DNA of 49,898 nt from Aquisalinus sp. (lineage in GTDB: Bacteria > Pseudomonadota > Alphaproteobacteria > Caulobacterales > Parvularculaceae), in the NCBI GenBank assembly GCA_022763115.1, contig JALEGJ010000025.1:1-49898 (forward strand). The letters are read 5' to 3'. The position numbers were made by a program, and so were the translations under genes. The notes beneath the pieces are model-generated. The model did not search any database. It was not told where the DNA came from and saw only the letters and a program-made list of their open reading frames with translations. Within the stretch, counting starts at the first letter, position 1, and every line of letters begins with the position of its first letter. Below are positions 1 to 49,898 of this stretch, piece after piece.

Positions 1-20
1 AGAGAAGTATAGAGGTTTGT

Positions 21-1157
21 GTGAACCAGCTGGACAGATATATCTTCGCGCAAAGCCTGAAGCCACTCATCCTGATGACTGCTTGTGTGACGGCGATCGT
101 CTGGTTAACGCAGATATTGCAAAAATCAGACATTATGGTCGAGGACGGTGGCAGCTTCGTTGCCTTCGCCAGAGTTTCTTTGTTGATTATCCCGAATTTG
201 CTCTCAGTCATCACGCCCTTCACTGTTTTTGCGGCGACGATATACACCCTGAACCGGCTCAAGACTGACAGTGAACTGCCAGTCATGTCAGCAACAGGCG
301 CGAGCACATTACGTGTCGCCCGCCCTCTTTTACTGCTTGCGCTCATCGGTACAGCTTTCACCTTTTATCTGAACCTTGACCTGATGCCGAAAAGCTATCG
401 GCAGCTTAAGCAGACAGTTTATGAAGTGCGCACAGACATCGCGCATTCACTGGTGCAGAGCGGCGTTTTTACAACCGTCAGCACAGGTCTGATGATTTAT
501 GCCGAGGAAGTCAGGCCAGGTAACCAGTATCTGGGCATCCTTATTCATGACCGCCGCAAAGCTGATGAGCCAATAACCTATATGGCAGAGAGCGGTCTTT
601 ACCGCGACACCAATACCGGCCCTCGTCTGCATCTGGCGCGTGGTACGATCCAGCGAGAAGCTCCGGATATCGAGGGCGTGAACATTGTAAATTTTGACGA
701 GACGGCTGTTGATCTGCGTCCTTATCAAAAGCCGGCTGAGATGGCCTATCTCGAAGAGACAGAAAGATATATTTCCGAGCTGCTGACGCCTGATATGGAG
801 AAAGCCTATGATCGCGAACAGGCAGGTGTTCTGGTGGCCGAGGGACATGCAAGACTGGCAACACCTTTCTACAATCTGCTGTTTGCCCTGATTGCCATGG
901 TGGCCTTGCTAAAAGGCGGCTTCAATCGCTTCGGTTATGGACGCCGCATCCTCATAGCAATAGCGGCAGTCCTGTTCTTCCGCGTAACTGGATTTGCCGT
1001 GCAAAATGCCGCCGCCGGGTCAGCAGTCCTGAACATCCTTCAATATTTGCTCCCCCTCATTGGTATTGCAGGCTGTCTTATATTGCTGATTGGCAAGCCC
1101 AGGCTTGGTCTTAGACAAAATCGGCAACTGCATCATCAGGGCCTGGAGCACGCATGA
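21..1157 (+). CDS. lptF: LPS export ABC transporter permease LptF
   Basis: LptF pairs with LptG as the inner-membrane half of the LptB2FG transporter that extracts lipopolysaccharide and feeds it to the periplasmic Lpt bridge. The 378-residue product has hydrophobic segments near residues 10-30, 50-75 and 100-120, a soluble periplasmic part at about 130-270, and three more membrane segments near 285-365, which is the LptF/LptG layout. The start is GTG, with AGAGG five bases upstream. The stop overlaps the lptG start by four bases (ATGA), which suggests translational coupling. The paired transmembrane-jellyroll-transmembrane genes followed by lptD make the identification firm. Which of the two permeases is F and which is G follows their usual order. 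Confidence 0.93.
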   Translation: MNQLDRYIFAQSLKPLILMTACVTAIVWLTQILQKSDIMVEDGGSFVAFARVSLLIIPNLLSVITPFTVFAATIYTLNRLKTDSELPVMSATGASTLRVARPLLLLALIGTAFTFYLNLDLMPKSYRQLKQTVYEVRTDIAHSLVQSGVFTTVSTGLMIYAEEVRPGNQYLGILIHDRRKADEPITYMAESGLYRDTNTGPRLHLARGTIQREAPDIEGVNIVNFDETAVDLRPYQKPAEMAYLEETERYISELLTPDMEKAYDREQAGVLVAEGHARLATPFYNLLFALIAMVALLKGGFNRFGYGRRILIAIAAVLFFRVTGFAVQNAAAGSAVLNILQYLLPLIGIAGCLILLIGKPRLGLRQNRQLHHQGLEHA

Positions 1158-2251
1158 CCCTTCCCTGGACCATATACAGATACCTCACTTTGCAGGCAGT
1201 TATCGGCATAGTCGGGCTTTTTCTTATACTTTCAGGGCTCATTTTGCTGATTGACCTGATCGAGAGTTTACGTGAAGTCGAGAAAATTGAGGATGCAGGC
1301 TTTAATTTTGCCCTGAAGCTTACATTATTGCGTGCGCCCAAACTGGCTTTGACGCTGACCCCTTTCATATTCCTGTTTGGAACGATGTGGGCGTTCTATC
1401 AGCTTAACCGTCGATCAGAGATCGCTGTGATGCGATCCGCCGGGATGTCGGTTTGGCGCATCATAAGCCCGGTCGCCCTTCTGTCATTGTGTCTTGGGGT
1501 CATCATTCTGACCTTGCTTGACCCATTGGCCTCACGAATGTCTGCGCAGGCTGACGCTGAAAAAAACAGTATTCGTGGTAAAAGCACCCAGCTTTTGACA
1601 ACCGTCGAAGGGGACATCTGGGTCAGACAGCGAACAGATGATCTTGCCCTCATTCTCCATGCAGAGAAATACAATTTATCCCAGCGTACACTCTCGGACG
1701 TCACAATCTGGAAGCGCGATTTACAAGGAGTATTTATAGAGCGCTGGGATGCAGACAAAGTCGTGCTGGAGAATAAACAATTTGTACTGGCGGATGCTTA
1801 TCGCAGCAGGCCAGGCGATACCAAGCCGGTTCTGGTTGAAGCTGAAATCATACCCTCTGCCTTTGACCTGGAGGATTTGCGTGAGGACATCGCGAAACCC
1901 GATAGCCTTTCAATATGGACGCTCCGTGATTTTACACAGGTCATTGAAGATGCAGGTTTGCCGATCGTTGCTTATCAATTGAGGTATCATGATCTGATAT
2001 CTTTGCCTGTCAAACTGATGGCAATGGTGCTGATTGCTGCATTGTTTTCCATGAAGCCTTTAAGAAGCGGTGGTACCTTGCCATTGATCCTCTCAGGTAT
2101 CGCTGCAGGGTTTGTCCTGTTTATTTCTTCCGAGCTTTCCAATGCGACTGCTGAGGCGCAGGTGGCCCCGGTCTGGCTTGCGGCATGGGCACCTGCTGCG
2201 ATTGCCGTTCTCTTGTCACTGACCATGCTACTCTACACAGAGGATGGCTGA
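1154..2251 (+). CDS. lptG: LPS export ABC transporter permease LptG
   Basis: This is the second permease of the LptB2FG lipopolysaccharide exporter. The 365-residue protein has the same plan as LptF: about three N-terminal membrane helices (residues 15-35, 55-80, 95-120), a periplasmic beta-rich domain and three C-terminal helices (about 275-360). The segment RRSEIAVMRSAGMS in the cytoplasmic loop near residues 82-95 matches the loop through which this permease family contacts the LptB ATPase. The gene overlaps lptF by four bases and is followed three bases later by lptD. The ATPase gene lptB is not in the window, which is normal because it usually sits elsewhere. Confidence 0.93.
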   Translation: MTLPWTIYRYLTLQAVIGIVGLFLILSGLILLIDLIESLREVEKIEDAGFNFALKLTLLRAPKLALTLTPFIFLFGTMWAFYQLNRRSEIAVMRSAGMSVWRIISPVALLSLCLGVIILTLLDPLASRMSAQADAEKNSIRGKSTQLLTTVEGDIWVRQRTDDLALILHAEKYNLSQRTLSDVTIWKRDLQGVFIERWDADKVVLENKQFVLADAYRSRPGDTKPVLVEAEIIPSAFDLEDLREDIAKPDSLSIWTLRDFTQVIEDAGLPIVAYQLRYHDLISLPVKLMAMVLIAALFSMKPLRSGGTLPLILSGIAAGFVLFISSELSNATAEAQVAPVWLAAWAPAAIAVLLSLTMLLYTEDG

Positions 2252-2254
2252 CAC

Positions 2255-4738
2255 ATGGGCAGGATTTTTCACAGATCATGCGTATTTGCGAGCGTTCTCA
2301 CGCGCGAGTCACTCTACTTGAGTCGTATGGTACTGCGATATGCCTTCCTGAAGCCGCTTCCCCGGAAGCTTGCTGCCGTTGCTGCTGCAACGCTGACCAC
2401 AGCGTCTGCCATCGCGTATGCACAACTTGCGCCCAACCGTGACGAGATTGTCCTGTTTGAAGCGGATATCATCAATCGGGCCAGTACTGACAGTCCGATC
2501 ATCGCGGAAGGAAACGTCAAGGCCTATTTCGGCGAGCAGTTCCTGACGTCCGACCGGGTCATTTATAATCCCACAACAGATATCGTTATCGCTGTGGGCA
2601 ATGTATCCATCACGGATACAGATGGCTTGACCTACTTCGCGGATGAAGTCGAACTCACTGGGGATCTTGCTGACGGAATTGCCACCAACTTCTCTGCGTT
2701 ACTCGAAAATAATTCCAAGCTGGCTGGCAATACAGTTGTCAAAACCGGCGATGAACGGAACGAATTGTCGCGTGCTGTTTACACCTCATGTGAAGTTTGT
2801 ACGGAAAGTGGTGACGAGAAACGACCGACCTGGCAGGTAAAGGCCTTACGCGTAACGCAAGACAGGGAAAATGAGGTCATTCGATTCAGAGACGCTCGTC
2901 TAGAAGTACTTGGCGTCCCTGCCCTCTACCTGCCTTACATGCAGATTCCAGAACCGTCCGTTGAGAGACAGTCAGGCTTCCTCACACCTGACTTTGGAAC
3001 GACGACGCAACAAGGGATATATCTGGAGACGCCTTATTATATTGCTATCTCGGATAATCAGGATGCTACCGTTGCTGCCAGATATATGGAGCGGCAGGGG
3101 ATTCTTTATCGTGGTGAATATCGCTTCAAAGCAAGTCGGGGCGAAGCAGTATTGCAAGGTGGGGTGATTGATACGCGAAATTCCGAAATAGAGGCGCGTC
3201 TGGATGATATTACTCAGCGCGATCTTGTTACCCAGGAATTGCTGTTTGACTCTGATGGAAACCGTATCCTTAGAGCCAATGCCGACGGTCGTTCCGTGCC
3301 CGGCACAAGGTTTCACTTTTTTGGCGAAGGTGAATACAGGTTTGCAGACAATTGGCAGCTCGGATTTGATGCTGAGTATGCTTCAGACAAGTTTTACCTG
3401 CTAACATATGATGTGCAGCCCGAAGGCGATCTTCGTAACGCACGCGGAGTATTCAGGCCAGACCGTCTGTCCAGCAACATCAATCTTCAACGCCGTACAG
3501 AGAATACCTTATTTTCAGCTGAATTTTTGGGATTCAAGACTTTGCGGCTGAACGAAGATAACGACAATGTGGGCCACGGCCTGCCGCGCATCCAGTATAG
3601 TGCCAATATGTTTGACACACCTTTGATTGGTGGTCAGACGAACTTTAATGCAAGCTTTATAGCGTTGGAAAGAAATGACGGTGTGTCAAGCCAGCGCGCA
3701 ACATTGGCAGCGCAGTGGGATAGGGTTTTCACCTCTTCAGGCGGTCATCGTTTCAAGCTTTACGCCGAATTACGTGGTGATGCTTATAGTTTCAGCCGTC
3801 TCGACCGAGGTAGCGAGGTTTGTAATGACAGCGCCGGGACCAACAGCTTTGAAGCCTGCTTGCAAACCTTCCCTGGTCAGGGAGAAGATCAATCCTCTTC
3901 GAAAAGTCGGCTACTGCCAACTGCCGGTGTTGAATGGTCTTACCCGCTCGTTCGAAGAGGGCAAAATTCGACTGTCATCATTGAGCCGAAAGTCCAGCTG
4001 ATTACAGCGACCGACGAGGATTTTAACAGTGAACGGTTCGATACTGAAGGAAACCGGTTCCTCTTGCCGGAGATTGTCAACGAAGACTCTCAATTTTTCC
4101 AGTTTGACACTACCAGCCTGTTCGACTGGAACAAGTCATCCGGCTATGACCTCTGGGAGAATGGTAACAGAGCCAATGTCGGCCTGAATGCCTCTGCCGT
4201 TTTTGACAATGGCCTCACCATGAAAGGTGCCATCGGACAGCAGTTTCGCGATCAGGAAACAACTGCCTATGAGGCATACTTTCTCTCGCCGGGGTTAGGT
4301 GCCACTGAATCCGATATTGTTGGCGCATTCAGCATCGGCAAGCGTGGTGTTTTCAATTTTGATAACAGGTTCAGGCTGGACAAGGATGACGCGAGTATCC
4401 GCCGGGCGGAAAGCACTTTCACGGGCAGGTTTGGGCGGTTCGGCACGAACCTTTCTTATGTGAAAGTGGACACGATAAATGTCGACGAAACCGAGAATGA
4501 TAATGAATTTCTTTTAAGCGGCGTCTCCTACAATATTACTGATAACTGGACCGTCGGTGCGCGTCAGCGAAATGAAATCAGCAGGGGGCGGGTAACTCAA
4601 CAGATTATTTCCCTGGGTTACCGCGATGAATGCAGCAGCCTTCTGCTGGCTTACCGTATCGATAACACCAATGCAGGGGGGCTGGAGTTCGGCAACTCCC
4701 TGACCATAAATCTCGAGTTAAGTGGTTTTGGTAATTAA
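2255..4738 (+). CDS. lptD: LPS-assembly protein LptD, outer-membrane translocon
   Basis: LptD forms the outer-membrane barrel that, with the LptE lipoprotein, places LPS on the cell surface. The 827-residue reading frame has an N-terminal OstA/LptA-like beta-jellyroll (about residues 65-170) and a long C-terminal barrel with alternating aromatic strands. Cys179 and Cys182 (CEVC) and the C-terminal DECSS stretch resemble the cysteines that form structural disulfides in LptD, although the C-terminal adjacent Cys-Cys pair of E. coli is a single cysteine here. The start is uncertain. ATG 2255 lies three bases after lptG, but ATG 2327 gives a much cleaner signal peptide (positive MVLRYAFLKPLPRK, hydrophobic core, cleavage near AYA-Q), so the true protein may be about 803 residues. 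Confidence 0.93.
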   Translation: MGRIFHRSCVFASVLTRESLYLSRMVLRYAFLKPLPRKLAAVAAATLTTASAIAYAQLAPNRDEIVLFEADIINRASTDSPIIAEGNVKAYFGEQFLTSDRVIYNPTTDIVIAVGNVSITDTDGLTYFADEVELTGDLADGIATNFSALLENNSKLAGNTVVKTGDERNELSRAVYTSCEVCTESGDEKRPTWQVKALRVTQDRENEVIRFRDARLEVLGVPALYLPYMQIPEPSVERQSGFLTPDFGTTTQQGIYLETPYYIAISDNQDATVAARYMERQGILYRGEYRFKASRGEAVLQGGVIDTRNSEIEARLDDITQRDLVTQELLFDSDGNRILRANADGRSVPGTRFHFFGEGEYRFADNWQLGFDAEYASDKFYLLTYDVQPEGDLRNARGVFRPDRLSSNINLQRRTENTLFSAEFLGFKTLRLNEDNDNVGHGLPRIQYSANMFDTPLIGGQTNFNASFIALERNDGVSSQRATLAAQWDRVFTSSGGHRFKLYAELRGDAYSFSRLDRGSEVCNDSAGTNSFEACLQTFPGQGEDQSSSKSRLLPTAGVEWSYPLVRRGQNSTVIIEPKVQLITATDEDFNSERFDTEGNRFLLPEIVNEDSQFFQFDTTSLFDWNKSSGYDLWENGNRANVGLNASAVFDNGLTMKGAIGQQFRDQETTAYEAYFLSPGLGATESDIVGAFSIGKRGVFNFDNRFRLDKDDASIRRAESTFTGRFGRFGTNLSYVKVDTINVDETENDNEFLLSGVSYNITDNWTVGARQRNEISRGRVTQQIISLGYRDECSSLLLAYRIDNTNAGGLEFGNSLTINLELSGFGN

Positions 4739-4819
4739 AGCAGGCAGTTAGAGCGTTAATTACTGGTTGGGCCTGCTGCAGATAATTCGAGATTTACGGC
4801 TTTTTCACGCGCCATTTGC

Positions 4820-4847
4820 TTGCACATCATGCTTAATGCGGTATTTT
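4820..4847 (+). promoter_or_regulatory. Possible sigma-70 promoter for surA
   Basis: In the 124-base gap after lptD there is TTGCAC at 4820-4825, a 16-base spacer and TATTTT at 4842-4847. The predicted start of transcription lies near 4854. That is very close to the upstream surA start codon (4863) and comfortable for the second one (4884). The match is by eye and only moderate, and readthrough from lptD is equally possible. Confidence 0.3.
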
Positions 4848-4862
4848 CCGGAATAACCTGAC

Positions 4863-6170
4863 ATGACAAGGTATCATAAAATCATGGCGTATATCTCTAA
4901 GTTCATTTTGTCTTCTGCCACCGGACTTGCCGCTCTGTTCTGCGCAGCCTCTGCGCAGGCCCAACAGGTACAGGCGTCCGAAGCAGTGGCCGCCACGGTT
5001 AATGACGAAATGATTTCCACATTTGATGTGTCTCAACGCATGCGCCTCATGCTTTTGACATCCGGGGGGCGCATTCCAGAGTCTGCCTACCCGCAACTTC
5101 AGCGCCGTGCCTTGCAGGATCTTGTTGATGAGAAAGTCAAACTTCAGGAAGCAAAACGCCTCGAATTCAAAATAAATCCAGAACAGGTTGAGGAAGAATT
5201 TGGTCGCATTGCAGCATCCGTGGGTGCAACGATACCTCAACTGGAACAACAACTTCTTTCCCAACAAATTGCCCCGTCAACATTGCGTGACCAGCTTCGT
5301 TCTCGGCTCGTATGGCAACGACTTGTCGCTGCACGTTACAGAGATCGTGTTCGCGTCAGTGACGAAGAAGTTGATGAAGTGATGCACAGGTTGCTCGCGG
5401 ATACGCGTAAAGAGCAATATCTCATTTCCGAAATCTGCTTGCCGATCGAGGATGATTCCAGCTCTCAGGAAATTTATAATGCAGGCATGCAGATGATTGA
5501 ACAGATGCGCAATGGCGTACCATTCGATGCATTGGCACGTCAGTTCTCTTACTGCACTTCTGCCGCTAATGGCGGTGATCGTGGGTGGACAACGCTTGCG
5601 GAAATGGACCCTGAACTCGCAACTGTTGTCGAGAAACTGAATGAAGGCAGCGTGTCCATACCAACCCCTCACGATGGCATGATGCATATTATGGCTGTCC
5701 GTTCAAAGCGGGAGCCCAGAGAAGCAGGTACAAAGACATATGAAGTAGCCTATGCAGGTGCTCCACTATATGTCGGTGAGCAAACAGCTCGGGAAGCTTT
5801 TGCCAAACTCAACCAGACCAATGTCTGTGCCGGGACGGGTGAGCTGAGTATTGATCTGGGCACTGATATTGGCGTGACTCTGCTTTCAAACGTCCCCGCT
5901 GATGCCATGGAGTTACCGTTTCGAGGCCCTGTTGACGCCCTGGAGCGAGGTCAGACCACAGACCTGATTGCAACGGCCAATGGTTACCACGCCCTTCTTC
6001 TTTGCTCGAAAGATGAAGGCCTTGGTTTACCGCCACGCGAGGCTATTGAAGACAAACTCTTCGCTGACCAACTTGAGCTCATCTCCCGCCGTTACCTTCG
6101 CGATCTAAAACGCGATTCGGCGGTCGACATGCGCCTGACGAAGAGCACAGAAGATAACGATAATTCCTGA
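4863..6170 (+). CDS. surA: Periplasmic chaperone / peptidyl-prolyl isomerase SurA
   Basis: SurA escorts unfolded outer-membrane proteins, LptD among them, across the periplasm. The product has a signal peptide ending near AQA-Q (about residue 33), a SurA N-terminal helical domain (about 40-170) with the typical LQDLVDEKVKLQEAKRL helix, and one recognisable parvulin rotamase domain (about 185-285, containing the SYCTSAANGGDRGW stretch). The C-terminal part, about 290-400, is a weaker second parvulin-like region. ATG 4884 is an alternative start seven codons downstream and gives a tidier signal peptide. Its position just after lptD is the usual one and fits its client relationship with LptD. 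Confidence 0.9.
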   Translation: MTRYHKIMAYISKFILSSATGLAALFCAASAQAQQVQASEAVAATVNDEMISTFDVSQRMRLMLLTSGGRIPESAYPQLQRRALQDLVDEKVKLQEAKRLEFKINPEQVEEEFGRIAASVGATIPQLEQQLLSQQIAPSTLRDQLRSRLVWQRLVAARYRDRVRVSDEEVDEVMHRLLADTRKEQYLISEICLPIEDDSSSQEIYNAGMQMIEQMRNGVPFDALARQFSYCTSAANGGDRGWTTLAEMDPELATVVEKLNEGSVSIPTPHDGMMHIMAVRSKREPREAGTKTYEVAYAGAPLYVGEQTAREAFAKLNQTNVCAGTGELSIDLGTDIGVTLLSNVPADAMELPFRGPVDALERGQTTDLIATANGYHALLLCSKDEGLGLPPREAIEDKLFADQLELISRRYLRDLKRDSAVDMRLTKSTEDNDNS

Positions 6171-6182
6171 CGGAGAACAAGG

Positions 6183-7271
6183 TTGTCCGAAACTGCAATC
6201 AGTTCCGGTCTTCCGGTTGCCGTGACGATGGGAGAACCATCAGGAATTGGCACCGAGGTCACCCTTAAGGCTTATCAATTTTTGAGTGCAAGAGCCCCGG
6301 CGGCCGCTATTCCCTTTTTTCTGCTAGATGACCCTGCACGGGTATCAGCTGTGCGGCGCATGCTCGGCATGGACATCCCGGTGGTTACTATTTCGGGGCC
6401 AGCCGAAACGCAGAATGCTTTTGTCAGCGGTTTGCCTGTCTTGCCTTTGCCAGCTGCAACTAACGATATACTTCAGGTCAAGCCTGGTAAGCCATCTGTT
6501 GAACACGCTGATGTGGTAATCGCTTCTATCGATAGAGCCGTAAAGCTGGCACTTGCCGGGGAGGTCTCCGGGATTGTCACGAATCCGATCCAGAAAGAAG
6601 TATTGACAAGCGCAGGGTTTGAATTTGCTGGGCACACTGAGTATCTGGGTCATTTAACCAAGAACGCTGACCTGCCGTCAGGACTTGCCCGTGGTCCAGT
6701 GATGATGCTGGCTGGGCAAACTCTCAAAGTGACGCCTGTAACGGTACATATACCTCTTGAAGCTGTCGCGCCTGCCCTATCTGTGGAGCGCATCGTATCC
6801 GTATGTCGCGTAGTTGCAGAATCCATGTTGCGTGATTTTTCCGTACAAAACCCTGTTCTAGCGGTTGCTGGTCTCAATCCACACGCCGGAGAAGGCGGTA
6901 CAATCGGCCTGCAAGAACAAGAAGTTATTGGACCAGCCTTGGAAGTACTCAAGCGTGCAGGTGTAAATGTTGTTGGCCCGCTACCTGCAGATACAATGTT
7001 TCATGAACAGGCACGGGCACAATATCATGCAGCGATCACGATGTATCATGATCAGGGGCTAATACCGATTAAGACGATTGATTTCTTCGGTGCGGTTAAT
7101 ATCACTCTTGGACTACCCATTGTGCGTACCTCTCCTGACCACGGAACAGGTTTGAATATCGCTGGAAAGGGTATCGCCAATCCCCAAAGTCTGATTGAGG
7201 CGATTACGCTGGCGCATATCACTCATATCAATCGGAACCGATTTGATAGTCGCCACATCAGGCAAGCCTGA
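6183..7271 (+). CDS. pdxA: 4-hydroxythreonine-4-phosphate dehydrogenase PdxA
   Basis: PdxA oxidises 4-phosphohydroxy-L-threonine with NAD(P) in the DXP-dependent pathway to pyridoxal 5'-phosphate. The 362-residue protein starts with the characteristic PVAVTMGEPSGIG and contains the metal-binding histidine motifs FAGHTEYL, GLNPHAGEGG and YHDQGLIPIK, followed by TSPDHGTG. Length is slightly above the usual 330 or so. The start is TTG at 6183, chosen because GGAG lies seven bases upstream and the frame begins just there. It follows surA by 12 bases and overlaps rsmA by one base, the classical surA-pdxA-rsmA order. Confidence 0.95.
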   Translation: MSETAISSGLPVAVTMGEPSGIGTEVTLKAYQFLSARAPAAAIPFFLLDDPARVSAVRRMLGMDIPVVTISGPAETQNAFVSGLPVLPLPAATNDILQVKPGKPSVEHADVVIASIDRAVKLALAGEVSGIVTNPIQKEVLTSAGFEFAGHTEYLGHLTKNADLPSGLARGPVMMLAGQTLKVTPVTVHIPLEAVAPALSVERIVSVCRVVAESMLRDFSVQNPVLAVAGLNPHAGEGGTIGLQEQEVIGPALEVLKRAGVNVVGPLPADTMFHEQARAQYHAAITMYHDQGLIPIKTIDFFGAVNITLGLPIVRTSPDHGTGLNIAGKGIANPQSLIEAITLAHITHINRNRFDSRHIRQA

Positions 7272-8122
7272 TGGTTGAAGAATCCCTGCCCCCTTTGCGG
7301 GAGGTTATCGAGAGTCATGGACTTAATGCAAAGAAATCCCTAGGGCAGCACTTTTTGCTGGATTTGAATATCACCCGCAAAATTGTCCGCCAACTTCCTA
7401 TACAAGAGGATGATTCCGTTATCGAAATTGGTCCGGGCCCCGGCGGCTTGACACGTGCTTTACTGGAAACAGGTTGTCAGCTTACGGTCATTGAACGGGA
7501 CAAACGGTGCATTGAAGCATTGGCCAATTTGAATAATTACTTCGACGATAAGTTGACTATCGTTGAAGGGGATGCGCTTGGTGCCGATGAAGCCAGCCTG
7601 ATCAAGAAACATGGAAATGAACAGGACGCCTGGCTTGTATCCAACCTGCCCTACAACATATCTACGGAGTTATTAATAAAATGGCTTAAAGCTTCACCGC
7701 GCTGGTGGCGCGGCATGGCGCTCATGTTCCAGAAAGAAGTGGCTGACAGAATTAGCGCGGTGCACGGTAACAAAACCTATGGTCGTTTATCTGTCATCTC
7801 CCAATCAGTCTGTGAAGTGAGCAAAGGATTTGATCTTCCGGCCAGAGCTTTTACGCCACCCCCAAAAGTAGATTCCACTGTGCTGGTCTTTGCTCCAAAA
7901 GTAGATATTCCTTGTGATATTCTGGCTCTTGAGAAAATTACTGCGGCGGCATTCTCTCAACGCAGAAAGATGCTCCGCACCTCCCTCAACGCTGTGCTTG
8001 GTGATCGAACAGTATCAATTCTGGAAGACGCCCAGCTTGAGTCAACTCTAAGGGCTGAACAGGTTAGCGTTAGCCAATATCAACAAGTCACGAGAATTTT
8101 CTGCTCACTCAAGGAGCAATGA
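7271..8122 (+). CDS. rsmA: 16S rRNA (adenine1518/1519-N6) dimethyltransferase RsmA
   Basis: RsmA (KsgA) dimethylates two adjacent adenines in helix 45 of 16S rRNA late in small-subunit assembly, using S-adenosylmethionine. The 283-residue protein shows KKSLGQHFLLD near the N-terminus, the SAM-binding motif EIGPGPGGLTRALLE (about residues 52-66) and the catalytic NLPYNIS motif, plus the C-terminal SQRRKMLRTSL helix. Its ATG overlaps the pdxA stop by one base. The 3' end overlaps the convergent gmk gene by 14 bases, so the + strand operon must end here with no room for an ordinary terminator. Confidence 0.96.
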   Translation: MVEESLPPLREVIESHGLNAKKSLGQHFLLDLNITRKIVRQLPIQEDDSVIEIGPGPGGLTRALLETGCQLTVIERDKRCIEALANLNNYFDDKLTIVEGDALGADEASLIKKHGNEQDAWLVSNLPYNISTELLIKWLKASPRWWRGMALMFQKEVADRISAVHGNKTYGRLSVISQSVCEVSKGFDLPARAFTPPPKVDSTVLVFAPKVDIPCDILALEKITAAAFSQRRKMLRTSLNAVLGDRTVSILEDAQLESTLRAEQVSVSQYQQVTRIFCSLKEQ

Positions 8123-8765
8123 TTTTGCTGACTGCGTCACTCAGGCCGGTTTGACGCGTACGTTTGAGGCGTTCAGCAACAAGTATGCACCTCATTAACT
8201 GCTCGGCTTCATCAATGTCATAGTTGACGACCGCGTAGTCATACTCTGCCCAGTGAGAAATTTCACTTTCAGCTTTCGCCATCCTCATGGCGACAACATC
8301 ATCCGTATCTTGTGCGCGATTCCTCAGTCGCCGCTCCAGTTCATCTCTGGACGGCGGCAGAATAAAGACTTTTACCAGATCTGTGGGGACAGTTTCACCA
8401 AGCTGCTGCGCCCCCTGCCAGTCAATATCGAACAGGATATCTTGCCCTTGCGCCAAAGCAGTCTCTACTGGTTCGCGCGGTGTACCATAGTAATTACCGA
8501 ATACCCTGGCTGACTCAAGAAATTGCCCTGCCTCACGCATTTCGGAAAATTTCTGCTCTGTCACAAAATGATAGTCTTTGCCGTCTTCTTCACCGGGACG
8601 TATCGGACGTGTCGTTGCGGAAACCGACAGTGTCAGGTTTGGATCAGTTTTCAAAAGACGATTACAAAGGGTTGTCTTACCCGCACCTGAGGGGCTGGAT
8701 ACGACGAACAGGAGCCCACGCCGCTTGATCTTGTCAACTGTAACGAAAGCACTCTTATTGGACAT
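8109..8765 (-). CDS. gmk: Guanylate kinase
   Basis: This enzyme phosphorylates GMP to GDP with ATP and is essential for guanine nucleotide supply. The 218-residue product carries the P-loop SSPSGAGKTTL (about residues 23-33), the GMP-binding SATTRPIRPGE region, DYHFVT, and the lid and helical segments typical of the family. It overlaps the upstream yicC gene by 11 bases on the same strand and the convergent rsmA by 14 bases. The yicC-gmk pairing is widespread in proteobacteria. Confidence 0.96.
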   Translation of the reverse strand: MSNKSAFVTVDKIKRRGLLFVVSSPSGAGKTTLCNRLLKTDPNLTLSVSATTRPIRPGEEDGKDYHFVTEQKFSEMREAGQFLESARVFGNYYGTPREPVETALAQGQDILFDIDWQGAQQLGETVPTDLVKVFILPPSRDELERRLRNRAQDTDDVVAMRMAKAESEISHWAEYDYAVVNYDIDEAEQLMRCILVAERLKRTRQTGLSDAVSKIIAP

Positions 8766-9669
8766 TCTGCACCTGCTCGCGCATTTGATCGATTGTTGCT
8801 TTCATCCCTAAGCCAATATTTTTCAGTTCCAGATTATGTGCCTTTGAGCAGAGTGTATTGGCTTCACGATTGAATTCCTGAATAAGGAAGTCCAGCTTTC
8901 GCCCTACAGGTTCATGCTGACACAGAAGGGCCCTGGCTGAAGCCAGATGCGCGTCCAACCTGTCGAGTTCCTCTCTTATATCCGCTTTGACGGCTAGCAA
9001 TGTTACTTCCTGAGCAAGGCGCTCTTCCGAAACGGCCTCTCCAACCAGAGAATTCACCTGTTCTTGCAATCTTGTTCTCAGCGCTTTCGTTGCAGTCTCT
9101 GCCTCGTTTTTGGCAAGTTCCAGTAATCTTGAAATTTCATCGAGATGTCCTGTCAGCAAATCTAGCAAGGCCTTGCCTTCAGCACTTCTGGCTTCACAAA
9201 GAGACGTGACAGCCTCACGCAGTGATTGCAGCAGGCTCCTGGATAAAATGGCTTGTTCTTCGTCAGACAGATCACTTTCAGCTACCGAGATAAGGCCACG
9301 GACTGATAATATACCATCTATTGATGCCGGTTGTGCAGTTGGGAGCTTATCCTGGATCAGTGTTGTTGCTGCGACGGCTTGTTCGAGTACGTTATGATTT
9401 ATACTGAGATTTTGTGCATTCTCAGCCGACTTCAGAGTCAAATTGGCTGCCACTGACCCCCGCGATATTTCCGTTTTTATTTCGGTTCTGATATTCTGCT
9501 CAAGAGCTTCAAGCCACGATGGTAATCGGCATCGGATATCAAGCCCCTTGTTGTTGAGGCTTTTGATTTCCCAGATATAAGAGAAAATTTTTTGCCCGAG
9601 TGACACTTCACCAGCGACACGGGAAAACCCTGTCATACTTTGTAAGGATGATTTGGCGATTCCCGGCAT
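8755..9669 (-). CDS. yicC: YicC/YloC-family endoribonuclease
   Basis: Members of this family are described as stress-related endoribonucleases that act on small RNAs. The frame is open as far upstream as 9777, but those 36 codons lie inside mltG. I chose the ATG at 9669, one base after the mltG stop, because it puts the family signature SMTGFSRV close to the N-terminus. The resulting protein has about 304 residues. Recognisable features are WEIKSLNNKGLDIRCRLP in the YicC N-terminal domain and the conserved C-terminal stretch KLDFLIQEFNREANTLCSKA. The position between mltG and gmk is the usual one. Confidence 0.9.
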   Translation of the reverse strand: MPGIAKSSLQSMTGFSRVAGEVSLGQKIFSYIWEIKSLNNKGLDIRCRLPSWLEALEQNIRTEIKTEISRGSVAANLTLKSAENAQNLSINHNVLEQAVAATTLIQDKLPTAQPASIDGILSVRGLISVAESDLSDEEQAILSRSLLQSLREAVTSLCEARSAEGKALLDLLTGHLDEISRLLELAKNEAETATKALRTRLQEQVNSLVGEAVSEERLAQEVTLLAVKADIREELDRLDAHLASARALLCQHEPVGRKLDFLIQEFNREANTLCSKAHNLELKNIGLGMKATIDQMREQVQNVQ

Positions 9670-9670
9670 A

Positions 9671-10699
9671 TCAGTTGCTGTTTCTTTCACGCTCGATCTG
9701 ACGCCATATTCTGACATTTGCGTTGTGCTCGGCCAGCGTACGGGAAAAAGCGTGCCCGCCCGTGCCATCCGCCACAAAATAATAGTAATCTGTTTCCGCC
9801 GGGTTCAAGACCGCTGCAATGGCATCAGTACCCGGATTGGCTATCGGGGTCGGTGGCAGGCCGCGTATGACGTAGGTGTTATATTCCGTCTCGCCTTGCA
9901 GTTCACTAACGCGTAAGCCGCGCCCTAAAGGCTCACCTTGCGTGATACCATAAATAACAGTCGGGTCAGATTGTAGTCTCATCCCTTTGCGCAATCTGTT
10001 TATAAAGACGGATGCAACTTTCGCACGCTCGCCGTCGACACCGGTTTCTTTTTCGACGATCGAAGCGAGGATGATAGCCTCATCTTTGCTATCTATAGGC
10101 AGATCAGCAGCCCTGTTTTCCCACAAATCTTCTATCAGCTTGCCCTGTGCAGATTGCATACGCTTTATTATGTCATCGCGCTGATCGCCGCGCACAAAAG
10201 CGTATGTCTCAGGCAATAGTTCACCCTCACCCGGTGTAATGGTGATCTCACCACTGAGCTTATCGTTTTCCTGCACTGTTTTAAGTGCCTGTGCGGTCGT
10301 AATTCCCTCAGGGAATGTGATGTTGCGCAAGTAAGGGTTACCTTCAGATAATATCTGGACAATATCATCAACACTGGACCGAGCCGGAATAAGGTACTCT
10401 CCTGCTTGCAAGCTCGATTGAACCTGCCGTACACGCACAGTAATTTTGAAAGCAAGCTCTGAGTCTATGGCTTCTTCCGACAATAGCAGTTGGGAGATAC
10501 TGTTGACGCTCATACCGGATTTTACCCAGACGATTTTCTCTTCCGGTAGCGGCCCCGCACGCGTAATCATGTCGTGGATTTTCCACGCAGCGCCGGCGGC
10601 GACAGCACCGCCGATGAAAATCAGGAAAAGGAAGAACAGCAAGAACGACTTGACGATACCGCCATGCTGTTTCTGTCGATACTTTGACGGCTTACCCAT
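9671..10699 (-). CDS. mltG: Endolytic murein transglycosylase MltG
   Basis: MltG cuts nascent glycan strands in the periplasmic face of the inner membrane and is proposed to end peptidoglycan chain growth. The 342-residue protein has a short basic cytoplasmic tail, one membrane helix (about residues 17-40), a LysM-like region and the YceG catalytic domain. The conserved block ASIVEKETGVDGERAKVASV near residues 210-230 includes the catalytic glutamate, followed by FINRLRKGMRLQSDPTVIYG and the C-terminal PIANPG motif. It ends one base before yicC and begins 15 bases after fabF. Confidence 0.94.
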   Translation of the reverse strand: MGKPSKYRQKQHGGIVKSFLLFFLFLIFIGGAVAAGAAWKIHDMITRAGPLPEEKIVWVKSGMSVNSISQLLLSEEAIDSELAFKITVRVRQVQSSLQAGEYLIPARSSVDDIVQILSEGNPYLRNITFPEGITTAQALKTVQENDKLSGEITITPGEGELLPETYAFVRGDQRDDIIKRMQSAQGKLIEDLWENRAADLPIDSKDEAIILASIVEKETGVDGERAKVASVFINRLRKGMRLQSDPTVIYGITQGEPLGRGLRVSELQGETEYNTYVIRGLPPTPIANPGTDAIAAVLNPAETDYYYFVADGTGGHAFSRTLAEHNANVRIWRQIERERNSN

Positions 10700-10714
10700 G
10701 CCCCCGCCTCCCGG

Positions 10715-12013
10715 TCAGATTTCGCGAATAATAATCGAGGCATTCGTGCCGCCAAAACCAAACGAGTTGGAAAGAACAGCAGAGATATTCTTCTCAACTT
10801 TCTTATTAGCAGCTAGATTGATTGATGTTTCCACGGATGGATTATCAAGATTGATCGTCGGTGGTGCCACATTGTCCCGCATGGCGAGAATGGAGAAGAT
10901 GGCCTCAATAGCCCCCGCGGCCCCTAACAGATGACCTGTTGAGGATTTCGTGGAAGACATGACCAGTCCATTGGTGTTTCCGGCAAAGAGTCGCTCCACG
11001 GCACGAAGTTCTATCTCGTCGCCTTTGGGAGTAGAAGTGCCGTGAGCATTGATATAGTCAATCTCTTCCGGCTCCATCCCGGCAGCGTTCAAGGCAGCGC
11101 GCATAGCGCGGTAGCCACCATCTCCGTCTTCCGCTGGTGCTGTGATATGATAGGCATCGCCTGACATACCGTACCCGACGACTTCACCGTATATTCTGGC
11201 GCCGCGCGCCGCAGCACGTTCGTATTCTTCGATAACAACAACGCCTGACCCCTCACCCATCAGGAAACCATCACGGTCTGTGTCATAAGGCCTGGACGCT
11301 TTTTCAGGTGTTTCATTAAAGCCGGTGGTCAGCGCCTTACAGGCTGCAAAGCCGGTAATGCCGAGGCGGCACACGGAAGCCTCTGCACCGCCAGCCAGCA
11401 TGATGTCTGCATCGCCATACATTACCAGCCTTGCTGCATCACCGATGGCGTGAACGCCGGTCGCACAGGCTGTTACAGCAGAATGGTTCGGGCCTTTCAG
11501 GCCATATTTGATGGAAACATTTCCGGAGACGAGATTGATAAGCGCGCTGGGAATGAAAAAAGGCGAGACCTTGCGTGGGCCTTTTTCATGCAGCTCAATG
11601 GTCGTTTTTTCGATCGATTCCAGGCCACCAATGCCGGAGCCGATCATCACGCCTGCACGTTCTTTTTCTTCCTCGGAAAGTTCGGTCAGACCAGCATCAT
11701 CAATCGCCATTTCAGCCGCAGCGAGGCCATATACGATGAATGTATCCAGGCGCCGCTGCTCTTTCGGAGACACCCACTCGTCAGCGTTGAAAGCAAGGTC
11801 TCCAGCTTCAGCGCCGCCAGCACGTCCGTCGCTGCGGGGTACTTCTGCGGCGATCTTGCAGGGCAAGTCACTCACATCAAACTTTTCAATCGGGTTAGCC
11901 CCTGAGTCGCCGCGCAACAGGCGTTGCCAGACCCCGTCAATACCCTGGTTCTTGACGCCCGCCCCAAGCGGCGTGACCAGTCCAAGACCTGTAATGACTG
12001 CGCGTCTTGCCAT
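10715..12013 (-). CDS. fabF: 3-oxoacyl-ACP synthase II (KAS II)
   Basis: FabF condenses malonyl-ACP with long acyl-ACP in fatty-acid elongation. The start is ATG 12013, not the upstream in-frame codons (open to 12094), because AGGAGAG lies five bases before it and the product then begins MARRAVITGLG as in homologues. The 432-residue protein has the full thiolase-fold catalytic triad Cys183 (TACATG), His324 (NAHGTSTP) and His361 (STGHLLGAAG), plus Lys356. It lies downstream of acpP but is separated from it by a likely terminator, so it probably also has its own promoter in the 155-base gap. Confidence 0.95.
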   Translation of the reverse strand: MARRAVITGLGLVTPLGAGVKNQGIDGVWQRLLRGDSGANPIEKFDVSDLPCKIAAEVPRSDGRAGGAEAGDLAFNADEWVSPKEQRRLDTFIVYGLAAAEMAIDDAGLTELSEEEKERAGVMIGSGIGGLESIEKTTIELHEKGPRKVSPFFIPSALINLVSGNVSIKYGLKGPNHSAVTACATGVHAIGDAARLVMYGDADIMLAGGAEASVCRLGITGFAACKALTTGFNETPEKASRPYDTDRDGFLMGEGSGVVVIEEYERAAARGARIYGEVVGYGMSGDAYHITAPAEDGDGGYRAMRAALNAAGMEPEEIDYINAHGTSTPKGDEIELRAVERLFAGNTNGLVMSSTKSSTGHLLGAAGAIEAIFSILAMRDNVAPPTINLDNPSVETSINLAANKKVEKNISAVLSNSFGFGGTNASIIIREI

Positions 12014-12087
12014 AGCAACTCTCCTCATCTGATCCACATCGCTTCTAGCACAGATTAGCCAGAAGAATGAAAGATCAAGTGTAAAGA

Positions 12088-12122
12088 AAGCCACCGGAAG
12101 CAGATGGCTAAACCGGTGGCTT
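12088..12122 (-). terminator. Rho-independent terminator after acpP
   Basis: Read on the - strand downstream of acpP, there is a perfect 10-base inverted repeat (AAGCCACCGG and CCGGTGGCTT) with a 15-base loop. It is followed by a T-rich run (TCTTTACACTT). It sits between acpP and fabF, where partial termination would let the abundantly needed carrier protein be made in excess of the condensing enzyme. Strength is not computed. Confidence 0.6.
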
Positions 12123-12168
12123 GAATTCGTGATTCGTAACTGACCCTGTTGCAGGATCAGCCTCTCAC

Positions 12169-12405
12169 TCAGCCTTTGTGCTGTTCGATGAAAGTAATCG
12201 CATTCTGAACAGTCTGAATGGACTCAGCTGCGTCATCAGGAATCTCGAGGTCAAACTCTTCTTCAAAAGCCATAACGAGCTCAACGATGTCGAGGCTGTC
12301 TGCACCGAGGTCATCAATAAAACTGGCTTCTGGCACCACTTTCGCGGCATCCACATCAAGATGTTCAACGGTTAGTTTTTTTACGCGCTCGGCGATATCA
12401 GACAT
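12169..12405 (-). CDS. acpP: Acyl carrier protein
   Basis: ACP carries growing acyl chains on a phosphopantetheine arm attached to serine. The 78-residue acidic protein has the attachment motif GADSLD with Ser37, four predicted helices and the expected length. AAGGAG stands eight bases before the ATG, a strong ribosome-binding site suited to a very abundant protein. It lies in the fabD-fabG-acpP-fabF cluster, 146 bases after fabG. That gap could hold a separate promoter (a TATAAC hexamer lies about 57 bases upstream of the start, without a clear -35 box). Confidence 0.97.
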
Positions 12406-12551
12406 TCACATGCTCCTTTTCGTAAACTCTTTTGGGCGTTTTCCCTGGTTATTGGCTTTTCGTTATACCCAATCCGGAAGCCGTCCATGTAGGGGCGATA
12501 AGCCAAATTACAAGCAAACGCAACTGTCCAGTTGATCAGGCATTGCGCGTG

Positions 12552-13289
12552 TCAGATCATCGCCATGCCGCCATTTATGTGCAGGGTCTGGCCGGTCATG
12601 TAACCGGCCTCATCAGAAGCGAGATAGACGACGGCGGCAGCGATATCTTCAGGTGTGCCCATGGCGCCGGCCGGTATTTTCTGTGCGATCATTTCTTTTT
12701 GCTGGTCGGTCAGGGCTTCAGTCATGGCCGTACCGATAAAGCCTGGCGCGATACAATTGACTGTTATGCCGCGCGTCGCAATTTCCTGCGCCAGAGATTT
12801 GGACATACCGATCATTCCCGCCTTCGAGGCCGCGTAATTCGCCTGTCCCGGGTTGCCGGTGATGCCAACAACAGATGTGATACCGATGATACGGCCAAAG
12901 CGCTTCTTGGTCATGCCGCGCAGCACAGCCTTGGCGAGGCGATGGTAGGCTGTCAGGTTTACTTTCAGGACTGTATCCCAGTCCTCTTCTTTCATACGCA
13001 TGAAAAGCTGATCGCGTGTAACACCGGCATTTGATACCAGAATGTCCAGACCGCCCATGGCTTCAACAGCCTGAGCTGGAAGTTTATCAACGGCTTCGAG
13101 GTCGGAGAGGTTACAGGGTGTCACATGCGCGCGCGCGCCCAGCTCCGAAGCAAGAGCGCTCAGCTTTTCTTCATTCGTGCCGGACAGAGCAACACTTGCC
13201 CCTTGAGCATGAAGCCCTCTGGCGATAGCCGCACCTATACCTCCTGATGCACCTGTCACTAGAGCTGTTTTTTCCGTCAAGTCAAACAT
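12552..13289 (-). CDS. fabG: 3-oxoacyl-ACP reductase
   Basis: FabG reduces 3-oxoacyl-ACP with NADPH in each round of fatty-acid elongation. The 245-residue short-chain dehydrogenase has the TGASGGIG nucleotide-binding loop (residues 12-19), NNAG-type SNAG (86-89), and the catalytic Asn111, Ser139, Tyr152 and Lys156. The C-terminal half (NCIAPGFIGTAMTEAL and GYMTGQTLHINGGMAMI) is typical of true FabG rather than a general dehydrogenase. It lies 12 bases downstream of fabD, consistent with one operon. Confidence 0.95.
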   Translation of the reverse strand: MFDLTEKTALVTGASGGIGAAIARGLHAQGASVALSGTNEEKLSALASELGARAHVTPCNLSDLEAVDKLPAQAVEAMGGLDILVSNAGVTRDQLFMRMKEEDWDTVLKVNLTAYHRLAKAVLRGMTKKRFGRIIGITSVVGITGNPGQANYAASKAGMIGMSKSLAQEIATRGITVNCIAPGFIGTAMTEALTDQQKEMIAQKIPAGAMGTPEDIAAAVVYLASDEAGYMTGQTLHINGGMAMI

Positions 13290-13301
13290 GGAGATTCCTC
13301 C

Positions 13302-14234
13302 TTAGTGATGAGATTTGTATCCGGCGATATCATCCGGCCCATTGATGGCAGTGATTGTCACTTCCCGGTCGATTTTCTTTATCAAACCGCTCAGCACTTT
13401 CCCTGTCCCGATTTCGAGAAAATCAGTAACGCCGTTGTTTTGCATGAAGGAAACTGAGTCCACCCAGCGCACTCTGCCCGTAACCTGCTCGACCAGCAAG
13501 CGCTTGATATCATCTGGCGTTTCAACAGTTTGAGCCGTCACATTCGCAACAACGGGTACTTGCGGTGCCTTCACCTCAGCCTGGGACAACGCCTCCGCCA
13601 TTTTATCAGCTGCAGGTTGCATCAAGCGAGAGTGAAACGGAGCTGACACAGGCAGGGGAACGACCCTCTTTGCCCCAGCTTCTTTTAGGCTTTGCGTGGC
13701 TTGTTCTATTCCTGCTGCTGTGCCTGAGATAACGACCTGCCCCGGTGAGTTGTCGTTAGCAACCTGACAATCGACCTGGGAGTTCGTCAAAGCATCTTCA
13801 ATTTGCTCAAGCGTCAGACCAAGGATGGCGGCCATGCCACCTTCTCCTGCCGGAACGGCGGCTTGCATCGCATTGCCGCGTGTGCGTAGGAGTTTTGCTG
13901 TTGTCTGCAAGTCTATCGCACCTGCTGCACAAAGTGCCGAATACTCTCCCAAAGAGTGGCCAGCGGTATAGGCAACTGCATCAAGAGACAGCCCGGCTTC
14001 GCTTTGAAGCACCCGAAAAGCTGCGATCGAATGCGCCATCAGGGCAGGTTGCGTATTAGTCGTCATGGTGAGGTCCGATTCTGGGCCAGTCCACATGATT
14101 TCCGTCAGTTTCTGGGACAAGGCGTCGTTTACCTCATCGAATACAGTCTTAGCGACCGGGAATTGGTCCGCAAGGTCCTTGCCCATCCCAATTACCTGAC
14201 TGCCTTGTCCGGGAAATACCAATGCTATGCTCAC
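13302..14234 (-). CDS. fabD: Malonyl-CoA:ACP transacylase
   Basis: FabD moves the malonyl group from CoA to ACP and so supplies extender units. The frame is open to 14327, but the start is taken as GTG 14234. A strong GGAGGA site stands five bases upstream, and the protein then begins SIALVFPGQGSQ as in homologues, giving 310 residues. The nucleophile is Ser94 in GHSLGEYSA, and the histidine lies in PFHSRLM. A 176-base gap separates it from accA and should contain its promoter, though I could not pick one with confidence. Confidence 0.95.
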   Translation of the reverse strand: MSIALVFPGQGSQVIGMGKDLADQFPVAKTVFDEVNDALSQKLTEIMWTGPESDLTMTTNTQPALMAHSIAAFRVLQSEAGLSLDAVAYTAGHSLGEYSALCAAGAIDLQTTAKLLRTRGNAMQAAVPAGEGGMAAILGLTLEQIEDALTNSQVDCQVANDNSPGQVVISGTAAGIEQATQSLKEAGAKRVVPLPVSAPFHSRLMQPAADKMAEALSQAEVKAPQVPVVANVTAQTVETPDDIKRLLVEQVTGRVRWVDSVSFMQNNGVTDFLEIGTGKVLSGLIKKIDREVTITAINGPDDIAGYKSHH

Positions 14235-14410
14235 GCAACTCCTCCAGTTTTCGATAGCGTTTAGGCGCGTCTGCCCTGGCGAGCAAGGGTTCGAAACTGC
14301 TGTCTTGTCCCACAGGCAGGTGTGCAAGCGCTTTGAACCGCAACTAATCGCCTTATCGTATAATTAGCCGCAGCAAGATCAGCAGAGCTATGCCGGGCAA
14401 GATTGACAGA

Positions 14411-15382
14411 TCAGGCGAGACCCGCCCGTCCAATGGTGAGGAATTTCTCACGACGCTGACGGCGCAACTCATCCGAGCTCATATTTTCGAGATCATGGAT
14501 ACTGTGTTCGACCGCGTCACCAAGGCGCTCAATGGCAGTCTTGGGATCACGATGTGCGCCGCCAAGCGGTTCTGAAATGATCTCGTCGATGACCTTTAAC
14601 TCCAGCAGGTCCTGAGCAGAGATGCGCATTGCCTCTGCCGCGTCCGGTGCCTTACTTTCGCCTTTGGCTGCCGCATCTTTCCACAAGATCGAGGCGCAGC
14701 CTTCCGGCGAGATCACAGAATAAACGGCGTGTTCCAACATCAAGACACGGTTGGCACCTGCCAGTGCAACGGCACCACCAGACCCGCCTTCGCCGACGAT
14801 AACAGAAATAATCGGCGCACCGAGACCAAGGCATTTCTCCGTGCAGGTTGCAATTGCTTCGGCTTGCCCGCGCTCTTCGGCGCCGAGTCCGGGATATGCG
14901 CCGGGCGTATCCACCAGGGTAATCACAGGCAGATTGAAGCGCTCGGCCATCTCCATCAAACGGATGGACTTGCGATACCCCTCAGGCCGCGCCATGCCAA
15001 AATTGTGCTGCAGGCGGCTGTCCGTATCGTGACCTTTTTCATGTCCAAGCACCATGACTGATCTGCCACGAAAACGCGCGGGCCCGCCAAGAATTGCCAG
15101 GTCTTCACCAAAGGCGCGGTCCCCGGATAGAGGGGTAAAATCTTCAAAGAGGTTAGAGACATAATCCCGGAAATGCGGACGAGAAGCATGACGGGCTACA
15201 GATGTTTTCTGCCAACGGGTCAGCTTTGCATATGTATCTGAAACCAGTTTTTCTGCCCTGCCCTCAAGCCGCTTGATTTCATCAGACACATTCACATCTT
15301 CAGCTGTATCCATCTGGCGCAAATCGTTGATACGCCCTTCCAGTTCTGCAATCGGTTTTTCGAAATCAAGATAGGTTCGCAT
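14411..15382 (-). CDS. accA: Acetyl-CoA carboxylase carboxyltransferase subunit alpha
   Basis: AccA and AccD form the carboxyltransferase that makes malonyl-CoA, the first committed step of fatty-acid synthesis. The 323-residue protein begins with the coiled region [15 protein letters not shown]. It contains the conserved [22 protein letters not shown] and [19 protein letters not shown] blocks, then the oxyanion segment [12 protein letters not shown] and the [15 protein letters not shown] stretch. It lies upstream of the fab genes on the same strand, keeping malonyl-CoA supply and use together. accD is not in the window. Confidence 0.96.
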
Positions 15383-15431
15383 ACAGATAGCCTTTTCCAG
15401 TTACAATATGCCAGAGCATTCACTTCCAAAG

Positions 15432-15460
15432 TAAATAAAGGGTGAGAATAGCGCTGTCAA
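15432..15460 (-). promoter_or_regulatory. Likely sigma-70 promoter of accA
   Basis: On the - strand there is a perfect TTGACA (15460-15455), a 17-base spacer and TATTTA (15437-15432), placed about 50 bases before the accA start. The -35 box is half of a small palindrome (CTGTC-TTT-GACAG on the - strand), which could be coincidence or an operator. The -10 box is weak (three of six bases). Confidence 0.45.
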
Positions 15461-15518
15461 AGACAGTTCGCTTTTTGGTAATTATCACAGTATGTTAACC
15501 CTCCCTGCGACACCGTTA

Positions 15519-16484
15519 TCACGTGTTTTTTACTGATAAGGGGTGATGCGCACTAACAATTTCACGCAGACGGTCCTGCTGCAGATGCGTATAAATTTCT
15601 GTGGTGGTAATGCTGGCATGGCCAAGCATCTGCTGCACCATGCGCAGGTCAGCACCGCCTTCGAGGAGGTGAGTGGCGAAAGCATGTCGCAATACGTGTG
15701 GAGAGACTTTCTCAGCTGGTATTTCTGCCCGCTCGGCGAGCTCCTTGAGTAACTGCGCAAATCTGGCGGTTGTTAGATGCCCTGTCTTGCCGCGAGATGG
15801 AAAGAGCCATTTTTGACAATGAGTCTGCTCCGGACATAGAATCGACCAGCTGTTCTCAATATATGAGAGCGCAATTGTGCTCGCCTTCTCCGACAGCGGT
15901 ATGATGCGCTCTTTGTTACCTTTACCTATGACTGTGATATACTCCCGACCGGCGTTAACCGCCGCTCTGGGAAGGCTGACAAGTTCAGAAACACGCAATC
16001 CAGTTGCGTAGAGAATTTCCAGAAGACAAATCAGTCGATCAGATTTTGCTCTGCTTTTAATAGTCGCAGGTTGCACAGGCTGGTTCGCGGTCTTGAACAG
16101 GCGATCAACCTCCTCCAGGCTCAGAACCTTTGGCAGGCCGCGACGCGTTTTAGGGCGTTCTATGTGCTCAGCAGGATTATCTGATCGTATTTTTTCAGCA
16201 TAAAGATAGAGGTAGAACTGTTTAAGGGCTGAAACACAAAGAGCCTGAGTCGCGGGTGCACAATCATTGGCTTTCAGAACTGCGAGATAGCTGACAATGT
16301 CGTCATTGGTCGCATCCTGAACAGTCTTTGCGTGTTTATTCAGAAAGGCGGAAAAACGGTCTATATCTCTGCCGTAATTTCGTATTGTTCTCGCTGACAC
16401 ACCTCGCTCTACAGCCATCATTTCAAGGAACGACTCCTTGATGGCTACATTTGTGCAGAGAACGTTTACTTTAGGGTCAGCCAT
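15519..16484 (-). CDS. xerD: Site-specific tyrosine recombinase XerD
   Basis: XerD works with XerC at dif to resolve chromosome dimers before division. The 321-residue protein has an N-terminal SAM-like core-binding domain (about 10-105) and a catalytic domain containing Arg164 (TGLRVSEL), Lys188, His263 and Arg266 (HVLRHAFATHLLEGG), His289 (LGHASITTT) and the nucleophile Tyr298. All catalytic residues are present. XerD rather than XerC is inferred from the sequence style and from its location near aroK. The start overlaps the end of the upstream exported-protein gene by eight bases (ATGGCTGA). Confidence 0.9.
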   Translation of the reverse strand: MADPKVNVLCTNVAIKESFLEMMAVERGVSARTIRNYGRDIDRFSAFLNKHAKTVQDATNDDIVSYLAVLKANDCAPATQALCVSALKQFYLYLYAEKIRSDNPAEHIERPKTRRGLPKVLSLEEVDRLFKTANQPVQPATIKSRAKSDRLICLLEILYATGLRVSELVSLPRAAVNAGREYITVIGKGNKERIIPLSEKASTIALSYIENSWSILCPEQTHCQKWLFPSRGKTGHLTTARFAQLLKELAERAEIPAEKVSPHVLRHAFATHLLEGGADLRMVQQMLGHASITTTEIYTHLQQDRLREIVSAHHPLSVKNT

Positions 16485-18198
16485 CTATCTGGGGTTTGAC
16501 CCTTGGGATAATATCTGCACCAGGATTGCTTCCCGCAGTCGATGTAATTTGGCCGCTTTGACCACTGCTGCGATCAGGTCGCGGCACGGCGCTATAACGG
16601 TCTATGATTTCCTGTGCTCTGTCATAGAAGAACCGTGAGGCGTACACATCATCCAGACCGGCCAGTGACAGATTTTTCTTCTGCAGGACTTCACTGATAC
16701 GATCCATTTCTCCCGACGCGGAGATATGCGCTGTCAGAAGCGCCACAAGGCCTGCCTGCCCTTTTGAAACCGCACTACTGTTCGGCACACTGGCGGCTAC
16801 AAGTTGAGGGATCAGGCTTTGTGATTTGTCTGATGCATTATCAGAAAGTCGTGCCGGGGTAATATCAGGGCGCGTTATCGTCAGACCGGCATAACTGCCT
16901 ATTGTCCGTGCACGGCTTTCATTACGGACCGACATGAGTTGTAGCAGAGTTACGCCATGCTCTGTCCCATTTGCAAAACCAGGGTCCGTAATCATGGAAA
17001 TCAGCCAGCGTTCAGCCAGATTCTGCCTGTCAGCCAGCAACCCGGCGAGCGCAAAATACTTTGCATGATCTGCATAGGCCGACGTGGTATTGAACTGCTC
17101 GATAATCGGCGCATAAACAAGAGACAAAGCCAAGGTTCTCTCAAGAGTTCTGGCATTAGCCAGTGATTGTGCAATGAGACTGGCTTTATCATCCGTAAAC
17201 TCAATGGCCGTCATTTGCTGGACGGCCTGATAAACAAGCGCATCGACCAGAAGATTGTCCGGTTGTTCCAGGAGTAATGCGCGCGCATTTCCCAATCTCT
17301 CAACCGGGAAATCAAAGTCACGGAAAACGTCCTCGAGACCCTGCCTGGACAAGATACCAACATAAGCAGCGCGCTGAGCGGCATAAATGCGAATATTCTG
17401 CGGCGCTGCTTTTTCATTTGCCAGGGCAACCAGAACCGCGCCTTGCGCTTTTTCAAGATCAGTCAGTTGTACAGGTAACTTGAGTTGGCGAATAGCTGCA
17501 TATTGAAAACCGGTTTCGATCCCGATGCTGCTGGATGGGGCAACGCCTGTTGAAAGCGCTGTAAAAAGCACCTCGTCTGTTTGCGTGAGAAAGCCTTGGT
17601 CACGCAGGAGATTATAGGTCAAATCAGCCGCAGCCGTTTCTCCCGATACCGTATAGCAGAAAAACCGAAGCTTGAGCCAAAATACTGTGTTTCGACCAGA
17701 CTGCAATCCGGCGCCACGGCGGCAGGCAGCTGTTATATCGCCGCGCATCATGTCAGCATAGGCAACACTCTCCGCGAGTGCAGGCCTGTCAGCCAGCCCG
17801 CCGGCCAATTCTGCCAGCGATGCTGCCTGTTCATAATATCCCGCACGAGCAAGGGTCATCAGTTTCTTAGCAGTAAGAGCCGTATCCGCGTTAGCCGGGC
17901 CATCGCCAGATGAAAGCAAAGCACGTCGAAAAATCTGCGCCATCACAGGGTCGGAAAACCTTGCCGGAGCATTATCCAGAAGAAAGCTGACATCTTCCAC
18001 GTTGGCCCCTTGCCACAGATCACTTGGCAGAGCCCCCTCCTCTGCAGAAAGCAGCCCGATTGAGAAAGTATCTTCCCCGAACGAGGTCGTCTCCACAGCG
18101 ACCGGCCCAGAATATTGGGCTACGGCCTGCCCCCAAAGAGCAAGATCCATCAGGCTGCCAAAGAGTACCGAAATCCAGATCCTGTTACTGTGACTCAA
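16477..18198 (-). CDS. Exported alpha-helical protein of unknown function
   Basis: I do not recognise this family. The start is taken as TTG 18198, because AGGAG stands at proper distance before it; an in-frame TTG two codons upstream (18204) is too close to that site. The 573-residue product has a signal peptide (residues 1-27, ending AVA-Q) and then an almost wholly helical, Ala/Leu-rich body with pairs of antiparallel helices that look like a TPR- or Sel1-like solenoid without clear consensus. Two cysteines near residues 157 and 180 (TAACRRG, FFCYTV) could form a disulfide. It overlaps the tiny membrane-protein gene upstream and xerD downstream, so all three are probably co-translated. A periplasmic scaffold role is only a guess. 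Confidence 0.75.
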   Translation of the reverse strand: MSHSNRIWISVLFGSLMDLALWGQAVAQYSGPVAVETTSFGEDTFSIGLLSAEEGALPSDLWQGANVEDVSFLLDNAPARFSDPVMAQIFRRALLSSGDGPANADTALTAKKLMTLARAGYYEQAASLAELAGGLADRPALAESVAYADMMRGDITAACRRGAGLQSGRNTVFWLKLRFFCYTVSGETAAADLTYNLLRDQGFLTQTDEVLFTALSTGVAPSSSIGIETGFQYAAIRQLKLPVQLTDLEKAQGAVLVALANEKAAPQNIRIYAAQRAAYVGILSRQGLEDVFRDFDFPVERLGNARALLLEQPDNLLVDALVYQAVQQMTAIEFTDDKASLIAQSLANARTLERTLALSLVYAPIIEQFNTTSAYADHAKYFALAGLLADRQNLAERWLISMITDPGFANGTEHGVTLLQLMSVRNESRARTIGSYAGLTITRPDITPARLSDNASDKSQSLIPQLVAASVPNSSAVSKGQAGLVALLTAHISASGEMDRISEVLQKKNLSLAGLDDVYASRFFYDRAQEIIDRYSAVPRPDRSSGQSGQITSTAGSNPGADIIPRVKPQIDG

Positions 18199-18310
18199 GA
18201 TCAATCTCCTGTTCGATTAACCGGGTATCAGGCTCAAGGTTACTTCCGAGAACGTACAACACGAGAACTGTGAGAACGAACAGAACAATCAGGAATAGAA
18301 AAAACCGCAA
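18185..18310 (-). CDS. Small single-pass membrane protein (41 aa)
   Basis: This short frame starts with TTG 18310, seven bases after GAGGG. It encodes MRFFLFLIVLF followed by more hydrophobic residues (one membrane helix, about residues 2-23) and a 17-residue acidic tail ending DLESQ. Its last 14 bases overlap the start of the large exported-protein gene, whose ribosome-binding site lies inside this frame. That arrangement favours real, coupled translation. A longer version from TTG 18373 is possible but has no ribosome-binding site. Function unknown; a membrane partner of the downstream exported protein is a reasonable guess. Confidence 0.55.
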   Translation of the reverse strand: MRFFLFLIVLFVLTVLVLYVLGSNLEPDTRLIEQEIDLESQ

Positions 18311-18439
18311 AACCGGACCCTCATGGATATACGCAAACTTATATGGCAATTCACTGCGGCATAAAAGCGGCAAGCGGTTAAGCCTTGCGCAAATTGGACA
18401 GGTAGCGAAATATAGGTGACCGCGAAACGTGAAAGTCTG

Positions 18440-18997
18440 ATGACAGGCAACTCTGAAAAATTACAGCCCGATGCCGCACTTAGCGACAAAACCATTGTTC
18501 TTGTCGGTATTATGGGCGTTGGCAAAACGACAGTAGGCCGACGTCTTGCAACACTTTTGAAGCTACCGTTTTACGATGCAGACGCGGAAATTGAACAGGC
18601 GGCAGGGATGCCTGTGGCCGAATTTTTTGAGCGTTATGGAGAGAAAGAGTTTCGCAAGGGCGAGCGTCGCGTAATGAGCCGTCTTCTTGACCAGCAGCCT
18701 CATGTATTAGCGACTGGCGGCGGAGCCTTTGCCGATGAGACGATACGTAATCTCATTCAGGAAAAGGCCATCTCGGTCTGGTTGCAGGCAGAGTTGGATG
18801 TGCTGATCGAGCGAACATCCCGCCGGGATACGCGACCGCTTCTAAAGGATAAAAACCCGGAGGAAGTGCTAACCCGACTCCTGAAAGAGCGTACGCCGTT
18901 TTACCAGCAGGCTCATATTCACATCACCTGCAAGAATGGACCGCACATGCGAACAGCGGAAAAAATCCTTCAATCTCTCAACGACTTCGTTCACTAG
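18440..18997 (+). CDS. aroK: Shikimate kinase
   Basis: AroK phosphorylates shikimate with ATP in aromatic amino-acid synthesis. The protein has the P-loop GIMGVGKTTVGRRLA, the shikimate-binding DADAEIEQAAGMPVAEFFERYGE region with FRKGERR, the ATGGGAF motif and a lid arginine region (RDTRPLL). An in-frame GTG at 18416 gives eight more residues but lacks a ribosome-binding site, so I prefer ATG 18440 (185 residues), with some doubt. It is followed seven bases later by aroB, the usual pairing. Confidence 0.93.
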   Translation: MTGNSEKLQPDAALSDKTIVLVGIMGVGKTTVGRRLATLLKLPFYDADAEIEQAAGMPVAEFFERYGEKEFRKGERRVMSRLLDQQPHVLATGGGAFADETIRNLIQEKAISVWLQAELDVLIERTSRRDTRPLLKDKNPEEVLTRLLKERTPFYQQAHIHITCKNGPHMRTAEKILQSLNDFVH

Positions 18998-19004
18998 AAC
19001 AGCA

Positions 19005-20120
19005 ATGGGCATTCTCGAGAAAATCCATGTCGGGCTAGGCGACAAGAGTTATGATGTGTTCGTTGGCACGAGCCTGATTGACCGCGCAGGTGATTTTCTC
19101 GCCCCTCACCTTCGCCGAGACAGAGTTGTTATTATCACGGACGAAAATGTCGGTGCTCTTTACCTCGCCCCCCTGTCGCAGGCTTTTGCCTCATCGGGCA
19201 TCAAGGTTGATGCAATAACGCTTCCCCCTGGCGAACAAACCAAGAGCTTTGAGCAACTTGAGCAGCTTTGTAATGCGCTCATTGAGCTGAAAGTTGAGCG
19301 CAATGACCTGATTGTGGCCCTTGGCGGAGGCGTCATAGGCGACATAACCGGCTTTGCGGCGTCGATTCTGCGACGTGGCTGTCGATTTGTTCAAATTCCA
19401 ACGACACTATTGGCACAAGTTGATAGCTCCGTGGGCGGCAAGACAGCGATAAATGCTAAAGGTGGTAAAAACCTCATCGGCGCCTTCCACCAACCGGTTC
19501 TGGTGCTCGCCGACATTGACATTCTTGCGTCCCTGCCTCCGCGTGAACTGCGAGCCGGGTATGCTGAAGTTGTAAAATACGGGCTGCTGGGGGATGCTTC
19601 CTTTTTTGAATGGCTCGAAGAAAATGGTCCGGCACTTCTCTCTGGTGGTCCGGCGCAAATGTCTTTTGCGGTAAAGAGATCAGTGGAAGCTAAAGCCAGG
19701 ATCGTCGAAGCAGACGAGAAGGAAGCCGGGCAACGTGCACTCCTCAATCTGGGCCATACATTTGGTCATGCTTTTGAGGCTGAGACGGGTTACTCGCAAA
19801 AACTTCTCCATGGCGAAGCAGTGGCTCTTGGAATGGTCATGGCGTTTGACTACTCTGTTGTACATGGCTTCTGCAGCCCCGACCACGCAGTGCGCGTCCG
19901 CGCTCATCTCGAAACAACGGGCTTGCCCGTTAGTCCGCGTCAGATAAATGATTTTGATGCCTCTGCCTCAAAACTCATGACTCATATCTGGCAGGACAAG
20001 AAAGTTAGCGCCGGTAAGCTGACCTTTATCCTCGCACGTGAAATCGGGCAGGCTTTCATCGCTAACGATGTTGATCCTGTTCATCTTGAGGAATTCCTAG
20101 CAACGTCTCTGCAAGACTAA
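19005..20120 (+). CDS. aroB: 3-dehydroquinate synthase
   Basis: AroB converts DAHP to 3-dehydroquinate using NAD and a divalent metal. The frame is open from 18936 but the start is ATG 19005, which avoids overlap with aroK and puts the family N-terminus (HVGLGDKSYDVFVG) in place, giving 371 residues. Conserved blocks include LPPGEQTKSFEQLEQL, the NAD-binding LGGGVIGDITGFAASI, TTLLAQVDSSVGGKTAIN, GYAEVVKYGLL and the metal ligand regions LLNLGHTFGHAFE and LHGEAVALGM. It lies 17 bases before the next gene on the same strand. Confidence 0.96.
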   Translation: MGILEKIHVGLGDKSYDVFVGTSLIDRAGDFLAPHLRRDRVVIITDENVGALYLAPLSQAFASSGIKVDAITLPPGEQTKSFEQLEQLCNALIELKVERNDLIVALGGGVIGDITGFAASILRRGCRFVQIPTTLLAQVDSSVGGKTAINAKGGKNLIGAFHQPVLVLADIDILASLPPRELRAGYAEVVKYGLLGDASFFEWLEENGPALLSGGPAQMSFAVKRSVEAKARIVEADEKEAGQRALLNLGHTFGHAFEAETGYSQKLLHGEAVALGMVMAFDYSVVHGFCSPDHAVRVRAHLETTGLPVSPRQINDFDASASKLMTHIWQDKKVSAGKLTFILAREIGQAFIANDVDPVHLEEFLATSLQD

Positions 20121-20137
20121 CATCGTCAGGAATAAAC

Positions 20138-21409
20138 ATGACATCTGATATTTATGGTACAGTACTGATTATTTTTATGCTGTTGTTTGTCTCTGCTTTC
20201 TTTTCAGGATCAGAGACCGCCCTAACGGCGACTTCGAAAGCGCGGATGAGAGGACTTGCGGACCAGGGCAAGAAGTCTGCCATCCGTGTGAACAAGCTGA
20301 TCGAGAACATGGAAGGTTTGATCGGAGCGATCTTGCTGGGCAACAACCTTGTCAATATTTTCGCCACAGCACTAACCACGGCTGTGTTCAGCGCGTTGTT
20401 CCCGGACGGTCAGGGCGTTGTTTATGCGACCATCGTTATGACCATTCTGGTGTTGGTATTCGCCGAGATTACCCCGAAAACTGCTGCCATTTCCCGACCC
20501 GATGCGGTGGCCATGTTTGTTTCCTTGCCGATGAGCTTTATCGTCCGGATCTTTGGGCCAGTTGTCAGTCTGGTGCAGGTTTTCGTCCGCTTTGTTTTAC
20601 GGCTTTTTGGGTTCGATGTTTCCGAGCAAATGCATGTGCTGTCTCCGGCAGACGAAATCAAGGGAACACTTGATCTGCATCTGGAAGAGGGCCGCGTGGA
20701 CAAGGACGCCCGCGATATTATTCGCGGCGCGCTTGAACTGGATGACATCCGGATTGAAGAAGTAATGATCCATCGCAAATCCATCGAGATGCTTGATGTC
20801 GACTTGCCGCCGTCAGAAATCGTCTCTGCACTGATGGCTAGCAACTACACCCGCATTCCTTTATGGAAAGATGACCCGGATAATATCGTCGGTGTCCTTC
20901 ATGCCAAGGATGTTCTGCGTGCTCTGTGGCAAGTGCAGAATGATCTTTCCCAAATTGATATCAAGGCGTTGGCCATGGAGCCATATTTCGCCCCTGAGAC
21001 GACGACACTCCTTGAGCAGCTCACGGCCTTCAAGATCAACCAGCAACATTTTGCACTCATTGTGGATGAGTATGGTGCTCTCATGGGACTGGTAACGCTC
21101 GAGGACATTCTCGAAGAGATCGTTGGCGAAATTGAAGATGAATATGACGAGCCAATCCAGGGTGTTCGGCCACAGCCAGACGGCACAGTCATAGCGGATG
21201 GAGATGTGACAATCCGCGACATCAACAGGGCACTCGATTGGCGGCTGCCAGATGAGGCAGCTGTAACTATCGCAGGGCTTGTTATCCATGAGGGTCAGAC
21301 TATACCCGAAGTGGGGCAGGTTTTTTCCTTTTACGGGTTCCGCTTTCAGATACTCAAGAAACGGCGCAACCAGATCACCGTATTGAAGATCACCCCTCTG
21401 GAAAACTGA
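20138..21409 (+). CDS. CorC/HlyC-family membrane protein (CNNM-CBS)
   Basis: The 423-residue protein has an N-terminal CNNM/DUF21 membrane domain of about four helices (residues 5-150) with the typical FFSGSETALTATSKARM and LLGNNLVNI stretches. Two CBS domains follow at about 205-325 (VMIHRKSIEMLDVD, YTRIPLWKDDPDNIVGVLHAKD, FALIVDEYGALMGLVTLED), then a C-terminal CorC/HlyC transporter-associated domain at about 340-420. The family is linked to magnesium and cobalt efflux or homeostasis in the inner membrane, while the old name hemolysin is misleading. It sits in a run with aroB and an MFS exporter, with no obvious functional tie. Confidence 0.9.
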   Translation: MTSDIYGTVLIIFMLLFVSAFFSGSETALTATSKARMRGLADQGKKSAIRVNKLIENMEGLIGAILLGNNLVNIFATALTTAVFSALFPDGQGVVYATIVMTILVLVFAEITPKTAAISRPDAVAMFVSLPMSFIVRIFGPVVSLVQVFVRFVLRLFGFDVSEQMHVLSPADEIKGTLDLHLEEGRVDKDARDIIRGALELDDIRIEEVMIHRKSIEMLDVDLPPSEIVSALMASNYTRIPLWKDDPDNIVGVLHAKDVLRALWQVQNDLSQIDIKALAMEPYFAPETTTLLEQLTAFKINQQHFALIVDEYGALMGLVTLEDILEEIVGEIEDEYDEPIQGVRPQPDGTVIADGDVTIRDINRALDWRLPDEAAVTIAGLVIHEGQTIPEVGQVFSFYGFRFQILKKRRNQITVLKITPLEN

Positions 21410-21425
21410 TGTCGAGGGTTCAGTG

Positions 21426-22778
21426 ATGAAGTTGCCACAGCCGAAACTGACCAAGCATGCGCTTGGCTTCCTATTCTTCGTGATTCTGCTGGATGTTATC
21501 GGGCTTGGCATCATCATTCCCGTTTTACCGCAGCTGCTCATTGAACTGACAGGCCGTGCAGAAAACGAAGTTGCCTTGCTTGGCGGCTACCTGTTGTTCG
21601 CTTACGCAGGAGCGCAATTTGTGATGTCACCAATTTTGGGTGGGATCAGTGATCGTTTCGGTCGGCGACCAGTCATCCTCTTTTCCCTGCTGGGATATGC
21701 GGTAGATTTTACCCTCATGGCACTGGCACCAACCTATGCCTGGCTGTTTCTGGGCAGAATGTTATCTGGTGCGTTTGCTGCAACTTATGCCACGTCCTAT
21801 GCATTTATTGCCGACGTCAGTCCGCCAGAAAAAAGGGCTGGAAATTTCGGCTTGCTCGGTGCAGCCTTCGGGATCGGCTTCATTCTTGGGCCCCTCTTGG
21901 GGGGTGTTTTGGGAGAAATAGATACTCGCCTGCCCTTTTTCGCCGCCGCTGCCATAGCCTTTGCCAACTTCGTGTACGGGATATTCGTTTTACCTGAATC
22001 CCTGCCAGCGGAAAAAAGGCGCAAGTTCGAGTTGAAACGCGCCAACCCACTTGGCAGCTTGCTTCAACTGCGCACATACCCAATCGTACTGGGTGTCCTG
22101 CTGAGCTATTTCCTCATGCAAGTTGCACATAATTCATTGCCAGCGATCTGGTCCTATTTTTCAACCGTCAAGTTTGGCTGGACACCGCGCGATATCGGTC
22201 TGTCACTGGTTTATGTCGGCGTTACGGCGGCTTTCGTGCAAGGCTATCTGACACGCAAGTTGATTCCGGTGATTGGTGAACGGACAGCCGTGCATATTGG
22301 CCTGATTGCCATGACGGTTTCATTCATGGGCTATGCGTTTCTCACACCAACAGGCGGATGGGTTTATCTGTGGATCACAGTAGGCGCTGCTGGCGGGTTT
22401 ATGATGCCCGGTATGCAGGGGTTGATGTCCCGGGCGACACCCGAGAACGCACAAGGTGAACTGCAGGGAGCTATCGCCAGTGTTATGAGCATTACCATGC
22501 TGGTCAGCCCGCTTTCCATGACCTGGATTTTCGATCGTTATACGGCAGATGATGCAGCTGTTTATTTTCCAGGTGCGCCATTCCTTGTTTCAGGTGTCAT
22601 CTTGCTGACTGCGCTTGTGCCTTTCTGGCTGACATTGAGCAAAGCCGAACTTCGCTCACGAGCAGCCAATGCCACAAAAGAAACAAATGAGGTCGCACTC
22701 ATGGCTGGTGCAAAAATATCTGATCAATCGCCTGCTGATAATAATGAATCAACCGTGAAATCCACTCAGAACCAGTAA
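21426..22778 (+). CDS. MFS transporter, TetA-like drug exporter family
   Basis: The 450-residue protein has twelve predicted membrane helices and the major-facilitator loop motif GGISDRFGRRPVIL between helices 2 and 3. The N-terminal DVIGLGIIIPVLPQLL and the helix-4 region GRMLSGAFAATYATSYAFIADVSPPEKRAGNFGLLGAAFG match the DHA1/Tet branch of proton-driven exporters. Substrate cannot be told; chromosomal members of this branch in marine alphaproteobacteria are often called TCR/Tet family without proof of tetracycline transport. GTG 21423 is an alternative start one codon upstream. The 3' end overlaps the convergent gene by 13 bases. Confidence 0.88.
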   Translation: MKLPQPKLTKHALGFLFFVILLDVIGLGIIIPVLPQLLIELTGRAENEVALLGGYLLFAYAGAQFVMSPILGGISDRFGRRPVILFSLLGYAVDFTLMALAPTYAWLFLGRMLSGAFAATYATSYAFIADVSPPEKRAGNFGLLGAAFGIGFILGPLLGGVLGEIDTRLPFFAAAAIAFANFVYGIFVLPESLPAEKRRKFELKRANPLGSLLQLRTYPIVLGVLLSYFLMQVAHNSLPAIWSYFSTVKFGWTPRDIGLSLVYVGVTAAFVQGYLTRKLIPVIGERTAVHIGLIAMTVSFMGYAFLTPTGGWVYLWITVGAAGGFMMPGMQGLMSRATPENAQGELQGAIASVMSITMLVSPLSMTWIFDRYTADDAAVYFPGAPFLVSGVILLTALVPFWLTLSKAELRSRAANATKETNEVALMAGAKISDQSPADNNESTVKSTQNQ

Positions 22779-23617
22779 GGGTTTGTCAAACGCTGAATGA
22801 AGATCGGCGTATTGCTTGGCGTCATGGAAATGTTCCATGCAGCGTTGCCTCCTAACCGCGCGTCAAACGACTCAAGAGCGATTGCGTAACCACTGGCCTC
22901 AATGCGCGTCCAGAGTTTTGCCTCATCCGTCAGTCCAGGGATTGTGGTTCTTATCGTCAGAGTATCGTTGTTGAAAGACGCATCCGCACCGCCATTTCGA
23001 AACAGGTCATAGGATGTATCTGTCGCTTCGTTATAGAGACGTCCGCGCAGGGTCCCACGTGCAATCATGCGACTTAAGTCCTCGCGTAATCCTTCAGGAA
23101 ACTCTACGCGCAAGACGAGATTATATCCGACCATCTCGGATGGTTGCTGGTAAGTGACCCTTTGTACGGTCGATTGGCTGACGATCTCGGCATCACGTAT
23201 CTGACCAATGTCAGAGTTTATTTTGGCTTGCGCCTGCTCTTCGATGACAGTGGCGTTCGGCATTTCAGGTGGTGCCGCATTCACATAATTCGCTGGCAGG
23301 ATGGTCATCAATCCTGCAAGCACGCCAAACCCCTGCAGAAATGCTTCCCTCATGCTCAAGGGCTGAAAAAAGAATATGGACAAGGCACCCAGAGACATCA
23401 GGGCCAGCAGGATCACGTAAAAGGGCATGAATTCAATACCAATCAGGCGCGTGATGAAAATACTGATCTGAAACAGGGCTGATGCTTCGCCGCGCTGGTT
23501 TAGATCTGCAAGAGTTGCAGCCAGAATGCCAACGGCCCCGGAACTGCCCATGAGGAAATAGTCGCCGACACCATACTCGCCCGGGTCTTTCATTCCCCGC
23601 TTGTCGCCATATGCCAT
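22766..23617 (-). CDS. Membrane-anchored protein of unknown function
   Basis: I do not recognise this family. The start is ATG 23617, six bases after a GAGAGG site; an in-frame codon six residues upstream lacks one. The 283-residue product has a soluble N-terminal segment rich in glycine, two or three hydrophobic helices between about residues 50 and 115 (one is FYVILLALMSLGALSIFFF), and then a C-terminal soluble domain of about 165 residues. The C-terminal part is rich in predicted beta strands and has no cysteines or obvious catalytic motif; the ending TPIFIQRLTNPYWF is aromatic. It converges on, and overlaps, the MFS gene. A structural or binding role in the periplasm is possible. Confidence 0.7.
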   Translation of the reverse strand: MAYGDKRGMKDPGEYGVGDYFLMGSSGAVGILAATLADLNQRGEASALFQISIFITRLIGIEFMPFYVILLALMSLGALSIFFFQPLSMREAFLQGFGVLAGLMTILPANYVNAAPPEMPNATVIEEQAQAKINSDIGQIRDAEIVSQSTVQRVTYQQPSEMVGYNLVLRVEFPEGLREDLSRMIARGTLRGRLYNEATDTSYDLFRNGGADASFNNDTLTIRTTIPGLTDEAKLWTRIEASGYAIALESFDARLGGNAAWNISMTPSNTPIFIQRLTNPYWF

Positions 23618-23701
23618 TACAGCCTCTCTCCACACCAGACTTGCACAAGACTACGCTAGCACAGCCAGCTTGGGTGCCAAGCCGGAACAGGCATGAGCAC
23701 A

Positions 23702-24442
23702 TCACAATTGCGGAGGCAATCGTAACCCTTGAAAGTCTATGTCGAAGAGGTGCTCAAGGCTGGTTTTTGGCAGGTCCAGCTTAACGTGATCGTAGGTGGT
23801 CACGTTAATGGCCTTGAGGATAATACGCTGAATACGCGGCAGATCATTGTCATCAGGTACAACATCGACATCCAGAATATTTATGCAGGCAAGATCCTGT
23901 TCGAATGTGCCGAGACCCTTCAATCCAGCCTTGCTGACATAGCTAAGCAAAATTCGGTTTACGCCCTCATGCGCGACAAGCAGAGCTGTACGCCAGCTTT
24001 TAGCTAAGACAAGATCTTCAAAAGAGCTCGTTATACGTTGATAAGCCTCAGAAAATCTCTCTCCACCTGGTAGAAATTCTGCCTCAGGCTCATGCGCGGT
24101 TTCAAACGAAAACGCGAGCCTTGCTGCAAGTTCTTCCCGGCTATCCGTGACAAATACACCGCCGCGCAGTTCTTCCATGCCACTGGCTGTTTGATGCGGT
24201 ACGCTTGCAGACAAAGTATTGCTCGACATAACAATCTCGGCGGTCTGAAGCGTTCTGGGCAATCCGGAGTGGTAGACTGCATCAAATTGAATATCAGACA
24301 TGGCTTTGCCTGCGGAGGCAGCCTGCTCTCTTCCCGACTTTGTGAGCGGTACCATCCGAAAGTCTGTTACATCTTCGGCAAAGTAATCAACATGTCCGTG
24401 GCGCATAAGATACAGGCGGCGCCGACCCATTTTATCCGTCAT
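23702..24442 (-). CDS. Histidine phosphatase family protein
   Basis: The protein starts close to the signature LYLMRHGHVDYF, which holds the phosphate-accepting histidine. It has the helical YHSGLPRTLQTAEIV segment with the second arginine, the GMEELRGGVF acid region and the late VAHEGVNRILLSY histidine, so all four catalytic elements of the phosphoglycerate-mutase-like fold are present. The frame is open to 24544; ATG 24442 is preferred because it removes an atypical N-terminal extension, giving 246 residues. The substrate cannot be assigned; sequence style is that of broad-specificity phosphatases rather than glycolytic mutase. It is transcribed away from the VanY-like gene. Confidence 0.85.
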   Translation of the reverse strand: MTDKMGRRRLYLMRHGHVDYFAEDVTDFRMVPLTKSGREQAASAGKAMSDIQFDAVYHSGLPRTLQTAEIVMSSNTLSASVPHQTASGMEELRGGVFVTDSREELAARLAFSFETAHEPEAEFLPGGERFSEAYQRITSSFEDLVLAKSWRTALLVAHEGVNRILLSYVSKAGLKGLGTFEQDLACINILDVDVVPDDNDLPRIQRIILKAINVTTYDHVKLDLPKTSLEHLFDIDFQGLRLPPQL

Positions 24443-24622
24443 GATATTGGCTATGATTGGTTTTGGGGAGGCTCTCAACCGTTGATTTCCGGCAACACTG
24501 CATATCAATCTGACAAAACGTGCATCGCAAGCGATATAGTGCAATTTTTGACCTTTGGATGGCGCGTAAATTGAGTATGATTTAAGATGTTTTTAGCGCC
24601 GGTGGGGAGCTGGACATACTGC

Positions 24623-26356
24623 ATGATTAAACCGCCCAAATTGCTATCCTTTATTTTTCTCGCAGGCGTGTTTGCGTATGTGATCGCCTTTTGGGTTTTG
24701 GTTACTGTAGATGCTGACTCAGCCCAAAGCAGATTTGATATTCTGGTCAGCGAAAACGCCTATGGCCGCTCCATCGGACATGGTGAACAATTGATCGCGT
24801 TGCGCATGGAACAAGGCGCAACACCCGATGAGCTTGCAGAGACTAAGCTGGACCTTGCGAATGCCCACCGCGAAAAAGGCAAACCGGAACGAGCGGTTGC
24901 ACTGTATCGAGATGTACTGACGTCAAGACTGGCTACCCGCCTTGAACTTGCAGAGCGACGTAACATCAAAAAACATGTGGCCGATCTGGAACTGGCTCTG
25001 GGACACTCGGTAAAGGCAGCTGGTATTTACGCTGAATTTCTGGACATTGCCGGTGATGAAGCGGCGCGGCAGAAGCCCAGATTTCCCGGCTCGATGGAGG
25101 CATCCTATGTACTGCTGGTGCAGGCTGCAATGGACAGCTTCGCCGAGGCTCTGCCGCCAGTGCATGATGAAGATATTACGACCGGATCAGAAGTTGAGAA
25201 GCTTCAAGAGGCAACAAGTCTTGCCAAATTGGGTGGGTACTATGCCGCGCAGGATGGAGGGAACTATGCCGCGGCCGGGTTGCTTTCTGCGGCTTACAGA
25301 ACCAGGTTGACGCTGCTCGGTCCTGCTCATCCTGATACGCTCCATACTGCTTTGCTTCTTGGCCCGATTTATCAGGAAATCCAGCGCCACAAGGAGGCAG
25401 AAGAACTTTATCTTTCTGCCTTCCATGCACAGGAGCGTGCACGGGGCTCCAACAATCCTGATCTTAGTCTTTATATCCGTCTTCTTGCAGATGTTTACAA
25501 AAAGCAGGGCCGATTTACCGAGGCAGAAGCCCTTAACACACATATCCAGCGCTTGTTCAAGGATGCTTTCGGTGCCAGACGTTATGTGACGAACAAACTG
25601 CGGGACCGGCGCATGGACATTAACCGACCGGTTTCAGCAGCCTTCCCGCTGTCTGATGAGTACATCCCGGATGATCTGGTCAAGGCCGAGGGTTTTGATG
25701 TTCCCCTGAGTAAAAATTCTGACCTTGCGGAGATGTCGGTTCGTATGGCGACGGAACTTGATGAAGACGATGATGTGGGTCTTCCCGTCGCGCTCGCAGC
25801 GCTCATCAAGGCTTGTCAAACCTCAGATGATGAAACTCTGACCTTACGTTCAGGCTATCGTTCCTTTTCCACCCAGAAGGATTTATATGGCCGAATTGGA
25901 TACCGAGGCACTGTTACACAGCCTGGCATGTCCGAGCATCAGCTTGGGCTCGCCGTTGATATTGATGTGAACAGACGCCTCATGCGGCAGACAGACCGGG
26001 CCTATCAATGCTTCGAAGAGAACGCCTGGCGTCATGGCTTTATCCTTTCCTACCCTCCAGGAAATAAATACCTGCCCGGGGAAGATACCTACGAACCCTG
26101 GCACTGGCGTTATGTGGGCAAGAGAACTGCCCTGCTCTATCGCGAAGCCGGACCTATCAATAAGCCGCAGGAATTTCTGGCTGCCCTTCCCTGCTACGAA
26201 GAGCGCGCGATGGCGGGCATCTGGTCAATCGCCGAAGAGCAGGATGTCTGCCTAGAGGGTGTTAATGTTAACGTTTCGGCGTCAACCGACCCTGCTCCTG
26301 CGAAAACAGGCGATAATGTTTACTACGATAATAATTCTGTTGTGCCCTCTGATTAG
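24623..26356 (+). CDS. TPR protein with D-Ala-D-Ala carboxypeptidase (VanY) domain
   Basis: The 577-residue protein joins an N-terminal membrane anchor (about residues 6-28), a TPR-like helical solenoid (about 45-320; repeats include LAETKLDLANAHREKGKPER and ALLLGPIYQEIQRHKEAEEL) and a C-terminal VanY/DacB peptidase domain (about 340-520). The zinc-site motifs SEHQLGLAVDID (His and Asp) and EPWHWRYVG (His) are intact, and SGYRSF matches the substrate-binding start of the family. It should trim peptidoglycan stem peptides in the periplasm, with the TPR part binding a partner. ATG 24587 is an alternative start that adds 12 residues. Linking a long TPR array to this peptidase is less usual than the free domain. 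Confidence 0.85.
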   Translation: MIKPPKLLSFIFLAGVFAYVIAFWVLVTVDADSAQSRFDILVSENAYGRSIGHGEQLIALRMEQGATPDELAETKLDLANAHREKGKPERAVALYRDVLTSRLATRLELAERRNIKKHVADLELALGHSVKAAGIYAEFLDIAGDEAARQKPRFPGSMEASYVLLVQAAMDSFAEALPPVHDEDITTGSEVEKLQEATSLAKLGGYYAAQDGGNYAAAGLLSAAYRTRLTLLGPAHPDTLHTALLLGPIYQEIQRHKEAEELYLSAFHAQERARGSNNPDLSLYIRLLADVYKKQGRFTEAEALNTHIQRLFKDAFGARRYVTNKLRDRRMDINRPVSAAFPLSDEYIPDDLVKAEGFDVPLSKNSDLAEMSVRMATELDEDDDVGLPVALAALIKACQTSDDETLTLRSGYRSFSTQKDLYGRIGYRGTVTQPGMSEHQLGLAVDIDVNRRLMRQTDRAYQCFEENAWRHGFILSYPPGNKYLPGEDTYEPWHWRYVGKRTALLYREAGPINKPQEFLAALPCYEERAMAGIWSIAEEQDVCLEGVNVNVSASTDPAPAKTGDNVYYDNNSVVPSD

Positions 26357-26384
26357 TTCGGGCAGAATTTTCTTCGGGTAATTT

Positions 26385-27788
26385 ATGCCGCCTGTTTTGG
26401 TCGGCAGGATGGGGACCGTGAAGAGCGCATTCCGGGCTACAATTATTTACGAAGCACTGTCTGAAGCAGGCCGGGATCCTGCTTATACAAGCCTTCTTTC
26501 GGAAAACCGGTATCACGTTCTCTCAGTTAGAAGCGGAAGTGATAAAACCGAAGCGGATGTTCTGCTGATTGATTGCAGACACCTTGATCGTTACCGCGAT
26601 ATTGATGCGATTGCCATTCAAGATCTTAAACAGCAGTATGCTGATAGTGCTGTGATGTTGGTTACGTCGCCAGAATGTACTGGCAGTATGCGTTCTCAAT
26701 TGAAAAAGCACGGCACTTTATGTGCGTCAGGTGACAGGCCTGAACTGCTACTGCCCCGGATCAACAGACTGCTTGAGAATCTGTCGCTCGCTGACGAGTG
26801 CGGTAACAGGTTGAAGACAATGGCCAGCCTCAACAGGCATGGAAAGACGCAAAGCCCTCTGCACGCAGACACAAAGCCTGTGCGTGTGCTCGTGACCGGT
26901 CCTGCCTCAGTTGTGCTGATGCGTGTCATGTCCTCCTTAGAGCAGGAAAATTTCGAAGTGACTGCCGCTATTTCAGTACCGCAAACTACACGATATCTGG
27001 AAGCACAGTCATTCGATGCTCTTGTGGTTGTGCCAGGCGGGAAGGGTAAAATTTATTCATCCCTGATCCGCCTTTTGCGACGTAATGACAGAACTGACTC
27101 GCTACCTATAATTGTCTTTTCGGGTATTAACCTGCATGGTTCCGGTCAGCCTGCATATCATTATTTGAAACAGGGCGCAGATACTGTCCTGCCCGAGAAT
27201 GACATTGAAACATCCATGTTGCCAGAGGTGCGGTCGTTTGCTCGCCGAAACCGGCTGACAAAGAGTATGCGACAGTTTCTGCGACAATCCGTGCACAGCG
27301 AAACACGCCCCAGCCAGCTGATTTGTGAAACAGAATTCTTTGAACATCATCTGGGGCGCCAATGTGCGACAAGTCGGGATACAACGCGCAGCTTGTGTCT
27401 CTCTGCATTCCGTCTGCGCGCTCAGGACGAGCAGATTCCGGCACGTCAAACCTGCAAGCAAGCCCTCTCCTATATTGATATGGTTATCAAGGACACTGAT
27501 CTCGTGACAGTCATCAGTGATAATCTGGTGCTACTGTCACAGCCAGCAACATCTGTTGTAGACGCTGAGGAGACCAGACAGAAAATTGTCAGCCTGCTGC
27601 AGGAAATCAGGTTCCAGAGTAACTTCGCCGGTAAGGCTTATGAAGACCTCTTTGTGGACGCCAGCACGGTCCGATATCGACTGGATGAAGCACCGGAGGA
27701 AATGATCGCACGGGCACTCAATACCCTTGAAAAATCCAGTCGGCCTATGCCACAGAAACCTGCGCCGAGGCTGACAGTCGTGCACTGA
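26385..27788 (+). CDS. PleD-like protein with degenerate receiver and GGDEF domains
   Basis: The 467-residue protein appears to have the receiver-receiver-GGDEF plan of PleD. The first receiver (about residues 15-135) keeps a possible phospho-acceptor, Asp63 in ADVLLIDCRH, but lacks the usual lysine near its end. The second (about 165-290) has PGG where the aspartate should be. The C-terminal part (about 312-440) follows the GGDEF fold pattern from CETEFFEHHLGRQ onward, but residues 377-381 read ISDNL in place of GGDEF, so it should not make cyclic-di-GMP. It may act as a binding or scaffold protein in cell-cycle or surface signalling. It lies 28 bases after the VanY-like gene and is probably co-transcribed. 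The domain reading is by eye and needs a profile search. Confidence 0.65.
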   Translation: MPPVLVGRMGTVKSAFRATIIYEALSEAGRDPAYTSLLSENRYHVLSVRSGSDKTEADVLLIDCRHLDRYRDIDAIAIQDLKQQYADSAVMLVTSPECTGSMRSQLKKHGTLCASGDRPELLLPRINRLLENLSLADECGNRLKTMASLNRHGKTQSPLHADTKPVRVLVTGPASVVLMRVMSSLEQENFEVTAAISVPQTTRYLEAQSFDALVVVPGGKGKIYSSLIRLLRRNDRTDSLPIIVFSGINLHGSGQPAYHYLKQGADTVLPENDIETSMLPEVRSFARRNRLTKSMRQFLRQSVHSETRPSQLICETEFFEHHLGRQCATSRDTTRSLCLSAFRLRAQDEQIPARQTCKQALSYIDMVIKDTDLVTVISDNLVLLSQPATSVVDAEETRQKIVSLLQEIRFQSNFAGKAYEDLFVDASTVRYRLDEAPEEMIARALNTLEKSSRPMPQKPAPRLTVVH

Positions 27789-27795
27789 TATCAGA

Positions 27796-30700
27796 CTAAT
27801 CGTTCTCGGCGATATCAATCAGCAATATAAGAATTTTGCGACAGCCTTTCAGACGTTGTTTTTCACCGGGCCATGCCTGTTTGAAAACCAGTGTCTGATC
27901 CGGGCGCAACTTCACATCATATGGAGATGAGGCGATAAACTCGACCAGTCCTGCCGGGTTGGCAAACTCGTTGTTGCGGAAGCTGACGACAGCTCCCTTC
28001 GGGCCTGCATCTATCTTGGCCACGCCAGCACGACGACACAGCGACTTGATCGCAACAATTTCGAGCAGATGCTCCACTTCTGACGGCAGGTCACCGAAGC
28101 GGTCGATCAGCTCTGCGCCGAAAGCATCCAGTTCTTCCTGTTCCGTCAGGTTTGACAGGCGACGATACAAGGACATTCTGAGATCAAGATCCTCAACATA
28201 TGTATCCGGGATCAAAACAGCGGCGCCGATGTTGATTTGCGGTGACCACGTTTCCTCCAGCGCGCCGCCTTCGCGGAAAGAAGCAACAGCTTCTTCCAGC
28301 ATGTGCTGATAAAGCTCGACGCCCACTTCCTTGATGTTACCAGACTGCTCTTCACCCAGAAGATTGCCAGCACCACGAATATCAAGATCATGCGAAGCGA
28401 GAGTAAACCCTGCGCCAAGCGTATCGAGTGATTGCAGGACTTTGAGACGGCGCTCCGCCCCTGCGGTCATTTTCTTGCGTGCCGATGTGGTCAGATAAGC
28501 ATAGGCTCTCGCCTTGGAGCGCCCTACCCGGCCCCTGATCTGATAAAGCTGGGCCAGACCAAACATGTCTGCACGGTGAACAATAAGCGTATTGGCGCTC
28601 GGCACATCAATACCGGATTCAATAATCGTGGTGGCCACCAGGACATCAAACTTGCCATCATAAAACGCGTTCATGATGTCTTCGAGTGCCCCCGCAGCCA
28701 TCTGTCCGTGTGCCACCTTGAATTTCACTTCGGGCACTTGTTCGGTCAAAAACTCGGAAATGAAATTCAAATCAGCAATGCGCGGTGCTACGAAAAAGCT
28801 CTGCCCACCGCGATAATGCTCGCGCAGAAGCGTTTCGCGGGCGACCACCGGGTCAAATGGGCCAATGCTGGTTCTGACAGCCAACCTGTCTACAGGGGGG
28901 GTTGCGATAAGTGACAGATCACGGATGCCACTCATGGAGAGTTGCAACGTACGCGGTATAGGCGTCGCCGTCAGGGTCAGTACATGGGTGTCAGCCCGGA
29001 ACTCCTTGAGGCGTTCCTTGTGTTTCACACCGAAATGCTGCTCCTCATCAACGATAACGAGGCCGAGATTGTTGAACTTTGTGTTCTTCGACAAAAGCGC
29101 ATGCGTCCCGATTACGATATCTACTGTGCCATCAAGAATACCCTTCCGGATATCACTGGCATCCTTTGTTGAAACCATGCGCGAGAGTTGCTGTACTTGC
29201 AGGGGAAAGCCCGCGAAGCGTTCTGAAAAATTCCTGAAATGCTGGCGCACCAAAAGAGTTGTCGGCGCAATGATCGCAACCTGATGACCATTCATTGCGG
29301 CAATAAATGCAGCCCGCAGAGCAACTTCCGTTTTGCCGAAGCCGACATCGCCGCAGACCAGCCTGTCCATAGGACGTCCCTTTAAGAGGTCATCCAGAAC
29401 GTCTTGTATGGCGCTCTCCTGATCTTCTGTTTCGGCATATGGAAAACGTGCACAAAACTCATCATACGCACCAGAAGGTGGTGACAGGCTTTCGGCCTTT
29501 TTGGTTTCACGCTGGGCGGCAATCTTTATGAGTTCAGCCGCCATCATCTTGATGCGGTCTTTCAGGCGTGCTTTGCGATTCTGCCAGCCAGCGCCGCCCA
29601 GCCTGTCAAGTTGCGCATTTGGATCGTCAGATCCAAACCGTGAAAGAAGTTCGATGTTCTCAACAGGCAAATAGAGCTTGTCACCGCCAGCGTAGACAAG
29701 GTTGAGACAGTCATGTGGTGCACCGCCCACATCGACCGTATGCAACCCTTCATAACGGGCAATGCCGTGATCCACATGCACGACAAGATCACCGATGGAC
29801 AAAGACGAGGCTTCTGTGAGGAAATTGTCGGCTCGCTTTTTCGAGCGCCGTCTGACCAGACGGTCTCCCAGGATATCCTGCTCGGCAATGACAGCCAGAG
29901 TATTCGTCTCAAAACCATGTTCGATGCCAAGCGCAACGAGCGCAGCACTGTCTTTGGACTGAACGAGCGCTTCCCGCCATTTGAAGACACCTGACGAGAG
30001 GGAGATGTTGTGATCGCGCATGACCGTGCCCATGCGATCTGCTGACCCCTCGCTCCAGCCAGCAATAATGACTTGCTTGCCTGCGTCCTGAAGCGACTTG
30101 ATGTGCTGGTTTACGGCATCAAAAACGTTCAGGTTTCCTGCGCTGCGTTCGGCTGCGAAGCTGCGGCCCTGACGTGCACCGAAATCAAATGCACGGGTTT
30201 GTTCAGGAGGCGCGAAGGGGGTGAGTTGCCGCGAGGGATGGCTTGCGATCTTTGCCTCCAGTGCATGCCGAGACAGGTACATGCTCTCCGGAGGAGCCGG
30301 ATAATAAGGCTCAGTCTTGAAGGATCCGTTTTTGTCGCTCGCGTCTTCCTGACGGGCTTCATAGTAATCCGTCACTTGCTCGAAGCGCTCATCAGCAGCT
30401 TCGGTGACAAGATGATCCAGGAAGAAAATACCATCCTCGGCGAAGTCAAAGAAGGAACCGGGCGTTTCATAAAAGAAAGATAGCCAGTGTTCCATTCCAG
30501 CATGTTTTCGGCCCGCCGCAACTGCTTCGTATAAGGGATTATCCGTCACGACGCCGAACGACATTCTGAACTTCTGCCTGAACTGACGTATTGCTTCGTC
30601 AGTAAGAAGAATTTCAGATGCAGCTGTCAGGTTTATCGCCTGACGTTGTGCAGTGGTTCTCTGGGTTTCAGCGTCAAACGCCCGAATGCTCTCCAAAGTA

Positions 30701-31287
30701 TCGCCGAAGAAATCGAGACGCAGTGGCTCTTTTGTACCGGGCGGGAAAATATCAACAAGACCGCCCCTGACGGCAAACTCACCTGGCTCGCGCACAGTAC
30801 TTGTACGTGCATAGCCATTGGCAAGAAGATTAGAGACAAGTTCATCACCATCAACGGTCGCCCCTGGTTTCGCAGAAAATGCGGCTTTGCGAATGATCCC
30901 GGCAGGTGGTGTGCTGAGGGTAATGGCATTGACTGACGTCACCACGATCATTGGCGCATCAGTGTTACGTGCCAGCAAGGCTGAAAGGACAGCCATGCGT
31001 TGGGCCGAAACGTCGTTTGACGGCGAAACCCGGTCATATGGCAGGCAGTCCCATGCCGGAAATCTAAGCGTCGGGATATCACCGGCGAATACTGAAATGG
31101 CTGCCGCTGTTGCAGCAGCTCGCGCTGCATCTCTGGCGACATGTACCACCAGTCCATTCCGTGCCCGCGCAGCTTCGGCGATCGCCAGCGCGTCTGCGCC
31201 TTCAGGGGCACCATAAACAGTCAGGCTGCCATCATCCAGCCAAGCCTGTTTTGGGGAAATTCGTGATGTGAGCGAAATTTCAGCCAT
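27796..31287 (-). CDS. mfd: Transcription-repair coupling factor Mfd
   Basis: Mfd removes RNA polymerase stalled at DNA damage and recruits UvrA. The 1163-residue protein, normal for the family, has the UvrB-like N-terminal module. A CarD-like polymerase-interacting domain (about 495-560, with LVVHVDHGIARYEGL) is followed by the SF2 translocase motor with Walker A CGDVGFGKTEVALRAAF (about 643-660), the VDEEQHFGVKHKERL box, TATPIPRTLQ and the GRVGRSKARAYAYL motif. A C-terminal TRCF domain closes the protein. The stop is seven bases from the convergent PleD-like gene. Together with two photolyases and recG it makes this window rich in DNA-repair genes. Confidence 0.97.
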   Translation of the reverse strand: MAEISLTSRISPKQAWLDDGSLTVYGAPEGADALAIAEAARARNGLVVHVARDAARAAATAAAISVFAGDIPTLRFPAWDCLPYDRVSPSNDVSAQRMAVLSALLARNTDAPMIVVTSVNAITLSTPPAGIIRKAAFSAKPGATVDGDELVSNLLANGYARTSTVREPGEFAVRGGLVDIFPPGTKEPLRLDFFGDTLESIRAFDAETQRTTAQRQAINLTAASEILLTDEAIRQFRQKFRMSFGVVTDNPLYEAVAAGRKHAGMEHWLSFFYETPGSFFDFAEDGIFFLDHLVTEAADERFEQVTDYYEARQEDASDKNGSFKTEPYYPAPPESMYLSRHALEAKIASHPSRQLTPFAPPEQTRAFDFGARQGRSFAAERSAGNLNVFDAVNQHIKSLQDAGKQVIIAGWSEGSADRMGTVMRDHNISLSSGVFKWREALVQSKDSAALVALGIEHGFETNTLAVIAEQDILGDRLVRRRSKKRADNFLTEASSLSIGDLVVHVDHGIARYEGLHTVDVGGAPHDCLNLVYAGGDKLYLPVENIELLSRFGSDDPNAQLDRLGGAGWQNRKARLKDRIKMMAAELIKIAAQRETKKAESLSPPSGAYDEFCARFPYAETEDQESAIQDVLDDLLKGRPMDRLVCGDVGFGKTEVALRAAFIAAMNGHQVAIIAPTTLLVRQHFRNFSERFAGFPLQVQQLSRMVSTKDASDIRKGILDGTVDIVIGTHALLSKNTKFNNLGLVIVDEEQHFGVKHKERLKEFRADTHVLTLTATPIPRTLQLSMSGIRDLSLIATPPVDRLAVRTSIGPFDPVVARETLLREHYRGGQSFFVAPRIADLNFISEFLTEQVPEVKFKVAHGQMAAGALEDIMNAFYDGKFDVLVATTIIESGIDVPSANTLIVHRADMFGLAQLYQIRGRVGRSKARAYAYLTTSARKKMTAGAERRLKVLQSLDTLGAGFTLASHDLDIRGAGNLLGEEQSGNIKEVGVELYQHMLEEAVASFREGGALEETWSPQINIGAAVLIPDTYVEDLDLRMSLYRRLSNLTEQEELDAFGAELIDRFGDLPSEVEHLLEIVAIKSLCRRAGVAKIDAGPKGAVVSFRNNEFANPAGLVEFIASSPYDVKLRPDQTLVFKQAWPGEKQRLKGCRKILILLIDIAEND

Positions 31288-31380
31288 GACCGATCAAACA
31301 AAGAAAACAAGACGACCTGAGTAGCGCCAAGCGGGGCTTGGTCACCTAGCCTTTGGAGTAAAGAGTTTCAAGGGAAGGTT

Positions 31381-32091
31381 TCAGTCACGCCTCGATAAAA
31401 TGCCGACAAGCCTCAGCATAGCCAGCCCAAGGCCAGCCAGAAAAAAGATGACTGCCAGAGAAGCCGTCATCTTGATCCACCAGGAGTTGAAGTTTTCGCG
31501 GCTTGACCAGTCCATAATGTGCAAGCCCCACACAAAATCAAAGGTGCGCCATAGCAGCGTTCTAACCGCCCTCACTTCCCCTGTTTGCGCATCAACATAG
31601 AAAGTGGCCTTGTCCGGCGCGCTGAAGTTGACCTGCCAGACAGGACCAGGTCGCCCATATTCTTGTGGCGGGTCCTCAAACAGGGTCGCAGATGTGATCT
31701 GTCCTCTGCCGCCATAGGATAGGAAGGCAATGCTTTTCGCAGTGGATTCCGGCAGTGGCGATATAACCTGTCCAACACCAGCATCAACAAGATGGGTCTG
31801 ACCTTCGGTTCGCAGCCGCCAGACCGGCTTGTTGTTAACGACAGTAGCAGTCGCTTCGGTTACAGGCTGCTCAATCAGGCCAACAGCTGCTGCAAGGTCT
31901 ACATTATAATAGGACCACACGACTTCCGGCGTTTGCTGCTCAGCGCGAAGGTGCTCACCACGAACAGTCTCAATAGGGAACCATGTCATGAACAAGCCGC
32001 TGATAAGCCACAGGCCAACTTGTGCTCCAATCGCGAGACCAAGCCATAAATGCAACTGTCGCAGCCGCCTGTTCAAAAGTGCCTTATTCAT
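31381..32091 (-). CDS. PepSY-domain membrane protein
   Basis: The protein (about 236 residues from ATG 32091; a TTG at 32112 is possible) has an N-terminal membrane helix after RRLRQLHLWLGL, a periplasmic region and a C-terminal membrane helix (about 205-228). The stretch AKSIAFLSYGGRGQ and the FYVDAQTGEVRAVRTLLWRTFDFVWGLHIMDW block are typical of PepSY proteins related to the periplasmic part of iron-reductase-like membrane proteins. It begins 27 bases after the nickel superoxide dismutase gene on the same strand, so the two are probably one transcript. A link to redox or metal handling for the dismutase is inference only. Confidence 0.75.
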   Translation of the reverse strand: MNKALLNRRLRQLHLWLGLAIGAQVGLWLISGLFMTWFPIETVRGEHLRAEQQTPEVVWSYYNVDLAAAVGLIEQPVTEATATVVNNKPVWRLRTEGQTHLVDAGVGQVISPLPESTAKSIAFLSYGGRGQITSATLFEDPPQEYGRPGPVWQVNFSAPDKATFYVDAQTGEVRAVRTLLWRTFDFVWGLHIMDWSSRENFNSWWIKMTASLAVIFFLAGLGLAMLRLVGILSRRD

Positions 32092-32118
32092 AATCACATA
32101 TCTGCCTGGCAACCATAA

Positions 32119-32592
32119 TCAGTCGTGATTATGGTCCTTGAAGTAATGCGCTTCATAGCTGGCAACGAGATCGCGCAACTTCTCTACATGTTGCAGATCA
32201 GTCGTCTGTTTGCTTTTCATGGCTGCGACGAGAATCTGATGCAGCAAAGTCGTATGCTCAACGTAATCAGACCATTCAGAACCCGACTGATTTGCCGGTG
32301 TTTTCACCCGTTGGGTCAGGAAATAAGCATGTGCGATATCCTGAATTTCCTGCGCATGTTTTTCCTTGTTGTAAGTCCAGCGCGCGATCATGTGATAGTC
32401 TGCTGGTGACGCAGCACTCAGCCGGTCAATTTCCATCATGGATTTCTCAATAGTCCGGATGTGTTCTTCCAGTTCATCAAACTGGCGCTTGTCATCATAA
32501 ATTCCGCAAGGAATTTGGCAGTGTGCCATCGCTGGCGATGTCAGCAATGGCAGGGCCATAATGCTCAACAGGGCAACCAAAACAAAACGCAT
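32119..32592 (-). CDS. sodN: Nickel superoxide dismutase with Sec-type signal peptide
   Basis: NiSOD converts superoxide to oxygen and hydrogen peroxide at a nickel site built from the first residues of the mature chain. Residues 24-32 of this 157-residue product read HCQIPCGIY, an exact match to the nickel hook HCxxPCGxY (His1, Cys2 and Cys6 of the mature enzyme). The preceding 23 residues form a classical signal peptide (MRFVLVALLSIMALPLLTSPAMA), so signal peptidase cleavage after AMA would expose His1 directly. The mature helical body is 134 residues, somewhat longer than the 117 of Streptomyces. The start is ATG 32592, seven bases after AGGAG. No gene resembling the sodX maturation protease is nearby. 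Function is secure from the hook; export is strongly suggested. Confidence 0.9.
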   Translation of the reverse strand: MRFVLVALLSIMALPLLTSPAMAHCQIPCGIYDDKRQFDELEEHIRTIEKSMMEIDRLSAASPADYHMIARWTYNKEKHAQEIQDIAHAYFLTQRVKTPANQSGSEWSDYVEHTTLLHQILVAAMKSKQTTDLQHVEKLRDLVASYEAHYFKDHNHD

Positions 32593-32663
32593 GATTTCTC
32601 TCCTCATACTCTCAAGTGTTTGACCTTAGCCGGGGCCAGACAGCTTTCATAGGCTGAATTGGT

Positions 32664-33557
32664 TTACGTCATCAGCCTGCTTTTTAGAAAGCTGAACACC
32701 TCATCCCGTGCAGCAAGTGTGGCTGATCCCTCTTCATCAATGAGATCTCTTGTAAGCACAGCATGAGGGAATGGATTACCATCCGGGTTCTGATGCCGGT
32801 CGTCCAGCTCAATCCGATTGAAACGACCTTTGCCAATCAGTGTTTCAATGGCATCAAAGCGCGCTTTTGTGCAGCTGGGATCCCCCTTGAAGCGGAGCGC
32901 CATCACATCAATGTCCTTTGCGTCCTTTAACGCGGACTTTTCCGCGTCTGACATATGCAGAGCTGCCCTGGACCTTCTGGTCAGAAGACCAATGGGCATG
33001 GCTGGTTGAGAAGCAATCGGTGCGATCACGGGTGCCTCCAGCACAAGCGACAGCGCGAAGTTACCTGTCATGCACATGCCGATTGCACCAACGCCCGGTC
33101 CACCACATTGCTCATGAATGTGTGCAGCGAGTTGACGCAGCCATTGCGTAATCGGGCTGGAATCATTTTGCGCGAAAAGATGAATTTCTCGGGAGATGCA
33201 TGCTCTGGCGAGATTTCCGCTCAGCGAGGGTTTTGTTGGCCCTTTGAGTTCTTCCTTATACAGATCAGGTGCATATACTGTAAACCCCGCGTCCACCAGC
33301 CAGTATGCAAGCCGCCAGAACTCCGGCACCATGCCCGGCAGTTCATGCATCAATAGAACACCAGGCCCCTCGCCTGCAATATAGACCGGATGCTGGATGT
33401 CTTCAGACCTGAAAAGCTCGCGTGTTTCAAAAGGTGTGTAACCGTTTTGGTCTTTAGCCATGCTGACGTCAGCTTGCGCAGTCGATGCAGAACCAGCTGA
33501 AAGAATCGCAGTTGATGACACCAGAACTTCTCGGCGGGTCGGATCAAATGCACTCAC
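32664..33557 (-). CDS. Dienelactone hydrolase family protein, probably exported
   Basis: The 297-residue alpha/beta hydrolase has a cysteine nucleophile in GAIGMCMTGNFAL (about residues 160-172), as dienelactone hydrolases do. A candidate acid lies in RFKGDPSC and a candidate histidine in FPHAVLT. The N-terminus TRREVLVSSTAIL followed by an AQA site resembles a twin-arginine signal, although the hydrophobic stretch is modest. The start is GTG at 33557, which overlaps the sdhE stop (GTGA), so the two are translationally coupled. The substrate is unknown; hydrolysis of lactones or other small esters in the periplasm is the family-based guess. Confidence 0.8.
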   Translation of the reverse strand: MSAFDPTRREVLVSSTAILSAGSASTAQADVSMAKDQNGYTPFETRELFRSEDIQHPVYIAGEGPGVLLMHELPGMVPEFWRLAYWLVDAGFTVYAPDLYKEELKGPTKPSLSGNLARACISREIHLFAQNDSSPITQWLRQLAAHIHEQCGGPGVGAIGMCMTGNFALSLVLEAPVIAPIASQPAMPIGLLTRRSRAALHMSDAEKSALKDAKDIDVMALRFKGDPSCTKARFDAIETLIGKGRFNRIELDDRHQNPDGNPFPHAVLTRDLIDEEGSATLAARDEVFSFLKSRLMT

Positions 33558-33832
33558 TTTCCTGCCCCATCCAAAACGTAGTCCGAGAGCGGAAAAGCCT
33601 TTAGCCTCTCCAGCATCTCACAATCGTAATTCGGCGGGTTTAGTATTTCACCGATGATCCAGGAATATAACTCACGGTCTGGCACTTCGAGCAGCCACTC
33701 AAACTGGTCGAGATCCTGCTCGGACATCACCTGCAGGTTCTCTTTTGCGAATGTGCCCAGAACGATGTCTGCTTCCTTGAAGCCCCGATGCATGGCACGG
33801 TACAAAAGTTTCTTCCGGCGCGAATCCATCAT
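33554..33832 (-). CDS. sdhE: FAD assembly factor SdhE
   Basis: SdhE helps attach FAD covalently to the flavoprotein subunit of succinate dehydrogenase. The 92-residue protein has the expected small helical size and the key RGFKEADIVLG segment, a form of the conserved RGxxE motif, as well as the late DRELYSWIIG. AAGGAG stands six bases before the first of two ATG codons. It is divergent from recG across a 71-base gap, a pairing that is common in alphaproteobacteria. Confidence 0.9.
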   Translation of the reverse strand: MMDSRRKKLLYRAMHRGFKEADIVLGTFAKENLQVMSEQDLDQFEWLLEVPDRELYSWIIGEILNPPNYDCEMLERLKAFPLSDYVLDGAGK

Positions 33833-33903
33833 CGTGCTCTCCTTTTCGCATTATGTAATATGATAAACACGATCAGTCACCTTTTCCTGGATAACCGGCC
33901 TTG

Positions 33904-36003
33904 ATGAGACCAGAAATTCTCAACCCGCTATTCACGGACACTACTTACCTGCCGGGTGTGGGGCCGAAAGTTGCAGCGCTTATCAACAAGGTTGCAGGTC
34001 CGCGCGTCATTGATCTGCTCTTCACGCTGCCAACGGGTCTGATTGACAGGTCCGCGCGGCCTAAAATCACGGAGGCTGTAGAAGGGCAACTTGTCACACT
34101 GGAAGTGAGTATCGACAAACATCAGCCGCCACCCAAAGGCATGTCACGCTTGCCGTATAAGGTGCTATGCTCGGATGAAAGCGGGTTTATCACGCTGGCA
34201 TTTTTTCACGCGCGCGCGGACTACCTTCTTAAAATGCTGCCAGAAGGTAGCAAGAGGCTGATAAGTGGAAAAATTGAAAGATTTTCTGGCGGCCTGCAGA
34301 TCGTCCATCCGGATCATATTGTCGATCCGGAGAAGGCAGATGAGCTACCCCTTTTCGAGCCGGTGTATCCGCTCACAGCCAGTCTGCATTCCAAGACCAT
34401 GAGAAAGGCCGTAAGCGGAGCTGTTGAGAAATGTCCTGACTTGCGTGAATGGCTGGACCCGTCTGTTGTCGCAAGGGAAAAATGGCCTTCCTGGAGAGAC
34501 GCCATGCGCAGCGTGCACCAGCCACAAAGCAGGCTTGATTTGTCTGATGACAATGTGCACCGCCAGCGACTGGCCTATGACGAGTTACTGGCCAATCAGC
34601 TTGCCCTCGCGCTGACCCGTCAGAATCGCCAGAAAGGAAAAGGCCGAATTCTGCGAGGCGATGAATCGCTACGAAGCGCTGTTCAGCGCGCCCTGCCCTT
34701 TTCGTTGACGAACGACCAGCACCAAGTGCTGGCCGACATCTACAGAGATATGGCCGCACCGACGAGAATGATCCGTCTGGTGCAAGGCGATGTTGGGTCC
34801 GGGAAGACGGTTGTAGCCTTGTTGGCGCTGCTTTGTGCCGTCGAGGCCGGTGCGCAAGGAGCACTGATGGCTCCTACCGAGATTCTGGCTCGACAGCATT
34901 ATGAGTTTATTGCACCCCTGCTAGAAGATACCAATATCAGTGTAGAAATCGTCACTGGCCGGGATAAAGGACAGGAACGCGCAGCCAAGCTGGCTGGTCT
35001 TGAAAAAGGCTATATCAATATATTGATCGGCACACATGCGATTTTCTCTGACGATGTATCATTTAATGACCTGGGCCTTATTATCGTCGATGAACAGCAT
35101 CGCTTCGGCGTGTTTCAACGTCTGGCCCTGCAGGAAAAAGGGCTCAGGTCTGATGTACTTGTCATGACCGCGACCCCTATTCCGCGAAGTCTGGCGCTGA
35201 CGACCTATGGCGACATGGATATCAGTCAGATACGGGAGAAACCGCCTGGCCGACAACCTGTCGATACGCGCGCTATCCCACTTGAACGGCTTGGAGAGGT
35301 ATCCAGTGCTGTCAGTCGCGCAATAGAGCGCGGCGAGCAGGTCTATTGGGTGTGTCCAATGGTCGAGGAAAATGCCGATATTGAACTGACCGCTGTTGAA
35401 ACCCGATACGCACATCTTCAACAGTTGCTGGGTGACAGGGTTGGCCTTGTCCATGGCAAGATGAAGTCAGCGGAAAAAGACGCCGTCGTGACGGCTTTCT
35501 ACAATAAACAGATCAGCCTGCTGGTTGCCACAACAGTCATTGAGGTGGGTGTGAATGCGCCTGATGCCACGATTATGGTCATCGAACATGCGGAGCGTTT
35601 CGGCCTCGCCCAGTTGCACCAGCTTCGCGGACGTGTGGGCCGTGGTAATCGTCAGTCTACGTGTCTTTTATTATATAAAGCAATTGAGAAAGGTGAATTG
35701 GGCGAAACTGCAAAGGCGCGATTGAATGTTCTGCGTGAGACGGATGACGGGTTCGTTATTGCTGAAGAAGATCTGCGTTTGCGTGGACCAGGAGATTTTC
35801 TTGGTTCCGCCCAGTCAGGATTTCCGGATTTTCGTCTTGCTGACGCCAGCAAGCATGCAAGCCTGCTCTCTATGGCGCGAGATGACAGCGCCCTGATTCT
35901 GTCACAGGACCCGACACTTTCGACTGTGAGAGGCCAGGCTTTGAAGACCCTGCTTTACCTGTTCAGCCGCAATGATGCTGTGAAATTGCTGAAATCCGGC
36001 TAG
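33904..36003 (+). CDS. recG: ATP-dependent DNA helicase RecG
   Basis: RecG reverses stalled replication forks and processes branched DNA. The 699-residue protein has the N-terminal wedge OB-fold domain (about 60-160), then the helicase core with Walker A QGDVGSGKTVVALLAL (about 294-308), DEQHRFG, MTATPIPRSLALT, and the C-terminal VGRGNRQSTCLLLY and DLRLRGPGDFLGSAQSG segments. The start is ATG 33904 (a TTG stands immediately before it). The stop is 88 bases before the small peptide gene on the same strand, so readthrough into that unit is possible. Confidence 0.96.
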   Translation: MRPEILNPLFTDTTYLPGVGPKVAALINKVAGPRVIDLLFTLPTGLIDRSARPKITEAVEGQLVTLEVSIDKHQPPPKGMSRLPYKVLCSDESGFITLAFFHARADYLLKMLPEGSKRLISGKIERFSGGLQIVHPDHIVDPEKADELPLFEPVYPLTASLHSKTMRKAVSGAVEKCPDLREWLDPSVVAREKWPSWRDAMRSVHQPQSRLDLSDDNVHRQRLAYDELLANQLALALTRQNRQKGKGRILRGDESLRSAVQRALPFSLTNDQHQVLADIYRDMAAPTRMIRLVQGDVGSGKTVVALLALLCAVEAGAQGALMAPTEILARQHYEFIAPLLEDTNISVEIVTGRDKGQERAAKLAGLEKGYINILIGTHAIFSDDVSFNDLGLIIVDEQHRFGVFQRLALQEKGLRSDVLVMTATPIPRSLALTTYGDMDISQIREKPPGRQPVDTRAIPLERLGEVSSAVSRAIERGEQVYWVCPMVEENADIELTAVETRYAHLQQLLGDRVGLVHGKMKSAEKDAVVTAFYNKQISLLVATTVIEVGVNAPDATIMVIEHAERFGLAQLHQLRGRVGRGNRQSTCLLLYKAIEKGELGETAKARLNVLRETDDGFVIAEEDLRLRGPGDFLGSAQSGFPDFRLADASKHASLLSMARDDSALILSQDPTLSTVRGQALKTLLYLFSRNDAVKLLKSG

Positions 36004-36091
36004 GTTGAGCAAATATAGCTTTACAACTATGGGTTGTGTGTGTCTTACTGTACGCGCGCTGATTGAGCGTGACGTCTGTAAGGAGCAAGAC

Positions 36092-36226
36092 ATGCAGAAA
36101 ATCGACATCAATGACATTCCGGTTTTGTCATACGACGCTGGTATTCCTGACACCCGGTGGGGGGAAACGTCCTCCAGTGCTGTCACCGGCGTGATTGTCA
36201 GCATTATCGTACTGTTGACTGACTAA
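36092..36226 (+). CDS. 44-residue peptide, candidate precursor of a modified peptide
   Basis: A strong TAAGGAG site (36079-36085) stands six bases before ATG 36092, the best ribosome-binding site in this part of the window. This supports the 44-residue frame rather than the longer one open from 36005. The peptide has an acidic, leader-like first half (MQKIDINDIPVLSYDAGI), then PDTRWGETSSS, and a hydrophobic, valine/isoleucine-rich end (AVTGVIVSIIVLLTD). The arrangement of small peptide, hairpin and paired downstream genes resembles operons for ribosomally made, post-translationally modified peptides. The alternative is a one-helix membrane micropeptide. Only weak promoter-like boxes are visible upstream (TTTACA at 36020; TTGAGC at 36005). 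No known family recognised. Confidence 0.6.
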   Translation: MQKIDINDIPVLSYDAGIPDTRWGETSSSAVTGVIVSIIVLLTD

Positions 36227-36234
36227 ATGAGCAC

Positions 36235-36264
36235 AAGTGCGCGCTGCAGAGTTGGTGCGCACTT
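36235..36264 (+). terminator. Hairpin between peptide gene and HEAT-protein genes
   Basis: A perfect eight-base inverted repeat, AAGTGCGC (36235-36242) and GCGCACTT (36257-36264), can be extended inward by one C-G and two G-T pairs to an 11-pair stem with an eight-base loop. Only CTTCT follows, so it is not a textbook terminator. It may act as a partial terminator or as an RNA-stabilising end that raises the amount of the peptide message over the downstream genes. Confidence 0.5.
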
Positions 36265-36285
36265 CTTCTACGACAAAGCACCCAG

Positions 36286-37269
36286 ATGACAGTTTTCGCC
36301 CCAACACAATCAGATGCTAGAAAAACTGACCTGAAAGCGTCTGACGCCTATTTGAAAATGCTCTTTGCCTTACAGCGAGAGACACGGGATTTTTACCGCG
36401 ATCACATCCCCCTCGCCCGAACAGTAGAGGCCATAGAAAATCTGTCTGCCCCGACGACAGAAGCGATCATCCGTATTGCAGAGGAAAATCTCGACTTTGA
36501 GGCCATCAAGCCGTTAATCGATTTCGAAACAAGTCGCTACCGATCTTTTCCCTTATACTACTCGCCCATGACAGCCCTGAACACTGGTGCTGTCACAGGT
36601 TGGGTTCTCATCAATCACCCAAAAGTCCTGGTAATGCTGATCGCCTTTGATCCGACCGAATTCCGTACACAAAAACTTCTGGGACGGATGAATGAAACGA
36701 TCAACTTCTCGGCGGGGGATATTTCTCTGCGTCTTCTTAAATCAGATGGCTTCACCTGCTCTCATTGGCGCGCGCCCTTACTGACTGATGAAAAATCTAT
36801 CGATGGTGACCTGCACTGCGTCCATGACAAAACAGTGACTTATAAAACTGGTGAACGCATTTATACCAAGGGGGGGAAGGAAACGATCGTCTACGAAGAC
36901 GTCACCTCTCCGACGATTGGTATCCAGATATATTCACGCCAGTTCCGAACCAATGTCATGGTTGATTACGACCCTGAAACACATCTGGTCAAAACCCTCT
37001 CAGCAGCGGATCAACGGTCTAGTCGAATGCAGATGCTTAATACTGTCGCCCGTCTTTTTGAACGGGAAGATGCCATTGGCCCGATGCAATCCCTGATGCA
37101 GCATCCAGACCATTATGTCCGCTGGCAAACGGCGCGCGAGTTAATTGCGCTTGAGCCGGAAGCAGCCGAAATGCCTTTGCGGGTAATGAGCAAGCAGGAT
37201 GCGAACCCTGATGTACGTGCCATGGCAGCAAAAACACTGGAAATATTTTATGCACAGGAGCCTTCCTGA
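36286..37269 (+). CDS. HEAT-repeat protein with degenerate cupin-like core
   Basis: I do not recognise this family. The 327-residue protein has a helical N-terminal part (about 15-85), a central beta-rich region (about 100-228) and C-terminal helical pairs that look like HEAT repeats (about 262-320: DHYVRWQTARELIALEP, NPDVRAMAAKTLEIF). It resembles the next gene's product in plan and in short blocks. Where that protein has the cupin ligands HDH and a late histidine, this one has CSHW (158-161) and threonine-rich sequence, so its metal site seems lost. No membrane helix or signal is visible. It is coupled to the next gene by a one-base overlap. Its ATG lacks a clear ribosome-binding site. Role as the non-catalytic partner of a heterodimer is inference. 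Confidence 0.65.
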   Translation: MTVFAPTQSDARKTDLKASDAYLKMLFALQRETRDFYRDHIPLARTVEAIENLSAPTTEAIIRIAEENLDFEAIKPLIDFETSRYRSFPLYYSPMTALNTGAVTGWVLINHPKVLVMLIAFDPTEFRTQKLLGRMNETINFSAGDISLRLLKSDGFTCSHWRAPLLTDEKSIDGDLHCVHDKTVTYKTGERIYTKGGKETIVYEDVTSPTIGIQIYSRQFRTNVMVDYDPETHLVKTLSAADQRSSRMQMLNTVARLFEREDAIGPMQSLMQHPDHYVRWQTARELIALEPEAAEMPLRVMSKQDANPDVRAMAAKTLEIFYAQEPS

Positions 37270-38204
37270 TGCCCCTTCATATTGATACGGATGAAACAGA
37301 CGTTTTTTCGCTGGACGATCTAATCGAGTGGTTGAAAGTCAACCAGATTGATACTTCTTCTACTGATGCTATGGTTAAGGCGGCGCCAGCTCTGAAGAAA
37401 CTCGCAAATAATCGAGAATTTTTGGCAAGTCTCGCAGTTTCAGAACTAAAAGATGCCTATTCGTATGATCGGCATATATATCATTACTCCGCACAGGTGA
37501 TGTTGTTACATCTGCCTGAAAAACAGCAGGATAACTTTTATCTTCGTGCCAATTTCTGGCCTTCCGTCAAGGATCAACCTGTCATTGCTGCGGGACCCGG
37601 GCCGTTTTTTTATAACCGTCCGCATGACCATAATTTCAACTTTCTGACAGTCGGATACTTTGGCCCTGGTTACTGGAGTAATTATTACGAGTACGACCAC
37701 GACAGGATAACCGGTTATCCCGGTGAGACGGTTGATGATCTCGTTTTCACTGAAAAAAGAGCCCTGACCGAAGGTCACGTCATGCTCTACCGTGCGTCAC
37801 GTGACGTTCATGAACAGCTACCCGCCGACAGTATGTCCATCAGTCTCAATATCCTGGAAAATTCTCCGCGGGTCAGGCTGACCGATCAGTATTCTTTTGA
37901 TCTCGAGCGCAAGGCCATCAAGCAGATCATAAATATCTCGCTTGCTCCGGCAGTGTTCAACATCGCCCTGCATCTTGGCGACAGAAATGGCGAGGATGTC
38001 CTGTCTGAAATAATCCGATTGTCACCTGATCCGTTTATCCGCTTCAACGCTTACAAGGCTCTGGCGAGCAGGCAAAGTGGCCCGCAAGCATATTGCGAAG
38101 GCTTGTCAGCAGCTTTGTCCGATCCGTCTAACATGGTGAATAGATGGGCAAGCCGTCACATCGCAGACGTGGAGAGGGCCATGACTCAGTCTGTTTCCGT
38201 CTAA
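37269..38204 (+). CDS. HEAT-repeat protein with cupin-type metal site
   Basis: The 311-residue protein repeats the plan of its neighbour: helical N-terminus (about 10-85), central beta-sandwich (about 90-210) and C-terminal HEAT-like pairs (about 243-303: SPDPFIRFNAYKALAS, SNMVNRWASRHIADVE). The core holds His119 and His121 in RPHDHNFNFLT, Glu141 in NYYEYD and His181 in SRDVHEQLP. These are spaced like cupin motifs 1 and 2, as in cysteine-dioxygenase-like iron enzymes. It is therefore a candidate oxygenase. Its ATG overlaps the stop of the previous gene by one base, so the two proteins are likely made together. The substrate is unknown; the 44-residue peptide encoded upstream is the obvious suspect. 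The fold assignment is by eye. Confidence 0.65.
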   Translation: MPLHIDTDETDVFSLDDLIEWLKVNQIDTSSTDAMVKAAPALKKLANNREFLASLAVSELKDAYSYDRHIYHYSAQVMLLHLPEKQQDNFYLRANFWPSVKDQPVIAAGPGPFFYNRPHDHNFNFLTVGYFGPGYWSNYYEYDHDRITGYPGETVDDLVFTEKRALTEGHVMLYRASRDVHEQLPADSMSISLNILENSPRVRLTDQYSFDLERKAIKQIINISLAPAVFNIALHLGDRNGEDVLSEIIRLSPDPFIRFNAYKALASRQSGPQAYCEGLSAALSDPSNMVNRWASRHIADVERAMTQSVSV

Positions 38205-38220
38205 CGACAGTCATTACCGC

Positions 38221-39012
38221 CTACTCTTTTGTTTTCGAGAAAAGTGAAAACTTGCGGTCGCCATCCTTTTCAGCCGTCTCTGAAAGTTGCACAGCAGCAG
38301 CTTCCAGTTCTTTGACGCGCGTATCCGGATCGTAAGCTGGCGTGACAAGCCCGGCAGAGAAAATCAGCTTCGCGCCCTCCTCAACAGTCATATCCAGAAT
38401 GCGTAAGTCACTGGATGGCACGAACAGCAAAAATCCTGATGTCGGGTTAGGCGTGGTTGGTACGAAAACGCTCACGAGGTTCTCATCCACATCTGCCAGC
38501 TTGTGACGTATTTCGCCTTTCGTTGAGGTGACAACAAATGCCATCACCCACAGCCCCTCTTTTGGATATTCAACCAGTGCCACTTCCTTGAAGGAACGCT
38601 CTGACTGCTGGAGCGCCATCTCGAAGACGTTCTTGAAAAATCCGTAGAGGTTTCTCACAACCGGCATGGAGTCCACCAGCCGCTCACCAGTTTTGATAAC
38701 CGTCCGACCGATAAAGTTCTTCGCCAGCGCGCCGAGCAGAATCAACGCGATTATGGCAACGATAATGCCAGCCCCCGGTAGATAATCCAAAACATTCGGG
38801 GGGATAAAGCGCGCTGGAATCACGCGTTTCACCTGACCATCAAGGTCTGCTAGCGGGCCTGTCACGAAAATATAAATGAGCCAGAAGGTGATCCCGAGCG
38901 GGGCTGCAACGACGATCCCGGTCAGCAGATCATTCCTCAACCGGGTGAAAAAACTGGGTTGCTGTGGCTTGATCAGTTTTGAACCATGCTCTTTGTCGGG
39001 GGTTTTGGACAA
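38221..39012 (-). CDS. DUF502 family membrane protein
   Basis: The 263-residue protein matches the DUF502 family, which is widespread but without a settled function. Two membrane helices are clear (about 30-52 and 80-105), with GIVVAAPLGITFWLIYIF in the first and the conserved SMPVVRNLYGFFKNVFEMAL stretch after the second. A soluble domain with SVFVPTTPNPTSGFLLFVPSSDLRILDMTVEEGAKLIFSAG motifs follows. The start is TTG 39012 after GAGAG. The gene converges on the HEAT-cupin unit with only 16 bases between and is divergent from the DUF3089 gene. Confidence 0.88.
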   Translation of the reverse strand: MSKTPDKEHGSKLIKPQQPSFFTRLRNDLLTGIVVAAPLGITFWLIYIFVTGPLADLDGQVKRVIPARFIPPNVLDYLPGAGIIVAIIALILLGALAKNFIGRTVIKTGERLVDSMPVVRNLYGFFKNVFEMALQQSERSFKEVALVEYPKEGLWVMAFVVTSTKGEIRHKLADVDENLVSVFVPTTPNPTSGFLLFVPSSDLRILDMTVEEGAKLIFSAGLVTPAYDPDTRVKELEAAAVQLSETAEKDGDRKFSLFSKTKE

Positions 39013-39045
39013 CGTAATTCTCTCTAATACTGTCGGGCAGTCTGC

Positions 39046-39074
39046 ACGATACCTGTAATCAGATGTAGTGACAA
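39046..39074 (-). promoter_or_regulatory. Likely sigma-70 promoter of the DUF502 gene
   Basis: On the - strand there is TTGTCA (39074-39069, five of six consensus bases), a 17-base spacer and TATCGT (39051-39046, four of six), about 35 bases before the TTG start codon. Spacing and position are good. Confidence 0.45.
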
Positions 39075-39182
39075 TTTGGTGACCTCTTTGTTCCCAAATT
39101 AAGGTATGGATACTATCACATCATGAACCGACAGGGTATTTACCCCGGAGAGCTGTAAATTTAGCTATGGGTTAGAACAATA

Positions 39183-40355
39183 ATGTCTATCAGATTTCTT
39201 ATCGGTGGGGCTGCGCTCGGCACAAGTGTGGCCATAGCATTGGCTATCTGGTTCTTTCAGGACAATCTGGCCAAGTTTTTCATGAACCCGCGCGTCCCTT
39301 ACGAGATATATACGCCTCCAACAGCGCCCGACTACACAGAACAGGCCAGCTGGTTGAACTGGCCCACAGCAGATAGCCAGAAACTTGTCGACGTGTTTTA
39401 TGTTCCCGGTACAGCCTACACCTCTTCAGAGCACTGGAATGCGCCGCTTGGTGATGGCCCAACCAGATCAGTCCTCCGTCAGGTCCTTCTTCCAAATGAA
39501 GCAGGCCCCTTCGAGCAGAGCAGTAATATTTACGCTCCATATTACCGTCAGGCCACTTTGTTTTCCTTCTTTACACAGAAGCATCAGGGGCGCGCAGCCA
39601 GAAAAACTGCTTATGAAGATGTCAGAAGCGCTTTTGAGTACTTCCTCAGACAGTCTGATCCTGCTCGCCCACTCATTCTTGTCGGCTATGAGCAAGGCGG
39701 CTTACACGTCCAGGGATTGCTCATCGACTTTTTTCAGGATGATGAAGACCTATTGCGGCGCCTTGTCGCAGCTTATGTAATTGATCAGAGCACGCCACTG
39801 GACCTGTTCAATTATACACTGACGCAGACACCACCTTGCAAGTTCCCAACGGATGTTCGCTGCGTCGTATCCTGGAATGCGCTGGAGCAAAGACATTCAG
39901 ATGAGATATGGCGCAGAAACAATCGACTGCTTGTTTGGAATGAAGCGGGAGTGCTGGAGTCTGTTGAAAAAAGACCGTTGCTCTGTACCAATCCGTTGAA
40001 CTGGCGATTGACCGCAGAGGCCGTTACGAAAAACCAGCATCGCGGTGCAGCTTCTGCCGCAGGTATTGGTTTTGGCGAACGCCCCGCCATTATTGAAAAT
40101 GCTGTTGGCGTTCAATGTGTTGAAGGTATTGCTGTTATCACACAACCACGGCAATCTTGGTTACAAAGGCCACACGGTTTCGGCAAGCAGTGGCAATCAC
40201 TGGATTATAACCTGTTTTACGAAGACATTCGCGTGAACGTTGAGGAGCGTGTTATCGCTCTGGCAACGTTGCTCGAGCAGGAAAACAGGATCGCGCCTCC
40301 TATTCTTGAGGAAGTCGAAATTGGAGAAGCCCCCATTAACAAGGTGCCCAACTAG
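39183..40355 (+). CDS. DUF3089 protein lacking the catalytic serine
   Basis: The 390-residue protein has an N-terminal signal anchor (about 5-25) and then a domain that fits the DUF3089 alpha/beta-hydrolase family (VDVFYVPGTAYTSSEHWNAP, YEDVRSAFEYFL, AAYVIDQ, DYNLFYEDIR). In that family the nucleophile lies in a GHSQG motif. Here the same place reads GYEQG, with Glu170 (GAG codon at 39690-39692) instead of serine, and the position expected for the late histidine before DYNLF is Gln338. The protein is therefore probably not an active serine hydrolase, and may bind a ligand instead. The reading frame is otherwise intact, so it is not a pseudogene. Confidence 0.8.
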   Translation: MSIRFLIGGAALGTSVAIALAIWFFQDNLAKFFMNPRVPYEIYTPPTAPDYTEQASWLNWPTADSQKLVDVFYVPGTAYTSSEHWNAPLGDGPTRSVLRQVLLPNEAGPFEQSSNIYAPYYRQATLFSFFTQKHQGRAARKTAYEDVRSAFEYFLRQSDPARPLILVGYEQGGLHVQGLLIDFFQDDEDLLRRLVAAYVIDQSTPLDLFNYTLTQTPPCKFPTDVRCVVSWNALEQRHSDEIWRRNNRLLVWNEAGVLESVEKRPLLCTNPLNWRLTAEAVTKNQHRGAASAAGIGFGERPAIIENAVGVQCVEGIAVITQPRQSWLQRPHGFGKQWQSLDYNLFYEDIRVNVEERVIALATLLEQENRIAPPILEEVEIGEAPINKVPN

Positions 40356-40363
40356 TTAATTCA

Positions 40364-40380
40364 AGCCAGAAAAACTGGCT
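40364..40380. terminator. Small hairpin between convergent genes
   Basis: AGCCAG and CTGGCT (six pairs, five-base A loop) lie in the 43-base gap between the ends of the DUF3089 gene and kdsA. No T run follows on the + strand; on the - strand the following bases are AT-rich. The placement suits a bidirectional transcription end, but the stem is short. Confidence 0.4.
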
Positions 40381-40398
40381 GATCTTCCGCTGTCGGAA

Positions 40399-41277
40399 TT
40401 ACGCTGTATCTGAAAAGAAATGAAGATTGCTGCGGGCCTTCGCAATGCGATCAATCTCCTGTAATTCTTGCAGATAGGCTTTCAAGAGTCTCAGCGGGAT
40501 CATGTTCGGCCCATCTGATGGCGCGGAATCAGGATCAGGATGCGTCTCGGCAAAAACCCCTGCAACACCAACAGCCACGGCAGCACGGGAAAGCGTCGGC
40601 ACCATCTCGCGTTGCCCGCCGGACGTACCGCCCTGTCCGCCGGGTTGTTGAACCGAGTGTGTTGCGTCAAAAATAATAGGCGCGCCCGTATCCCGTGCCA
40701 TTGTCGGTACGCCCCTGAAGTCCGTCACAAGCGTATTATAGCCAAAGCTGGCCCCGCGTTCTGTTATCAGGACTTTCGGGTTGCCCGCTCCGGTTACCTT
40801 GGCGACCACATTTTTCATGTCACCTGGTGCCAGGAACTGGCCTTTTTTGATTTTAATGACACGGCCGGTTTTGGCAGCGGCGACAAGAAGGTCTGTTTGA
40901 CGGCAAAGGAAGGCAGGGATTTGCAGCACATCCACGACTTCACTCACGGGACCGCATTGCTCACGTTCGTGGATGTCGGTCAGCACCGGCACGCCCAGAG
41001 TTTCCCTGATCTCTGCAAAAACCGGTAACGCATCCTCGAGGCCAACGCCACGTGCACTTCCAAGACTGGTCCTGTTGGCCTTATCAAAGGAGGTCTTGTA
41101 AACAAAACCGATCCCAAGATCAGACGTTACTTCCTTGATGGCAGCCGCGACTTCGAGTGCATGATCACGACTTTCCATCGCACACGGGCCAGCGAAAAGC
41201 ATGAACGGCAAATGATTTCCGATTTCAACGTGAGTTTTTGCACTATCAATCGTGACGGTAGTATTGGCTGCTGTCAT
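40399..41277 (-). CDS. kdsA: 3-deoxy-8-phosphooctulonate (Kdo-8-P) synthase
   Basis: KdsA condenses phosphoenolpyruvate with arabinose 5-phosphate to make Kdo-8-phosphate, the precursor of the inner LPS core sugar. The 292-residue protein has the conserved [19 protein letters not shown] start and [20 protein letters not shown]. The middle carries LTDIHEREQ and [16 protein letters not shown], and the later part [22 protein letters not shown] and [19 protein letters not shown]. Only 110 bases separate it from the divergent kdsD, which makes the enzyme's arabinose 5-phosphate substrate. These genes connect with LPS export at the other end of the window. Confidence 0.97.
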
Positions 41278-41387
41278 GTGAGTATCCTGTACATAGCCTG
41301 CTGGACGATGCTGTCATTTCGTCCTAGATGGCGGCTCATTGTATTTACCGCAAGCTGTTTTAAGCAACCATCGGTCTGGCCAAACCT

Positions 41388-42362
41388 ATGACAACACACC
41401 TTTCGACTGCCCAGGAAGTCCTGAAAATCGAAATCGAGGGGCTCCAGGCATTACTGGATCAACTCATGGACAGTGACTCCGGGTTTTCTCGCGCATTCCA
41501 TCACGCCCTAGACCTGATCGAGAATGCAACGGGCCGCGTCATAGTAACGGGTATGGGAAAGTCGGGTCATATCGCAAAAAAAATAGCGGCTACGTTTGCC
41601 TCAACCGGGGAACCAGCCAGCTTCGTGCATCCCGGTGAAGCAAGTCATGGTGATCTCGGCATGATCAGTCAGAACGACATTGTTCTGGCTCTCTCCAACT
41701 CAGGAGAAACGCCGGAACTACGCGATGTAATTGCTTATTGCGGGCGGTTCGATATCCCGCTGATCGCTATAACTTCCGGTGCGAAGTCGGACCTCGCTGA
41801 TGCGGCTGATTCTGTGCTACTTCTTCCGCCCGTGCGCGAGGCTTGCGAGGAGACGCGCGCACCAACAACGTCAACGACGATGTCCCTCGCGATTGGCGAT
41901 GCCCTCGCCGTTGCGCTGCTTCGATCGCGGGGCTTCACGGCAACAGATTTTCGAAATTTTCATCCAGGTGGCAAACTCGGCGCGGCTTTGCGCAAGGTGA
42001 AACATATGATGCATGGCGAGGATGTTTTACCATTGTGCAGCAACGATACCCCAATTGCCCAAGCTGTGCGTCAGGTCAGTGTCAGCGGGTTTGGCTGCGT
42101 TGGAGTGGTCGATGAGACTGGCGATCTGCTGGGCATCATCACGGATGGTGACTTGCGTCGACACTTCAACGAACCTCTCAGCGATAAGCTCGCATCGGAC
42201 ATCATGACGGTTGATCCCAAAACCGTATCGCCCGAGACACTCGCTGCCGAAGCCCTGGCTATCCTTAGTCAAAAACGCATTACCGCGCTTTTCGTAACCG
42301 AGGGCAAAAAGCCGGTTGGCCTCCTCCATATTCACGATTGTCTTTCTATCGGAGTCATCTAA
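41388..42362 (+). CDS. kdsD: Arabinose-5-phosphate isomerase (KpsF/GutQ family)
   Basis: KdsD turns ribulose 5-phosphate into arabinose 5-phosphate for Kdo synthesis. The 324-residue protein has an N-terminal SIS sugar isomerase domain (about 35-175; ATGRVIVTGMGKSGHIAKKIA, FVHPGEASHGDLGM, NSGETPELRDV) and two C-terminal CBS domains (about 205-260 and 270-324; GFGCVGVVDETGDLLGIITDGDLRR). This is the full arrangement for the family. It is divergent from kdsA and is followed ten bases later by the photolyase gene. Confidence 0.94.
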   Translation: MTTHLSTAQEVLKIEIEGLQALLDQLMDSDSGFSRAFHHALDLIENATGRVIVTGMGKSGHIAKKIAATFASTGEPASFVHPGEASHGDLGMISQNDIVLALSNSGETPELRDVIAYCGRFDIPLIAITSGAKSDLADAADSVLLLPPVREACEETRAPTTSTTMSLAIGDALAVALLRSRGFTATDFRNFHPGGKLGAALRKVKHMMHGEDVLPLCSNDTPIAQAVRQVSVSGFGCVGVVDETGDLLGIITDGDLRRHFNEPLSDKLASDIMTVDPKTVSPETLAAEALAILSQKRITALFVTEGKKPVGLLHIHDCLSIGVI

Positions 42363-42371
42363 TTCAGTTTG

Positions 42372-43826
42372 ATGAGTAAGTCTTCCGACAAGAAGCCCTG
42401 TATTGTCTGGTTCCGACAGGACCTTCGTACTAAAGATAATCCTGCTCTTCGAGCGGCAGCTGATTCAGATAAGCCTGTTATCTGTGTTTTCTTACTTGAT
42501 GACAAAAACCCGGGAGACTGGAAGATTGGTGGCGCCTCTCGATGGTGGCTACATCATTCGCTCACTGAGCTTTCCGAAAAACTAAATAAGGCCGGTAGCA
42601 GATTGATCTTATGCCGGGGGGACGCGAAAGATGTTATACCTGATCTGATTGAGACAACTGGCGCGGACACGATATACTGGAACAGGCGATATGCGCCCTA
42701 TGACATTGAGCTTGATAAGTCACTTAAAGAAACTTTCAAGAGCCAGGATGTCGAGGTGAAGACCAGCAACGGCCGTCTCCTTTTTGAACCCTGGGAAATC
42801 GAAACGCAATCTGGCGGACCCTATCGTGTGTTCACACCATTCTGGAAAGCGATGCAGGCAAGAGGTATAAGTCGGGAACCACTGCCGGAAGTCACCAAAC
42901 TTGAAGATGGTACTACAAAGTCCCTCCCTTCAGATGATCTTGACGATTGGGATTTACTTCCAAGCAAACCGGACTGGGCAAAAGGCTTCTCTGATTGCTG
43001 GTCACCGGGACAGACCGGTGCGTTAGACCGTTTGAATGATTTTCTTGATGACGCTGTTCGTTCCTATAGTGACGAACGCAACCGTCCTGACAAAAAAGGT
43101 ACTTCAGGATTATCGCCGCATCTCCATTTTGGAGAGATCAGTCCGTTGCAGGTCTGGTCAGTGACTCAGGACAAACTGGCACAGGAAAAAATCCCCGGAG
43201 ATCATGCAAAAGTCTTTCTTTCGGAAATTGCCTGGCGAGAGTTTTCCTATTCCCTGCTCTACTATAATCCGAAGATGCTTGATAAAGAGCTGAATCAGAA
43301 GTTCAGCAAATTCCCGTGGAAATCTGATGTGGAAAAACTAAAGGCCTGGCAACAGGGCAAGACAGGCTACCCGATCGTGGATGCGGGTATGCGCCAGCTT
43401 TGGCAAACCGGTTGGATGCATAATCGCGTACGGATGATTGTCGGAAGTTTTCTTGTAAAACACCTTTTAATTGACTGGCGCGAAGGCATGAAGTGGTTCT
43501 GGGACACGCTCGTTGATGCAGACATCGCCAGCAACACTGCTAGCTGGCAGTGGATCGCAGGCTGCGGTGCTGATGCAGCCCCTTACTTTCGAATCTTCAA
43601 TCCGATGACCCAGGGTGAAAAGTTCGACCCGTCAGGCGATTACGTGCGAGCCTACGTTCCTGAATTGCAAAAAATGCCGAAAAAACATATACATACGCCT
43701 TGGGAGGCCGATGCATCAGTGCTAAAGGAAGCGGGTGTCCGGTTAGGAGAGAACTATCCCTGCCCTATCGTCGAGCACAAGCCTGCGCGTCAGGCCGCGC
43801 TTGATGCTTATGAAACGATTAAATAG
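42372..43826 (+). CDS. phrB: Deoxyribodipyrimidine (CPD) photolyase, class I
   Basis: This flavoenzyme uses light to split cyclobutane pyrimidine dimers. The 484-residue protein has an N-terminal antenna-binding alpha/beta domain (IVWFRQDLRTKDNPALRAA) and a C-terminal FAD-binding domain. The latter carries TSGLSPHLHFGEISPLQVW, FLSEIAWREFSYSLLYY, KTGYPIVDAGMRQLWQTGWMH, NRVRMIVGSFLVKHLLIDW and ASNTASWQWIAGCGADAAPY. ATG 42372 directly follows an in-frame TTG. It lies 24 bases before cfa. Photolyase next to cfa recalls the singlet-oxygen regulon known in Rhodobacter, but I saw no matching promoter. Confidence 0.94.
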   Translation: MSKSSDKKPCIVWFRQDLRTKDNPALRAAADSDKPVICVFLLDDKNPGDWKIGGASRWWLHHSLTELSEKLNKAGSRLILCRGDAKDVIPDLIETTGADTIYWNRRYAPYDIELDKSLKETFKSQDVEVKTSNGRLLFEPWEIETQSGGPYRVFTPFWKAMQARGISREPLPEVTKLEDGTTKSLPSDDLDDWDLLPSKPDWAKGFSDCWSPGQTGALDRLNDFLDDAVRSYSDERNRPDKKGTSGLSPHLHFGEISPLQVWSVTQDKLAQEKIPGDHAKVFLSEIAWREFSYSLLYYNPKMLDKELNQKFSKFPWKSDVEKLKAWQQGKTGYPIVDAGMRQLWQTGWMHNRVRMIVGSFLVKHLLIDWREGMKWFWDTLVDADIASNTASWQWIAGCGADAAPYFRIFNPMTQGEKFDPSGDYVRAYVPELQKMPKKHIHTPWEADASVLKEAGVRLGENYPCPIVEHKPARQAALDAYETIK

Positions 43827-43850
43827 GACGACAGAGGGAACCGGAAAGTC

Positions 43851-45101
43851 ATGACGCAATCACCTGATTCAACCACAACAGCGGTATTGGTGACTTCTGA
43901 AAACCGTGAGGCTCTGGCTCAAAACAAGCCTCTGTTTTTCCGTCTTCTGATCAACATTCTTGATCGACTGAGCTATGGGACTCTCATTCTGATACTGCCG
44001 GATGGACAAGCCGTAAAGTTCGTGTCAGAGCATGGGCAAGAGCAACACGCCACTATTATCGTAAAGGATTATACGGTTGCCAGGCGGGTATTAATGGGCG
44101 GGATTATCGGTTTCTATAAAAGTTATCAGGCTGATGAATGGGACTCCCCGGATCTCGCACAGGCATTGTATGTTCTGGCCAGAAACGCAGATGATATTCA
44201 AAATACCCTGCTCGCCCATCCGGCAATCAGATGGGCGAACAAACTGGCCCATGCCATGAACCGGAATACCAAATCCGGATCCCGCAAGAACATCATGGCT
44301 CATTATGATCTTGGCAATAGCTTCTATGAGAAATGGCTTGACCCGAGCATGACATATTCATCAGCATACTTTGAAGGCAGCGACGGCTCCCTTACTGATG
44401 CGCAGCATAAAAAATACGCCTCTTTAGCAAGCCGTATAAACCTTCAGGAGTCTGACAGCGTTTTGGAGATCGGTTCGGGCTGGGGCGGTTTTGCAGAATA
44501 TGCAGCAAAAGAAGTCGGCGCGAACGTTACTGGATTGACGATCTCTCCGGCGCAATATGACTATGCGCAGGAGCGCATGTATCGTCTCGGCCTTAATGAG
44601 AAAGTGCAGATACGTCTTCAGGATTACCGGGATGTTGAGGATACTTTCGACAAGGTGGCTTCAATAGAGATGTTTGAAGCCGTCGGACGAGAATATTGGC
44701 CCGCTTATTTCAGCAAAATAAATGATTGCCTCGTGTCTGGCGGCAAGGCCGGGTTGCAAATTATTACTATCGCAGACAGGTTTTTTGATAATTACGTTCG
44801 TAGTACGGACTTTATCCAGCGTTATGTTTTTCCTGGAGGGATGCTGCCAAGCCCTTCTGTGTTCAGCAAGCATGTCGAAGAGGCAGGATTGACGCTTTCC
44901 AGCACGCTTTCATTTGGTCAGGATTATGCCCGCACACTTTCCAGCTGGCACGACAGTTTTTTGAACGCCTGGCAAGATCTTCAACCAATGGGGTTCGACC
45001 AGCAATTCAAGAAACTCTGGCGATTTTACCTCGCCTATTGCGAGGCAGGTTTTCGGGCAGAAACAACAGACGTTAAACAGGTAACGCTTGTGAAAGCCTG
45101 A
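43851..45101 (+). CDS. cfa: Cyclopropane-fatty-acyl-phospholipid synthase family protein
   Basis: Cfa-type enzymes transfer a methylene group from S-adenosylmethionine to double bonds of membrane lipids and protect against stress. The 416-residue protein has an N-terminal lipid-binding part, the family start of the catalytic domain NIMAHYDLGNSFYEKWLDPSMTYSSAYF, and the SAM motif VLEIGSGWGGFAEYAA (about residues 204-219). VASIEMFEAVGREYWPAYF and QIITI follow. Length and order are normal. It is likely co-transcribed with the photolyase before it. Its stop is two bases from that of the convergent iron-sulfur photolyase gene, so there is no space for a terminator between them. Confidence 0.92.
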   Translation: MTQSPDSTTTAVLVTSENREALAQNKPLFFRLLINILDRLSYGTLILILPDGQAVKFVSEHGQEQHATIIVKDYTVARRVLMGGIIGFYKSYQADEWDSPDLAQALYVLARNADDIQNTLLAHPAIRWANKLAHAMNRNTKSGSRKNIMAHYDLGNSFYEKWLDPSMTYSSAYFEGSDGSLTDAQHKKYASLASRINLQESDSVLEIGSGWGGFAEYAAKEVGANVTGLTISPAQYDYAQERMYRLGLNEKVQIRLQDYRDVEDTFDKVASIEMFEAVGREYWPAYFSKINDCLVSGGKAGLQIITIADRFFDNYVRSTDFIQRYVFPGGMLPSPSVFSKHVEEAGLTLSSTLSFGQDYARTLSSWHDSFLNAWQDLQPMGFDQQFKKLWRFYLAYCEAGFRAETTDVKQVTLVKA

Positions 45102-45103
45102 TC

Positions 45104-46624
45104 TCAAGCGATCGATTGCAGGAATTTACGGGCAGACTGCTTTATGTCTTTCCGTTCATCCTCAGACTTTCTATCCAGATTTTTGAAGACAAGACCCATT
45201 CGGCCATTGCCCTCCAGTTTATCCCGATTTTCTTCAATGAAATTCCAGTACAGATAATTAAACGGGCAGGCATCATCGCCTGTTTTGCCGGTGACTTTAT
45301 AGCTGCAACTTTTACAGTAATTCGACATGCGATTGATATAAGAGCCCGAGGCCGCATAAGGTTTCGAAGCCATGACGCCGCCATCGGCGTATATCGCCAT
45401 GCCATGGGTATTGGGCAGCTCAACCCATTCGTAAGCGTCAGCATAAACAATTAAGTACCACTCGTTGATTGCATCAGGGGAAATACCAGCCAGCAACGCG
45501 AAGTTGCCCGTTATCATCAACCGTTGAATATGATGCGCATAAGCATGATCGCGGGTATTTCGGACGGCCTCGCTTATGCAGTGCATCTTGGTATCGCCTG
45601 TCCAGTAAAAGTCAGGCAAAGCCTTTTTGGCTCCAAAGAAGTTCAACTTCGCGTAGTCGGGCATTTCGCGCCAGTAAAGTCCACGGACATATTCACGCCA
45701 GCCAATAATCTGCCGGATAAATCCCTCGACAGCGTTCAAGGGCGCGCGCCCCTCTTCCCAGGCCTCCTCCGCGGCACGGCATACTTCCATAGCGGTGAGA
45801 AGTCCTGCGTTGAGATAAGCCGAGAGCTTGGAATGGTGAAGGAAATCTTCTCCGGTTGCCATGGCATCCTGATAGTCACCGAAATTTGGCAATGCCTCCT
45901 CAACGAACCAGTCGAGTTCGCGCAAAGCACCATCACGTGTTACCGCGTAATGACACATTTCGGCATTACCGAAATGGTCACTGAAGTGTTCTTCAACCAG
46001 TTTTATCACACTACGAATAATATCAGTTTGCTTGATCTCTGGTCGGACCGGTAGTGAATAATCTTTTGGCAGTTTCTTTCGATTATCAGCGTCAAAATTC
46101 CATTGCTTGCCCGCTGGTTCATCGCCGTTCATCAGCAAGCCGGTTTTCTGTCGCATTTCACGATAGAAATACTCCATGCGAAGGGCTTTCCGCTCTACTG
46201 CCCATTTATTGAATTCAGGCAGCGTACAAATAAATCGTTTATCTTCCCTAATCTCAATATCCAGGTCAAACCGCCGCTCCCATGTCTTAATTTCTTCAGA
46301 CAAACGCCATTCCCCGCATTCTGTCACGATGAGCCTGTCAAATGCTTTTTTTTGAAGCACCTTATCAATTTCACCGCCAAGGGAGCCAGCGTTTTCAGGG
46401 TCATCATACTGAATATAAGTCACGTTGAGACCATCTTCTTCCAGAGCCTGTGCAAAGTGACGCATCGCAGAAAAGAGAAAGAGAATTTTCTGCTTATGGT
46501 GCTTTACATAAGTCGCTTCGGATTTGACCTCAGCCATCAGAATGAGATCACCATCCTGATAGTCCTCCAATGACGTGATGGAGCGAGTCAGTTGATCCCC
46601 AAGAATGAGCCGAAGACTGGGCAT
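45104..46624 (-). CDS. Iron-sulfur bacterial photolyase/cryptochrome (FeS-BCP group)
   Basis: This group repairs (6-4) photoproducts or senses light and carries FAD and a 4Fe-4S cluster. The start is ATG 46624, preceded by AAGAG, although the frame is open to 46699; the product then has 506 residues and begins SLRLILGDQL as the group does. Four cysteines suited to bind the cluster are at 349 (MHC), 437 and 440 (NYCKSC) and 453 (DAC). Their spacing is that of Agrobacterium PhrB. The FAD region TRDHAYAHHIQRLMITGNFALL and NEWYLIVYADAYEWVELPN is intact. It is convergent with cfa, so the membrane-lipid gene is flanked by two different photolyases. Confidence 0.92.
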   Translation of the reverse strand: MPSLRLILGDQLTRSITSLEDYQDGDLILMAEVKSEATYVKHHKQKILFLFSAMRHFAQALEEDGLNVTYIQYDDPENAGSLGGEIDKVLQKKAFDRLIVTECGEWRLSEEIKTWERRFDLDIEIREDKRFICTLPEFNKWAVERKALRMEYFYREMRQKTGLLMNGDEPAGKQWNFDADNRKKLPKDYSLPVRPEIKQTDIIRSVIKLVEEHFSDHFGNAEMCHYAVTRDGALRELDWFVEEALPNFGDYQDAMATGEDFLHHSKLSAYLNAGLLTAMEVCRAAEEAWEEGRAPLNAVEGFIRQIIGWREYVRGLYWREMPDYAKLNFFGAKKALPDFYWTGDTKMHCISEAVRNTRDHAYAHHIQRLMITGNFALLAGISPDAINEWYLIVYADAYEWVELPNTHGMAIYADGGVMASKPYAASGSYINRMSNYCKSCSYKVTGKTGDDACPFNYLYWNFIEENRDKLEGNGRMGLVFKNLDRKSEDERKDIKQSARKFLQSIA

Positions 46625-46679
46625 ATTATTTCTCTTTTGTGATTTAGATAAATTAGCAGAACGTGCGCATGAAATAGGC

Positions 46680-46699
46680 TTGTCAGTGCTTGATGACAA
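46680..46699. promoter_or_regulatory. Inverted repeat in the photolyase-cysK intergenic region
   Basis: TTGTCA and TGACAA form a perfect six-base inverted repeat with an eight-base spacer, in the 113-base region from which the iron-sulfur photolyase and cysK are divergently transcribed. Size and symmetry fit a dimeric repressor site, but nothing else identifies a regulator. Confidence 0.3.
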
Positions 46700-46737
46700 A
46701 TAACGGGCCGGTCTACTTACTGGTGTAGGAGAAACCC

Positions 46738-47739
46738 ATGAAAACCAGTGCAGATATTTCAGGCCTTATTGGCAACACGCCGCTTATCAAATTGAGGCGA
46801 GCATCCGAAGAAACAGGCTGCACGATACTTGGCAAGGCTGAATTCCTCAATCCGGGTCAGTCCGTGAAGGATCGTGCAGCACTTGGTATTATTCGGGATG
46901 CAGAGCGCAAGGGGTTGCTTAAGCGCGGCGGGATGATTGTGGAGGGTACGGCCGGCAATACCGGGATCGGACTTTGCGTTGTTGGCAAAGCGCTTGGCTA
47001 TGACATCACAATCGTGATGCCGAAAACGCAAAGTGCGGAGAAAAAGCAGGCCGTTCTCCAACAAGGTGGCAAGCTCATCGAAGTTGATGCCGTGCCCTAC
47101 GCCAACCCGGACAATTACGTACATTATTCAAAGCGCCTGGCGGAGGAGTTAAACAGCTCCGCGCCTCATGGCGCCATATGGGCCAATCAATTCGATAACA
47201 CAGCCAATCGGGATGCGCATTTCGACACGACAGGACCGGAGATCTGGCAGGATCTCGATGGCAAAGTGGATGGTTTTATCTGCGCGGTCGGCTCAGGCGG
47301 CACACTCGGCGGCGTGAGCCTCGCCTTGAAAGAGCGAAAACCTGACACAGTGATCGGTATCGCTGACCCTCACGGTGCCAAACTTTACAGCTGGTATAAG
47401 GATGGTGTTCTTGAGGCGGAGGGAAACTCCATCACAGAAGGGATTGGCCAGGGACGTGTCACAGCCAATCTGGAAGGTGTCCAGGTTGATGAAGCGTTCC
47501 GTGTGAGTGATGCCGAGGCTCTTGAAGCGCTATACCACCTTGTCGAAGAAGAAGGCATGTTCCTTGGCGGGTCAGCCGGTATCAACATTGTTGGGGCAAA
47601 GAAACTGGCACGGCAACTGGGGCCCGGGCATACAATCGTTACAATCCTCTGCGATTATGGTAACAGATACGGCACAACATTCTTCAATCCGGAAGTGCTT
47701 AAATCCAAAGGATTGCCGCTTCCGCCCTGGCATCACTAG
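46738..47739 (+). CDS. cysK: Cysteine synthase A (O-acetylserine sulfhydrylase)
   Basis: CysK makes cysteine from O-acetylserine and sulfide with pyridoxal phosphate. The 333-residue protein has the PLP lysine Lys44 in NPGQSVKDRAA, the substrate loop EGTAGNTGIGL (TAGNTG instead of the more common TSGNTG), the phosphate-binding VGSGGTLGG and the late GGSAGIN. GGAG is placed six bases before the ATG. The TAGNTG variant is familiar to me from alphaproteobacterial paralogues and does not argue against activity. It is followed seven bases later by a GNAT gene and then by a lyase gene of sulfur amino-acid metabolism. Confidence 0.92.
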   Translation: MKTSADISGLIGNTPLIKLRRASEETGCTILGKAEFLNPGQSVKDRAALGIIRDAERKGLLKRGGMIVEGTAGNTGIGLCVVGKALGYDITIVMPKTQSAEKKQAVLQQGGKLIEVDAVPYANPDNYVHYSKRLAEELNSSAPHGAIWANQFDNTANRDAHFDTTGPEIWQDLDGKVDGFICAVGSGGTLGGVSLALKERKPDTVIGIADPHGAKLYSWYKDGVLEAEGNSITEGIGQGRVTANLEGVQVDEAFRVSDAEALEALYHLVEEEGMFLGGSAGINIVGAKKLARQLGPGHTIVTILCDYGNRYGTTFFNPEVLKSKGLPLPPWHH

Positions 47740-47746
47740 GCCTCAC

Positions 47747-48277
47747 ATGCAAAAGACCCTTGATGTAACGATCACTTATCTTGAGCAGACATCCCGGCCA
47801 CGTTTTCAACTTCCGGCACCACCCGCAGGCAAAATCGCCTTCATAAGGGTTGAGAAACCGCCACTTCATTTTTATCGCTATTTATATGATCAGGTGGGTG
47901 CACCCTTTCACTGGGTCAGCAGAAGATATATGCCAGACGAAGATGTTTGTGACATTATTCACGATCCGGATGTTTTTATATATGTCCCCTATTTCAACGG
48001 GGCGCCTTGTGGTCTCGCGGAAGTGGATGCCCGAAAGGTTTGTCACACGCCCGGAACCGTTGAAATAAAATTCTTTGGTCTGATGCCGGATTTTATCGGC
48101 AAAAAACTGGGCCGCTGGTTTTTCCACAATACGCTGGATCTCGCATGGGCGCTGAACCCGGAGCGTGTCATCCTGGAGACGTGCACTGCTGACCATCCAG
48201 CAGCCCTGCCACTGTATCAAAAGCTGGGTTTCACGGTTTACGATCAGGGCCACGGCATCATCGAGTGGCGTGGCTAA
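47747..48277 (+). CDS. GNAT family N-acetyltransferase
   Basis: The 176-residue product has the GNAT fold marks: the IYVPYFNGAPCGLAEVD strand pair, VEIKFFGLMPDFIGKKLGRWFF with the acetyl-CoA-binding loop (FIGKKLG in place of the usual QxxGxG/A), and the late LETCTADHPAALPLYQKLGFTVYDQ. The start is ATG 47747, just after cysK; the frame open from 47507 overlaps cysK and is a shadow there. It ends one base before the lyase gene. The acceptor is unknown; its place between two sulfur amino-acid genes may hint at an amino-acid-like substrate. Confidence 0.85.
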   Translation: MQKTLDVTITYLEQTSRPRFQLPAPPAGKIAFIRVEKPPLHFYRYLYDQVGAPFHWVSRRYMPDEDVCDIIHDPDVFIYVPYFNGAPCGLAEVDARKVCHTPGTVEIKFFGLMPDFIGKKLGRWFFHNTLDLAWALNPERVILETCTADHPAALPLYQKLGFTVYDQGHGIIEWRG

Positions 48278-48278
48278 T

Positions 48279-49466
48279 ATGCGCCAGAAAGCGGACGAGC
48301 CAACCACCAAGAGAGAATTGAATACAGGCCTCGCAGCTTCCGGTCGCCCGGCGGGGGAGAGTTCACATCCCGTCAATCAACCGGTTGAGCGCGCCTCTAC
48401 TATTCTTTTCCCGACCTATGAGGCGTTCACCAACAGACATAAAGAATATATTTACGGCAGGTTCGGGACGCGCTCTCACAAAGCCCTGTGCGACTCCATA
48501 TCTGAACTGGAAGGAGGTGACTACACGCACCTCATGCCTTCTGGTCTGGCCGCAATTACAACATGTCTCATGGCCTTTACAGATCAAAGTAGCCATATTC
48601 TTGCGACGGATAGCTGTTATGATCCTGTACGAAGTATATGTGACCGCTTTCTGTCAAAGTATGGCGTTGAAACGGAATATTACAATCCACGTGCTGGGAA
48701 AAAGATAGCTTCTTTAATCCGCTCAGAGACAAAATTGATCTTGTGTGAGAGCCCAGGTTCCCTGACATTTGAAATTCAGGACATTCCTGCAATCGTTCAT
48801 GAGGCAGAGAAACAGGATATCCCCGTAATGGTGGATAACACCTGGAGTGCCGGTTACTTCTTTAGGCCTCTGGCCGTTGGCGCAAGTGTGAGTATCCAGT
48901 CTGTCACTAAATATATAGGCGGCCATGCTGATTGCCTGATGGGCAGTGTAACCTGCAATGATACTGTTATCGCCAAAAAAATTGAGCGCACAGCGCGTCA
49001 GCTTGGTCATAATGTCTCGGCAGATGACGCGTATCTTGCGCAGAGAGGATTACGTTCTCTCGGCGCGCGCCTTGGGGTTCACGAAGCTAATGCCCTGAAA
49101 CTGGCAGACTGGCTTGCGGAACAACCTGAGGTCACAAAAGTCCTGCACCCGGCTCGGGAAGATCATCCGGATCATGCTTTATGGAAAAGGGATTTTTCCG
49201 GTTCTTCCGGGTTGTTCGGTTTCACCCTGGGGCCCTGTTCCGAGGAAGCTCTCGCCCGTTTCTGCAATACGCTTCAGTATTTTGGCATGGGCTACTCCTG
49301 GGGCGGCTTCGAAAGCCTGTTGATCCCCTGCCCCGTTGAAGAATATCGCAGCGCCGTACCTTGGAGCGAGGAAGGTCACCTCATGCGTATTCACGCAGGT
49401 CTTGAGGATATTGATGATCTGGTTAATGATCTGAGGCAGGCCTTTGCAAAGCTCAGGACGGCCTGA
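48279..49466 (+). CDS. metC: Cystathionine beta-lyase (Cys/Met metabolism PLP enzyme)
   Basis: The 395-residue protein belongs to the cystathionine lyase family and probably cleaves cystathionine to homocysteine, pyruvate and ammonia. The PLP lysine is Lys211 in QSVTKYIGGHADCLMGSV, and other family blocks are YGRFGTRSHKALCDSISELEGG, MPSGLAAI, CESPGSLTFEIQDIP and MVDNTWSAGYFFRPL. The tryptophan in DNTWSAG and the sequence style favour MetC over gamma-synthase or gamma-lyase, but specificity is not certain. The start is ATG 48279, one base after the GNAT stop; the frame upstream overlaps that gene. Confidence 0.9.
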   Translation: MRQKADEPTTKRELNTGLAASGRPAGESSHPVNQPVERASTILFPTYEAFTNRHKEYIYGRFGTRSHKALCDSISELEGGDYTHLMPSGLAAITTCLMAFTDQSSHILATDSCYDPVRSICDRFLSKYGVETEYYNPRAGKKIASLIRSETKLILCESPGSLTFEIQDIPAIVHEAEKQDIPVMVDNTWSAGYFFRPLAVGASVSIQSVTKYIGGHADCLMGSVTCNDTVIAKKIERTARQLGHNVSADDAYLAQRGLRSLGARLGVHEANALKLADWLAEQPEVTKVLHPAREDHPDHALWKRDFSGSSGLFGFTLGPCSEEALARFCNTLQYFGMGYSWGGFESLLIPCPVEEYRSAVPWSEEGHLMRIHAGLEDIDDLVNDLRQAFAKLRTA

Positions 49467-49479
49467 TGGAGAAAGTTTG

Positions 49480-49782
49480 ATGTTCAAGAGAATAATACTG
49501 GCGTCCTTGTTATTCATGGCAGGCTGCGAAACGGCAACAGTAGATTACCTGACAATCTCATCAGCCCCGGCAGAAGCACTTCTGAAGTTTGGAGATGGCA
49601 CAACCTGTACAACGCCCTGCCCGCTATATGTGACTGAAAACCTTACGATGACTATCGCCAAAGCCGGATATATTGCACAGGAATGGACGCTGATTGAGGG
49701 ACAGACCGGATACCTCCAGATCAATCTCGAACTCGCGGCCCCCACCGAAGAAGTCGAGGAAACAGCCCTGCCGGATCTTTAG
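49480..49782 (+). CDS. PEGA-domain lipoprotein
   Basis: The 100-residue product starts at ATG 49480, eight bases after GGAG, and has a lipoprotein signal peptide (MFKRIILASLLFMAGC) with the lipid-accepting Cys16. The rest holds one PEGA-like beta domain (ISSAPAEALLKFGDGTTC, CPLYVTENLTMTIAKAGY) and an acidic tail. Two further cysteines (TTCTTPC) may pair. PEGA domains are common in surface-associated proteins and bind other envelope parts, but no specific role can be given. It lies 13 bases after metC and before a tRNA gene. Confidence 0.8.
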   Translation: MFKRIILASLLFMAGCETATVDYLTISSAPAEALLKFGDGTTCTTPCPLYVTENLTMTIAKAGYIAQEWTLIEGQTGYLQINLELAAPTEEVEETALPDL

Positions 49783-49853
49783 CCCCAGAGCACATAAAGC
49801 GCGCTTTTTTGCTTGCGAAAAAAAAACCATTCATCATATAAGGCCGTTCTGAT

Positions 49854-49898
<45 letters not shown>

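Follow-up and report, generated by a model that had tools for sequence, protein, structure and literature searches.

A three-gene cassette in the Aquisalinus window

The window, a stretch of 49,898 nucleotides from a contig of Aquisalinus (Parvularculaceae, Alphaproteobacteria), carries a compact cassette of a short peptide gene followed by two longer genes, here called A and B, set between ordinary genes for RecG upstream and DUF502 downstream (Table 1). A reading made beforehand from the letters alone, hereafter the sequence-only reading, had described a 44-residue peptide with a ribosome-binding site ahead of two coupled genes of similar size, and this layout holds in full, with A and B overlapping by one base (37269). 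No exporter or leader protease was recognised beside the cassette within the window, and searches of the cassette with Pfam, NCBIfam and PADLOC gave no family match beyond HEAT_2. The closest named relative is a contig of an Aquisalinus metagenome-assembled genome (MAG; L002), whose B is 91% identical. In two genomes of the same genus (G003 and G004) RecG adjoins DUF502 and the cassette is absent between them, so that the three genes were gained or lost together.

Table 1. Positions and features of the cassette in the window
Feature	Positions	Strand	Description
Upstream dyad	36020..36037	+	Seen in the sequence as TTTACAACTATGGGTTGT, in the window ACAACTATGGGTTGT (ACAAC-N5-GTTGT); possibly an operator or part of a promoter
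Ribosome-binding site of the peptide gene	36080..36085	+	AAGGAG, a few nt 5' of the ATG
Peptide gene	36092..36226	+	ORF of 44 aa, MQKIDINDIPVLSYDAGIPDTRWGETSSSAVTGVIVSIIVLLTD; leader MQKIDINDIPVLSYDAG..., hydrophobic C-terminal core ...AVTGVIVSIIVLLTD
Hairpin between peptide gene and A	36235..36264	+	Arms 36235-36245 and 36254-36264, 11 bp
Gene A	36286..37269	+	327 aa; N-terminus helical, beta core lacking the His site, HEAT repeats at the C-terminus
Gene B	37269..38204	+	311 aa; N-terminus helical, beta core in which H119-D-H121 and H181-x-Q183 are invariant, HEAT-like repeats at the C-terminus
His119-Asp120-His121 codons of B	37623..37631	+	His119 and His121 invariant (90/90), Asp120 in 88/90
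His181-Glu182-Gln183 codons of B	37809..37817	+	His181 and Gln183 invariant (90/90)

A conserved leader and a variable core in the peptide family

The sequence-only reading had expected homologous gene pairs to stand beside a short peptide gene, and this proved true of all 109 readable loci: each has a short peptide ORF just ahead of A, in nearly every case preceded by a ribosome-binding site (the peptide of locus L021 is doubtful; L008, cut by a contig end, was excluded). Peptides were chosen by position, ribosome-binding site and motif, about ten of them being placed by hand, and range from 36 to 68 aa. They have in common a leader of the form 'IDLssLPDLdt.tG.FGS', with the core motif [IL]D[LI]xxLPxLxxxxGxxGS; the columns of the leader reach 3-3.7 bits and those of the linker fall to 0.5-1.4 bits. 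The C-terminal cores are short, hydrophobic and variable, comprising a DDxIVxxMVYxYE type, a GGxxCxG type, a type beginning with HP and a Val/Ile-rich type to which the window's peptide belongs. Core type tracks the tree of B, with 11 changes against a mean of 31.9 after shuffling. No core residue is common to all peptides, and most cores are devoid of Cys, the GGxxCxG group having a conserved one.

The circularity of this selection is reduced by two profile searches. A profile built from the 59 DD-type peptides alone recovered 36 of the remaining 50 at the cost of a single weak false match (E=0.36) in 14,155 frames, and a profile of 30 sequences run against 40 whole genomes gave 23 matches, 21 of them beside A-B and the other two weak. 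Among 22 genomes lacking B, one had a match to the peptide profile, single and weak. In the window's own genome the peptide was matched at E=3e-11, the only other match (0.006) lying inside another frame. Comparison with the peptide of a congeneric species (L009) revealed 24 synonymous against 5 nonsynonymous changes (pN 0.05, pS 0.76), and these codon changes show purifying selection on the peptide of the window; a chance ORF was ruled out by the synonymous bias together with the conservation.

A short precursor beside probable oxidative enzymes also recalls the way in which PqqA serves as the source of PQQ, and the peptide might likewise be consumed to make a small redox cofactor. We find this hardly credible for the cassette, since a cofactor source needs fixed residues and the core residues differ completely from clade to clade.

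Residues, kinship and possible fold of A and B

Both products had been described as ending in HEAT-like repeats. With Pfam HEAT_2, A scores 31.0 bits, above the cut-off of 27.7, and B reaches 23.1 and stays below it. To B the sequence-only reading had further assigned a full set of cupin metal ligands (His119, His121, Glu141 and His181), which A appeared to have lost. In an alignment of 90 B sequences, reaching down to 27% identity to that of the window, the three histidines are among the ten invariant positions (W97, H119, H121, F123, Y135, H181, Q183, S190, N194 and Q207), but residue 141, located 20 residues after the HxH, is Glu in 80 sequences and Thr, Asp, Gln or Ala in the other 10. Because of this variation Glu141 is not a strict ligand, and three histidines with Gln183 and Asn194 describe the putative metal site better than three His and one Glu. 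The proposed loss in A was borne out: the HDH motif occurs in one of 88 aligned A sequences, no His is invariant, and invariance is limited to an Arg-Trp pair in the HEAT part. We propose that B is a three-His metal oxygenase and A a pseudoenzyme acting as its leader-binding partner.

A relation between the two proteins had also been predicted, and the A and B profiles aligned over 246 columns with E=3.8e-9 and a score of 67.7, compared with at most 15.9 for shuffled columns. Most of this score comes from the HEAT part; with HEAT removed, it drops to 23.5 (hhalign probability 7%), and the highest of 148 shuffles reaches 21.5, so that common descent of the two cores is likely rather than strongly shown.

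The fold of the B core was approached by comparison with known families. The 25 Pfam families listed for the 90 B members at E values up to 1 include no cupin, CDO_I (PF05995) is likewise absent from these listed matches, and kinship with Cupin_2 was rejected, the profile comparison being no better than shuffles. Against a CDO_I profile made from cysteine-dioxygenase-type proteins collected in this analysis, the B core gave a weak profile-profile score of 21.5, which none of 197 column shuffles equalled; the two HDH motifs coincide in this alignment, as do H181 and the third His. AlphaFold2 models made without deep alignments (pLDDT 46.5 for B with one close homologue and 37.3 for the B core alone) were too poor for use, and sequence searches of solved structures returned only HEAT/alphaRep chains and chance matches. 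With structural models so poor, the cupin-type fold of the B core is weakly supported, and on the profile comparisons it stays a well-motivated guess. Pfam and NCBIfam, whose profiles can miss divergent RREs, gave no match to a PqqD/RRE domain.

The resemblance of the HDH...H arrangement to CDO_I raises a different function, in which B would be a thiol dioxygenase and its oxidation of the peptide would serve as an oxygen or redox signal. Plant cysteine oxidases and ADO oxidise protein N-termini in this manner, and the conserved Cys of the GGxxCxG peptides would suit such a role. The scarcity of Cys in the other cores does not, however, and the strong variation of the cores between clades is unlike the output of a sensor; we give this function a very small chance.

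The intergenic hairpin and an upstream DNA element

The strong hairpin noted between the peptide gene and A is present (-17.8 kcal/mol) but is not unusual for its sequence in the window (z -1.1 relative to shuffles). Its counterparts are stronger in L009 (z -4.2) and in L011 (z -2.9), and it is seen in the window's genus and L011. As a family-wide feature it was dropped because in most loci the gap from the peptide stop to the start of A homology is about 30 nt. Where present, the hairpin may set the stoichiometry of peptide and enzymes.

The regions upstream of the peptide gene at the 109 loci revealed a second non-coding feature. At most loci of a second alphaproteobacterial family (code f17, considered below) a conserved element close to ATTACAATCTTTTAATTTC is found a few tens of bases 5' of the peptide gene, and palindromic variants such as TTACAAACTTGTAAC occur. 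The element is nearly unique per genome: with at most one mismatch, TTACAATNTTTTAATTTC occurs seven times in ten genomes, six of them at the cassette, and the reversed control does not occur. It is a candidate for a dedicated operator or promoter, and the dyad in the window is a possible counterpart of it.

Distribution and mobility of the cassette

Relatives of B were found in 5 of 100 near genomes and in 6 of 385 genomes in the class, one of these six being a weak HEAT-only match, as well as in 104 of the 299 species genomes sampled from f17, a family that we suspect to be Sphingomonadaceae. A further search of 398 genomes in the phylum gave 15, and relatives also occur in Gammaproteobacteria. 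Among the 129 loci fetched, 127 have A directly upstream of B, the two exceptions being a contig end and a divergent version on a Vibrio plasmid, and one cassette per genome is typical. Six f17 genomes (G623, G485, G726, G639, G688 and G765) have B genes with one in-frame stop codon, from which it seems that the system may be disappearing in some lineages.

Plasmids carry two of the relatives, one of them in Alteromonas and the other, short and divergent, in Vibrio. In the tree, no B from outside the genus stands closer to that of Aquisalinus than the B of the Alteromonas plasmid, a position that suggests transfer between classes. The Vibrio version (L066; Vibrio sp. ED002 plasmid, 4210-5766) consists of two genes of 243 and 225 aa with no Pfam match, is located near a Tn3 transposase and a recombinase, and may be a HEAT-less form. 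Short proteins were also observed in a gammaproteobacterial genome (L063/L131, G882), where A (239 aa) and B (234 aa) are apparently without much of the HEAT part. A phage or defence origin was rejected, there being no phage match, no relative of B in the phages or viral contigs searched and no PADLOC model, the sole match to the PADLOC defence models being at chance level (E=0.059).

Gain and loss as a unit and residence on plasmids are also habits of toxin-antitoxin or small-toxin modules, in which the peptide would be toxic inside the cell and A-B would neutralise it. The chance-level PADLOC result speaks against such a module, as does the usual single cassette per genome; moreover, a conserved leader with a variable core, served by two large proteins of which one has an invariant His site, is unlike known antitoxins. 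We consider a module of this kind to have a small probability.

Exporter genes at three loci

Most cassettes stand alone, with neither a protease nor a transporter within them. Exporter genes were found beside the cassette at three loci. On the Alteromonas stellipolaris plasmid pASTE61-200 (L065, 761-8929) the cassette is situated amid a run of efflux genes, its neighbours being HlyD, ABC, MacB and an ABC-2 system, and in G882 it is preceded by HlyD and RND efflux genes. The third locus, L149 (G763 contig 30, 5143-16956), is the richest version of the system seen: a sigma factor gene is followed by two tandem peptide-A-B cassettes, together containing at least three cassette-type peptides, and then by HlyD, ABC, FtsX/MacB and an ABC exporter.

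Such neighbours, taken with the hydrophobic cores and the general experience that HEAT repeats often bind peptides, could also belong to a complex in which A and B bind, insert or give immunity to an unmodified bacteriocin-like or membrane peptide. A mere binder, however, would have no need of the HDH...H...Q site that is invariant in all 90 B sequences. The hydrophobic runs of the peptides are in addition seldom long enough to form a membrane helix (median 10, reaching 18 or more in 8 of the 109), and no constant transmembrane immunity gene accompanies the cassette. We regard a binding or immunity complex as unlikely.

A probable RiPP-like system

Taken together, the gene set and its conservation lead us to favour, as the probable explanation, a RiPP-like system in which an active/pseudoenzyme A-B heterodimer binds the leader of the peptide and B oxidises its core. 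The sequence-only reading had proposed an active/inactive heterodimeric oxygenase whose HEAT repeats bind the leader, a proposal that the present results support in part. A and B would have arisen from one ancestor, B keeping the three-histidine metal site, probably carried by a beta core of cupin type, and A losing it, and the two proteins would pair as a heterodimer. The HEAT-like ends, A, or both would hold the leader, B would oxidise a core residue with Fe(II) and O2, and the leader would then be removed and the product exported. As to the role of the product, an antagonistic or signalling peptide is our guess.

Several observations count against this RiPP-like explanation. No modified product of the cassette is known, and with no core residue shared by all peptides the target residue is not evident. 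Enzymes of the CDO type act on thiols, which most cores do not offer. The weak A-B similarity outside HEAT, the lack of a cupin match among the families searched and the poor structural models also weigh on the same side.

RiPPs are a known kind of product, and it is the enzyme pair and the leader that appear new. The sequence-only reading knew of no described system of this make-up, and no description of the A-B pair was found in the open-access literature; an account in a subscription journal or preprint is possible. We would go further, at slightly better than even odds, and regard the cassettes as a new RiPP class. Its hallmark would be a duplicated oxygenase pair, one member active with a three-His site and the other an inactive paralogue, each ending in HEAT repeats; the pair would recognise a novel leader and oxidise cores that are short and beta-branched. 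The class would be present in about one-third of the species sampled from a single large alphaproteobacterial family. Such a class would have been overlooked because its precursors are shorter than 70 residues and its enzymes match no profile. If this is true, the known peptide-modifying enzymes would be joined by a further family and the known leaders by a new type, and common environmental bacteria would make a peptide product that escapes the genome-mining profiles now in use. The duplicate, with one active and one inactive copy, would also be a clear case of a pseudoenzyme possibly recruited for substrate binding.

Comparison with known systems

Proteins of the HEAT_2 or PBS-lyase HEAT kind (PF13646) share the C-terminal repeats with A and B. 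HEAT makes up only the last third of A and B, and the family name is uninformative on the rest. The CDO-type three-His cupins (PF05995) share with B the HDH motif, a third His about 60 residues on and then an S-x-S-L strand, from which the cassette differs in its extra helical N-terminus, HEAT C-terminus, inactive paralogue and peptide gene, and in having no match to that Pfam family.

If B is a cupin-fold enzyme acting on a RiPP precursor, as proposed, it has a parallel in the biphenomycin-like clusters with PbsQ and BpmG, where PbsQ is a cupin-like (JmjC-type) hydroxylase acting on a residue of the precursor (PMC12257519). Unlike A-B, PbsQ is described as a relative of the JmjC-domain protein BpmG and is one enzyme in a multi-enzyme cluster, for which no HEAT pair is described.

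The MNIO enzymes (DUF692), whose fold is a TIM barrel, constitute a separate multi-iron family, and neither A nor B has a Pfam or NCBIfam match to DUF692; judged by the tests of this analysis, the two proteins fall within neither this family nor that of PbsQ. The partner protein in MNIO systems is not known to be a relative of its catalytic subunit, whereas here the partner A is a relative of B. In gene arrangement the cassette is nevertheless like the methanobactin and 3-thiaglutamate systems, MbnB-MbnC and TglH-TglI, in which a short precursor gene is accompanied by two genes, one encoding an iron oxidase and the other a partner protein by which the leader is held and the core exposed (PMC12141560, PMC10880893). 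For the proposed mechanism MbnB-MbnC is the closest working parallel, its partner protein keeping hold of the leader and setting the core in position (PMC12141560).
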